Of a DNA stretch of 41,041 nucleotides, positions 1 to 41,041 are shown piece after piece. A program made the position numbers and the translations under genes. Within the stretch, counting starts at the first letter, position 1. The number at the start of each line of letters is the position of its first letter. The notes under the pieces were generated by a model, which was not told the origin of the DNA, did no database searches, and saw only the letters and a list, made by a program, of their open reading frames with translations. Source of the DNA: a virus; the IMG/VR virus record IMGVR_UViG_3300011189_000017, positions 1 to 41,041 of that record. The stretch is one strand, 5' to 3'.

Positions 1-103
1 CTGCTTGTTCTACTTCTACTTCTGTTTTTACTGTATTTTTTTCTATAGCTTCTATATTATTTTTAGCATTAGTAGTTATAAGACTTCTTACTATAATGAT
101 CAT
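1..103 (-). CDS. Probable N-terminal fragment of an unknown protein, cut by the left edge
   Basis: Reading the minus strand from an ATG at 103 to the window edge gives about 34 uninterrupted residues. They begin MIIIVRSLITTNAK and continue with a Lys/Glu-rich stretch that looks like coding sequence rather than noise. The frame is open upstream to about 154, but no better start is visible and no clear Shine-Dalgarno lies before the ATG. If real, it is transcribed away from the + strand structural genes, making 104-654 a divergent intergenic region. No family is recognised from this fragment. Confidence 0.3.
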   Translation of the reverse strand, partial: MIIIVRSLITTNAKNNIEAIEKNTVKTEVEVEQA

Positions 104-654
104 ATCTAAGAGTAAGATATATATAATTGATCCCTTATAGGTAATACTTAAGTGTTATATCTATAAGAAGAACCGGTCTCCTAAGAAAAGTAACTCTTCT
201 CTTCTTAGATCCATGCAGAACTTCCTTTATACGAATTCGATCCTTAAAGGATCACCGGTCTTCTCTTAGTAGAGATCCATGCAGTCTTACTTAGCTTGGA
301 GTTCGTATAGATAAACACGTTAGTAGGATGTAAATGATGATACTAGAACAGTTCCTACTTCTTATCAGGAGCTTTTTGTAAAAGGAAGCCGATAAACCTA
401 ATTACCTTCACTGTTCAGGGAAGGATGTTTCTCACTTACAAGAACCAAATGAAGGCTACATTATATTCTCAGAGTTTTCAGAAAGGACAGGAACCTACTT
501 CTTATTGAGATACGGGTCTTCAACCTTGATATTAAAACAAAAGCCTTAGAAGCCTTCTTAGCGAGTTAAGGTATTTCGACTGAAACCTAAATTCTATTTA
601 TATTTTCGAGTAGGTGGTAGATACTTCCTACTTCCTTTATAGAGATCTTTAATT
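104..654. other. Repeat-rich non-coding region of about 550 bp
   Basis: No ORF of useful length lies here on either strand. It holds several short repeats: ACCGGTCT at 172 and 254, AGATCCATGCAG at 207-218 and 273-284, CCTACTTCTTAT at 354-365 and 494-505, and ACTTCCTTTATA at 220-231 and 630-641. It also holds the near-perfect palindrome GATCCTT-A-AAGGATC at 239-253. A TATAAATAGAA sequence on the minus strand (about 592-602) resembles a T4-type late promoter. No tRNA cloverleaf is apparent. It may contain promoters, a small RNA or an origin-like element; nothing seen decides between these. Confidence 0.5.
207..284 (+). repeat. Partially duplicated segment
   Basis: AGATCCATGCAG occurs at 207-218 and 273-284. 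Each copy is preceded by ACCGGTCT (172-179 and 254-261) and by a TCTCTTAG/TTCTTAG run. The second copy looks like the first with about 16 bases deleted between the two shared blocks. This suggests a partial tandem duplication in the untranscribed or leader region. Confidence 0.5.
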
Positions 655-1539
655 ATGCAATATCCCAGAGGCAAAATCATGGGGTCAGAAGATCTGGCTC
701 TTGCCCTAGTAGATGGAAATGATAATCCTACAGACGCTTATGAGATTTCCTATGCTATCTATCAGGTAACATCTTTTGGGGAAGTCCCTGTTGGTACTAC
801 GGTCCGGCAACCAGTTCATCCCGAACTGGGAATGTACTATGCTTCTTTTCAGATCCCCGAGAACGCTGATCTAGGTAAGTACCGAATACGATGGACCTTC
901 CAGCAGAGCACCACATCCCCTCAGAACACAGTTATGGAAGAGTTCCACATCGTTGAGGAAGAAACCTTTCAGAGTTCCCTGTGGACCCCCATACAGGCGG
1001 ATATGATCCGAAGATTGAGGATACTTTTGAGAGACAACGCTCCTGACAGAAATTACCATTTTAGGCCTCCTACCAGTGAAGGCACGATGAGCGAGAAGAA
1101 TCGAGTTTTCTCTTTTATCTGGACTGACGAAGAATTAATCGAATACATGGAAAGGGGAGTTGACTTTATTAACCTCTGGCCACCTGAGACGCATTGGAAT
1201 TCTATCGACTATATGGTTAAAGCAAAACCTGCATGGAGACAGATGATATTAATGGCAGGAATCGCACACGCTACAATGGCTTTGGCTTTGAATTGGATCG
1301 CTGACGAATTCGACTACTCAATTGGAGGTATTTCTCTCAGTATTGAAAAGAGTTCCAAATATGAAGGCATTAAAAACAATGCGGAGAGCCAGCTAGATAA
1401 AATGCTGGAAGCAAAGACTCGAACTGTAAAAATCATACGGGGTCTACAGCAGAGTAGGTACGGTATAGGAGTGAGGTCGGCCTGGGGACCCGCCACGGGT
1501 TCGGGAGTGCTTACACCCGCAAAATACCTAGGTTTATAA
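655..1539 (+). CDS. Ig-like phage structural protein (putative virion protein)
   Basis: This 294-residue protein has a beta-rich N-terminal part (about 1-100). Its pattern of YxRGxxxGSEDLALxL, then DAYEISYAIY and GKYRIRWTF, resembles Ig-like or fibronectin-like virion proteins of large phages. The C-terminal part is helical and ends with a short Gly-rich tail. No signal peptide or membrane segment is present. The start at 655 is chosen because the conserved-looking N-terminal block begins there; an internal ATG at 679 (AGAGG 7 nt upstream) is possible. A strong hairpin terminator follows at 1552. The structural role is inferred from sequence style and from the neighbouring tail genes. The exact position in the virion is unknown. 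Confidence 0.6.
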   Translation: MQYPRGKIMGSEDLALALVDGNDNPTDAYEISYAIYQVTSFGEVPVGTTVRQPVHPELGMYYASFQIPENADLGKYRIRWTFQQSTTSPQNTVMEEFHIVEEETFQSSLWTPIQADMIRRLRILLRDNAPDRNYHFRPPTSEGTMSEKNRVFSFIWTDEELIEYMERGVDFINLWPPETHWNSIDYMVKAKPAWRQMILMAGIAHATMALALNWIADEFDYSIGGISLSIEKSSKYEGIKNNAESQLDKMLEAKTRTVKIIRGLQQSRYGIGVRSAWGPATGSGVLTPAKYLGL

Positions 1540-1551
1540 AGCACTTACGGG

Positions 1552-1580
1552 GGTTTTGTTTACGAAACAAAACCTTTCTT
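1552..1580 (+). terminator. Rho-independent terminator
   Basis: A perfect 10-bp stem, GGTTTTGTTT / AAACAAAACC (1552-1561 / 1565-1574) with a 3-nt ACG loop, is followed by TTTCTT. It lies 13 bases after the stop of the upstream structural gene and separates it from the endonuclease gene. Confidence 0.8.
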
Positions 1581-1703
1581 CGGACAGTTTTTGAAATTTT
1601 GCTTCAAATCTAGTTATTTCACTCCGTGTCGGAATTGCTGTGGATTTCTATTCGTTACTATAGTAGAATAATCAATAACAGTTTTCCTTTTGGAGTATGC
1701 CCA

Positions 1704-3095
1704 ATGTTACGAACGTATGAAGACTTAGATGAAGTAAAGTGCCCCGCATGTAACAAGACCCAATTCAAATCCAGAAAATCTTTTGGTTCTCATTGTTCTA
1801 GGTGTCCTGAATGGAACGCCAAGATCAGAGTAACTTCAAAGGATTATAATTTTGATGCCTACCTAAAAATTGGTAGGTATTCTCCCCAAGCAGAAGAAGG
1901 AATAGATTATGTGTATTGTCGAATCTGTGAAGAGAATGGAATTTCTGTTCGGAAAAGGATCATTAACCACCATGTAAAAAGCGAACATGGTCTATCTAAG
2001 GACCAATACCTTTCTCTTTATCCTGATGCCCCTACTAATTGTTCTGGCATCCAGAAAAAAAGAGTAGCTACCGTCAGAGACAAGTATGGTGTCGACAATG
2101 TTTTTCAAGCAGAAGAAATCAAAGATAAATTCGATGTGACCGAAACCGCGTGGTCTCCAGAAGCCCGTGAGAAGCGTTCTAAGACCAACTTTGATAAGTA
2201 CGGTCATGAGAACCCTCTAGGCGGTAAGGAAGGCTCTGAGAGGGCGCAGAAAGGAATGCTTGCTAACCATGGGGTTCGGAATCCTCAACAAGATCCTGAA
2301 ATTAGAAAAAGGACGTTGAAAACTACCGAAAAAAGATATGGCGATAAATATTTTTTCAGAACTGAAGAATTTCGAGAAAAATTTATTCAAGCGTGTCAGG
2401 AAAAATGGGGTACTGACCATCATATGCAAAACGAAGAATTTTATGAGCTTTTCCGTCAAAATTTTGAGTCGACACATGGAGAAGGCATTGATAGTCCTAT
2501 GAAGATAGAAGGAGCCTGGGAAAGGTTAGTAGAAGGGTTCGTAGAGAAATTTGGTGTAGAACACCCTTTGCAATTACCCAAATTTATTGAGAAAAGAAGA
2601 AAGACTTGTGATGATAAATATGGCTATTACAATGTATCTAAGTCTCCTAAAATAAAAGAGAAGATCCGTACTATTTGGATCGAGAACTACGGAGTTCCTT
2701 TTCCGCCGCAAAGTCAAAATATCGCATTACCTACTTCTATTGAGATAAAGATAGACGAGGCTACTTCAGATCATGTTCTTTATACAGGGGAGTTTACCTA
2801 CTGGATTGATGGAAAGAATCCTGATTTTGTTGTCCTTGACGAAGCAGATTTATTAAGGTACCGGGAAGGTGCCGAAGTTCAAGATCTAAATCCCTATGCG
2901 GTAGTCGAAGCTTTCGGGGATCATTGGCATTCTAAAAAATTTACTGGTCAGGAAGGGTACGCCCACCAGAAAGAGCGCGAAGAGTTTTTCCAAAGTAGAG
3001 GATTTGACTGTCTTACTCTTTGGGGAAGTGAAATTAGAAAATTAGACCATAATGAGATAAAGGAACAGATAGATGCTCTTGCAAAGATAGCATAG
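1704..3095 (+). CDS. Homing-type endonuclease: zinc fingers, repeated DNA-binding modules, Vsr-like nuclease domain
   Basis: The ATG at 1704 (GGAG 8 nt upstream) gives 463 residues; an upstream GTG at 1626 lacks a ribosome-binding site. The N-terminus has a CxxC...HxxxC finger (from about residue 12). A second C-x2-C...H-x4-H unit follows, ending in GLSKDQYLSLYP, like Ros/MucR fingers. The middle holds about six degenerate repeats of the form KYGVxNxxQxxEIxxKxxxT, a module seen in phage homing endonucleases. The C-terminal ~90 residues contain VVEAFGDHWHSKK and end GFDCLTLWGSEI, the signature of Vsr/EDxHD-type nucleases. It stands between structural genes behind a terminator, as free-standing homing genes usually do. 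Family membership is strong; the target site is unknown. Confidence 0.8.
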   Translation: MLRTYEDLDEVKCPACNKTQFKSRKSFGSHCSRCPEWNAKIRVTSKDYNFDAYLKIGRYSPQAEEGIDYVYCRICEENGISVRKRIINHHVKSEHGLSKDQYLSLYPDAPTNCSGIQKKRVATVRDKYGVDNVFQAEEIKDKFDVTETAWSPEAREKRSKTNFDKYGHENPLGGKEGSERAQKGMLANHGVRNPQQDPEIRKRTLKTTEKRYGDKYFFRTEEFREKFIQACQEKWGTDHHMQNEEFYELFRQNFESTHGEGIDSPMKIEGAWERLVEGFVEKFGVEHPLQLPKFIEKRRKTCDDKYGYYNVSKSPKIKEKIRTIWIENYGVPFPPQSQNIALPTSIEIKIDEATSDHVLYTGEFTYWIDGKNPDFVVLDEADLLRYREGAEVQDLNPYAVVEAFGDHWHSKKFTGQEGYAHQKEREEFFQSRGFDCLTLWGSEIRKLDHNEIKEQIDALAKIA

Positions 3096-3178
3096 ATCTT
3101 CGTAATAGGATTCTGATACTACTAAGTTTTTCCTAAAAATAATAATAACTATTCAAATCATTAAGGGATCTGATACCT

Positions 3179-3619
3179 ATGCCAACATTAAAAGAACAAC
3201 TTATTAGCTTGGGATTAACGAATCCCGAACTAAGGGATCATCTTCGTCCTATTCTTGATTCTCTATCCTCTGAGGTATCTCTTTTAAGAGGGCATCCTAT
3301 TCAGCAAATAGGCAAGGATACCTTTGTTTATTGTGATACGGGGGAGCCTACGGTCGAGACATGGAAAGATAGACCTTGTGGTCACTGCGGGCAGCACAAC
3401 ACTCCCGAAGGTCATGACGCTTGTTTTGGGACTCTCCCCGGACCTATTCAGAATGCTTGCTGTGGTCACGGCGAACCTGGCACCTCATATATACAGTTCG
3501 AGGATGGTTCAAACCTGAGAGGTTATATAGCCCTTTCGTGGGTACAAGCCGTCAAGAAAAATAAGAGAATCTCTAACCGCGTTCTCCAAAGTTCACTAAA
3601 CCTTCGAGATCATTCGTAA
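3179..3619 (+). CDS. Cys-rich zinc-binding phage protein with NPELR N-terminal motif
   Basis: This 146-residue protein has two visible parts. Residues 1-28 carry the motif LKEQLISLG, TNPELRDH, LRPIL that recurs at 13252 and 25144. Residues about 63-110 form a probable metal site: CGHCGQHNTPEGHDAC and then NACCGHG, followed by a short beta segment (YIQFEDGSNLRGYIAL). The CCGHG block is reminiscent of small tailed-phage proteins of unknown function. AAGGGA lies upstream of the ATG. A bidirectional terminator follows before the convergent minus-strand gene. The role is unknown. The N-terminal motif may be a targeting or processing tag (inference). Confidence 0.6.
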   Translation: MPTLKEQLISLGLTNPELRDHLRPILDSLSSEVSLLRGHPIQQIGKDTFVYCDTGEPTVETWKDRPCGHCGQHNTPEGHDACFGTLPGPIQNACCGHGEPGTSYIQFEDGSNLRGYIALSWVQAVKKNKRISNRVLQSSLNLRDHS

Positions 3620-3691
3620 TAAGAGCTAAGGATGCTATTCCTTATCACCTTGGTAATTATAACGTAAGGTAACACCTGTTTTTTCCAAAAG

Positions 3692-3733
3692 AAAACCCCG
3701 CTTCCTACTTAAAGGTTGCGGGGTTTTCTTTTT
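3692..3733. terminator. Bidirectional rho-independent terminator
   Basis: The stem AAAACCCCGC (3692-3701) / GCGGGGTTTT (3718-3727) is followed by CTTTTT on the + strand and preceded by A-rich sequence that serves the minus strand. It sits between convergent genes ending at 3619 (+) and 3747 (-). Confidence 0.85.
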
Positions 3734-3746
3734 GGTTCCTAACTTC

Positions 3747-4175
3747 TTAGGACATGGGAGCGAACTCCACGATCTTGGCCCGACCTTTCGGCTTACGGGC
3801 AATGATGTTCTGAGACTCCAGCTCGTTATAGGCATCGCTAACCTTGTTGGAGGTCAGCTCCGTTTTCTCACGGATCACTTTATACGAAGGAGTAGCATCC
3901 GGATCCTCATCCTTGTGTTCCTTCCGATACTGGCGAAGGTACTGATAGAGCTTCTGAGCATCGGGACTCACTTTCTCGGTACGATCATTCACATTGGGAA
4001 GAGGGGATTCCGAAGTTTTCTCATCAGAAGGTGAAGTGGTGGTAGTGGTAGTGGTTGCAAAAGCCTGTTCCATCTTCTGCTCCCACGCGGACAGGCGAGC
4101 TTCCACCTGCTTCTCCACTTCTTTCTTGATCATTCCGATAATGCCTTCTTTCATCGTTTCAAATACGTCGCTCAT
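3747..4175 (-). CDS. Winged-helix DNA-binding protein with coiled-coil N-terminus
   Basis: This is a 142-residue minus-strand protein. Residues 1-40 are an amphipathic, probably coiled-coil helix (MKEGIIGMIKKEVEKQVEARL). A flexible linker with seven consecutive threonines follows. The C-terminal ~75 residues (KLYQYLRQYRKEH through VIREKTELTSNKVSDAYNELESQNIIARKPKGRAKI) read as a winged helix with recognition helix and basic wing. It has a good GGGAG ribosome-binding site and a sigma70-like promoter at 4280-4308, so host RNA polymerase could transcribe it early. A repressor or other regulatory DNA-binding role is likely; it is one of only a few minus-strand genes here. The threonine run is encoded by a (GTG/GTA)n-type tract that could be slippage-prone. 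Confidence 0.65.
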   Translation of the reverse strand: MSDVFETMKEGIIGMIKKEVEKQVEARLSAWEQKMEQAFATTTTTTTSPSDEKTSESPLPNVNDRTEKVSPDAQKLYQYLRQYRKEHKDEDPDATPSYKVIREKTELTSNKVSDAYNELESQNIIARKPKGRAKIVEFAPMS

Positions 4176-4279
4176 GGGTATTCTCCCGGTGAGGTTGGTA
4201 CTTCTTGGTTATGTAAGCGCCCTTCCCCTTATGGGAAAGCAACACTTTCGATGCGGACGATCTGTTTCGCCCACATTTA

Positions 4280-4308
4280 TAATATAATCACACTAAATCA
4301 CTTGTCAA
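4280..4308 (-). promoter_or_regulatory. Sigma70-like promoter for the winged-helix gene
   Basis: On the minus strand TTGACA (4308-4303) is followed after 16-18 nt by TATATT/TATTAT (4279-4286). The predicted 5' leader of about 100 nt contains a small hairpin (CTTTCCC-ATAA-GGGGAAG) before the GGGAG ribosome-binding site. Confidence 0.6.
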
Positions 4309-4389
4309 GAAGAAAATTTAGATAGGTAGATCTCAAGAATCTTTTTATGGTCACTAAGTAATAACTGGATTGGGCATTAGAAGCCTACA

Positions 4390-4403
4390 TATAAATAGAG
4401 GGT
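4390..4403 (+). promoter_or_regulatory. T4-late-like promoter box TATAAATAGAGGGT
   Basis: TATAAATA at 4390-4397 matches the T4-type late promoter consensus and is followed by GAGGGT. The same 14 bases occur at 25089-25102. It lies 11 bases before the ATG of the gene at 4414. Recognition by a phage late sigma factor is inferred. Confidence 0.5.
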
Positions 4404-4413
4404 AATAATAATT

Positions 4414-5136
4414 ATGAGTGATTCCATCGACCATAAGAAGCTGGTAGTTTCTGCTATCAAAAAAGCAACCACCAACAAAGATGTTATCTCCGTTGAGAGG
4501 TTCGCAGGATTTCTGGCTTTCTTTCTGGCCTTAGGAACGGTTTTTCGTCTTATAGAGGAAGAACAGGTTCCTCAAGGAAGGGAGAGTGAAGTTAAATCAC
4601 ATGTTCAGCGGGGAGTAAATTTTGCTAAACGAGAACGTGCCCAAATAGCAGAAGCAACCAAAGCGTATTTTGGGGACTATGCAGGTAAAATGCGGTTCCG
4701 GACTCTTTATCGTAAATTGCTTCGCGGTAAAAAGGTGTCGACCTTTATTATTAGACTAACAGATTTGATGGAGGCACTTCTCCCTCGTTTGATGCGAGAT
4801 ATGTCTACCGTCAGAGAAATCTTTTCGGGCAGATCTCTTATTACTATCCGTCAAATAGACAAAGCACTGGTAGAAGAGGGATCGTTAGCTCGACTGCATA
4901 AATTAGCTGCTATGTCCCCTGCCCCTGGATTGGCAAAAGAACACCAGTGGATCGTAAAAGCAGCTTCTATATTTGATGTAGGAATTTCCGAAGTTGAAGT
5001 GGTAGCTTCGATGGCGGGAGACGCAAAGGATCTGGCAACGGAACTACAGAAGATCAAAAACCGTTTGTCTTCTCTCGATCCTACCTCTAAAGACGCTGTT
5101 ACCCTAGAGTCTCGAAGACGTGTAAAGCCAACGTAG
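4414..5136 (+). CDS. Hypothetical helical protein
   Basis: This 240-residue protein is predominantly helical. A hydrophobic stretch, FAGFLAFFLALGTVF (about 32-46), could be a buried helix or a single membrane-associated segment. Basic helices follow (KLLRGKKVSTFIIRL), and the C-terminal region is Ala/Leu-rich. No catalytic motif is recognised. It sits directly downstream of a late-promoter-like box, which suggests late expression and perhaps a virion or assembly role. The 3' end overlaps an alternative frame that seems to continue the downstream helicase sequence, so the junction near 5090-5136 may be a recombination or deletion point. Confidence 0.6.
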   Translation: MSDSIDHKKLVVSAIKKATTNKDVISVERFAGFLAFFLALGTVFRLIEEEQVPQGRESEVKSHVQRGVNFAKRERAQIAEATKAYFGDYAGKMRFRTLYRKLLRGKKVSTFIIRLTDLMEALLPRLMRDMSTVREIFSGRSLITIRQIDKALVEEGSLARLHKLAAMSPAPGLAKEHQWIVKAASIFDVGISEVEVVASMAGDAKDLATELQKIKNRLSSLDPTSKDAVTLESRRRVKPT

Positions 5137-5165
5137 ATCAGAAAGGGGAAGGGAGAATTTCTGAA

Positions 5166-6380
5166 ATGGTATTGCCTACCATGCAAGATTGTTCTGAATA
5201 TACAGCTACAGTTATTAAGGACCAGATTGATAACGAAGAATTAGGAATGACGTATGATGATTTTGGAGTTGCCTGCAGAACTACCCGAGAACTTTTGTAT
5301 TTCACATCTGCACTTATCGAAAAAGGAATTCCTTTCCGAAGTAAAAAGCATCCTTTCAAGGGTCCTGTAATGAGAGGTCTAATTCCTTTGTTGGGAATTA
5401 TGAGCCCGGAGGAAAGGACAGACGAAGAAATCAATGAGGCGGTTATTCAAGGGGTTAAGAGTCCTGATTTTGGTCTTAGCCCTTATACCATGCGGGATAA
5501 ATTGGATAAACTTGCTACCGGCATGAATTATTATGAGTTCTTCGTAGAGAAGAAGGGGTATAGAAAAGTATACAGTGGCGGCAAATGGGGAGACAGGGCA
5601 AAAGCCTATGCTAAATTTCTCGAAAGTATTTACGGTCAAGCAGAAGATTTGGGACCAGAAGGCTCACTGGAAATTTTACTCAACTATGAAGGTCCTTTCG
5701 GATCTATGGTCGAGTCCATGATCGAGTCCGTTAAAAATGATCCTCAAGCTATCGAGACCATCCTTGATGAGAATTTAGATGCAGATGTTGCCAGCGATTC
5801 TATAATCAGGGATTACGCTCTACAACCCTTAGATCCTTTCCGAAGTGTTCTTGAACATTTTGATAGTGTTGATGAAGCTTTTAACTATGTACAGACAGTT
5901 ATTAAAAAATCAGAAGCCCTGTCTAAATCCACAAATCCTAGCGATCCTTCTTATAACGAACCCGCAGTATCTTTGGATACGGTTCACGGTTGGAAAGGTC
6001 TAGAAGCCAAACAAGTTTTTGTTCCTATGTATGAATCGGGTGCAGGAGGATTTCCTCATAATAGAAGCGCACAGGATGAAGATCTATTAGCTTCGGAAAG
6101 AAGACTGGCTTATGTTGCCATTACTAGGGGAGAAGATGAGGTTACAATTCTTAGACCTCAAATCAATCCTCTTTCGGAAAAGTTTCCAGTTACAAGAAGC
6201 AGGTTCGTTGATGAGGCTTGCATTCCAATTAAGGGTGAAAACTCAAAGACTTCTTCTGTTTCCAAAAGATCTAAACGAAGAATCCCCGATGATGTTCTAG
6301 AACATTTCATTAATGAGGATTATGACGAATTTTCCGAAGAACTTGAAATGCTAGAACAAGAAGCCGAAGGAGGCGAATAA
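5166..6380 (+). CDS. UvrD/PcrA-type helicase, C-terminal half only
   Basis: This 404-residue protein contains the second half of a superfamily 1A helicase. It has a motif IV region (VACRTTRELLYFTSALIEKGIPF, about 36-58), a 2B-like insertion, motif V (TVHGWKGLEAKQVFVP, about 272-287) and motif VI (RRLAYVAITRGEDEV, about 312-326). An acidic tail ends the protein. There is no Walker A (GxGKT), Walker B or Q motif, so the ATP-binding 1A/1B half is missing. The same frame is open about 80 bases upstream of the ATG and reads KANVDQKGEGRISE, plausible helicase sequence preceding motif IV. This points to a deletion or frameshift rather than a naturally short protein. It cannot be an active helicase alone unless the other half is supplied in trans. 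Confidence 0.75.
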   Translation: MVLPTMQDCSEYTATVIKDQIDNEELGMTYDDFGVACRTTRELLYFTSALIEKGIPFRSKKHPFKGPVMRGLIPLLGIMSPEERTDEEINEAVIQGVKSPDFGLSPYTMRDKLDKLATGMNYYEFFVEKKGYRKVYSGGKWGDRAKAYAKFLESIYGQAEDLGPEGSLEILLNYEGPFGSMVESMIESVKNDPQAIETILDENLDADVASDSIIRDYALQPLDPFRSVLEHFDSVDEAFNYVQTVIKKSEALSKSTNPSDPSYNEPAVSLDTVHGWKGLEAKQVFVPMYESGAGGFPHNRSAQDEDLLASERRLAYVAITRGEDEVTILRPQINPLSEKFPVTRSRFVDEACIPIKGENSKTSSVSKRSKRRIPDDVLEHFINEDYDEFSEELEMLEQEAEGGE

Positions 6381-7147
6381 TGTTTGTAGAAGCAGCTTAT
6401 GTTCAGATTAGTCGTGATGAATTAGAATTTTGGCTAGATGAGATCGGATTTCGAGGCAAATGGTATCTCAAAGAAAATAGGGCAGGTGTCTATGTTCTTC
6501 CCCTAAGCAAGCATGTAGGGGTTGTCCTATCGTCCACTATTGGCTCCCGAGACGATGCTATGGGTAAGGGCAAGGCTTCGATGAAACTACGCCTTGAGAG
6601 CCTTCACAACGGATATACCCTTAATAGAAAAGCGATGGGTCAAAACCATTTTAAGAGAACTAATAATTGGAAAGATACTTGGGAGAAGGGCGTTAAGCGT
6701 ATGAAAAGAGCTTATGTCTCGTCTCAAAGTTTTTACGACCGTCTTTCCCAAATCGAAGATAGAGAGAAGTATAAGCATGAATGGTTAAAAAAGATAGAAG
6801 CGTATCAGGGATGGGCGGACAATTCCTTTTTGAGATCTCTCCACGATAAGTTGGAAGGAGGTGGTATTCTGTCTTTCAAACAGGAAAGCGCTCTCCTAGA
6901 TGTTCTGGACGAAGCGCAGGATGAAGGACAAGACACCGAAGATGTTCAAAATCAAGAAGAGCATCGTCTAATTAGTCCTATGAGGAAAGTTTGGAAAGGG
7001 GCACAAAGAAAGGGGGATACTTGGACGATGGAGTTTGTGAAAAGTGTTGCAGACCAGATCGGATCCAAACGATCCCTGTCTACTCGTCAGATTAATGTCC
7101 TTAAAGATAAATTTCAGACCTATAAAGTGGATTGGCCTTCTTCCTAA
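6380..7147 (+). CDS. Conserved-type phage hypothetical protein
   Basis: This 255-residue protein overlaps the helicase stop by 1 nt with a strong GGAGG ribosome-binding site, so it is probably translationally coupled to it. The N-terminal ~115 residues (SRDELEFWLDEIGF; VGVVLSSTIGSRDDAMGKGKASMKL; LNRKAMGQNHFKRTNNW) form a compact alpha/beta domain. A second helical segment carries WADNSFLRSLHDKLEGGGILSFKQESALL, and a similar short helical unit ends the protein (SVADQIGSKRSLSTRQINVL), suggesting an internal repeat. Coupling to a helicase gene suggests a nucleic-acid role, but no catalytic motif is seen. Confidence 0.6.
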   Translation: MFVEAAYVQISRDELEFWLDEIGFRGKWYLKENRAGVYVLPLSKHVGVVLSSTIGSRDDAMGKGKASMKLRLESLHNGYTLNRKAMGQNHFKRTNNWKDTWEKGVKRMKRAYVSSQSFYDRLSQIEDREKYKHEWLKKIEAYQGWADNSFLRSLHDKLEGGGILSFKQESALLDVLDEAQDEGQDTEDVQNQEEHRLISPMRKVWKGAQRKGDTWTMEFVKSVADQIGSKRSLSTRQINVLKDKFQTYKVDWPSS

Positions 7148-7212
7148 AAGACCAGAATCTATTTATTTTCCGTCTCATTGAGATTTCCCTTCCCCCTTGA
7201 TTCGGAGAACCT

Positions 7213-7602
7213 ATGTCATCATTCTGGAATCAGCGTACTCTCCACTGCTATACCCCTATTTCTACTCCAGAACTGACGTTTTTCTATATACCTCTTACAG
7301 GTAATCAGCAGGTGTTACTCCGAAAGCAATACCCAGAGTTTGAGTTTATTTACGAACTTATGAAGTACGCTTTCTGTGAACGCCTGTTTTTATTTAAGGT
7401 CAATGATGATCTTGAAGAGGAAGACTCTTTTTTCTCTTGGCCATATAATCCCCCCTCACAAGAAGCGTTATTAGAAAACATTCCAAAATCCGTCGTGATT
7501 GAAGTAGGGGCTTCTATCTTAGGATGGAAAAGAACTCGCGATGAAACTCCAAAAAAATTCGTCAACAGGATCTTGGGAGAATTGCAGGTACTAAGGCTAT
7601 GA
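7213..7602 (+). CDS. Hypothetical protein upstream of the zinc-containing tail protein
   Basis: This 129-residue protein has a GGAG ribosome-binding site. It is aromatic-rich in its first half (TPELTFFYIPLTG, EFEFIYELMKYAF), with an acidic loop (NDDLEEEDSFF) and a basic C-terminal helix. It overlaps the next structural gene by 4 nt (ATGA). The tight coupling suggests a joint role in the same virion substructure, possibly as chaperone or partner. No family is recognised. Confidence 0.55.
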   Translation: MSSFWNQRTLHCYTPISTPELTFFYIPLTGNQQVLLRKQYPEFEFIYELMKYAFCERLFLFKVNDDLEEEDSFFSWPYNPPSQEALLENIPKSVVIEVGASILGWKRTRDETPKKFVNRILGELQVLRL

Positions 7603-8990
7603 CACAAAAAGACCGAAAAACACAAAATAGGGAACGCCAGAATCCTACACATCCCCTTCCTCCTGCTAACTTAGAGGTTCTTTTTGCTTTTGATCAAGGT
7701 TTGAACGCCTTTGATTTGAGATGGGACGATCCTACCTCGTTAGGTGGCAATAAGAACTGGGATATCTTAGGGGTCAATGTATATAGATCTAACAACTCTG
7801 AACTAGGTCCCTATTACCGTCTTAATGATGAACCTTTGGGAGCACCTTTCTATAGAGATGCTACTCTCCATAAGGAAGTCATTGATGAAAATGTTAGTTC
7901 TAGTTTTCTAGCAAAGGGTCAAGAAGATGAGGGAGGAAAATGGATTTTTCAAGTAGACAACTATCCCATTGTTAAACCTGATTCTGAAAATTATCCTGCG
8001 AACCATCCCTCTCAGGTCATCGTTAAAATAGACGGTAACGAAGTCCCTGTGGAAGCTATAAATGGTGCGACCGGCGAAGTACAACTGAGAGCAGATCCTA
8101 TCTATGATACTGCTACTAATAAATTGGTGTCTCCAGTTCTCCCTAATCCCGAAAGCACAGTTACTTGTACCTACCACTACAATCTGAACCTAGTAACAAA
8201 TATGTTGGATAGGAAAGTTTTTTATCGGGTAACTACGGTAGGGTATCGTCATTGGGATGGTGTGGACGAGAATGGAGACCCGATAGAGGAAGAGTTATTG
8301 GAAACTCCGCTGGCATGGACTGAGGCTAAGACCATTCAGCACATGGAAAACATGGATTATATCTGGAGGGAAGGTATTCGTCGTAACGCCTGGATCCTTG
8401 ACCAAGGGGGAGAACGAGTATGGGCTTTTATTAGAAAATGGACAGGTGAGCTATGCGATTGTTGGGATCATGATTATTTACACCCTGACTCATCCTGCCT
8501 GGAGTGTTTTGCCACTGGATATGTGGGAGGCTACGAAGGTCCTTATGAACTTAAGATAGCTCCTCAGGATGCGGATAAGAACGTGGTATTCGATCAGACT
8601 GGTTTCCATTTGGAACATATCTATGAGGTTTGGACAGGTCCTACTCCTATGTTATCACAGAGAGATTTCATTGTCAAGAAAAATAATGACCGTTATTCTA
8701 TAGGTCCTGTTAGAATGCCCACAAACAGGGGCAATATTTTGCAGCAACATTTTTCGATCGACATGATTGATTCTCTGGAGGATATTCGTCAGGAGGTTCC
8801 TCTTAACTTAGGGGACTTTGACTATCCCGAGACACGAGCACCTACTCTGGATAGGTCACAAGTACATAAAGATGGTGAACCTATTCCTAATAAAACCAAT
8901 GACCAAATTACAGACCATGAAGATGTTCCTAATGAGGTAGAAGAAAGGGGAAGGACTCCTACCTACGATAATATTACCAAGACTTCCTAA
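7599..8990 (+). CDS. Structural protein with FN3-like and zinc-binding domains (putative tail/baseplate protein)
   Basis: This 463-residue protein begins with an FN3-like domain (DLRWDDPTSLGG...WDILGVNVYRS..GPYYRLND, about 35-80). A beta 'brick' follows at about 135-205 (PSQVIVKIDGNEVPVEAINGATGEVQL...TVTCTYHYN) that also occurs in the tail sheath. At about 285-310 a C-x-C...C-x2-C cluster (CDCW...SSCLECFATGYVGGYEGPY) is a likely zinc or iron-sulfur site. Next comes TYEVWTGP-type sequence (YEVWTGPTPMLSQRDFIVKKNNDRYSIGPVRMPTNRG), a layout remembered from large-phage tail or neck proteins. The Pro/Asp-rich C-terminus is probably flexible. The exact position in the tail is unknown. Confidence 0.65.
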   Translation: MTQKDRKTQNRERQNPTHPLPPANLEVLFAFDQGLNAFDLRWDDPTSLGGNKNWDILGVNVYRSNNSELGPYYRLNDEPLGAPFYRDATLHKEVIDENVSSSFLAKGQEDEGGKWIFQVDNYPIVKPDSENYPANHPSQVIVKIDGNEVPVEAINGATGEVQLRADPIYDTATNKLVSPVLPNPESTVTCTYHYNLNLVTNMLDRKVFYRVTTVGYRHWDGVDENGDPIEEELLETPLAWTEAKTIQHMENMDYIWREGIRRNAWILDQGGERVWAFIRKWTGELCDCWDHDYLHPDSSCLECFATGYVGGYEGPYELKIAPQDADKNVVFDQTGFHLEHIYEVWTGPTPMLSQRDFIVKKNNDRYSIGPVRMPTNRGNILQQHFSIDMIDSLEDIRQEVPLNLGDFDYPETRAPTLDRSQVHKDGEPIPNKTNDQITDHEDVPNEVEERGRTPTYDNITKTS

Positions 8991-9056
8991 CGAAATATAA
9001 TTCTTCTATATATCTGCTAAGTGAGGTCAAGCTTTTCTCTCATTTTCGAGGTTTCT

Positions 9057-9563
9057 ATGTCTAAAAAACGTGTAAAGGGTGTCTATGGAAAACCTCTGGT
9101 GAAAGATCTTCCAGATGATGCTGATTTTGAAAGAGCAAGACAAGAAGCTCTGGAGCGCGCTGGTAAATATGCAGTCAGGGAAATTCAGAGAGAAATCAAA
9201 AGATCTTCCTGGAATAATCCTCCTACTAATCTTTTAAAATCTTTTGAATATGAAGTAAAAAATTCAACGATGGTGATCAAATCTGACCATCCCGCCGCAC
9301 AGTACTTAAATAAAGGTGTGGAGCCTCATCAGATGATTTATTTAGAACGGGCAAAACGACCCATTCCTATTATTACGGATTCGGGAGAAGTTATTTATAG
9401 GATGCCATCTTCTAAGACGATGGCAGACGGTTCCTGGCAACATCCTGGAATTAAAGGAAAGCATTTTTTGGACCGAGGCGTTGAAAAGGCTAGAGAGCGA
9501 GTTAAGAAAGAATTGGCTAAGGGATATCAGGATTTAATTAGAAAAGCATTAGAAGGAGAATAA
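9057..9563 (+). CDS. HK97-gp10-like tail/neck completion protein (tentative)
   Basis: The ATG at 9057 (GAGG 7 nt upstream) gives 168 residues; an upstream GTG-type start at 9021 lacks support. The protein has an N-terminal helix (ARQEALERAGKYAVREIQREI) and a central beta part (SFEYEVKNSTMVIKSDHPAAQYLNKGVEPHQMIYL). The C-terminal helix, GKHFLDRGVEKARERVKKEL, follows a Gly-Ile-Lys turn. This order is typical of HK97 gp10-type head-tail or tail completion proteins. It lies in the structural run, 1 base before the next gene. Assignment rests on fold pattern, not on a diagnostic motif. Confidence 0.5.
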   Translation: MSKKRVKGVYGKPLVKDLPDDADFERARQEALERAGKYAVREIQREIKRSSWNNPPTNLLKSFEYEVKNSTMVIKSDHPAAQYLNKGVEPHQMIYLERAKRPIPIITDSGEVIYRMPSSKTMADGSWQHPGIKGKHFLDRGVEKARERVKKELAKGYQDLIRKALEGE

Positions 9564-9564
9564 C

Positions 9565-10245
9565 ATGAAGATGATGGTAATTAAAGGTAACGTTATTGGG
9601 AGTCATAGAATTGAGGATTTAGGTCTTACTGTCCCTTATCAGAGAAGTGTTCGTATTCATTTCGATAGAGCCTCATGGTCTTCCGATCTATCTTATGCTT
9701 TGCAGAAGGGTTTGGTTACTAAAGTGAAAATTATTAACGCTACTCAAAACAAACCCCCTTCTCAAAAGAAACTTAAAGAGCCGGTTCCAAAGTCAAGTCC
9801 AAAATCTACTACTCCTCCAAAAGTTCCTGCATCCTCTTCCACCCCATCGCAGGATACACAGTCTCTGCTTCGGAAGCTGGAACAGGTCGTTGAGGGTCAG
9901 AATCAAGTAGTAGAGTCCCAAAAGGAATTGATTTCTAAAATGGCAGAGATGTTGACTAATCCTCCAGCCCCTAGTGGTGGGATCTCCGCAGAGGATATGA
10001 AAGCTCTTTTAAAGGAAATGGCACTTACGAACTCGGGGGGCGGAACCCGAGTAGGGTCTTCAATACAAGAAGATGATGAAGATTCTTTTGTTTTCATCCC
10101 TTCTCAAATTCGATCCGATAATGCCAAAGTATCTGCGGATATGAAGGTCGAAGAAGAAACATCTACTAGGTCCGGCGTAGATGATGCTACTAAAGCACTA
10201 TCTGCTATGAGGAAAGCCAACAAGAAGGGAAGCTCTAATGAGTAA
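9565..10245 (+). CDS. Low-complexity virion-associated protein
   Basis: This 226-residue protein has a short N-terminal domain (IGSHRIEDLGLTVPYQRSVRI...DLSYALQKGLV, about 10-55). It is followed by a Pro/Ser/Lys/Thr-rich disordered linker (about 65-100). A probable coiled coil comes next (LLRKLEQVVEGQNQVVESQKELISKMAEML), then Gly- and acid-rich linkers and a small C-terminal helix. The arrangement suggests a structural linker, scaffold or tether protein. GGAG precedes the ATG, only 1 base separates it from the upstream gene, and it overlaps the next gene by 8 nt. Confidence 0.55.
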   Translation: MKMMVIKGNVIGSHRIEDLGLTVPYQRSVRIHFDRASWSSDLSYALQKGLVTKVKIINATQNKPPSQKKLKEPVPKSSPKSTTPPKVPASSSTPSQDTQSLLRKLEQVVEGQNQVVESQKELISKMAEMLTNPPAPSGGISAEDMKALLKEMALTNSGGGTRVGSSIQEDDEDSFVFIPSQIRSDNAKVSADMKVEEETSTRSGVDDATKALSAMRKANKKGSSNE

Positions 10246-10522
10246 GAATCCAGATCAAATGGCCCGAAAAATCGCCCGTCGTAGTTTGGACGTTAAACAG
10301 AAAAAGAGAAGACGTTTGTTTTCTGTTTCAGCTAGAAGGATGTTGAGAAAGGCATTCGGCAAGAGATTTATGCTAGAAGAGGGATATACTCCACAAGAAG
10401 TGGAAAGGATTCTTACTCTCTTTGCAGAGAGACTTGAAGCACTGGAAAAGATGGTTCCCGATGGAGGTGTAGGTTTTTATACTTCTTATCTGGAATTATT
10501 GAACACGGAACGACCACAATGA
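10238..10522 (+). CDS. Small basic hypothetical protein
   Basis: This 94-residue protein is very basic over residues 8-45 (ARKIARRSLDVKQKKRRRLF, SARRMLRKAFGKRF). A helical acidic/hydrophobic half follows (QEVERILTLFAERLEALEKM). It overlaps both neighbours (8 nt upstream, 4 nt downstream), indicating translational coupling. A nucleic-acid-binding or assembly role is possible. No family is recognised. Confidence 0.55.
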   Translation: MSKNPDQMARKIARRSLDVKQKKRRRLFSVSARRMLRKAFGKRFMLEEGYTPQEVERILTLFAERLEALEKMVPDGGVGFYTSYLELLNTERPQ

Positions 10523-10773
10523 AAGATCCTACTAGGAATATTAAGATCGCCAGAAAAGTTCTGTTTCGGATAGCAAAGAAATCTTTTGCATCCAATAGAA
10601 CTGCATCCGTAGTAGAGGCAGAAGAGATTTTTATTCATCGGTATGATGATATTGTATCTGCGGTTATTTCAAATGGAGACATCATATCTTCCCTTATTGA
10701 AGATTTGGTAAATAGCGGTCGCCTCCAGATTAAAATGGGATCCATTCTACTAGATGGTCAAAAACTAGTCTAG
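10519..10773 (+). CDS. Small hypothetical protein
   Basis: This 84-residue protein starts in an ATGA overlap with the preceding gene. It has a basic N-terminus (NIKIARKVLFRIAKKSFASNR) and a helical, hydrophobic C-terminal half (AVISNGDIISSLIEDLVNSGRLQIKMG). The pattern (basic helix, then compact helical domain) is like its upstream neighbour, so the two may be partners or distant relatives. Function is unknown. The stop codon overlaps the GTG start of the endonuclease gene. Confidence 0.5.
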   Translation: MKDPTRNIKIARKVLFRIAKKSFASNRTASVVEAEEIFIHRYDDIVSAVISNGDIISSLIEDLVNSGRLQIKMGSILLDGQKLV

Positions 10774-11729
10774 TGAGACAGAATATTTTTGAGGTTTTAT
10801 TTGTTATTAAATTAGGAAAACGGGGAAAGAAAACAATAGAAAAACAGGATCTAGAACAGGCTTTGTCAGATGATCCTGGCACTACTCAAAAAACTTTGGC
10901 ACAGAGGTTCGGTACTACTAGGTCCATTATTTCAAGAGAACTCATTAGACATGGGCTGTGTGCGCAAAGACCCTTCAAGGGAGATGTGAATATTAGTAAG
11001 GAGGATATTCTCAGGCATTTAGAAGAAAATCCTTTAGCAAGTGTGGTAGAACTATCTAAAAAATTTGAATGTTCCGAGACTACCATAGGTATTCGTTTGG
11101 AGTTATATAATATTCAGTTGGCCTCGTTACCTGAGAGAAGATCCGGGAAGAATAATCCTAACTATGGGGATAAAGACCGTCCTTGGTTAGAGGGAGACAA
11201 ACACCCTCTACGCCAGTGGCATAAAGAGAACCCCGATTTTGGAGAACTTCAGAAAGGAGATGCTAATCCTATTCATAATGTAATGCATTTGTATGAGGAC
11301 CCCGAGTATGTTAAGAGAATTACTAGGGGCATTCGTGCGCATACTGAGGAAAAAAGAGGTAGCACTTATGAAGAATTCTATGGTGAAGAAAAGGCTAAGG
11401 AGTATAAACAAAAACTTCGAGAGACTATGCCAGCTCGTTTAGCTAAAATGCCCCGTTCAGAAACTGCCCCAGAAAGGGCTGTGAGAGAAATTCTTGAGGA
11501 ATTAGAGGTTTTATACAAAGAGCAGGCAATTATCGGGTATTATATGGTTGATTTTCTTCTACCAGACCAAAATGTAGTGGTTCAAGCTGATGGAGATTTT
11601 TGGCACGCCCATCCCGATAAGTACGAGGATAAAGATTTATATGATCTTCAGAAAACCAATAGGTGGCGAGACTCTGCATGTAATAAATATTTGCGGAATA
11701 AGGATTATATAGTTATCCGTCTCTGTTAG
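10773..11729 (+). CDS. Homing-type endonuclease: HTH repeats plus Vsr/EDxHD nuclease domain
   Basis: This 318-residue protein starts at GTG in a TAGTG overlap with the upstream stop. Two helix-turn-helix units (about 30-55, TTQKTLAQRFGTTRSIISRELIR; about 75-100, SVVELSKKFECSETTIGIRL) occupy the N-terminal third. The middle holds NUMOD-like segments (KNNPNYGDKDRPW). The C-terminal domain reads SETAPERAVREILEEL, then YMVDFLLPDQNVVVQADGDFWHAHP, then TNRWRDSACNKYLRNKDYIVIRLC, the Vsr-like/EDxHD nuclease pattern. It ends at IRLC, shorter than the usual VIRIWExEI ending, so a slight C-terminal truncation is possible. It separates the small basic genes from the actin-like gene. Confidence 0.75.
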   Translation: MRQNIFEVLFVIKLGKRGKKTIEKQDLEQALSDDPGTTQKTLAQRFGTTRSIISRELIRHGLCAQRPFKGDVNISKEDILRHLEENPLASVVELSKKFECSETTIGIRLELYNIQLASLPERRSGKNNPNYGDKDRPWLEGDKHPLRQWHKENPDFGELQKGDANPIHNVMHLYEDPEYVKRITRGIRAHTEEKRGSTYEEFYGEEKAKEYKQKLRETMPARLAKMPRSETAPERAVREILEELEVLYKEQAIIGYYMVDFLLPDQNVVVQADGDFWHAHPDKYEDKDLYDLQKTNRWRDSACNKYLRNKDYIVIRLC

Positions 11730-11744
11730 AAAATAACAGAGACG
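11718..11744 (+). other. Perfect hairpin over the endonuclease stop codon
   Basis: CGTCTCTGTTA (11718-11728) pairs perfectly with TAACAGAGACG (11734-11744) around a GAAAA loop. The TAG stop (11727-11729) lies within it. No T-tract follows, so it is not a classical terminator. It may stabilise the mRNA, or mark the end of the inserted endonuclease cassette. Confidence 0.6.
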
Positions 11745-11783
11745 AGTGTAAACAGGAATTAGTTCCATATATAGGAGATGAAT

Positions 11784-12824
11784 ATGTCCGAAAATGAAAA
11801 AAAAGAGAAACAAGAAGAAACAAAAAAAAAGCCCTCTCCAGTTGGGTTAGATATCGGCACTATGAATATTATTTCTGCTAGAAAGCAGGGAAATTCTGTT
11901 CAAACCAAACGCATTAGAGATGCTTTCCTGGACTTAGAACCAGAAGCTAAGAAAATGCTCAAAATGAGCGGTGTCTCGTATGTAGAGTATGAGGACAAGA
12001 TCATTATTTTAGGGGACCCTGCCCTAGAGATGGCTAATCTTTTTAAGAGAGAGGCTAGACGACCTTTGTCTGGGGGTCTTATTTCCGCTTCTGAGATTGA
12101 TGCTTTGGAAATTCTTTCCATTCTCATTGAGAACGTGGTGGGTAAGCCCCAAGAAGAAGGTGAGGTTTGTTATTACTCCATTCCTGCTGCCCCCGTGGAT
12201 AATCCAGGTCAGGACGTTGCCTATCACGAAGCGGTATTCGAGCGTATTTTAACGGATTTGGGTTATACTGCCATTTCAGGAAATGAAGCAATGGCTATCA
12301 TCTATGCTGAGTGCGCCGGAGACGGTTTCTCAGGGGTATCTGTCTCATACGGAGCGGGTATGGCAAATATTGCTCTCGCTTACATGACAATGCCTATTAT
12401 GGAGTTCTCGGTTCAGAACTCGGGAGATTGGATCGATGAACAAAGTGCTAAGGCTGTGGGATCTACAGCTTCTAGAATGTGTGCCATTAAAGAGAAGGGA
12501 GTAAATCTTCTTGACCCCAAGACGAGAGAGGAAGAAGCTCTAGTTGTTTACTACCGAAGTTTGATTTCTAGAACTCTCAAGAAAATTGCAGAACAGTTTC
12601 GTAAATCCCAGAGTGATACCGAACTGAAAAGTGCAATCCCTATTGTCATTAGTGGTGGAACTTCCAAGGCAAAGGGATTCCTCCCCTTATTTGAAGATGT
12701 TTTTGAAACGAAATACAGGGCTAAATTTCCTATTGAAATTAGTGAAATTAGACATGCAGAAGACCCAATGACTTCTGTGGCCGAAGGTCTTTTGGTACAA
12801 GCACGCGCAGAATACGACGACTGA
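11784..12824 (+). CDS. Actin-like ATPase (ParM/MreB/Hsp70-type fold)
   Basis: The ATG at 11784 is preferred because AGGAG lies 6 nt upstream; the ATG at 11778 directly abuts it. The 346-residue product starts with a Lys/Glu-rich extension (about 1-18). It then shows phosphate-1 VGLDIGTMN (about 19-27), phosphate-2 VSVSYGAGMANIALAY (about 186-201) and the adenosine motif PIVISGGTSKAKGF (about 286-299), the hallmarks of the actin/Hsp70 ATPase superfamily. Length fits ParM/Alp filaments. It could position or segregate phage DNA in the infected cell. No adjacent ParR-like adaptor is obvious, although the next gene is small and basic at its N-terminus. Confidence 0.75.
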   Translation: MSENEKKEKQEETKKKPSPVGLDIGTMNIISARKQGNSVQTKRIRDAFLDLEPEAKKMLKMSGVSYVEYEDKIIILGDPALEMANLFKREARRPLSGGLISASEIDALEILSILIENVVGKPQEEGEVCYYSIPAAPVDNPGQDVAYHEAVFERILTDLGYTAISGNEAMAIIYAECAGDGFSGVSVSYGAGMANIALAYMTMPIMEFSVQNSGDWIDEQSAKAVGSTASRMCAIKEKGVNLLDPKTREEEALVVYYRSLISRTLKKIAEQFRKSQSDTELKSAIPIVISGGTSKAKGFLPLFEDVFETKYRAKFPIEISEIRHAEDPMTSVAEGLLVQARAEYDD

Positions 12825-12888
12825 AATGCATTTAATCTTTTTGTATTGAATAGTCCTTAGAAAATGGACTCCAATACTTAGGATTAAA
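12825..12888 (+). promoter_or_regulatory. Intergenic hairpin region
   Basis: After a TTTTTG run, the sequence TATTG..AGTCC..(loop)..GGACT.CAATA forms a two-part stem (AGTCC/GGACT inside TATTG/CAATA) before the AGGA ribosome-binding site of the next gene. It could be a weak attenuator or processing hairpin. The evidence is only the symmetry. Confidence 0.35.
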
Positions 12889-13353
12889 ATGTCTAAGAAA
12901 AAAGCACGAAGAGGTCAGAACGTCATTTTAACGGATCGTTATATCAGACAGATCCAAGACGTGGTTAAGTTTCACTCCAACCCGACCCTTCGTGCTTTTT
13001 TGCGTGGGTGTCAATCAAATGATGAGATTCCTTTGCAGTCTGTGAAGATGGTTATGGAAACCTTGAATGAGGTCTTCTGGAATGACATGTCTTTACGTCA
13101 AAAAGAAAAAGACATGATGAGGGATCTTCATGATACTCTCAAAAAAGTTTATGATAATCCCAGGGCCTACAGTCCTACTCCAGAAAAACCTAAAATGACC
13201 CTTGAAGATATAAAGCGTCGTCAACAAGAGCGCAGGATGCGATCCTTTACTATGGTGGGTACGCTAAAAGACCAATTAATTAGACTGGGGTACACTAATC
13301 CAGAACTAAGACCTCATCTCCGTCCTATACTGGATACAATTTCTTTTACTTGA
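12889..13353 (+). CDS. Basic/helical hypothetical protein carrying the NPELR motif at its C-terminus
   Basis: This 154-residue protein has a basic N-terminus (SKKKARRGQN) and a helical middle, with a charged helix (LEDIKRRQQERRMRSF) at about 103-118. The last 33 residues (from 122) are MVGTLKDQLIRLG, TNPELRPH, LRPILDTISFT. This is the same motif that begins the proteins at 3179 and 25144. It is in frame, so either it is a C-terminal tag or it was once an independent start fused to the preceding gene; its Met (13252) lacks a close ribosome-binding site. As a neighbour of the actin-like gene it could be a filament partner, but no evidence beyond position supports that. Confidence 0.6.
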   Translation: MSKKKARRGQNVILTDRYIRQIQDVVKFHSNPTLRAFLRGCQSNDEIPLQSVKMVMETLNEVFWNDMSLRQKEKDMMRDLHDTLKKVYDNPRAYSPTPEKPKMTLEDIKRRQQERRMRSFTMVGTLKDQLIRLGYTNPELRPHLRPILDTISFT

Positions 13354-13373
13354 TTAAAAGTAGTGCAAAACAG

Positions 13374-13414
13374 AAACCCTCTGACGCTTTCTAAAAGAAT
13401 TCAGAGGGTTTTTC
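13374..13414 (+). terminator. Rho-independent terminator
   Basis: An 11-bp stem, AAACCCTCTGA (13374-13384) / TCAGAGGGTTT (13401-13411), is followed by TTC after a five-T run. It terminates the upstream operon before the structural gene at 13462. Confidence 0.85.
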
Positions 13415-13461
13415 TATTTATGTTCTCTGTCATTAGTAGCTAAAACAGAGAGGAAAACTCC

Positions 13462-15315
13462 ATGTATTATTATTTGACTGGTGCGTTAAAAAGAAAAGTT
13501 ATTCGGGAATTGAAAATTTGTTTTCGATATTTCTTTGATCAGCACAAGGACATTCTTCCCCATATCAATCACAAGTACTCTTTCAAGGAAAGACCCCAGA
13601 AAGGTATCATTGTAACGGGAGTAGGGGCAACTCCTAATAAGCTGTCCGCAGATAACTTTGTAGGAACGGTTGTATCCCATATTATGCACGCCCAGGTAGA
13701 TAATCACAAAGGTCATTCTATAGAATGGGTTCGTGAAGACCTGAATCGAGTAAGGTCTAATGATGGATATTTTCCTTCGGATCCTGGTATATATTATATC
13801 GAGGTGAGGTCTTCCGAAGAATTAGAAAAAGAACCAGATTCCTATTTTGGACCGGATTATCTTAGCTTTTCAGATATGGTAGATAATGTAGGAAAGCATC
13901 CTTTCTATTTCTATGTCGATCCTCTTCTTACTGTAACTCGTGAGCCTGTCTTAAAAGTGTCGGGACCTCAAGATGATGAAGCCTATATAATGAATACGCC
14001 TGCCCTTGAAGGTACTATAAGGCTTTTTGAGAACGGGGATAAACCTTTGATGACTGGACATTATCTCAGTCTTCAAGCTACGAATTCGTTGGAGATTAAA
14101 TCCTCGCACCCTAACTTCGGATTACCTACCGGACAGGTTCCGTGCAAGGTTACAGGAACCAAAGAAGAACCCTTTCAGATAGCCCAAGGACAGAACGACA
14201 GCCTTTTGTTGACCCTCAACGGTATGATGGCACCAATTACCTTACAAAGCGGTCTTAGGTCCGCTGAAGAGGTTGCAGCGGATATCCGAAATGCGCTATA
14301 CGGCGTAGTTACTTCGCAGGATTTTAAAGTGACTACTACCCCCACAGGTAAATTGGCAATAGAAACTACGAAGTCCCTTCATATTGCAGAAGAATCCGGC
14401 AATGATGGCTATGCCAATTCCACACTAGGTGTTATGGAAGGAGATGTCCCAGTCACTTTGGAAGGTCACCTTTTCCAATCCAATATTGTAGAAGACACCG
14501 AGTTCTCTTTTGTAGTAAATGGGGACCCCTATGATATTCCTTTTTATAGAGGGGATTATACTCCTACCCAGATCGCAGAAAGGATTGAAGAAAAAACTTC
14601 TGGTCTTACTTCCGAAGCCATAGAAGGTGGGGACTTCACCTTTGATCCTCAGACGGGAAAGATTACTCTTATCAAACTTTTTCCTATCGGAACTGAGATA
14701 TCAGCTTCTTATAAATATCCGATGGCATCGAGAGGACCTTTCGGAATAAGAGAAGATCACTCCAACAATGAGGCAATCCCCGGAGTTGTAATGGCTTTTG
14801 GTAGAAGGATTAGTGAGGGCGACAAAAGTGCTATCGTAGTTCATCCTAATAGAGTTGCGGTCGCAGATGAGTATGGAGGAAGGTGGGATATGTCTGTAGA
14901 CCTAGATATCATTACTAGAGACCCTTCTACCCGAGAAGAGATTTCAGATATGGTTCTCATGTATTTCTTCGGCATTAGGAAAAGCTCTTTGACCGAGGAA
15001 GGAATTGAACTGACTGATATTTCTTTTGGTGGGGAGAGCGAAGAAGTTTATGACAATACTTCGCAGGATTATTACTTCAACTCATCAGTATCTCTTTCGT
15101 TTCAAACCGACTGGGCGATACATGTTCCAAAGCCGTTGACCATCGAAAGAGTTACCCCTGTCTCTTATGAAGAGGAGGCTAAGGCCGCAGGTCTGTTGGA
15201 AGAAGAATTGCCCCCAGATCTTCTGGAAATGTTAGGACCAGATGCTATGAACCTGAAACGAATGAGGGGTCTCAGCCTTAAAGGGAAAAACAGAGACTTC
15301 GAAGATATCAAATAA
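13462..15315 (+). CDS. Large phage structural protein (putative tail/neck protein with sheath-related domains)
   Basis: This 617-residue protein has GAGG before its ATG. The N-terminal ~100 residues are alpha/beta (GIIVTGVGATPNKLSADNFVGTVVSHIM). A beta-rich middle includes PFQIAQGQNDSLLLTLNG..APITLQSGLRSAEEVAADIRNAL (about 233-275). This resembles the Flagellin-hook-IN-like repeats seen in the tail sheath (xxGxNDxLxLxVDGxxxxVTLxxG). A further piece (GGDFTFDPQTGKITLIKLFPIGTEISASYKYP) matches part of the sheath beta brick. The C-terminal domain (IVVHPNRVAVADEYGGRWDMSVDLDIITRDPSTREEISDMVLMYFFGIRK) looks like a tail-completion or terminator-type domain. It lies close upstream of the sheath. Exact role is uncertain. 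Confidence 0.6.
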   Translation: MYYYLTGALKRKVIRELKICFRYFFDQHKDILPHINHKYSFKERPQKGIIVTGVGATPNKLSADNFVGTVVSHIMHAQVDNHKGHSIEWVREDLNRVRSNDGYFPSDPGIYYIEVRSSEELEKEPDSYFGPDYLSFSDMVDNVGKHPFYFYVDPLLTVTREPVLKVSGPQDDEAYIMNTPALEGTIRLFENGDKPLMTGHYLSLQATNSLEIKSSHPNFGLPTGQVPCKVTGTKEEPFQIAQGQNDSLLLTLNGMMAPITLQSGLRSAEEVAADIRNALYGVVTSQDFKVTTTPTGKLAIETTKSLHIAEESGNDGYANSTLGVMEGDVPVTLEGHLFQSNIVEDTEFSFVVNGDPYDIPFYRGDYTPTQIAERIEEKTSGLTSEAIEGGDFTFDPQTGKITLIKLFPIGTEISASYKYPMASRGPFGIREDHSNNEAIPGVVMAFGRRISEGDKSAIVVHPNRVAVADEYGGRWDMSVDLDIITRDPSTREEISDMVLMYFFGIRKSSLTEEGIELTDISFGGESEEVYDNTSQDYYFNSSVSLSFQTDWAIHVPKPLTIERVTPVSYEEEAKAAGLLEEELPPDLLEMLGPDAMNLKRMRGLSLKGKNRDFEDIK

Positions 15316-15376
15316 GGTTTTTATATATTGCTAGGTGTGACCCTCATTTTCCCACTTATTTGGAGCTTTATTTATT

Positions 15377-15430
15377 ATGAATAAAAACCTTAGAAAAACA
15401 CTAATTAAAGCGCTGGGAAGATTAATTTAA
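15377..15430 (+). CDS. Possible 17-residue cationic micro-peptide
   Basis: The ORF reads MNKNLRKTLIKALGRLI and then TAA, with GGAG about 12 nt upstream. It is amphipathic and cationic. Its core NLRKTLIKALG resembles the first half of the LKxQLIxLG motif in the NPELR proteins, so it may be a decayed copy of that tag or a chance ORF. It ends 3 bases before the convergent minus-strand nuclease gene. Confidence 0.25.
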   Translation: MNKNLRKTLIKALGRLI

Positions 15431-15432
15431 AA

Positions 15433-16203
15433 TTAGTCCTCGTCGTTCTCAAATAGATCTTCAAACCTGGTATCAATATCCCATCTAAGACTATCGGACT
15501 CATCTATTTTATAGAACCTTGTCCTACCTTCTCTCTTTGATAAGATAATTTTACCCTCTTTCTCTTCAAGCGCCGTGAGCATTCTGTTCATGGCGCTTTT
15601 TTTTCTTTTATAGGGTTCCGCAGAATAGGGTAGGTTATCATAAAGATCCTCACAGGATACCAGACCTCCTTTCTCGATTTGTTTAAGGATCTCATCTTTC
15701 GTATAGGAAAAATGAGTTAGATAATCATTATCCTCGTGCCCCGAAGGATAGCCTGCGATGATATCTTTATTTTCTTTGATGAGCAACAGTTTATCACGCT
15801 TCATAGCTCTTTTATATTCTCTATTCTCTTTTGGTTCTACCAGAGTTTCCAGACCCTCCTCTGTCCATACCATAAGACCTGGCATATTCCATCTTCCATT
15901 TTCTTTCCATTTTTCTAAGGTAGCTTCTCTTGGGTTAGAAATAACGACACCCCATAATTCATCTGCTACGTGCTTGACATCCAGTTTAAACATCTGCTTT
16001 CGTAGCGCTTTCCCCCCTCCCCTCTTCATTTCAATGCCCACAATATAGTCGGGATCATGGCAGGGTCCTGTATGGGCAACATGGTCTACGAAAGTGGATC
16101 GACCGAAAATTGCTACCTCTCCGTGTACGCAATAACCTTTTTCTTTCCAATATTTAGTGACCATCGGGCTTAATTCGACTTCGGTTCCGGGTTTCTTACT
16201 CAT
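15433..16203 (-). CDS. PD-(D/E)XK-like nuclease with C-terminal winged helix
   Basis: This 256-residue minus-strand gene lies inside the + strand tail cluster. The N-terminal ~90 residues fit a PD-(D/E)XK nuclease core: E8/E10 in helix 1, D40 in the strand TFVDHVAH, and E58-x-K60 in IVGIEMKRG, followed by a helix and ELWGVVISN. Residues about 165-245 (TKDEILKQIEKGGLVSCEDLYDNL; KSAMNRMLTALEEKEGKIILSKREGRTRFYKI) form a winged helix or pair of HTH units. The acidic tail ends DEDE-like. It may be a free-standing restriction or homing nuclease or a nuclease-regulator hybrid. No partner gene is obvious. The start is supported by its position; no strong Shine-Dalgarno is seen. Confidence 0.6.
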   Translation of the reverse strand: MSKKPGTEVELSPMVTKYWKEKGYCVHGEVAIFGRSTFVDHVAHTGPCHDPDYIVGIEMKRGGGKALRKQMFKLDVKHVADELWGVVISNPREATLEKWKENGRWNMPGLMVWTEEGLETLVEPKENREYKRAMKRDKLLLIKENKDIIAGYPSGHEDNDYLTHFSYTKDEILKQIEKGGLVSCEDLYDNLPYSAEPYKRKKSAMNRMLTALEEKEGKIILSKREGRTRFYKIDESDSLRWDIDTRFEDLFENDED

Positions 16204-16288
16204 AATTCGCTAATCTTTTTTTAGGATGGGTTAGTGTCATAAGAGGGGGACTGTACTATCCCTCATAAAATAACAAAGGAATCTTAAT

Positions 16289-16804
16289 ATGCCGATGTAT
16301 GAATTCAAATGTCCTGAATGTGGACTATGCTTCGAGAAATTAATTCATGAGAAGAACGTAAAGACTCATGAATGTCTTTCATGTGGAGCTATTTCTTCAA
16401 AAGAACTTTCCTCTTTTGGATTTGTTTTCGGTTCTGGAAAGACTCCTGGAAACACTGGAGTCGATTCTTTGGATTCCTCAGTAGACAAAGGAGTTGGCAG
16501 AGATGCTGCTCGTCGTTGGGAAGCTGTCAAAGATAGAAATTCCAATAAGCGTAAAGTTCAAAGGGATCATGGGGAGGAAGGACAGGTTCCTTTGAAAAAA
16601 AATCCTCATACCGGCGAATATGAAGCTATGAAGGATCAGGAAGTGGGAAGCTTTCAACAATTACATTCTGAGTATGCTTCTATTTATAAAGAGCATAAGC
16701 AGGAAAGACAGGAACAAGGAATTTCAAAATTCTCTGATGACGACCCTTACTCTCGCTATCGGAACAGGAAAAAACAGAAGCAAAATAGCAACGGAAATCA
16801 ATAA
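16289..16804 (+). CDS. FmdB-type zinc-ribbon phage protein
   Basis: This 171-residue protein has a ribbon-type zinc site at residues 1-40: MYEFKCPECG with CxxC, and HECLSCG with CxxC. This is the FmdB/CxxC_CxxC_SSSS regulatory-protein pattern, including the typical MPMYEFxCPxCG start. The remainder is hydrophilic and probably helical (VGRDAARRWEAVKDRNSNKRKVQRDHG), ending in a basic, low-complexity tail. It lies 72 bases upstream of the tail-sheath gene. Large phages often carry a similar zinc-ribbon protein among tail genes; the role (structural or regulatory) is not known. Confidence 0.7.
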   Translation: MPMYEFKCPECGLCFEKLIHEKNVKTHECLSCGAISSKELSSFGFVFGSGKTPGNTGVDSLDSSVDKGVGRDAARRWEAVKDRNSNKRKVQRDHGEEGQVPLKKNPHTGEYEAMKDQEVGSFQQLHSEYASIYKEHKQERQEQGISKFSDDDPYSRYRNRKKQKQNSNGNQ

Positions 16805-16876
16805 TGATTCGATAGCGTCTCTTAACGAGACGAGATCTCCTCCGCTTTTCAGATTAATTCAGAACGGATGTGACAA

Positions 16877-19800
16877 ATGGCAAACGGACCTTTCACTTCA
16901 TACGCTCCTCCAGCACCTTATTCTTCAACCCGCCGTGCGACACAAGTCACGGGGCCTCCTAGTGGTCTTCAAATTCCTATCTTCATTGGAGTAGGAAAGG
17001 AGACACTGAGTCAGGTGGACTATGAATTAGTTCGCGGGTCTTCCTCTTCTATTGACCAGGAAATCAGAAACGAAGATGTTTCTGCTCGATTTATCCTGGA
17101 TGATACTAATATTGATAATCCTGTTCTAGGAGAAGCCGATGGAATGGCTACTAGGTTTCAGGTAGAAAACTTACCCATCGTTGTTGGGGATGGCCGTGGT
17201 TTGACCACGAATAGACCCCAAGACGTAGATGTTACCCTCGATGGTGTTCAGGTAGTTGTTGCTGCAGTTGACGGGGCAAGAGGGATTATATCTCTCCAAA
17301 TTCCTCCTGCGGAAGGCTCTACTCTCAAAGTAACGTATTCGTTCAATAGAACTGATACTTTCCGTACCGACGATCTTTCTGATCAAGTAACGGACGAAGC
17401 TACTATCCTGAAAGCTCCTATTGCAGAAAACTATGATGTAACTTCAGGAACCAATGAATTGAGACTCCGTGTCAATGGCACAGATCATCTTATCACATTG
17501 AATATTGGAGATCAAAGCGCTTCTGACATCGCTTCTTTTATTAACGTGGAACAGATCCCCGGACTAACAGCCAGCATTGACCTTGACAATCAAGGGAACA
17601 TGCGTTTGCAATTGCAGGCAGATGGATCCTTGCAGATACTAGAATCTTCTGCGCTTCCTCTTTTTGGATTTTCCGCAGGACAGCAAACAGATCGCAATAG
17701 AGATTTCCATACTTATTATGGTCCTATCGTTGATGGCACGAATGGCGGTGTTACTACTACTGACCCTCAAAATGTAAGGGTTTATGTTGACGGGCAACAA
17801 GTGACTCCTTCCGAAGTAGACGGTGCTAATCGTACCGTCACTTTGAGCGAGCCTCCCGTTGTCGGTTCTACTGTTCTGGTAGAATACTATCACAACACTT
17901 TCCAGAATACTTTCGACTATCTTCCTAATAGGGATCTTGTTGAAATTGATCGTCTAGGAGATAGCCCTGATCGTAATGACTATGTTCAAGGTCAGGATTA
18001 TATCCTCAAAAACGATACTATCCTCTGGGGATCCGCTGCTACAGTTCAGACTGGGGAGTTTACTCCTTCTGCTGGAAATGAAGCTTTTGGTGAAAATCAG
18101 ATTACTGCTCAGTTGGCAGACAATCGAATTTATCTGGAAGAAATAGACCGTCTTACGGATACTTCTTTAACACCTTCTCAGCCTTCTACTCGTACCGTCG
18201 TATTGTCTCAGATTCCTACCGATGGTTCGGGACGGGATAATCCAACGTCGGATGTTCGCAATGTTCAGATTTATCACGGACCCTCGGTATTACTGGCGAT
18301 TCAAAATGGTGCGGTTGAGGTTGTTAAAGTCAACTCTGATTCCAGACAGGTCACAGTAAAGGATGTGATTCCTTTCGGACACCAGGTATTTGCTACCTAT
18401 TACTATAATCGTCTACAGGATGATACCTATACTGTTAGACGTACTCAGTCAGGTCGTGTCCGTGTTTCTTCTCAAAGAACTGGGCAAGACAAGCTTAATG
18501 TTCGTTGGGTCGGTACAGATAGCACTGAGACGGTTCAGTGGCCTTCTGGTGTAGAGTCAAGACCGGATGCTTTCATTACAGGCTCTAATGGAGTCCGTGA
18601 AGAAGTAACGGTTACTTTTACCGAAGTCGGTGCGGTTCCAGCTTCTTTCACAAACGGGGAAGCAGGTCCTTACGATATTTTCTCGGGAACTTCTGACTCT
18701 TTTGGTCTATTAGTTAACGATGATGTAGCTTCGGTAACTAATACGTCGGTAGATGTAGACCTTTCTGGGTCTGGAGCTGCCATGTTATTTTCCGATTCTC
18801 ATGATGTTGGAGTTACTTTTAATGTCATACCTGGCGAAAATGACACGCTCGGTTTGAGGGTAGACGGAACTAATTATGAAGTTACGTTGAGCGCTGGTGC
18901 TACTCAATCTATGATCGATATTATTTCCGATATCAACACCGCAGTTGGTAGTGATGTTGCATGGTTTTGGGAAGGCGCAGGAGCTTCTTACCTTCTCCTT
19001 AGATCCACCACGGTTCCTTCTGGTCCTGCTGATGAGTCTTCCGTTAGAGTTCTTACTGGAAATGCTAACGAAACTCTTGGGTTCGCAGACCTAGCTAGTG
19101 CTACTGGAGCAGTAAGCGCAGTTAATAAAGGCGCTACCCTACTTTCTGAGGCTATCACAGCAGGTATGGTTTCTAACCTTGCAGCACAAGAACTTGATTT
19201 TGAGATTTTGGTTGATGGTTCTAATTATATCGTCGATGGCGCTGATTTTGCCACAGTTAATAATGTTGCAGATATTGTTACTGCTATTGACAATGTCCTG
19301 AGTGCTGTAGCTACTACCATAGAGGAGAGCGGTAAAATTCGTATTACTTCCCTAGACACCTCAGTTAACTCTGCTATCGAAATTGGAAATGGAATGGCTA
19401 ATCAGTACCTTGGTTTCAGTGCAGGGGATGCAGCAGGTCAGAGACGACCTACTTCTTCTGAGGTAGTGGCGGTCCTTAATGATTCTACTGCATATGATTG
19501 GACTAATGGAGTTCCTGCTACAGATAATATCTTCACTGAAACTACTGGAGAGTTCCTTAATACACTCTATGCTGAAGTAGACACTACTCCCGGTATTGGG
19601 GATTTTGTAAAAATCACCTCATTCAATACCGGAGAAGGAGTTTCTGTAGCCTTTGAATCTACTCCTAATACGGTCTTTAACGATACCGGCATTGGAATTG
19701 AGATTGGAGACAGCGCTCAAGGTGTAGATGGCCTTGATGGTTTTGACGTATCTTCTGACCGAACCGAAGGTTCTACTGGAACCGGAATCGTTGGTCAAAC

Positions 19801-21079
19801 ATATACGGACGCAACTACAGGACTCCGATTCACTGTCTTTGAATCAGAAGTATCTGGCTATGTGAATGGAGAAACCTTTACCCTTCGTGTTGAAAGAGAC
19901 ATGATTGTAGGTTCTTCTCTCACAAATAGAGCTGTCGATGGTGTTGAGATGAGAATTGCATCTCTCACTGACGTTGCTGTAAATGATACTGCTATTATCG
20001 AGACATTTGATAAGAGTGGTGTTGAGCCTGGTATCGGATATTTCTACTATATCTCTTATGACTATCAGAAATCGGATTTTGAGCCTCGTCTCTTTACTCG
20101 ATTCCGAGAAGTTCAAGCTAATTATGGAGAACTTGGCCCTGAAAACGCATTAAGTTTGGCTTCTTATTTGGCCCTTCTTAATGGTGCTTCCATTGTGGCA
20201 ACACAACAGGTAGTCAGAACTCCAGGAACTACAACAGCACCTTCTCAGGCATATATTGATACTCTGGATCGTCTTAAAACCGATATTGAGCCGGGTATTT
20301 CCCCTGATATTATTGTTCCTCTGTCTACAGACCCACAGGTCATGGCAGCGGTTACTAAGCACTGTGAGATTCAAAGCTCCCCTCGTAACCGTAAGGAGAG
20401 AAGAGCTATCTTTGGCGTGGCATCAGGAACCCGACCTCAGGATGCAAGAGAATTGGCAAGAAGCCTAAACTCTGAATTGGCTATGCTACTTTATCCTGAC
20501 TCTGCTATTATGAGTCTGACGGATGAAGTGGGACAACAACAGTCTTTCATTGTAGATGGTACGTTCATCGCAGCAGCCCTGGCAGGTAAGATGGTATCCC
20601 CTGCAAATGATGTTGCAACTCCTTGGACTCGTAGACAGATCGTTGGTTTCGACCGACTCAATAGGTCTATCGACGAAACCGAGAAGAACTTGCTTGCTAC
20701 CTCCGGTGTTACTGTCATTCAGGACCGTGTGCCTTTCTTAGAAGTTCGTCATGGTCTAACCACCAATCTGGATTCCATCCTTACTAAGACTCCTTCTGTC
20801 ATTGCCATTAAGCATTTTGTACAGCAGCAGTCTAGAGCTACTTTGGATTCCTTTATTGGTCTGAAATTCTTGGCCTCCGAAGCTCAAAATGTTGAGTTGG
20901 CGATGACGGGACTTCTTAACTCACTGGTAGAGAGTAATATTATCGCGACTTTCCAGGGAGTTTCCGCAGAACCGGATCCAAATGATCCTACGATGTTGAG
21001 GGTTGAGGCTTTTTACTCACCGGTCTTCCCATTACTCTATGTCCGTCTTCAGTTCTCCATTAGTTCGGGAACCCAATAA
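16877..21079 (+). CDS. Contractile tail sheath protein (unusually large, with repeated beta domains)
   Basis: This 1400-residue protein is about twice the usual sheath size. The C-terminal ~220 residues are a canonical phage sheath C-domain (SFIVDGTFIAAALAGKMVSPANDVATPWTRRQIVGF, EVRHGLTT, SFIGLKFLASEAQNVELAMTG, VFPLLYVRLQFSIS). The core strands YYISYDYQKSDFEPRLF (about 1056) and IFGVASGTRP (about 1177) also fit. The extra mass consists of insertions. The brick around PQDVDVTLDGVQV...GSTLKVTYSFN occurs at about 105-165, 290-345 and 450-515. IN-like repeats of the form SGTNELRLRVNGTDHLITL occur at about 185, 596, 646 and 770. Such insertions would project from the sheath surface. The gene is followed by a terminator. 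Confidence 0.92.
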   Translation: MANGPFTSYAPPAPYSSTRRATQVTGPPSGLQIPIFIGVGKETLSQVDYELVRGSSSSIDQEIRNEDVSARFILDDTNIDNPVLGEADGMATRFQVENLPIVVGDGRGLTTNRPQDVDVTLDGVQVVVAAVDGARGIISLQIPPAEGSTLKVTYSFNRTDTFRTDDLSDQVTDEATILKAPIAENYDVTSGTNELRLRVNGTDHLITLNIGDQSASDIASFINVEQIPGLTASIDLDNQGNMRLQLQADGSLQILESSALPLFGFSAGQQTDRNRDFHTYYGPIVDGTNGGVTTTDPQNVRVYVDGQQVTPSEVDGANRTVTLSEPPVVGSTVLVEYYHNTFQNTFDYLPNRDLVEIDRLGDSPDRNDYVQGQDYILKNDTILWGSAATVQTGEFTPSAGNEAFGENQITAQLADNRIYLEEIDRLTDTSLTPSQPSTRTVVLSQIPTDGSGRDNPTSDVRNVQIYHGPSVLLAIQNGAVEVVKVNSDSRQVTVKDVIPFGHQVFATYYYNRLQDDTYTVRRTQSGRVRVSSQRTGQDKLNVRWVGTDSTETVQWPSGVESRPDAFITGSNGVREEVTVTFTEVGAVPASFTNGEAGPYDIFSGTSDSFGLLVNDDVASVTNTSVDVDLSGSGAAMLFSDSHDVGVTFNVIPGENDTLGLRVDGTNYEVTLSAGATQSMIDIISDINTAVGSDVAWFWEGAGASYLLLRSTTVPSGPADESSVRVLTGNANETLGFADLASATGAVSAVNKGATLLSEAITAGMVSNLAAQELDFEILVDGSNYIVDGADFATVNNVADIVTAIDNVLSAVATTIEESGKIRITSLDTSVNSAIEIGNGMANQYLGFSAGDAAGQRRPTSSEVVAVLNDSTAYDWTNGVPATDNIFTETTGEFLNTLYAEVDTTPGIGDFVKITSFNTGEGVSVAFESTPNTVFNDTGIGIEIGDSAQGVDGLDGFDVSSDRTEGSTGTGIVGQTYTDATTGLRFTVFESEVSGYVNGETFTLRVERDMIVGSSLTNRAVDGVEMRIASLTDVAVNDTAIIETFDKSGVEPGIGYFYYISYDYQKSDFEPRLFTRFREVQANYGELGPENALSLASYLALLNGASIVATQQVVRTPGTTTAPSQAYIDTLDRLKTDIEPGISPDIIVPLSTDPQVMAAVTKHCEIQSSPRNRKERRAIFGVASGTRPQDARELARSLNSELAMLLYPDSAIMSLTDEVGQQQSFIVDGTFIAAALAGKMVSPANDVATPWTRRQIVGFDRLNRSIDETEKNLLATSGVTVIQDRVPFLEVRHGLTTNLDSILTKTPSVIAIKHFVQQQSRATLDSFIGLKFLASEAQNVELAMTGLLNSLVESNIIATFQGVSAEPDPNDPTMLRVEAFYSPVFPLLYVRLQFSISSGTQ

Positions 21080-21109
21080 GAATATTCCATATAAGTTGAG
21101 TGTTTAATG

Positions 21110-21147
21110 AAAGCCCCTTGTGATTATCACAGGGGGGTTTCCTTTTT
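21110..21147 (+). terminator. Rho-independent terminator after the sheath gene
   Basis: CCCCTTGTGAT (21114-21124) pairs with ATCACAGGGG (from 21126) with one bulged base, flanked by AAAG upstream and TTTCCTTTTT downstream. It lies about 30 bases after the sheath stop. Confidence 0.75.
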
Positions 21148-21173
21148 GTCTGTTTTATGTTAAGGTGTTTAGT

Positions 21174-21431
21174 ATGAAAAAGAATTCAGGTATTCACGAA
21201 ATTTTTAACAAAAAATCGGGGAAAAAGTATAAGACTAGAGGAGAGAATAGCCCTAGAACTAGTATGACTGTAGACCAAGTTCTCTGGGTTATAGTTCTTC
21301 GGGAAACTGAGGGTTTGACCTACCGAAAACTAGCTGAGAATTTTCCTATAACTGAAGTGGGAGCAGGATAAATTATTAGAAAAGAAACATGGTCTTCTGC
21401 CTGGAAAATCTATAACAGTTGGAACACTTGA
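21174..21431 (+). pseudogene. Small HTH protein interrupted by a TAA stop
   Basis: From an ATG at 21174 the frame runs 65 codons to TAA at 21369 and reads MTVDQVLWVIVLRETEGLTYRKLAENFP, a typical HTH of the GLTYRxIAExF type. After the stop the same frame continues IIRKETWSSAWKIYNSWNT to TGA at 21431. This looks like the end of the same HTH unit (IxRxxTWxxxWK). The simplest reading is a nonsense-inactivated HTH gene or homing-endonuclease fragment. The shorter 65-residue protein could also be functional. No good ribosome-binding site was identified. Confidence 0.45.
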
Positions 21432-21455
21432 CTTTTCTATGGTATATGATATACC
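21428..21455 (+). promoter_or_regulatory. Possible promoter/operator upstream of the phosphoesterase
   Basis: TTGACT (21428-21433) is followed by a perfect palindrome GGTATAT-g-ATATACC (21441-21455). The -10 fit is imperfect (TATACC), so the palindrome may equally be an operator. It lies 56 bases before the ATG at 21511. Confidence 0.35.
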
Positions 21456-21510
21456 TTTTCCACTTGGTAATTCCTATCACCTAAAGGAAATGCCAAATTC
21501 AGGAGTAATT

Positions 21511-22245
21511 ATGAAAGCCCTAATTATTGGAGATATCCACGCCAGGTTTGAGAAGGCTGAAGCTCATTATAATTCCATCATGCAGGTTCATACGGGACTA
21601 ACCCTTGATATTTTAATCATTCCCGGAGACTTTGGATTTTGGCCCAGAGCCCGAAAGAATAAACCTTGGACCCGTAAATTCCCACACAAAACTGTATGGG
21701 TTGATGGAAACCATGAAGATCATGAAATTTTGCTTCGATTAGACGAACCAAATTGGGGGTTGGAATCTAAAAACATGCCTAATTTGGAGGGATGGCAGGA
21801 ATGTCTTGAACAATGGGAATACAAATCGAGAGGCACCATAGAGGACGGCATCCTTTATATCGGAGGTGCTAAAAGTGTTGGACCAAATACTTCTATGAGG
21901 GGTATTGATTGGTTCCCTGAAGAAAATATTTCCTATATGGATCAGGAAAGAGTTTTCAACGCCATTGAAGAATATGGTCCTGAAAATATCCATACCGTCA
22001 TAAGCCATGATTGCCCTGGATCCTTTGATGTATCGGTGGCTTGTACTAGCACCGGCATTGAGATCATCGATGGAAATAGGAAATTCTTGGAAGCCGTGAA
22101 ACAGTATGTCAGACCTTCTCGTTGGTACTTTGGACATTATCATCGGTCTATGAGCGGAAATGAAGATGGTACCTATTGGCGGTGCGTAAATAAGATTAAT
22201 GGTAATGGTAAAGATGATTTTGTAATTGTGGATCTTCCCGACTAA
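21511..22245 (+). CDS. Calcineurin-like metallophosphoesterase
   Basis: The ATG at 21511 (GGAG 6 nt upstream) is chosen because the first catalytic motif then falls at residue 7; the longer frame from 21439 adds unrelated sequence. The 244-residue product shows the five metal-binding motifs: GDIHARF (D-x-H, about 7), GDFGFW (about 41), GNHEDH (about 67), SHDCP (about 165) and GHYHRS (about 208). It is a dinuclear-metal phosphoesterase of the ApaH/YfcE/PP family. The natural substrate (phosphoprotein, nucleotide or RNA end) cannot be told. It neighbours a nucleotidyltransferase, so an RNA-end or nucleotide role is a possibility. Confidence 0.85.
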   Translation: MKALIIGDIHARFEKAEAHYNSIMQVHTGLTLDILIIPGDFGFWPRARKNKPWTRKFPHKTVWVDGNHEDHEILLRLDEPNWGLESKNMPNLEGWQECLEQWEYKSRGTIEDGILYIGGAKSVGPNTSMRGIDWFPEENISYMDQERVFNAIEEYGPENIHTVISHDCPGSFDVSVACTSTGIEIIDGNRKFLEAVKQYVRPSRWYFGHYHRSMSGNEDGTYWRCVNKINGNGKDDFVIVDLPD

Positions 22246-22309
22246 TCAGGAAGAATACAAATTCCTGAAATGTTTTGATAATGAACCTAACCTAACGAAA
22301 TGAAATTAC

Positions 22310-23113
22310 ATGGATAACGACAAATTTTTTCTGGTAGAAGAAGCTCATCAAAAAGTCACTGAAATCCTTTCCGCCCTTTCACTAGACGTGACTATTGTGG
22401 TAGGGGGAGGTGCGATTAGAGATTTAGCTTTTGACCTTGAAGGCCCTAATGATTTTGATATGTATATCCTTCCTGAGAATAACAAGGATCTCACTACAGA
22501 TGAGGTCGTGAAAGTCGTCAATGAGGCGGTTTCTCTTCTGGAGTATTCATTTCCAATAACTGAAAATGTTATTACGAAGCAAGAACTTAGTAGGTTTCCA
22601 GAACTGGAGAAACAACACTGTACGGTCAAATTGTTAGATGCCCGTATAGAGAAAGACGGAATACCCTATCAGTTCCTATATAAAAATCATTCTAATACCC
22701 CACAGGAATTAATTGAATTCTTTGACCTTGACATCTGTCAATTTGGATATGATGGTGAACAGTTTTATATAGGATCAAAAGTGGACCTGGATGTAGTAGA
22801 AAAAGCTCTCTTTGAGGGAGGTCCCTTAACGTTGTTGCAGCCAACTTCTACTTTCTCACGATTAAAGAAATTTAGAGATCGTTATTCCTGTAAAGTAGGT
22901 AAAGCAGTTCGAGATTTGCAGGAAGCATGGTCTGGAAAACGCGGAACCTCACCCAATATAAATATGGAGTTTCTGGGGACTCCCAAGGATGAATCACAGA
23001 TATTTTATTGGGCGGCTCCCAAGTCTGTTCTTGATAAAGATTTTGAGATTGAATGTGAAGATGAAGACCTTAAGATTGGAATAAAAGGAAAGGGATTACC
23101 TTTCCATTGGTAG
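22310..23113 (+). CDS. Pol-beta-superfamily nucleotidyltransferase
   Basis: This 267-residue protein has VVGGGAIRDLAFDLEGPNDFDMYI (about 28-52), the GG-x-x-RD plus hDxD active-site arrangement of class II CCA-adding/poly(A) polymerase-type nucleotidyltransferases. A third acidic position is likely within FFDLDICQFGYDG (about 138-150). A basic helical segment (SRLKKFRDRYSCKVGKAVRDL) follows and could bind RNA. It lacks a full-length tRNA-nucleotidyltransferase body, so it may be a trimmed tRNA or RNA modification enzyme. The ribosome-binding site is weak. It lies directly upstream of groEL and downstream of a phosphoesterase. Confidence 0.75.
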   Translation: MDNDKFFLVEEAHQKVTEILSALSLDVTIVVGGGAIRDLAFDLEGPNDFDMYILPENNKDLTTDEVVKVVNEAVSLLEYSFPITENVITKQELSRFPELEKQHCTVKLLDARIEKDGIPYQFLYKNHSNTPQELIEFFDLDICQFGYDGEQFYIGSKVDLDVVEKALFEGGPLTLLQPTSTFSRLKKFRDRYSCKVGKAVRDLQEAWSGKRGTSPNINMEFLGTPKDESQIFYWAAPKSVLDKDFEIECEDEDLKIGIKGKGLPFHW

Positions 23114-23150
23114 GGTTACTGAAGTAATTTAATAACAGAGGAGATTCATA

Positions 23151-24800
23151 ATGTCGAAAAAGATGTATTTTAAAGATGAAGCACTAAAACGTCTTCAAAG
23201 TGGAGTGGACGCAATCGCAAATGCAGTAAAAGTAACTTTGGGACCTAGAGGTCGAAATGTTACAATGAGCAAACATTTTGGCTCCCCACAGATCACCAAA
23301 GACGGTGTGTCGGTAGCCCGAGAAGTCGAATTTGATGATATGAGAAGTCTGGGGGCAGAGTCAATGAAAGCCGCCTCTATTAAGACCGCAGAGGAAGCTG
23401 GAGACGGTACCACCTCTTCTATGGTTATGGCACAGGCTATTTTTAGCGAAGCCCGTAGAGCCATAGCGGGGGGCATTCATCCCGTTTTCCTTAAAAGAGG
23501 ATTAGATGAGGCTCTAAAGCATTCCCTGGGGTTTGTACAGGATTTTTCAGTTCCCGTAGACTCCCTAGATGAGATCACCAAAGTAGCAGCCTTGGCAGGG
23601 AATGGAGACCAAGCACTTGGTGAACTTATTGCAGAAGCCATGGAAATGGTAGGGAAAGATGGAGTTATTTCCGTAGAGGAAAATCACTCACTAGAAACAT
23701 ATTTGGAGTTTTCCGAGGGTATGCAGTTAGATAGGGGTTATTTATCCCCGGATTTCATTCTTGATCCTGAAGCCACTTCGATTACTTTAGATAATCCGTT
23801 GGTGTTGCTCGCAGATGAAAGACTCAAAACAGATCAGGATATATTGCCTGCCCTTGAGTTGGCAGTAAATACTAACCGCCCTCTTATGATCATCGCACAT
23901 GATCTGGAAGATACAGCTTTTCAAACCTGTTTGATGAATCATCTGAATCGGAAGATCACTGTATGTATGGCAAAAGCTCCTAGAATTGGAGAAAAGAGAA
24001 CACAGATTTTAGAGAATTTGGCAACGCTTTGTGGCGCAGAAGTTGTATCTCCCCAAACAGGTAATACTCTCCAAAATCGTCAAGCTTCTGATATGCTGGG
24101 AGGATCGGATTCTATTACTATCACTAAGGACACTACTACCCTCGTTGGTGGTGCAGGTGAAAGTGATGTTGTGGAAGCTAAAATTAGGGAGCTTAGATCC
24201 CGAGCACAGACTGCGGGTTCGGAGCATGATAAAGAGTTCTATCAGCAGCAGATGTCTCAGCTTAGTGGAGGAATCGCTGTTATTCGAGTTGGTGCTGCCA
24301 CTGAACTTGAGTTGAAAGAGTATAAGTCTAGAGTAGAAGATTCTCTATCCGCTACTCAGGCTGCGGTAAGGGGTGGAATTGTTCCTGGAGGCGGCTCCAT
24401 TCTTCTTCAAGTGGCAGACTACCTGTCTTTTCTACTGGAAGATGATGATACAGATTTGGGTCTGGAGTCTATGGATGAAAGAAAAGGTTTTGAGACGCTG
24501 ATTAAAGCTCTTGAAAAACCTTTCTATCAGATCATGAAGAATGCAGGCATTGAACCCAATGGAGCTATCTATCGGTATAAAGAAGCCATTAAGAATGGTT
24601 CCGCGCCAAACCTGATTATGGATGCAAGGACTGGAGAGATTAGGGATGCTCTGGAAGCGGGAGTAATTGATCCTACTCTAGTGGTAGAGCAGGTCCTTAG
24701 AAACTCTGTGTCGGTAGCTTCGACACTGGCTACAGCTTCTTGTTTGGTAGTCAATTCCGATACCGAAGATCTGGAAGAAGATAACGATAGCAACCAGTGA
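23151..24800 (+). CDS. groEL: Phage-encoded chaperonin GroEL
   Basis: This 549-residue protein is a full-length group I chaperonin with a strong GAGGAG ribosome-binding site. Visible signatures are VKVTLGPRGRNV (about 27-38), ITKDGVSVA with the Asp52-type residue, AGDGTTSS (about 85-92) with the Asp87-type residue, VEDSLSATQAAV with the Asp398-type residue, and IVPGGGS (about 409-415). The ATPase residues therefore look intact. The C-terminus is acidic (DTEDLEEDNDSNQ) instead of the usual GGM repeats. The apical GYLSPDF has Asp where E. coli GroEL has Tyr203. No groES gene is seen in the window. It probably folds phage virion proteins in the host cytoplasm. Confidence 0.97.
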   Translation: MSKKMYFKDEALKRLQSGVDAIANAVKVTLGPRGRNVTMSKHFGSPQITKDGVSVAREVEFDDMRSLGAESMKAASIKTAEEAGDGTTSSMVMAQAIFSEARRAIAGGIHPVFLKRGLDEALKHSLGFVQDFSVPVDSLDEITKVAALAGNGDQALGELIAEAMEMVGKDGVISVEENHSLETYLEFSEGMQLDRGYLSPDFILDPEATSITLDNPLVLLADERLKTDQDILPALELAVNTNRPLMIIAHDLEDTAFQTCLMNHLNRKITVCMAKAPRIGEKRTQILENLATLCGAEVVSPQTGNTLQNRQASDMLGGSDSITITKDTTTLVGGAGESDVVEAKIRELRSRAQTAGSEHDKEFYQQQMSQLSGGIAVIRVGAATELELKEYKSRVEDSLSATQAAVRGGIVPGGGSILLQVADYLSFLLEDDDTDLGLESMDERKGFETLIKALEKPFYQIMKNAGIEPNGAIYRYKEAIKNGSAPNLIMDARTGEIRDALEAGVIDPTLVVEQVLRNSVSVASTLATASCLVVNSDTEDLEEDNDSNQ

Positions 24801-24808
24801 GTTAAGAA

Positions 24809-24867
24809 GATCAGGAGACAGAAGAATTAATAAGTGTCATACAAAACGCTCTGTCTCCCGATCTTTT
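24809..24867 (+). terminator. Large hairpin after groEL (terminator-like; hides a ribosome-binding site)
   Basis: GATC-A-GGAGACAGA (24809-24822) pairs with TCTGTCTCC-C-GATC (24850-24863), 13 pairs with one mismatch, followed by TTTT. The left arm contains the AGGAG that would serve the next gene, and the right arm encodes part of that gene (ALSPDLL). It could be a terminator or a translation-blocking hairpin. Confidence 0.6.
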
Positions 24868-25084
24868 AAAGCCTGAATATAGGGAAGAGAATAAAAACAA
24901 CCCTATGTTCGGGCACTGTTATATAGCCTCCGAAGCTCTTTTTCATGCTCTCGGGGGCTTTTATACGTCTTGGAGACCCGTAAGGGCTAGGGATCCTAAG
25001 GGGATTGTACACTGGTGGTTGGAGGATGAATCTGGGGCTATTCTTGACCTCACTAAGGATCAATATTTGTTAGAGATAATATAG
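24830..25084 (+). CDS. Small phage protein lacking a canonical start codon
   Basis: An open frame from about 24806 to TAG at 25084 reads ISVIQNALSPDLLKPEYRE, then NPMFGHCYIASEALFHALGG, then IVHWWLEDESGAILDLTKDQY. This matches the pattern of a common small phage protein (SPDLLxPxYR...GHCYxAxEALYHxLGG...HWW(F)L...G.xLDxTxxQY). No ATG, GTG or TTG occurs until the internal ATG at 24905, which would drop the conserved first block. AGGAG lies 9-12 nt before TTA (24827) or ATA (24830), so a non-canonical start, a start at 24905, or a decayed gene are all possible. The 3' end is short, suggesting truncation. Confidence 0.65.
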   Translation: MSVIQNALSPDLLKPEYREENKNNPMFGHCYIASEALFHALGGFYTSWRPVRARDPKGIVHWWLEDESGAILDLTKDQYLLEII

Positions 25085-25088
25085 TTTT

Positions 25089-25141
25089 TATAAATAGAGG
25101 GTTATAGCTGATAATTCCTTCTAAATTTATAGGGGCTATAA
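25089..25141 (+). promoter_or_regulatory. T4-late-like promoter box and leader hairpin
   Basis: TATAAATAGAGGGT (25089-25102) is identical to the box at 4390. Downstream, TTATAGC (25102-25108) can pair with GCTATAA (25135-25141), placing part of the AGGGG ribosome-binding site next to or inside a stem. This may tune translation of the gene at 25144. Confidence 0.5.
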
Positions 25142-25143
25142 TA

Positions 25144-25575
25144 ATGTCCAACCTAAAAAATCAACTCATCAAGTTGGGATCAACTAATCCTGAATTAAGA
25201 GATCACCTTCGTCCTGTTATCGCAGAAATAGAGAAAAAGTCTGCTGGAGATTTTCAAGTAAAACCTACTAATACTTTGGAAATGGTGCAGCATAGAATTA
25301 GAACTATGATTTTTTTCCATGCTTCAGAAGGTCTGAATGCTAATGTTGGTGGGGGCTGGGATCGTAGAACTAATAAATTTATTGCTAGTCACCAGGATAG
25401 TTTGGTAGACAGAGTATCGGTATCTCTCGATTTTGTAGAGGGTAAAATTGTTCTATATTTCCACTCAGAGATAGACGGTGATACCATGAGATGGAAAGTG
25501 GAATTTCGAGAGATCGATTCTTTCATGTCTATTTCTTTAAAAATGATTGAAATGATCGATCGTCGATTGGCATAA
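25144..25575 (+). CDS. Hypothetical protein with NPELR N-terminal motif
   Basis: This 143-residue protein begins LKNQLIKLG, TNPELRDH, LRPVI (residues 4-28), the tag shared with the genes at 3179 and 12889. After a linker, residues about 40-140 form a beta-rich domain (RVSVSLDFVEGKIVLYFHSEIDGDTMRWKVEFREI) with a closing helix (ISLKMIEMIDRRL). No enzymatic motif is present. It is expressed from the late-like promoter box just upstream, and 10 bases separate it from the metalloprotease gene. A virion-associated or packaged protein is a reasonable guess given the promoter and the motif. Confidence 0.6.
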   Translation: MSNLKNQLIKLGSTNPELRDHLRPVIAEIEKKSAGDFQVKPTNTLEMVQHRIRTMIFFHASEGLNANVGGGWDRRTNKFIASHQDSLVDRVSVSLDFVEGKIVLYFHSEIDGDTMRWKVEFREIDSFMSISLKMIEMIDRRLA

Positions 25576-25585
25576 GGAACCAACC

Positions 25586-26647
25586 ATGTTCCCCAAAAAA
25601 GCAGACTCCAAAATCACAGAGAAATGGATATCCGATGTCAAAAAGGCATGGAAATATCACAAGTCTCAGATCGAACGGATCTCGGATCCAATAAAGCTCC
25701 AGGAAGTAACTAGGGATGCTTCTAAGTATTTCATGAGGTTGCAAGAAGATTTACTTATTAACAAAGGTTTCTGGTATATACTAGGCCCTTATTCGGAGAG
25801 GGGACAGATCAAACTCCGGGATAAAATCACAAAGTCTCTGCATGAAGCGGGACAAGCTCTTCTAGGTCTAGCCCTAGCTTCTGATATGGTAGCTCGTGGT
25901 AGAAGAACTAAGGAAGACCTTTCAGATATGATTGACGCAGACCTGTCTGAGGTTGATAGAATTCTATCTCGTATTATATTCGCTACTCTCAAAAGGGAAC
26001 TTAAAAAGGTAGAGAAACTGGACCTAGGCTCATCCACCCCAACTACTGTAGACCTAAAGGGGATGAAAGTAGTATTCGATGACAAAGCCGAAAGGAACCC
26101 CCACCAAGTTCAACATCAATATGAGGAAGTACCCCTGTCCCCTGAATTCAGGAAGGAATATATAAAAATCCTTGATAAAGCAAGGGCAATGTTGTCCCGA
26201 AAAGGGTTAGATCATCTCTGGTATGGAGAAACTATTATCAGTAATGAGCAGTTACCCCACCTAGAGTTTGGTAGGGCTTACTATTCTACAACCAAAGATG
26301 TAGTAAGATTTAGTGGAGGACCAAATCGTCATACTCTGGAGACGATGATCCATGAATTGGGGCATCGACATTGGTTCAAATTTATGTCCAGTCATGATAG
26401 AGTAGCTTTTGCAGCATATTTTAATACAGGTGAAGTTGACCCTGTAACCGACTATGGTGGAACTAATCCAGAAGAAGATTTTGCAGAAGTATTTGCTCAT
26501 TATGTTACAGGCAAAAATATGGACCGTGATCAGAAAGAACGGTTCCAACAGTTCTTTGGACAGAGGGTTTCCTCCTCAGAGAGAAAGCGCCGGATAGCTA
26601 AAAGAATAGCTACCCGACGCCTTTCAGAAGAGAACTGCCCTTTCTAA
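25586..26647 (+). CDS. Zincin metalloprotease domain protein
   Basis: This 353-residue protein has a helical N-terminal region (about 1-190) without recognised motifs. A metallopeptidase domain follows: MIHELGHRHWFKF (about 252-264) gives HExxH, and DFAEVFAHYV (about 296-305) supplies a third ligand or downstream glutamate, as in gluzincin-like proteases. FSGGPNRHTLETM precedes the active site. The C-terminus is basic (RKRRIAKRIATRR). GGA lies before the ATG. Phage proteases of this layout could process virion or host proteins; none is known by sequence alone. It is co-directional with the gene at 25144 and probably shares its late-type promoter. Confidence 0.7.
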   Translation: MFPKKADSKITEKWISDVKKAWKYHKSQIERISDPIKLQEVTRDASKYFMRLQEDLLINKGFWYILGPYSERGQIKLRDKITKSLHEAGQALLGLALASDMVARGRRTKEDLSDMIDADLSEVDRILSRIIFATLKRELKKVEKLDLGSSTPTTVDLKGMKVVFDDKAERNPHQVQHQYEEVPLSPEFRKEYIKILDKARAMLSRKGLDHLWYGETIISNEQLPHLEFGRAYYSTTKDVVRFSGGPNRHTLETMIHELGHRHWFKFMSSHDRVAFAAYFNTGEVDPVTDYGGTNPEEDFAEVFAHYVTGKNMDRDQKERFQQFFGQRVSSSERKRRIAKRIATRRLSEENCPF

Positions 26648-26664
26648 TCGGTATTTTCCTCTTC

Positions 26665-27093
26665 CTAGATGTCGCTTTCCTTTACCTTGCGAAAGAATTT
26701 TTCAGCTCGTATGAGGTGCTTTATAGCCATTTTCATATTGGTTTCAAATACTTCCCGATAGGCCATATTCATTTCATCGCTAATTAGAATCTTAGCTTTC
26801 GGAAATGTAGAATTCTCAACTGCTCGGTCAATAAGACGATCCAAGCGTAATCTCATTTCCTTCCGTACAGAAGCAAATTGGGAAGGAAGTTTATCTTTTT
26901 CTATCTGACTAATGCGCAGGCTGATATCAAAAATAGCCTGATAGATCAGCTGAATCCCTTCGTCAGTCAAATCTGCTCTTAGCTCGTGTCGGTCCTCTTC
27001 AGTATCTCCCGCCTCTTTTTGAGCTTCCATCAGATCTTCCATGATGTTGGTAAGTTTTTCCCTGCGATCTTTGAGTTGTTGTAGGGTAGCCAT
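26665..27093 (-). CDS. Helical hypothetical protein from a strong divergent promoter
   Basis: This 142-residue, almost wholly helical protein has high Lys/Glu/Arg content. A predicted coiled-coil pair spans residues about 5-35 (LKDRREKLTNIMEDLMEAQKEA) and 45-75. Arg/Lys-rich helices follow (VRKEMRLRLDRLIDRA) and a basic end (RAEKFFRKVKE). AAAGGAG 5 nt before the start gives an excellent ribosome-binding site. It is read from a promoter at 27137-27165 that faces away from, and is nearly identical to, the promoter of the gene at 27241. Function is unknown; the strong, host-like promoter suggests early, abundant expression. Confidence 0.6.
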   Translation of the reverse strand: MATLQQLKDRREKLTNIMEDLMEAQKEAGDTEEDRHELRADLTDEGIQLIYQAIFDISLRISQIEKDKLPSQFASVRKEMRLRLDRLIDRAVENSTFPKAKILISDEMNMAYREVFETNMKMAIKHLIRAEKFFRKVKESDI

Positions 27094-27136
27094 CCTAACT
27101 CCTTTCCTTCTAGGGTTATTGTTAACCTTCTCACTC

Positions 27137-27165
27137 TATATACCCTGGTCTTCTCTCGATTATAA
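27137..27165 (-). promoter_or_regulatory. Sigma70-like promoter, copy 1 of the ACCAGGGTATATAG family
   Basis: On the minus strand TTATAA (27165-27160) is followed after 17 nt by TATATA (27142-27137), inside the conserved block ACCAGGGTATATAGAGTG. It drives the gene at 26665-27093. Confidence 0.65.
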
Positions 27166-27172
27166 ATAATAA

Positions 27173-27214
27173 TTGTAATTAAAAGGGAACCAGGGTATAT
27201 AGAGTGTAAGAGAT
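27173..27214 (+). promoter_or_regulatory. Sigma70-like promoter, copy 2 of the ACCAGGGTATATAG family
   Basis: TTGTAA (27173-27178), a 17-nt spacer and TATATA (27196-27201) lie within AACCAGGGTATATAGAGTG followed by TAAGAGA. It is divergent from copy 1 and drives the gene at 27241. The -10 boxes are 54 bases apart. Confidence 0.7.
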
Positions 27215-27240
27215 ACTTAACCCCTAATAAAGGAAATGAA

Positions 27241-27594
27241 ATGAATACCTCTCATACCGAAATGCCGAAAGTGAATGTCCATGACCTCCCCAACAACTCT
27301 TGCTATTTTCATGATCCCGATGATGTAGCTTCTGAGGCTGATACTTACGCCCTCGCTACCTTTGGAGGGTCCTACTTCCCTTTGTATTACGTTATTCCGC
27401 AAGATGCCTGCGGACGTCCCCTAGATATGGCGGATACCTTAGAAGTCCTTCTACTCACTCATGAGGGAACTTTAGGTAAGATCGAGGAAGAAGATTTAGA
27501 AGAGGGGTCTGGATATTTTGCTCACGGTCATCATTATGACATTGAAGAAGTACACATCAAAGAGATCCCACGGGAAGATTGGGAATTTATTTAA
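27241..27594 (+). CDS. Hypothetical protein, probable early gene
   Basis: This 117-residue protein has a GGA ribosome-binding site 6 nt before the ATG and a strong promoter at 27173-27201. It has a compact alpha/beta look: NNSCYFHDPDDVASEADTYALATFGGSYFPLYYVIPQDACG, an acidic loop (GKIEEEDLEEGSG) and a His-rich stretch (YFAHGHHYDIEEVHIKEI). Two Cys and several His could bind metal, but spacing does not match a known site. No family is recognised. Its promoter is shared with the next gene, so both are likely expressed early and strongly. Confidence 0.6.
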   Translation: MNTSHTEMPKVNVHDLPNNSCYFHDPDDVASEADTYALATFGGSYFPLYYVIPQDACGRPLDMADTLEVLLLTHEGTLGKIEEEDLEEGSGYFAHGHHYDIEEVHIKEIPREDWEFI

Positions 27595-27601
27595 AATCTT
27601 T

Positions 27602-27639
27602 TTGTAATTCTCTTAGAACCAGGGTATATAGGGTGTAAG
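27602..27639 (+). promoter_or_regulatory. Sigma70-like promoter, copy 3 of the ACCAGGGTATATAG family
   Basis: TTGTAA (27602-27607), a 17-nt spacer and TATATA (27625-27630) lie in AACCAGGGTATATAGGGTG followed by TAAGAGAG. It is nearly identical to copy 2 and drives the zinc-ribbon gene at 27682. Confidence 0.7.
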
Positions 27640-27681
27640 AGAGAACGAACAACTTAAACCCCCTGAACAAAGGAAGCAAAA

Positions 27682-27900
27682 ATGGCAATTGAAAATGAAA
27701 CAACTGGTTCCACCGAAGATGTCCTTACTGGAGTAGAGGACTGTGAGTTTTGTGGAGGAAAGCCCCGATTCGGTGTTTACCGTTCCGCAGCGGGTTACTA
27801 TCTCGGGTACTCTTGCTGCTCTCCCTATTCCCGAGAATCGGGATATTTCACCTCCCGCGAAGAAGCGGAAAACGCAAAGGATTCTTTTACTCCCCGTTAA
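27682..27900 (+). CDS. Small zinc-ribbon protein of phage type
   Basis: This 72-residue protein has DCEFCGGKPRFGVYRSAAGYYLGYSCCSPYSRESGYFTSREEAENA. CxxCGG and a CC pair give a candidate zinc ribbon, and the closing EEAENA helix is like Lar/restriction-alleviation-type ribbon proteins. The FGVYRSAAGYYxG core looks like a recurring phage small-protein family. It is preceded by its own promoter copy and an AAGGA ribosome-binding site, and followed by a terminator. Function is unknown; an early host-takeover role is a guess. Confidence 0.65.
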   Translation: MAIENETTGSTEDVLTGVEDCEFCGGKPRFGVYRSAAGYYLGYSCCSPYSRESGYFTSREEAENAKDSFTPR

Positions 27901-27915
27901 ATATTAGGCAAATGA

Positions 27916-27950
27916 AAAAGACCTCTAACTATCTGGTTAGGGGTTTTTTC
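27916..27950 (+). terminator. Rho-independent terminator
   Basis: ACCTCTAAC (27921-27929) pairs with GTTAGGGGT (27936-27944, one G-U pair), preceded by AAAAG and followed by TTTTTT. Confidence 0.8.
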
Positions 27951-28032
27951 GTTTCACCATTGTAAAATCCCGCTAATTTCTTTATGATTACCTATAATAG
28001 AGAAATGAGTTTCGACAGTGGTGGATGGTAGT

Positions 28033-28896
28033 ATGAGAGCATTAATTTTATCTAGTGGATCGAGTCACGGCGCTTTTCAAGCGGGAGTACTTAGAGCCTT
28101 GGATGAAATAGGGTGGGAACCTGATGTGATATTAGGCGCTTCAGTAGGTTCTATCAACGGAGTTGCGTATGCTTCAGGTGTTGGGGGAGAATCTATCTGT
28201 GACCTATGGATGGATATTCAAACGAGGGATGTGTACCGAAGGCGACCCCTCAGGGACTGGCCATCTTTCTTATCTTGGAATTATCTATTAGACACAGCTC
28301 CTCTTCAGGAATTTCTTGAAGCTAAGTTAGACCTTGATGCAGTATATGAGTCCAATAAAATTTCATTAGTGTCAGGACTTGACGTTCGTACAGGACGCCA
28401 GAGCCTTTTTTCCTCCAAATTGGATACTATGGTATCTCCCCTAAGGAATCATTATAAGGTACTTCCTTTAGACCATGAATCCATCATGTCTTCTTCTGCA
28501 ATTCCAGGCGTTTTTCCTTGTATAAATGGCGTGTGGGATGGAGCTTTTCAACAGCATAATCCACTAAAACCTGCGGTCTTAATGGGGGCGGATGAAATTT
28601 TAGTGGTACACCTTAATGTTAATGGGGGCGAGGAGATGCCGAAGGGTATTGTACAGACTGCTTTGAAAATAGCAAACCTGTCCTCCTCCTATCATGTTGT
28701 CAGTGATTTGAAACTATTGAAGGAACGCAATTCGTTGCCTCAATATAAAACAATAGATGCCAAAGTTGTGTGTCCTGATAATCCGTTGGGGTACTCTCGG
28801 CTTAATTTCGATGATCAGGAAGCAAAAAAAGAAGCTATTGAAGCTGGGTATCAAAGAACACTATCAGTTTTTGATAAAACTAAATCTAACCAATGA
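28033..28896 (+). CDS. Patatin-like phospholipase
   Basis: The ATG at 28033 is chosen because the catalytic block MRALILSSGSSHGAFQAGVL begins there; a GTG at 28018 is possible. The 287-residue product has an oxyanion Gly-rich loop (GSSHGAF, about 9), the Ser nucleophile in GASVGS (G-x-S-x-G, about 36) and the Asp dyad residue in WDGAF (about 167), the patatin/RssA pattern. Length suits a compact bacterial-type patatin. It could hydrolyse host membrane lipids, for lysis or membrane remodelling. Note that patatin-like lipases also act as effectors in cyclic-nucleotide defence systems. No signal peptide is seen. Confidence 0.85.
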   Translation: MRALILSSGSSHGAFQAGVLRALDEIGWEPDVILGASVGSINGVAYASGVGGESICDLWMDIQTRDVYRRRPLRDWPSFLSWNYLLDTAPLQEFLEAKLDLDAVYESNKISLVSGLDVRTGRQSLFSSKLDTMVSPLRNHYKVLPLDHESIMSSSAIPGVFPCINGVWDGAFQQHNPLKPAVLMGADEILVVHLNVNGGEEMPKGIVQTALKIANLSSSYHVVSDLKLLKERNSLPQYKTIDAKVVCPDNPLGYSRLNFDDQEAKKEAIEAGYQRTLSVFDKTKSNQ

Positions 28897-28905
28897 GGTT
28901 CCTAA

Positions 28906-29202
28906 ATGGGTTCTTATAAATGGGCACTCCAGTATAAATGTGAGGACGAAGACATTAAGTCTCTTCTTACTAATTTTGGATTTGAGAAAGAAGAGGATGA
29001 AGGAGGGGATGATGAAGAGAAATACACGGTTGAAGTAAATGGCTGGAATCCTCTTCAAGCAGAAATTACAAAAAAAGGTGAACTAGAGTTTGTCTTTTAT
29101 TGGATGGGGGAAAGTACCACAGAAGTCTACTATGATTATCTAATTCACTGTGGGGTTCTTATGGGGCAATTGATGGTAGCTATTGACGATTTTTCAAAGT
29201 AA
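28906..29202 (+). CDS. Small acidic hypothetical protein
   Basis: This 98-residue protein has AGG upstream of the ATG and lies 9 bases after the patatin gene. It has a strongly acidic stretch (EKEEDEGGDDEEKYTVE, about 28-43). An aromatic alpha/beta half follows (GELEFVFYWMGESTTEVYYDYLIHCG). No family is recognised. Position suggests co-transcription with the patatin and the following small gene. Confidence 0.5.
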   Translation: MGSYKWALQYKCEDEDIKSLLTNFGFEKEEDEGGDDEEKYTVEVNGWNPLQAEITKKGELEFVFYWMGESTTEVYYDYLIHCGVLMGQLMVAIDDFSK

Positions 29203-29214
29203 TAAAGGTGTTTT

Positions 29215-29481
29215 ATGCCTCAGAAAAGCGGTGAATTAGAAGAGTTAGAGGAATTTGCAACGGAACTGCGTATGTTTAATCTCGGTGATCTGGTTGACAA
29301 ACTTATCCTCTATAGGATAGAAGAGCTATCAGCCTCTGAAGATGAATCGATCACTGATAAGAGTAAGAGGACCCTCAGAATAGGGGCTCTTAAACAGGAA
29401 ATATCTCGACGAGAGACTGGTCGGGAAGAGGGAGAAACAACCATTCCAAAGGGAGTAACTTCTCTGGGATCTTTGTTTTAG
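29215..29481 (+). CDS. Small charged hypothetical protein
   Basis: This 88-residue protein is predominantly helical and charged (GELEELEEFATELRMFNLGDLVDKLILYRIEELS; SKRTLRIGALKQEISRRETG). A short hydrophobic end (TSLGSLF) follows. It may be an interaction or adaptor protein. No motif is recognised. It lies between the small acidic protein and the DHH phosphoesterase. Confidence 0.5.
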   Translation: MPQKSGELEELEEFATELRMFNLGDLVDKLILYRIEELSASEDESITDKSKRTLRIGALKQEISRRETGREEGETTIPKGVTSLGSLF

Positions 29482-29514
29482 TCCCTATTTCCATTTTTAA
29501 TGCGGAGTTTTGTA

Positions 29515-30612
29515 ATGAGTAATACGTCGTTAGCGGTGAAAGAGCTTCCAAATAAAACCCCTCAGAAAACTGAGGAGGTTAGAAAATCAGAGAGTCAGGC
29601 AAAGAAGCTGGACTCTTTCTTAAAAAGTCAGGCTCCCGAGTCCAAGGCACTTATTTTGATGCAACCAACACCGGACCCCGATGCGATGGGAGCCGCAATA
29701 GGTATGCAATGGTTGTTAGAGGTTAAATATGGAATGACTTCGGATCTTTATTCTATTGGGGATCTAAGTCATCCACAAAATAAGACTGCCCGAAATGTTC
29801 TGGATATCCGTCATTTTGTTCGGGATGAAAATTTCGATGCGAGTCCCTATGATACTGTTATCGTAGTGGATACAGTTCCCCAGAATACGGGATTTTCCGA
29901 TGTTCTTGATGCTTTCCATATCGTTATTGATCATCATCAGTTTGAGATCGAAACTGATTTCGTAGATATCAGGTCCGTAGGTTCTTGTTCTTCTATTGTC
30001 TGGGACTACCTTAGGCACTTTGAGATGAATTTCGATAGTGAGAAAGGGGCACAGGTAGCAACGGCTCTTCTCTTTGGCATACGGAATGATACAGGCGGTC
30101 TACTGTCAGAGAATACCGGAAAGTTAGATATCGAAGCTCATGCAGACCTTATGTCTTGGATTGATCGGAAAAAGTTGCAAGAAATCATCCATTATAGTTT
30201 TCCAACGTATCTCTATGAGTTACGATCTTTGGCCATCGAAAATAAGGTAGTTAAAGATTCGGTACTTGTCTCGGGGTTAGGGATTCTCACCTCTAAAAAG
30301 AGGGATGTTCTTCCTATTATTGCAGATGAGTTTATTAGGATGGAAGGTATCGAGACAGTGGTTGTCTTTGCTCTGGTAGAGGACTCTATTGAGGCCAGTG
30401 TGCGATCCCGCAATTCTTCTCTGAATGTTCATGATTTCTGTCGGCGGATCTTTGGCGAAGATTATGCGGGCGGAAAACAGGGAAGTGGTGGTGCTCGTGT
30501 CCCTATGGGATTTTTATATTCATCTTCGGATCAAGAAGAGTTGCGAAATGCTATCTGTCATGCTGCACAAAAGATTCTCACTCAGAGGATCCTCAGTCAT
30601 TTGCTGGGGTAA
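29515..30612 (+). CDS. DHH/DHHA1-family phosphoesterase (NrnA/GdpP-like)
   Basis: The ATG at 29515 (GGAG 7 nt upstream) gives 365 residues. The DHH domain shows TPDPDAMGAA (about 51), VVDTVP (about 118), VIDHHQ (about 137) and RNDTGG (about 190), the Mn2+ sites of DHH phosphoesterases. The DHHA1 domain has SVRSRNSSLNVHDFCRRIFG followed by GGKQGSGGARVPMG (about 318-332), a glycine-rich substrate loop. Known relatives degrade oligo-RNA (nanoRNase), pAp or linear and cyclic dinucleotides. It has no signal sequence. The adjacent MBL-fold hydrolase suggests joint action on nucleotides, but this is inference. Confidence 0.85.
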   Translation: MSNTSLAVKELPNKTPQKTEEVRKSESQAKKLDSFLKSQAPESKALILMQPTPDPDAMGAAIGMQWLLEVKYGMTSDLYSIGDLSHPQNKTARNVLDIRHFVRDENFDASPYDTVIVVDTVPQNTGFSDVLDAFHIVIDHHQFEIETDFVDIRSVGSCSSIVWDYLRHFEMNFDSEKGAQVATALLFGIRNDTGGLLSENTGKLDIEAHADLMSWIDRKKLQEIIHYSFPTYLYELRSLAIENKVVKDSVLVSGLGILTSKKRDVLPIIADEFIRMEGIETVVVFALVEDSIEASVRSRNSSLNVHDFCRRIFGEDYAGGKQGSGGARVPMGFLYSSSDQEELRNAICHAAQKILTQRILSHLLG

Positions 30613-30677
30613 TGGTTTGACCTAAATTTTTCATGTGATACGAGGAAGTTTAGTTCTTAATAAGAAGAGGGAAGGAA

Positions 30678-31478
30678 ATGAAAATTACATTCTTAGGAAC
30701 TGGCGGCGCATTCTCGCGCATTAAAGAAAACTATCAGAACAATTCCATCATCGAGATGGCGGATGGATACAGTCTTCTTATTGATTGTGGTACAACTGCT
30801 TTAGAGTCTCTTTCCAAGTTAGAAGGGTACAAAGAAGCTCCCCATAAAATAGATGGTGTCTTGGTAACACATATTCACGCGGATCATGTAGGAGGTTTAG
30901 AGGAATTAGCCTTCCGAAATTATTTCCTAGAGGATAAAAGAAAGATCGACCTTTTTATTTCTCCTGCGTTACTCCCTATGAGATCTGGAGAAGTAGGGGA
31001 TGGAACAGACCTTTGGGAAAATTGTTTGAAAGGCGGTTTGCAACATATTCAAGATGCTGAAAGCAATCCCTTGAAGGCTACTTTAGACACGTATTTTAAT
31101 GTTATTATGTCAAATGAGTTCCATATACGAGGAAGTTCTTTTATTCTCTTTAAGACGGAACATGTGTCTGGTAAGGCCAGTTTTGGATTTTATATTACGG
31201 AAACGAAAGATGAGAACAAGCCTAAGATGTCTTTGTTTTCTGCGGATTCAAAACGATTGGATCCTACCTTATATGAGGTAGCAGATTTGATTTTTCATGA
31301 CTGCGCTTTTTTCCCGAAGTATCCTTCGACGGTTCATACCCATTTTGAAGAGTTGTGTGAATTACCTTTAGAAGTACGGAAGAAGATAAAGATCATGCAC
31401 TACGGAGATCCAAAGAATCAACCCGATGATTTGTGTAATATGGATCTGGTGAAGGCTCACCAGTCCTATATGTTATAA
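30678..31478 (+). CDS. Metallo-beta-lactamase-fold hydrolase (RNase Z / phosphodiesterase-like)
   Basis: This 266-residue protein has FLGTGGAFSR (about 4-13), THIHADHVGGLEEL (about 64-77; H-x-H-x-D-H metal motif), KTEHVSGKASFGF, LFSADSKRL, LIFHDCAFF and VHTHFEEL. The order fits RNase Z/ElaC-type MBL phosphodiesterases. Phage MBL proteins of this size include Apyc1, which cleaves cyclic pyrimidine signals in Pycsar immunity, and tRNA-processing enzymes; either substrate is possible. GAGGG about 6 nt before the ATG provides the ribosome-binding site. It lies 65 bases after the DHH phosphoesterase. Confidence 0.8.
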   Translation: MKITFLGTGGAFSRIKENYQNNSIIEMADGYSLLIDCGTTALESLSKLEGYKEAPHKIDGVLVTHIHADHVGGLEELAFRNYFLEDKRKIDLFISPALLPMRSGEVGDGTDLWENCLKGGLQHIQDAESNPLKATLDTYFNVIMSNEFHIRGSSFILFKTEHVSGKASFGFYITETKDENKPKMSLFSADSKRLDPTLYEVADLIFHDCAFFPKYPSTVHTHFEELCELPLEVRKKIKIMHYGDPKNQPDDLCNMDLVKAHQSYML

Positions 31479-31505
31479 AACCAAAACTCTGAATAAGAGA
31501 AAAAA

Positions 31506-32066
31506 ATGTCTCAACATGCTGGAAGACAAGTTCTACTATTGAATGCAGACTACAGACCTCATTCTGTCATTACTTGGAAAGATGCTATCGTGATGATGAT
31601 GCAAGGGAAGGCTGAGACCGTTGTTGAATATGAAGACTGGCAGGTAAGAAGCCCTTCTATCACTATCAAAGTTCCTTCTGTCCTAGTTCTTTTGAAGTAT
31701 ATTGTTTTTAGGCAGGATGTGAAATTTAATCGTGCCAATATCTACGCCCGAGATAATCACCAGTGCCAGTTCTGTGGTAAAAAAGCGGGTGCAGGTCATA
31801 AGCTAAAGATTTCCGATCTTACTTTTGATCATGTTAGGCCACGATCAAAAGGCGGAAAAACAAATTGGTTTAACATCGTTACGGCGTGTCAGAACTGCAA
31901 TACTAAAAAAGCAGACAAGACGCCAAGACAGGCAGGAATGTCTCTTATGAATGAACCTGGCCAGCCCAAGAAGGTGAACAATGTAGAGTTTGCTTTGTCT
32001 TCTAGATCCATTCCAGAAGCGTGGAGAGACTATCTCTACTGGACACAGGAACTAGATCAGGATTAG
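31506..32066 (+). CDS. HNH endonuclease
   Basis: This 186-residue protein has LLLNADYRPHSVITWKDAI (about 10-28) and VRSPSITIKVPSVLVLLKYI, an N-terminal domain common to a group of bacterial HNH proteins. The HNH site includes CQFCGKK (about 86), FDHVRPRSKGGKTNWFNIVTAC (about 108-129) and CQNCNTKK, giving the His plus two CxxC zinc knuckles. It is full length and closely resembles stand-alone bacterial HNH enzymes rather than phage homing genes. It could be a transferred gene or a DNA-processing enzyme. No introns or splice relics are seen near it. A terminator follows. Confidence 0.85.
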   Translation: MSQHAGRQVLLLNADYRPHSVITWKDAIVMMMQGKAETVVEYEDWQVRSPSITIKVPSVLVLLKYIVFRQDVKFNRANIYARDNHQCQFCGKKAGAGHKLKISDLTFDHVRPRSKGGKTNWFNIVTACQNCNTKKADKTPRQAGMSLMNEPGQPKKVNNVEFALSSRSIPEAWRDYLYWTQELDQD

Positions 32067-32111
32067 AGATTATTAAAAGCTGATTCTGATAATAAGAGTA
32101 GTGAATAATAC

Positions 32112-32150
32112 AAAAGGGAAATCTCCTGAAAAGGGGGTTTCCCTTTTTTA
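32112..32150 (+). terminator. Rho-independent terminator
   Basis: AAAAGGGAAA (32112-32121) pairs in part with TTTCCCTTTT (32138-32147) across a 16-nt loop, followed by T residues. It lies about 45 bases after the HNH stop. Confidence 0.75.
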
Positions 32151-32287
32151 GATCCGGTATTTCATTTTTAGGAACTATTAGTAGTTATTATATTTTCTAT
32201 AATGAGTTTCCCATGTATTTTACACAAGGCATTTTCCTTCATTTTTTAGTGCTAAACGCAGAAGTCTATTTTCTAGGGACCTCTTCT

Positions 32288-33640
32288 ATGGAAAATCCCG
32301 ATGCAAATATATTTCTGAAAGCTCTTAATTCTGATTTTATTTTTCATCCTAACTGGGAATCTGTGGGAGCCACAATTCTCCTTGAATATAGAGATGATCT
32401 GAAAACTTCCAGAGCTTATATTCCTGGGGATATTTTGTATAGATATAAGATGCGAATGCGTCCTCACGTCGTTAAGGTCATGAGAGCCAATTACCCCGCT
32501 ACTAGTTTTGTGTGGAATGAAATGCCTGATGCTGAGGAATTTGAAGGAATCCAAAGTTATCAAACCTTTGGTAGAAAAGAAGACTGCAAATGGCAACAGG
32601 AAAATCTTCCATCTGATAGGGCCGTATTCGCTTCTACAAAGGTTTCTGATCCTTATTCGCTAGGTAAACCGGGCGGACCCTGTAAAATCGTCCAGAAGAT
32701 TGATGAGGCTCCCCTACCAGCTCCTAAGAAAAAGGATCTTGTAAAAGATATTCACAAAGGAAAAGGATTAGATAATTCGGACGCCTCTAAAATTTATGAG
32801 AAAGAGGTAGTTCCTATTAGTGACGGTCAAGTATTTAGCAAATTGGGTATCACTAACCATGCTCAGTATCGAATGGATTTTCGTTCCATTCCCATAGAGT
32901 CTGTGAAGAGGGCGTTACAGGAATTTGAAAGATGGTTTTTATATCGACAAGAAAACCCTCATAAAATGAAAACGAAAGATCGTAACATGTTGCAGGATCT
33001 AGCGCAAGGAGATCCCGTAGAATTTTCAGCTAATAATGAAGGACTAACCATTATTTTTACTGCTCCCCATAGAGGAAAGGCAAGATTGATATCTACGTGG
33101 TGGACAGGTAAGAGAAACCCCAGACCTCCCAAGCCGGGAGAATGCAAAAGACAATTACAAGGAGAGATACAAATGAGTGATTCATTAGAAAAAATTTCAA
33201 CAGAATTGATGTTAACTTCCTCCCTATTTGATGATAGAACTTCCTGTGGAGGTTCCTGTGGATGTGGTGGAGGTGGAGACGAAGAGGTGGGAGTCGGAAC
33301 GATAGGGGGACCTAAAGAGAAAAAGTATGTAGGGGGACCTAAAGAAGAGTTTATAGGTTTTCCCGCAGAGTATGCAGTTCCAGAACCCCAAAAAATACAT
33401 GATTATACAATGGACCCCAAAACTCCAGAAGATGATCTTTTTGGGAATTTAGAATGGGATTGGGAGCAAGAGCTAGAACACGAATATGAATTCAACGTCG
33501 AAGGCGATGTTTATATTTTCAATAGTGGTCCTGGTCAAAAGAATGATGATCGTGAATGGTTTGATTTTGTTCGTAGCTTAAAAGGATACGATGACTCTGA
33601 ACTACCAGAGATCCCCGCTACAGCTTTCCCCACAAATTAA
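32288..33640 (+). CDS. Large phage protein with internal in-frame start and Cys-rich segment
   Basis: The ATG at 32288 (AGGGA 8-9 nt upstream) gives 450 residues; an upstream ATG at 32213 has a weaker site. Residues 1-295 include a domain (YRMDFRSIPIESVKRALQEFERWF...GLTIIFTAPHRGKARLISTWWTG, about 199-275) reminiscent of large-phage virion-associated proteins. At residue 296 an ATG (33173) follows a strong GGAGAG ribosome-binding site and begins MSDSLEKISTELMLTSSLFDD. Next comes CGGSCGCGGGG, a Cys-rich metal-binding-type stretch, and an acidic C-terminus. It is either a fusion or a nested two-product gene. Role unknown; possibly structural. Confidence 0.6.
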   Translation: MENPDANIFLKALNSDFIFHPNWESVGATILLEYRDDLKTSRAYIPGDILYRYKMRMRPHVVKVMRANYPATSFVWNEMPDAEEFEGIQSYQTFGRKEDCKWQQENLPSDRAVFASTKVSDPYSLGKPGGPCKIVQKIDEAPLPAPKKKDLVKDIHKGKGLDNSDASKIYEKEVVPISDGQVFSKLGITNHAQYRMDFRSIPIESVKRALQEFERWFLYRQENPHKMKTKDRNMLQDLAQGDPVEFSANNEGLTIIFTAPHRGKARLISTWWTGKRNPRPPKPGECKRQLQGEIQMSDSLEKISTELMLTSSLFDDRTSCGGSCGCGGGGDEEVGVGTIGGPKEKKYVGGPKEEFIGFPAEYAVPEPQKIHDYTMDPKTPEDDLFGNLEWDWEQELEHEYEFNVEGDVYIFNSGPGQKNDDREWFDFVRSLKGYDDSELPEIPATAFPTN

Positions 33641-33730
33641 TGAAATCCTTTGGATAAATTTAACCCTCGCATTTGTTAATTAATGGGATACCTTTGTATC
33701 TCTTTCCGTTATAAGCAGAAGAGGAAGTAC

Positions 33731-35227
33731 ATGAGTAGTGACCAGCCGTTTGATGGAGAAGGAAAGTCGATCCGTGAAATCCTAAATATGGGATTAAATT
33801 TCTGGAAAAAGGATACTGTTCAGAAAGTGTTGGGTTCCAGTGAAGAGATTATTAATTTGGTATTGGCTACCAAAACCAAATCTCCCTTGGCTATGGGCAA
33901 AATAGGTCTTCGGGTAACTTCCGAAGTTTTGGATTTTTACGATTCGACTCGTATTAAGGAAGTAAAATCTCCAGTCTGGACTTGTTGGAGACAGATGACG
34001 GAAGGCGGTTACCAGACTGTAGTTCCCTCATATTTATCCGTTCTTTTTCTACCTTTTGTAGACCAATCCAAAATCAAAATTTTGATGCAGGAAGAAGTGG
34101 GCGCTCCTAACCAAAGAGCGCACTCCATGTACACGTATCCCTTAGACTCTGAAGCTTCTTTATATTGGGTTGATGATAATACAGAAAGTACCAATGTAAT
34201 TTGTCCCCCTGACTATGACTTAGCAGAGGCTAAAGACAGTCTTATTAAGTATGTGTGGAGCAAGTACGATAACCATATTGAGATTAATATTCATGATGGA
34301 ACTGGAGAATTCGAGTTTCATGAAAAGAGTCCCTTGCCCTGGAGATATGAAGGAGAACAAGGTCCGAGGTTGATCCATAGATGGAAAAAGTTCTACGACC
34401 AAAAGATTCGACGATCAGTTATTCTACATGGTCCTCCCGGAACAGGTAAGAGTACGCTGGCGAGGCAAGCATCTAGAGAATTAGATGGTAAAGTTCTTTT
34501 CGTGCCCGTTCGCATTTTACAGGCTCTTTCCAATCAGAAGTATTTTACCTCAGCAGTAGAATTATTGCAACCCGATATTCTCATCATTGACGATGTGGAT
34601 CGCCTTAATCAGAATTCCCTTGATATGCTTCTTTCTTTCTTTGAAGAGACTGAAACTAAGGTACCATTGCTTATTGCAACTACCAATCATATCAGCAAGC
34701 TTCCTACCGCTATCAAGCGTCCTGGTCGGTTCGATGAGATTTGGAAAATCGAGGCTCCCAATGATGAAATTCGTGTGAGAGTTATTACTTATCTCGCAGA
34801 ATTGGAAGGGGTAAAACTTTCGTCCGAGCAGTCCGAGATTTTATCCTCTATTGGGTCAGATAGAAATCTTCCAGGCGCTCATATTCGAGAAATAGTCAGA
34901 CGGATATCTGTATTGGGATGGGAAGAAGCAGTCAATTTTACGGGAGATGACCTTACTTTCAAACCAGAATGGACGAAGAGGGACGAGTATGATTCTCTTC
35001 CCGATCGTAATGTAGGTTATGTAAAAGATGCAGAATTTATGGAATTAGATGATTACGACTATGATGAGCTTGAATATTATGAAGGTTTTGCAGATGAGTG
35101 TGGTAAAGGATTGAGAGAGCCCCCAGATAAAGCAGTAGCTACATTAGGCAAGTATAAATCATTTACTACACAAAAAAAAGCAGCACCACCATCATCATCT
35201 AACCTAATAGGGGAGAAATCCGAATGA
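33731..35227 (+). CDS. AAA+ ATPase with acidic C-terminal tail
   Basis: The ATG at 33731 (GAGGAAG about 5 nt upstream) gives 498 residues. The N-terminal ~220 residues are unrecognised (LNFWKKDTVQKVLGS; VPSYLSVLFLPFVDQSKIKIL), roughly where BCS1-like AAA proteins carry their specific domain. The AAA+ core shows GPPGTGKS (Walker A, about 233), LQPDILIIDDVDR (Walker B, about 280), LLIATTNH (sensor 1), KRPGRFDEIW (arginine finger, about 330) and a lid. The C-terminus is acidic and Tyr-rich (ELDDYDYDELEYYEG). It is probably a protein- or complex-remodelling ATPase in infection. The next gene overlaps by 4 nt with its own GGGGAG ribosome-binding site, so both are coupled. Confidence 0.8.
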   Translation: MSSDQPFDGEGKSIREILNMGLNFWKKDTVQKVLGSSEEIINLVLATKTKSPLAMGKIGLRVTSEVLDFYDSTRIKEVKSPVWTCWRQMTEGGYQTVVPSYLSVLFLPFVDQSKIKILMQEEVGAPNQRAHSMYTYPLDSEASLYWVDDNTESTNVICPPDYDLAEAKDSLIKYVWSKYDNHIEINIHDGTGEFEFHEKSPLPWRYEGEQGPRLIHRWKKFYDQKIRRSVILHGPPGTGKSTLARQASRELDGKVLFVPVRILQALSNQKYFTSAVELLQPDILIIDDVDRLNQNSLDMLLSFFEETETKVPLLIATTNHISKLPTAIKRPGRFDEIWKIEAPNDEIRVRVITYLAELEGVKLSSEQSEILSSIGSDRNLPGAHIREIVRRISVLGWEEAVNFTGDDLTFKPEWTKRDEYDSLPDRNVGYVKDAEFMELDDYDYDELEYYEGFADECGKGLREPPDKAVATLGKYKSFTTQKKAAPPSSSNLIGEKSE

Positions 35228-35586
35228 GTTGTGAAGATAATGATGACGACAAACCCATTAACCCTGCTCCTAGAGATTGTTTTTGGTATCGACAGGGAAA
35301 ATGTTTCTTATTTAGTATGTCAGAACAGTGGGTTTTTGAAATAATGGCAACAACTCCTGAGGCCCGCACAGATTTATTGTCGTGTGCTAATAATAACCAC
35401 TGTCCCATGACCGAACCTGCTTTTGTGGAATTTGCAGAAAGGGATGTTTCTGTCAAGGATGCTTTGTACTATTCAGATAAGTGGCAGAAAATAGCCAGTA
35501 GGTATATCGACCGGCACAGGCAGATTCAACAAGGAACTGTTTTTCGGGAAGCGGATGGAGAGAATGAGGGAGGTGAAGACGAATGA
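35224..35586 (+). CDS. Small Cys-containing protein coupled to the AAA+ ATPase
   Basis: This 120-residue protein has an ATGA overlap with the ATPase stop. Cys residues at RDCFWYRQGKCF (about 19-27) and LLSCANNNHCPM (about 53-62) form a potential zinc site. A helical part follows (ALYYSDKWQKIASRYIDRHRQI) and then an acidic tail (EADGENEGGEDE). It may be a small partner or adaptor of the ATPase, inferred only from coupling. Confidence 0.55.
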   Translation: MSCEDNDDDKPINPAPRDCFWYRQGKCFLFSMSEQWVFEIMATTPEARTDLLSCANNNHCPMTEPAFVEFAERDVSVKDALYYSDKWQKIASRYIDRHRQIQQGTVFREADGENEGGEDE

Positions 35587-35915
35587 GAGATTCAGTAATT
35601 AAAAAAGTAATGTCGGCCATCACATCTATAACGGATATCCATAACAAACAGGTAGCCCCACTTCTTACCGAACACCACAAAGATATCGCTTCATCTAAAG
35701 AAGATATTAAGGCGTTGTATGAATTGGTAGAGATGTATTTTTTCGTGATTACAAAAGCAATGGCAACGGGGCTTTTCGATCCAGATGAAAATGGAGAACG
35801 AAAAAACATAGTGGCAATCATGTCAGAGATGGATAAAATGCAGGATCATTATCTTTCTTGCGTTTCTATTGTCTCATTTTTCTCCCAAATGAAGCATCTA
35901 GAAGACCTAGAATAA
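35583..35915 (+). CDS. Small helical hypothetical protein
   Basis: This 110-residue protein has an excellent GGAGGTG ribosome-binding site and a 4-nt overlap with the previous gene. It is all helical by composition (VIKKVMSAITSITDIHNKQVAP; DIKALYELVEMYFFVITKAMATGLF; IVAIMSEMDKMQDHYLSCVSIVSFFSQ). The pattern suggests an amphipathic helical bundle. Co-translation with the ATPase operon suggests a shared complex. No family is recognised. Confidence 0.5.
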   Translation: MRDSVIKKVMSAITSITDIHNKQVAPLLTEHHKDIASSKEDIKALYELVEMYFFVITKAMATGLFDPDENGERKNIVAIMSEMDKMQDHYLSCVSIVSFFSQMKHLEDLE

Positions 35916-36007
35916 AACAAACCCGCTATTTTACTTATAGATGCTCTAATTAGTTTAGAACACCGACAATGTTATTTTTCTAAAGTAGTGATCAAAGGGT
36001 AAGCAAC

Positions 36008-36451
36008 ATGCGAATGAATGGTTGTGTAAAATTTTTCAATCACCAAAGAGGATTCGGATTCGTTGAAGTCGAGAACGAAGAAGGGGAATCTATTGATTAT
36101 TTTGTCCACATTACGGATGTGGAAGGTGAAATGTTATTGGGAGGGGAAGAAGTATCCTTCAAACCTGTTAACGGTCACAAGGGTAATCAGGCTATTGAGG
36201 TAGAACGATTGAATCCTCCTATTATGGAAAAAGAAGTAGGAAGCGTTCAATTTTATAATCCTGAAAGGGGATTTGGCTTCATAAGCCGAGAAGGCAAAGC
36301 AGATGTCTTTGCTCATTTTACTGACTTTGAAGATATCGAAGATCCAATTGATATCGAAGAAGACATGGAAGTTAAATTCGTGGTTCGAGAGGGCCGCGAC
36401 GGAAGAGATAGAGCCTATCAAATACACAGAGTAGATGCAGATAAGGAGTAA
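36008..36451 (+). CDS. Tandem cold-shock-domain RNA-binding protein
   Basis: This 147-residue protein contains two cold-shock (OB-fold) domains. The first has GCVKFFNHQRGFGFVEVE and YFVHITDVEG (RNP1-like KFFxxxxGFGFV, RNP2-like YFVHI). The second has GSVQFYNPERGFGFISRE and VFAHFTDFE. Both hold the aromatic RNA-binding residues. The fused double arrangement differs from the single-domain bacterial CspA. It probably binds single-stranded RNA or DNA in the infected cell and could act as an antiterminator or mRNA chaperone. AAGGG lies 7 nt before the ATG. Confidence 0.85.
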   Translation: MRMNGCVKFFNHQRGFGFVEVENEEGESIDYFVHITDVEGEMLLGGEEVSFKPVNGHKGNQAIEVERLNPPIMEKEVGSVQFYNPERGFGFISREGKADVFAHFTDFEDIEDPIDIEEDMEVKFVVREGRDGRDRAYQIHRVDADKE

Positions 36452-36457
36452 AAAGTT

Positions 36458-36916
36458 ATGGCAAAACATAAACATGGTCATTATGTCCCTCTTTCTGAGA
36501 AAGAGCAGGACGTTGTTCAGAGAATGTTAGAAAACGAAGACCTATACGTCCAGATAGTTGATTGGGGGTACCATCCTGCTCCCACAATTACTGCGGGAGA
36601 TAAAAGGGTACAGATTAGATTTCCTATGGAATTCAATCGCCCTGTAGGTCTGGAGATCCCTGTCCGTCATTTTCGACTTCGTTTGAAGATGAGGAATGGT
36701 AGAACAGTAGCAGAGACTATTGAGTCTACGGTGTACAATAATCAGCCTTTTTATATCACCGCAGGAATGCGAATTGATCTGGTATGGGATTTAGCACTGG
36801 ATTCGATTAGTGAAGATGTGCAAGATATGATCCTACCCAAAATTAAAGGAAAGAGAATTTCAACCATTAAGAATGGAAAATTGGTCAAAACCAAAACTGA
36901 GGATAAAAATGGCTAA
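36458..36916 (+). CDS. Hypothetical protein
   Basis: This 152-residue protein follows the cold-shock gene by 6 bases (AAGGAG ribosome-binding site). It has a beta-rich middle (VQIRFPMEFNRPVGLEIPVRHFRLRLKMRNGRTVAETIEST) flanked by helices, and a basic end (KIKGKRISTIKNGKLVKTKT). No known family is recognised. The next gene starts 8 bases before its stop, in another frame. Confidence 0.55.
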   Translation: MAKHKHGHYVPLSEKEQDVVQRMLENEDLYVQIVDWGYHPAPTITAGDKRVQIRFPMEFNRPVGLEIPVRHFRLRLKMRNGRTVAETIESTVYNNQPFYITAGMRIDLVWDLALDSISEDVQDMILPKIKGKRISTIKNGKLVKTKTEDKNG

Positions 36917-37136
36917 GAAGACGATGCGCCGTTACCTTAGAAAGCCTAAGAAACAGGTAAAAGCAGGCACTAATTGGAAATCCCTACATGATAGGGCTTT
37001 AGACCTAACTTCGGAAATGGACGCTAGTAAGGACCCCCGAGTTAGATTACTAAGGGGATACAAAGACTCTGAGAAAGTCCTGAGGAAACTATCAATTCTA
37101 GGACCTGCGGATTTAAAAAGAGAATTTGGAGAATGA
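36909..37136 (+). CDS. Small basic hypothetical protein
   Basis: The ATG at 36909 has GAGG 7 nt upstream and gives 75 residues; the longer frame from 36873 is unsupported. The N-terminus is very basic (KKTMRRYLRKPKKQVKAG). A helical part follows (SLHDRALDLTSEMDASKDPRVRLLRGY) and a short C-terminal tail. A nucleic-acid-binding or assembly role is possible but not shown. It ends just before a terminator. Confidence 0.5.
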   Translation: MAKKTMRRYLRKPKKQVKAGTNWKSLHDRALDLTSEMDASKDPRVRLLRGYKDSEKVLRKLSILGPADLKREFGE

Positions 37137-37138
37137 GA

Positions 37139-37166
37139 AAAAGCCCTTGCAAAAGGGCTTTTCTGT
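37139..37166 (+). terminator. Rho-independent terminator
   Basis: The perfect stem AAAAGCCCTT (37139-37148) / AAGGGCTTTT (37153-37162) has a GCAA tetraloop and ends in a T-run. It lies 2 bases after the stop at 37136. Confidence 0.85.
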
Positions 37167-37209
37167 TGGTACTCTTTTTACTGAATGTAGTATATTAATG
37201 GAGTGATAA

Positions 37210-37554
37210 ATGAAAGATGAACCTAGAGAGATATTAGTTCTCCATACTGGAGTAGATGAGTATCTGGCAAAATCTTTGGTTTCCTATTTAAGTGGGAAGT
37301 TACAGGGATATGTAGTTTCGAGAAGGAATGAAAGGTGGGGATGCAATCCAGATCTCTATTTGAATGTCCTTACTCTTAATAATGCTGGCGAAAATATAGA
37401 GATCCCTCTATGGGGCAAAAGTAATGTTATACCTGTTTCCACAACACCCTATCATAAAGCAGGTAATAGCTGCTACAAGTCTCAGATGTCTAAGAGAAGG
37501 TATGCAGACAGCCAGGCTAAAGAAATAGCACAGAAGCTCTCTGACAAGCTCTGA
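37210..37554 (+). CDS. Hypothetical protein
   Basis: This 114-residue protein has GGAG 7 nt before the ATG. Visible blocks are EILVLHTGVDEYLAKSLVSYLSGKLQGYVV (alpha/beta start), a Cys-containing loop (RWGCNPDLYLNVLTLNNAGENIEIPLWG) and a Ser/Lys/Tyr-rich end (YKSQMSKRRYADSQAKEIAQKL). No family is recognised. It converges with the minus-strand gene at 37558, with only 3 bases between stops. Confidence 0.5.
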   Translation: MKDEPREILVLHTGVDEYLAKSLVSYLSGKLQGYVVSRRNERWGCNPDLYLNVLTLNNAGENIEIPLWGKSNVIPVSTTPYHKAGNSCYKSQMSKRRYADSQAKEIAQKLSDKL

Positions 37555-37557
37555 AGT

Positions 37558-37812
37558 CTATTCCTCTTCATCTTCTGCATATAGATCTGATTTCCATTCT
37601 CCCCATTCGGTGAGATAAAAGGTCGCTATGATCCTTTTATCTCTTCTGGACTCGGATCTCATTGTAGTCAAAAGAACTTTCATTTGATATTGGTCAGGGA
37701 AAGCTTCAAATCCTAAAATTTCAACATCCTCCACTTTACCCTTGGAGGATGTTTTTGTTTTGTAGGTTTCTCCTATTTCAAAAGGAAAAGGGGGAATTGT
37801 TTGTATGGCCAT
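37558..37812 (-). CDS. Small hypothetical protein
   Basis: This 84-residue minus-strand protein is beta-rich (FEIGETYKTKTSSKGKVEDVEILGFEAF; YQMKVLLTTMRSESRRDKRIIATFYLTEWGEW) with an acidic C-terminus. It may be an SH3/KOW-like small beta barrel, judging by the GETYKTKTSSKGKVEDVEILG lead, but this is a loose resemblance. The ribosome-binding site is weak. It diverges from the dUTPase gene at 37901. Confidence 0.45.
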   Translation of the reverse strand: MAIQTIPPFPFEIGETYKTKTSSKGKVEDVEILGFEAFPDQYQMKVLLTTMRSESRRDKRIIATFYLTEWGEWKSDLYAEDEEE

Positions 37813-37900
37813 GTCGTTATTTCCGTATAAAGGGCTGATGTTGATCAGTTCCCCTACTAAACTAATGTTTAACTAAAAACCTTCCAACACTAGATAAAAA

Positions 37901-38527
37901 ATGAAACCAGAATCCTTTGAAGTACAAGTCCACGGTAAGTTCGGAGTCCTCCCAGTCTGCATGGAAGAGGGAAGCGTAGGTTATGATATTGCATTGCCTC
38001 CTGATTTCGGCAACTTGGTTATGCCCTATAACTCCAGAAGAACCATAGATACGGGTATCGTCATCAAGCCTCCTATGAAGTGTCTTGTCCTTATTGTTCC
38101 CCGGTCCTCGTCTCGAAAGAAAGGTATCAGGATCTCAAATACGATAGGAGTAGTTGACCCTTCCTATTGCGGACAAGATGACAATCTCATTGTAGATCTG
38201 ACAAGGGAACCTAAGAAAAGTACCTTTGTAGGTAAAGTCTCCAAAGAGGATGTACCCAATAATAGAGATGCCTGCCAAGCCTATTGTACCCTGCATGATT
38301 TTGAGCCCCATCTCAAAAACCGAATGTTCCTACAGTCTTATTATGACCCTGACAAGAGAGAGTACCATATTTATGAAGAGGGTGAAGACGACCTAGTAGT
38401 CTATGGAAAAGGAGAGAGGTTTTGTCAGATCTTATTTCTCCCATATTATAAACCATCTTTATTGGAAGCCAAGTTGGAAGAATTTGGTATCGAAAATAGA
38501 GGCGGGTTCGGCAGTACCGGACAATAA
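37901..38527 (+). CDS. dut: dUTPase with a large insertion
   Basis: This 208-residue trimeric-type dUTPase shows all five motifs: GSVGYDI (about 25), PRSSSRKKGI (about 68), NTIGVVDPSYCGQDDNL (about 80-96), GERFCQILFLP (about 171) and RGGFGSTG at the C-terminus. It hydrolyses dUTP to dUMP and PPi, protecting phage DNA from uracil. Between motifs 3 and 4 there are about 75 residues, versus roughly 15-20 in E. coli Dut. The insertion includes a Cys-containing stretch (NNRDACQAYCTLHDFEPHLKNRMF) and an acidic loop. The Shine-Dalgarno is weak. Activity is probable because motif residues are present; the insertion's role is unknown. Confidence 0.85.
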   Translation: MKPESFEVQVHGKFGVLPVCMEEGSVGYDIALPPDFGNLVMPYNSRRTIDTGIVIKPPMKCLVLIVPRSSSRKKGIRISNTIGVVDPSYCGQDDNLIVDLTREPKKSTFVGKVSKEDVPNNRDACQAYCTLHDFEPHLKNRMFLQSYYDPDKREYHIYEEGEDDLVVYGKGERFCQILFLPYYKPSLLEAKLEEFGIENRGGFGSTGQ

Positions 38528-38650
38528 CTAAACTAAACGAAAGGAACTGAGATTACGGTGGCCATCACTTCCGAAATCGGGATACAAATCTAGTTGAGAG
38601 AGAATTAGAAGTAAAATTATTACAAACTATTAGAGAGAGCAATTACCCCT

Positions 38651-39025
38651 ATGAATATGCTAACGAAATGGACATTAGAGGGAACTTTCGAGGTTAGGGA
38701 AGATGTTTTTATGCCACGCCCTGACCCACACATTAAAATAGTTGAAGACGAAGTAGACCTCGAATATTTTGACGGGTCTGTACTCCTTCCTATGCCCAAA
38801 GAAATGATAATTCCCAAGATCCAAACGACGAACTCAAGACATGGTAAATTTTACCAGTTTACTAAAAGTTTTGAATGTGGGATAACCAATGAAACTTATG
38901 AAGTTTCCGGGGAATATACTGAGGGGGAATTTATTCGTATCCCTAGTATAAAAGAAAATCTTCTGGATAAGTTAGAAGAAGATCTCATTAAGAAAGTTCT
39001 GGAAGCTCAATTAAAGTTGCTCTAA
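38651..39025 (+). CDS. Hypothetical protein
   Basis: This 124-residue protein has two beta-rich stretches (WTLEGTFEVREDVFMPRPDPHIKIVEDEVDLEYFDGSVLLPMP; FECGITNETYEVSGEYTEGEFIRI) and a closing helix (LLDKLEEDLIKKVLEAQLKLL). Start choice is uncertain because no ribosome-binding site precedes the ATG at 38651; a later ATG at 38657 is equally possible. It overlaps the convergent nadD-like gene by 15 bases. No family is recognised. Confidence 0.5.
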   Translation: MNMLTKWTLEGTFEVREDVFMPRPDPHIKIVEDEVDLEYFDGSVLLPMPKEMIIPKIQTTNSRHGKFYQFTKSFECGITNETYEVSGEYTEGEFIRIPSIKENLLDKLEEDLIKKVLEAQLKLL

Positions 39026-39631
39026 GAGATCATTAACTCTTTTCTCTAAAAACCCTTTTACTGAGGCACCCCTCTTTTTCAGTTTTCCAATAAGGGTAGA
39101 AGATACCTCGGGTAAGGATATACTGAGATCTACTTCCACGGGAGTCCCCAGTTCCTCAGGTAGCTCTACCAGAGGATGGCCTTGCCTTGGTACTATAAGG
39201 AAGGTACAAAAGTCTGTGAGTCCTTCTGAGCGAGTCCAGTGTGGAACTTCCTCTACTAAGTCACTCCCAATCATAAAATAAAGATCGATTTCCGGCCTCA
39301 GAGTTTTGAGAGTTTTAACAGTGTTCAGTGTGTAATTAGGAGATGGCATAAAAGATTCCATAGGAATAACTTTCACTCCCTGGATATGTCCAAAGGTATG
39401 CTTACACATTTCCATCCTGTCCCCAAAAGGCATTAACCCTTCTTTCTCTGCATGACTGGCCGTCGGAAGAATCCAGACCTCATCAATGTCTTGTGTCATA
39501 AGGACCGTCAACACCATCATGGCGTGTCCCAGATGAGGGGGATTAAAAGACCCGCCAAAGATTCCAATTTTCCTATGTTCCTTTACCTCTGGTAATAGCG
39601 ATTCGATTATGTTCTGAGTGTCTTCCTTCAT
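39011..39631 (-). CDS. nadD: Nicotinate/nicotinamide mononucleotide adenylyltransferase
   Basis: This 206-residue minus-strand protein has FGGSFNPPHLGHA (about 25-37), the GxFxPxHxGH nucleotidyl-transfer motif. YFMIGSDLVEEVPHW (about 118-132) and ISLPEVSSTLIGKLKKRG (about 173-190) are the NadD ISSTxIR-type block. It transfers AMP from ATP to NaMN or NMN in NAD synthesis, in the cytoplasm. Together with the nicotinamidase at 40286 it forms part of a salvage route. No phosphoribosyltransferase or NAD synthetase is seen here. A perfect inverted repeat ACCTAG-c-CTAGGT (39641-39653) sits just before its start and could form an mRNA hairpin. Confidence 0.85.
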   Translation of the reverse strand: MKEDTQNIIESLLPEVKEHRKIGIFGGSFNPPHLGHAMMVLTVLMTQDIDEVWILPTASHAEKEGLMPFGDRMEMCKHTFGHIQGVKVIPMESFMPSPNYTLNTVKTLKTLRPEIDLYFMIGSDLVEEVPHWTRSEGLTDFCTFLIVPRQGHPLVELPEELGTPVEVDLSISLPEVSSTLIGKLKKRGASVKGFLEKRVNDLLEQL

Positions 39632-39640
39632 TTTTAGGTA

Positions 39641-39653
39641 CCTAGCCTAGGTT
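39641..39653. promoter_or_regulatory. Palindrome between nadD and the divergent gene
   Basis: ACCTAG-c-CTAGGT (39641-39653) overlaps a second palindrome AGGTACCT (39637-39644), in the 87-bp divergent region. It lies in the 5' leader of nadD (start 39631), near its weak ribosome-binding site. It could be an operator or a leader hairpin. Confidence 0.35.
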
Positions 39654-39718
39654 GGTATTTCTATTATAGTTTTCCTTAATAGTCTACCATATCAATTCCA
39701 GATTTAACAGGCAACCTA

Positions 39719-40285
39719 ATGCACAAAAAAATGATAACCTCGATCGTACGAAGGGTTCTAGCGACTCAAAATCTCTCGAAATACGTTTATTATGAAAAAG
39801 ATTTTAGAGGGGGAGACACTTTACTTATAAAGGCTTTTATGAAGGAAGAGGGTTTTGATATCCTTCGGGCCAATTACAGTGAAGCCCGTCCGTTTGATCC
39901 CTATTACGAGTTTTCCATCAAAGATCTTGAGTTTGATCACGGTCAGGTGGCAGAATTCGAGGCAGTACGAGGACGGGACCGAAGCAAACTGAGTGACGAA
40001 TGCCAAGAAGATTTAAGAATTATGGAAGAGCGGTTAGGCTTTGATCTCAACTATTATCAAATGAAGGGTGTATTAGTCTTCCTAAATCTTCAAAATATGG
40101 GAATCGGATCCGAACTTTATGTCCGAGCAGCCCGCGCAATAGCCCCTAAGAAAGCCGTATTAATCCCTGAAAATTGCTCACAAGGGGGTATCACAAGTCC
40201 TATGGCAAAACGGATATGGCAAAGTTCCAATATGAAGAGAAGACTAGTAGTGCAAGGAGAGACGGTATTCTGGGGAGGGAACTAG
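39719..40285 (+). CDS. GNAT-like acetyltransferase domain protein (tentative)
   Basis: This 188-residue protein has a C-terminal half (LVFLNLQNMGIGSELYVRAARAIAPKKAVLIPEN, SQGGITSPMAKRIWQSS) consistent with a GNAT fold; NMGIGSELYVRAARA resembles the acetyl-CoA-binding Q/RxxGxG/A motif region. The N-terminal half (DILRANYSEARPFDPYYEFSIKDLEFDHGQVAEFEAV) has no clear motif. Catalysis is unproven. It lies between the nadD-like and pncA genes, but on the opposite strand, so a NAD-related or protein-acetylation role cannot be claimed. CAGG is present 8 nt before the ATG. Confidence 0.5.
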   Translation: MHKKMITSIVRRVLATQNLSKYVYYEKDFRGGDTLLIKAFMKEEGFDILRANYSEARPFDPYYEFSIKDLEFDHGQVAEFEAVRGRDRSKLSDECQEDLRIMEERLGFDLNYYQMKGVLVFLNLQNMGIGSELYVRAARAIAPKKAVLIPENCSQGGITSPMAKRIWQSSNMKRRLVVQGETVFWGGN

Positions 40286-40939
40286 TTAAGATTCGTATAG
40301 AACCGCATCGGACCAGGTGATAATAACGCCCTTCTCTTTCATCTCTATGAGAGCCTTAAAAACATCTCCTAATTCTTCATCACTTGCTTTGGTTTGAGCA
40401 ACCCCCTCTACGCAGTCTTCCACGAGATAGGTTTCAAATCCGTCTTTAACTGCATCCAAAGCTGTAAATTTCACACAATACTCTGTGGCGACCCCTACTA
40501 GACAGACGGTTCCTATGTTGTTCTCTTGTAGAAGATCCGTAAGTCCTGTGCTATTGCGGCGAGAATTGTCATAAAATCCAGAATAGGAATCTACTTTGGG
40601 ATCCGTTCCTTTATAGATGATATGATCGATACGATCCGTTTCCAGACTTTCTACGAACTCAGAGCCTTCGGTATCCTGTACGCAATGGTCAGGCCACATG
40701 ATTTGGTCTAAACCCTCGAGTTTACCAACCTCTCCGATTTCAGATCCTTCATGATTAGACGCGAAAGACCCATGATTCTGGGGATGCCAGTCTTTTGTGG
40801 CCACTACCAGATCAAAATTATCACTGGCCATAAGCCTGTTGATATTGGGTACAATTTCGAGACCCCCAGGAACTTCCAAACTTCCCCCAGGCATAAAGTC
40901 GTTCTGCATGTCGATTACTAATAAAGCGGTTTTAGTCAT
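40286..40939 (-). CDS. pncA: Nicotinamidase
   Basis: This 217-residue protein starts at 40939, where AAGGAG is 7 nt upstream; the longer frame from 40960 lacks this spacing. The catalytic triad is evident: D10 (VIDMQNDF), K110 (IYKGTDP) and C155 (GVATEYCVKFTALDA). Metal-site residues are D50/H52 (KDWHP) and H85 (WPDHCV). It hydrolyses nicotinamide to nicotinate, the first step of the Preiss-Handler salvage route, in the cytoplasm. Its start lies 13 bases downstream of the last CRISPR-like repeat and in the same reading direction, so the array and this gene may be co-transcribed. The gene abuts the stop of the GNAT-like gene. Confidence 0.93.
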   Translation of the reverse strand: MTKTALLVIDMQNDFMPGGSLEVPGGLEIVPNINRLMASDNFDLVVATKDWHPQNHGSFASNHEGSEIGEVGKLEGLDQIMWPDHCVQDTEGSEFVESLETDRIDHIIYKGTDPKVDSYSGFYDNSRRNSTGLTDLLQENNIGTVCLVGVATEYCVKFTALDAVKDGFETYLVEDCVEGVAQTKASDEELGDVFKALIEMKEKGVIITWSDAVLYES

Positions 40940-40952
40940 TATATATCTCCTT

Positions 40953-41041
40953 GGAATCATCCTCCCGGGTAGGGAGGAAACGAAGCAGGTCCATCTTGCC
41001 TCCTGCTCTTCTCGGAATCACCCTCCCGGGTAGGGAGGAAA
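40953..41041 (-). CRISPR. End of a type I-E-like CRISPR array (two repeats, one spacer; continues beyond the window)
   Basis: Two 28-base copies (40953-40980 and 41014-41041) match at 27 of 28 positions and are 61 bases apart. On the minus strand each reads GTTTCCTCCC, TACCC, GGGAGG, then ATGATTCC or GTGATTCC (the G of the outer copy falls just outside the window). The inverted CCTCCC/GGGAGG arms form a hairpin. The pattern resembles type I-E repeats of the form GTTTTCCCCGC...GCGGGGGTGATCC, including the 8-nt 3' handle. With a 29-nt repeat the spacer is exactly 32 nt (40982-41013), the canonical I-E length, and GC-richer than its surroundings. No cas gene is visible. An alternative is a tandem leader element for pncA. 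Confidence 0.7.

Follow-up and report, generated by a model that had tools for sequence, protein, structure and literature searches.

Genes and features at the locus

The window is the whole stretch of DNA analysed here, the 41,041 nucleotides of a 41-kb record from an uncultured virus. The tail-sheath ORF has its nearest match in a 485-kb uncultured phage (38%), suggesting that the record is probably a fragment of a large phage genome. Searches with its YunG, GroEL, tail-sheath, AAA and DHH proteins and with DNA found no close relative. A tRNA search of the window was also negative. Behind the groEL TGA, frame 2 is open between a TAA at 24803-24805 and a TAG at 25082-25084, and positions 24806-25084 translate as EDQETEELISVIQNALSPDLLKPEYREENKNNPMFGHCYIASEALFHALGG...VHWWLEDESGAILDLTKDQYLLEII. 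The features of the locus are the following.

23151..24800, + strand: phage groEL, 549 aa, with its stop TGA at 24798-24800; matches PHROG 5725 chaperonin (E 1.5e-131) and Pfam Cpn60_TCP1 (E 1.1e-63)
24797..24799, + strand: GTG overlapping the groEL stop (GTGA), in the reading frame of the YunG-like ORF and 18 codons before the conserved Leu
24802..24822, + strand: 5' arm of a hairpin, containing the TAA and an AGGAG (24813-24817)
24803..24805, + strand: in-frame TAA in the sequence, codon 3 of the reading from GTG 24797
24806..25084, + strand: YunG-like core, residues 1-92, the open stretch in frame 2; matches PHROG 12251 (E 1.8e-25)
24827..24832, + strand: TTA and ATA, 9 and 12 nt behind the AGGAG; no other near-start codon has an at all plausible position
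24850..24870, + strand: 3' arm of the hairpin, encoding the family motif LSPDLLK
25085..25143, + strand: short gap at the place of the C-terminal block in relatives, with TATAAATAGAGGG from 25089; the same motif stands at 4390 before the ORF at 4414

Family and conservation of the core

A reading of the sequence alone had taken the frame for a recognisable small phage protein, and this is borne out by the PHROG 12251 match and by 39 phage records found with tblastn; 20 and 80 loci come from IMG/VR. The Pfam YunG profile (PF24585) scores 24.7 bits against the frame (E 2.8e-5), below its cut-off of 27 bits, and matches 32 of the 39 aligned PHROG 12251 members. NCBIfam gave no match to the frame protein, and a literature search on YunG found no paper on the protein. 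The copy in the window shares the family core (LTPDLL, NPMFGHC, HWW and DxTxxQY) but has neither a canonical start that could be used nor the PPYxxG...PSKR block at the C-terminus. Judged by its sequence, it is a homologous but truncated YunG-like copy and not a complete family member. The Caulobacter phages phiCbK and CcrRogue have YunG-like genes that are ~50% identical, with a start that likewise overlaps the stop of the preceding gene. In these phages, however, the gene adjoins DNA polymerase and not groEL, and both the start and the C-terminus are intact. In Myxococcus phage Mx1 (L025:2453-5222) and in a 735-kb phage (L026) a YunG-like domain lies inside a much longer open frame.

The core itself is intact. 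In a leave-one-out comparison over the 39 aligned sequences, 27 columns are conserved at 70% or more; the window copy departs at none of them and the other sequences at 1 to 8. All 12 invariant core residues are kept. The copy is the most consensus-like member examined, and its codon usage differs from that of the phage's genes by less than one standard deviation. By our calculation, 0 changes in 27 columns sets an upper limit of about 0.11 unconstrained changes per residue at 95%. Any loss is therefore recent, or the gene is still working.

In the alignment and the AlphaFold model of relative L036, a conserved Cys opens a helix, a His opens a strand and an Asp follows. This arrangement recalls the Cys-His-Asp of transglutaminase-like cysteine peptidases, LapG among them, but no match in a fold search of the PDB reaches significance, and LapG entries come out at E about 1. 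Among viral structure models the significant matches are to uncharacterised relatives only, with a predicted transglutaminase-like proteinase at E 0.2. A search by sequence for solved relatives found none. The product, if made, may be a small cysteine hydrolase.

The start region

The conserved Leu of the family corresponds to position 24851. Relatives begin 10 to 21 codons before it, or about 42-46 codons in some phage groups, and four of them (L010, L042, L093 and L109) have ATG or GTG at -18, the same place as GTG 24797. Stop/start overlaps are also frequent among the genes of this phage (6380, 7599, 10519, 10773, 35224 and 35583). GTG 24797 is thus probably the inherited start of the YunG-like gene, although by our estimate a GTG would coincide in frame with the groEL stop about once in 6 by chance. 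The sequence-only reading had reported no ATG, GTG or TTG before the conserved block. This holds within the open stretch, where the first such codon is ATG 24905, but the in-frame GTG upstream of the TAA was missed. The frame thus probably has an inherited start that is cut off by the TAA, and no other canonical start stands between the TAA and 24905. Recoding of this TAA was considered and rejected, because TAA is the commonest stop of the phage (27 of 48 ORFs) and thus an ordinary one. A frameshift from GTG 24834, in another frame, was considered as well and dropped: with a start near -6 the protein would be shorter than that of any relative, and there is no support for it.

A canonical start lies upstream of the conserved block in 91 of the 94 distinct relatives. 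Frames broken in related phages had been named as a refuting result, and here the picture is mixed. Three relatives are exceptions: AUU is the probable start of L064, the codon just ahead of the conserved Leu in L180 (-1) is an in-frame TAA, and the sequence of L229 diverges too far for its start to be assigned. The TAA in L180 lies near a contig end with the rest of the gene intact, and is a nonsense mutation or a contig error.

Translation from ATG 24905, the first ATG of the frame, would give a 59-residue peptide. There is no SD-like core at ordinary spacing upstream of it, and the peptide would drop the N-terminal helices with the conserved LSPDLL that all relatives keep. We regard this start as highly improbable.

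Loss of the C-terminal block

All distinct relatives carry the PPYxxG...PSKR block, 64 of 64 in the first survey and 94 of 94 in the wider one, but the window lacks it. From the NPMFGHC motif to the end, every distinct relative has at least 90 residues, compared with 60 here. A search downstream and through the rest of the window found no remnant of the block. For relative L036, AlphaFold (pLDDT 93-97) places the block, as a strand and a helix, within the folded body, which argues for a broken gene in the window. The earlier reading had seen the anomaly as a missing start codon; the TAA does cut off the probable start, but the loss of this block had escaped notice.

An error in the contig, from base calling or a mixture of strains, could also be considered, with the phage itself carrying a normal gene. 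The intact core is consistent with this, and the isolated in-frame TAA near a contig end in L180 is what such errors would give. However, one error does not account for both the TAA and a motif-bearing spacer in place of the C-terminus, so that the two separate lesions make a single sequencing error a harder explanation, and no other broken gene was noticed nearby. We consider a contig error very unlikely.

The hairpin

The hairpin pairs 18 of 21 arm positions across a 27-nt loop and is beyond chance. When the whole window was shuffled 100 times with dinucleotides kept, a single shuffle held an inverted repeat as good (0.01 per shuffle), and the folding z-score is -4.3; two other places in the window reach the same 18 of 21. 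By energy alone it is among the best 0.4% of 70-nt windows, yet it stands behind about 15 other places. The earlier description of a hairpin that overlaps the frame, hides the AGGAG and encodes part of the protein is correct: the AGGAG is paired, and the 3' arm encodes LSPDLLK. As this motif is conserved, the 3' arm is likely the older of the two. One may speculate that an inverted local duplication creating the 5' arm would explain the hairpin and the lost start together. Further copies of the arm were sought and none was found, and an Rfam search gave no match. The hairpin makes a poor terminator behind groEL. It falls short of an intrinsic terminator, which has a GC-rich stem, a short loop and then a U-run, in having a loop of 27 nt and a UUUU that lies in the stem or before AAAG; a terminator scan with a loop limit of 8 nt did not list it.

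Initiation at AUA or UUA

As had been reported, TTA 24827 and ATA 24830 follow the AGGAG at 24813-24817 at distances of 9 and 12 nt. A working short YunG-like gene could start at AUA 24830 (UUA 24827 less likely), gated by the hairpin and expressed at a low level, with ribosomes finishing groEL opening the hairpin and the low output tied to GroEL synthesis. Several observations are consistent with this. The groEL stop ends 1 nt before the 5' arm of a hairpin that is beyond chance and pairs the AGGAG, and an SD core at a spacing of 5-10 nt is expected by chance at 8% of positions. The core is fully conserved, and the AlphaFold model of the 92-residue frame has a pLDDT of 92.6.

Genes that naturally start with AUA occur in S. 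aureus and B. subtilis; ccpN, citZ and infC are examples (PMC13009471). Relative to AUG, the S. aureus starts AUA (ccpN, citZ) and AUU (cvfC1) work at about 10-30% (PMC13009471). A CUG start gives 0.86% of AUG (PMC11497404). UUA was not among the natural starts reported in the start-codon literature that we searched. As in infC, ccpN, citZ and cvfC1 of S. aureus, the codon in the window stands behind an SD-like site (PMC13009471). However, extended SD motifs are present at infC, ccpN and cvfC1 (PMC13009471), and reporter translation was measured for ccpN, citZ and cvfC1, whereas the window has a plain AGGAG with AUA 12 nt away. This spacing is at the edge of the range in this phage (2-12 nt, mostly 5-9), and the site is hidden. 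The two codons lie at -8 (TTA) and -7 (ATA), while the shortest relative seen, L049, begins at -10, so that the protein would be 2-3 residues shorter at its N-terminus. Moreover, the missing C-terminal block is left without explanation.

The YunG-like gene of L064 (L064:3968-4360) is also without ATG, GTG or TTG. It has GGAG 8 nt before ATT 3980, overlapping the TAG of DNA polymerase, and in relative L052 an ATG stands at -14, the same position. From its sequence L064 very probably starts at AUU, which counts in favour of initiation at AUA or UUA in the window and suggests value in a survey of non-AUG starts in phages; collection DNA would be enough to begin.

AUA initiation is possible in principle, with no positive evidence at this locus. 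The earlier suggestions of AUA/UUA initiation and of an RNA-controlled gene are less supported than a remnant, and we consider a working short gene unlikely. The full form of the proposal is quite unlikely: a phage gene translated only from AUA (or UUA), with its ribosome-binding site hidden in a coding hairpin and opened by ribosomes finishing groEL, so that the amount of a small YunG-type protein would track GroEL synthesis. If the gene is translated, it would give a phage example of hairpin-controlled initiation at a non-canonical codon, and genes of this kind would escape gene finders.

Probable recent breakage of the gene

The best explanation, which we think reasonably probable, is that a YunG-like gene formerly coupled to groEL has lost both ends, and so recently that its middle part is still undecayed. 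The ancestral gene would have been read directly behind groEL from the GTG overlapping its stop. With the in-frame TAA, translation would end after two codons, and recombination or deletion would have replaced the C-terminal block by a short spacer with a promoter-like motif for the next gene. The remaining core would be unexpressed or nearly so, with no product made, while intact in appearance. The hairpin may be a scar of local inverted duplication, a poor groEL terminator or a structure that further blocks initiation. A GTG at the start position of several relatives, followed by a TAA, supports this explanation.

Some points count against a broken gene. No relaxed selection is seen in the core, and a still-working gene would look alike. 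The AGGAG and the hairpin covering it could be read as regulation. An intact sister copy in a close relative was not found by protein and DNA searches. Of the three options raised by the sequence-only reading, a decaying remnant is the best supported, given the TAA at codon 3 and the missing C-terminal block, but "decaying" is too strong for the gene body, where every family-conserved residue is kept. If the gene is only broken, the locus captures a large phage in the course of losing a gene, with both ends lost and the core intact.

Promoter-like motifs and other features of the window

The motif TATAAATA occurs 8 times in the window, compared with 2.6 expected. We take it to resemble a T4-type late promoter, and treat this as a lead only. 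A second motif, ACCAGGGTATATAGRGTG, stands before three genes, at 27093 (- strand), 27241 (+ strand) and 27682 (+ strand), with its copies at 27100-27215 and 27610-27640. A long inverted repeat at 27132-27206 consists of two divergent copies of it. It is a probable phage promoter. The helicase ORF (5166-6380) and the dUTPase ORF (37901-38527) align to their PHROG profiles over more residues than the profiles have positions, suggesting a possible insertion in these ORFs. Endonuclease-like ORFs, homing or HNH, are present at 1626, 10773 and 31506.
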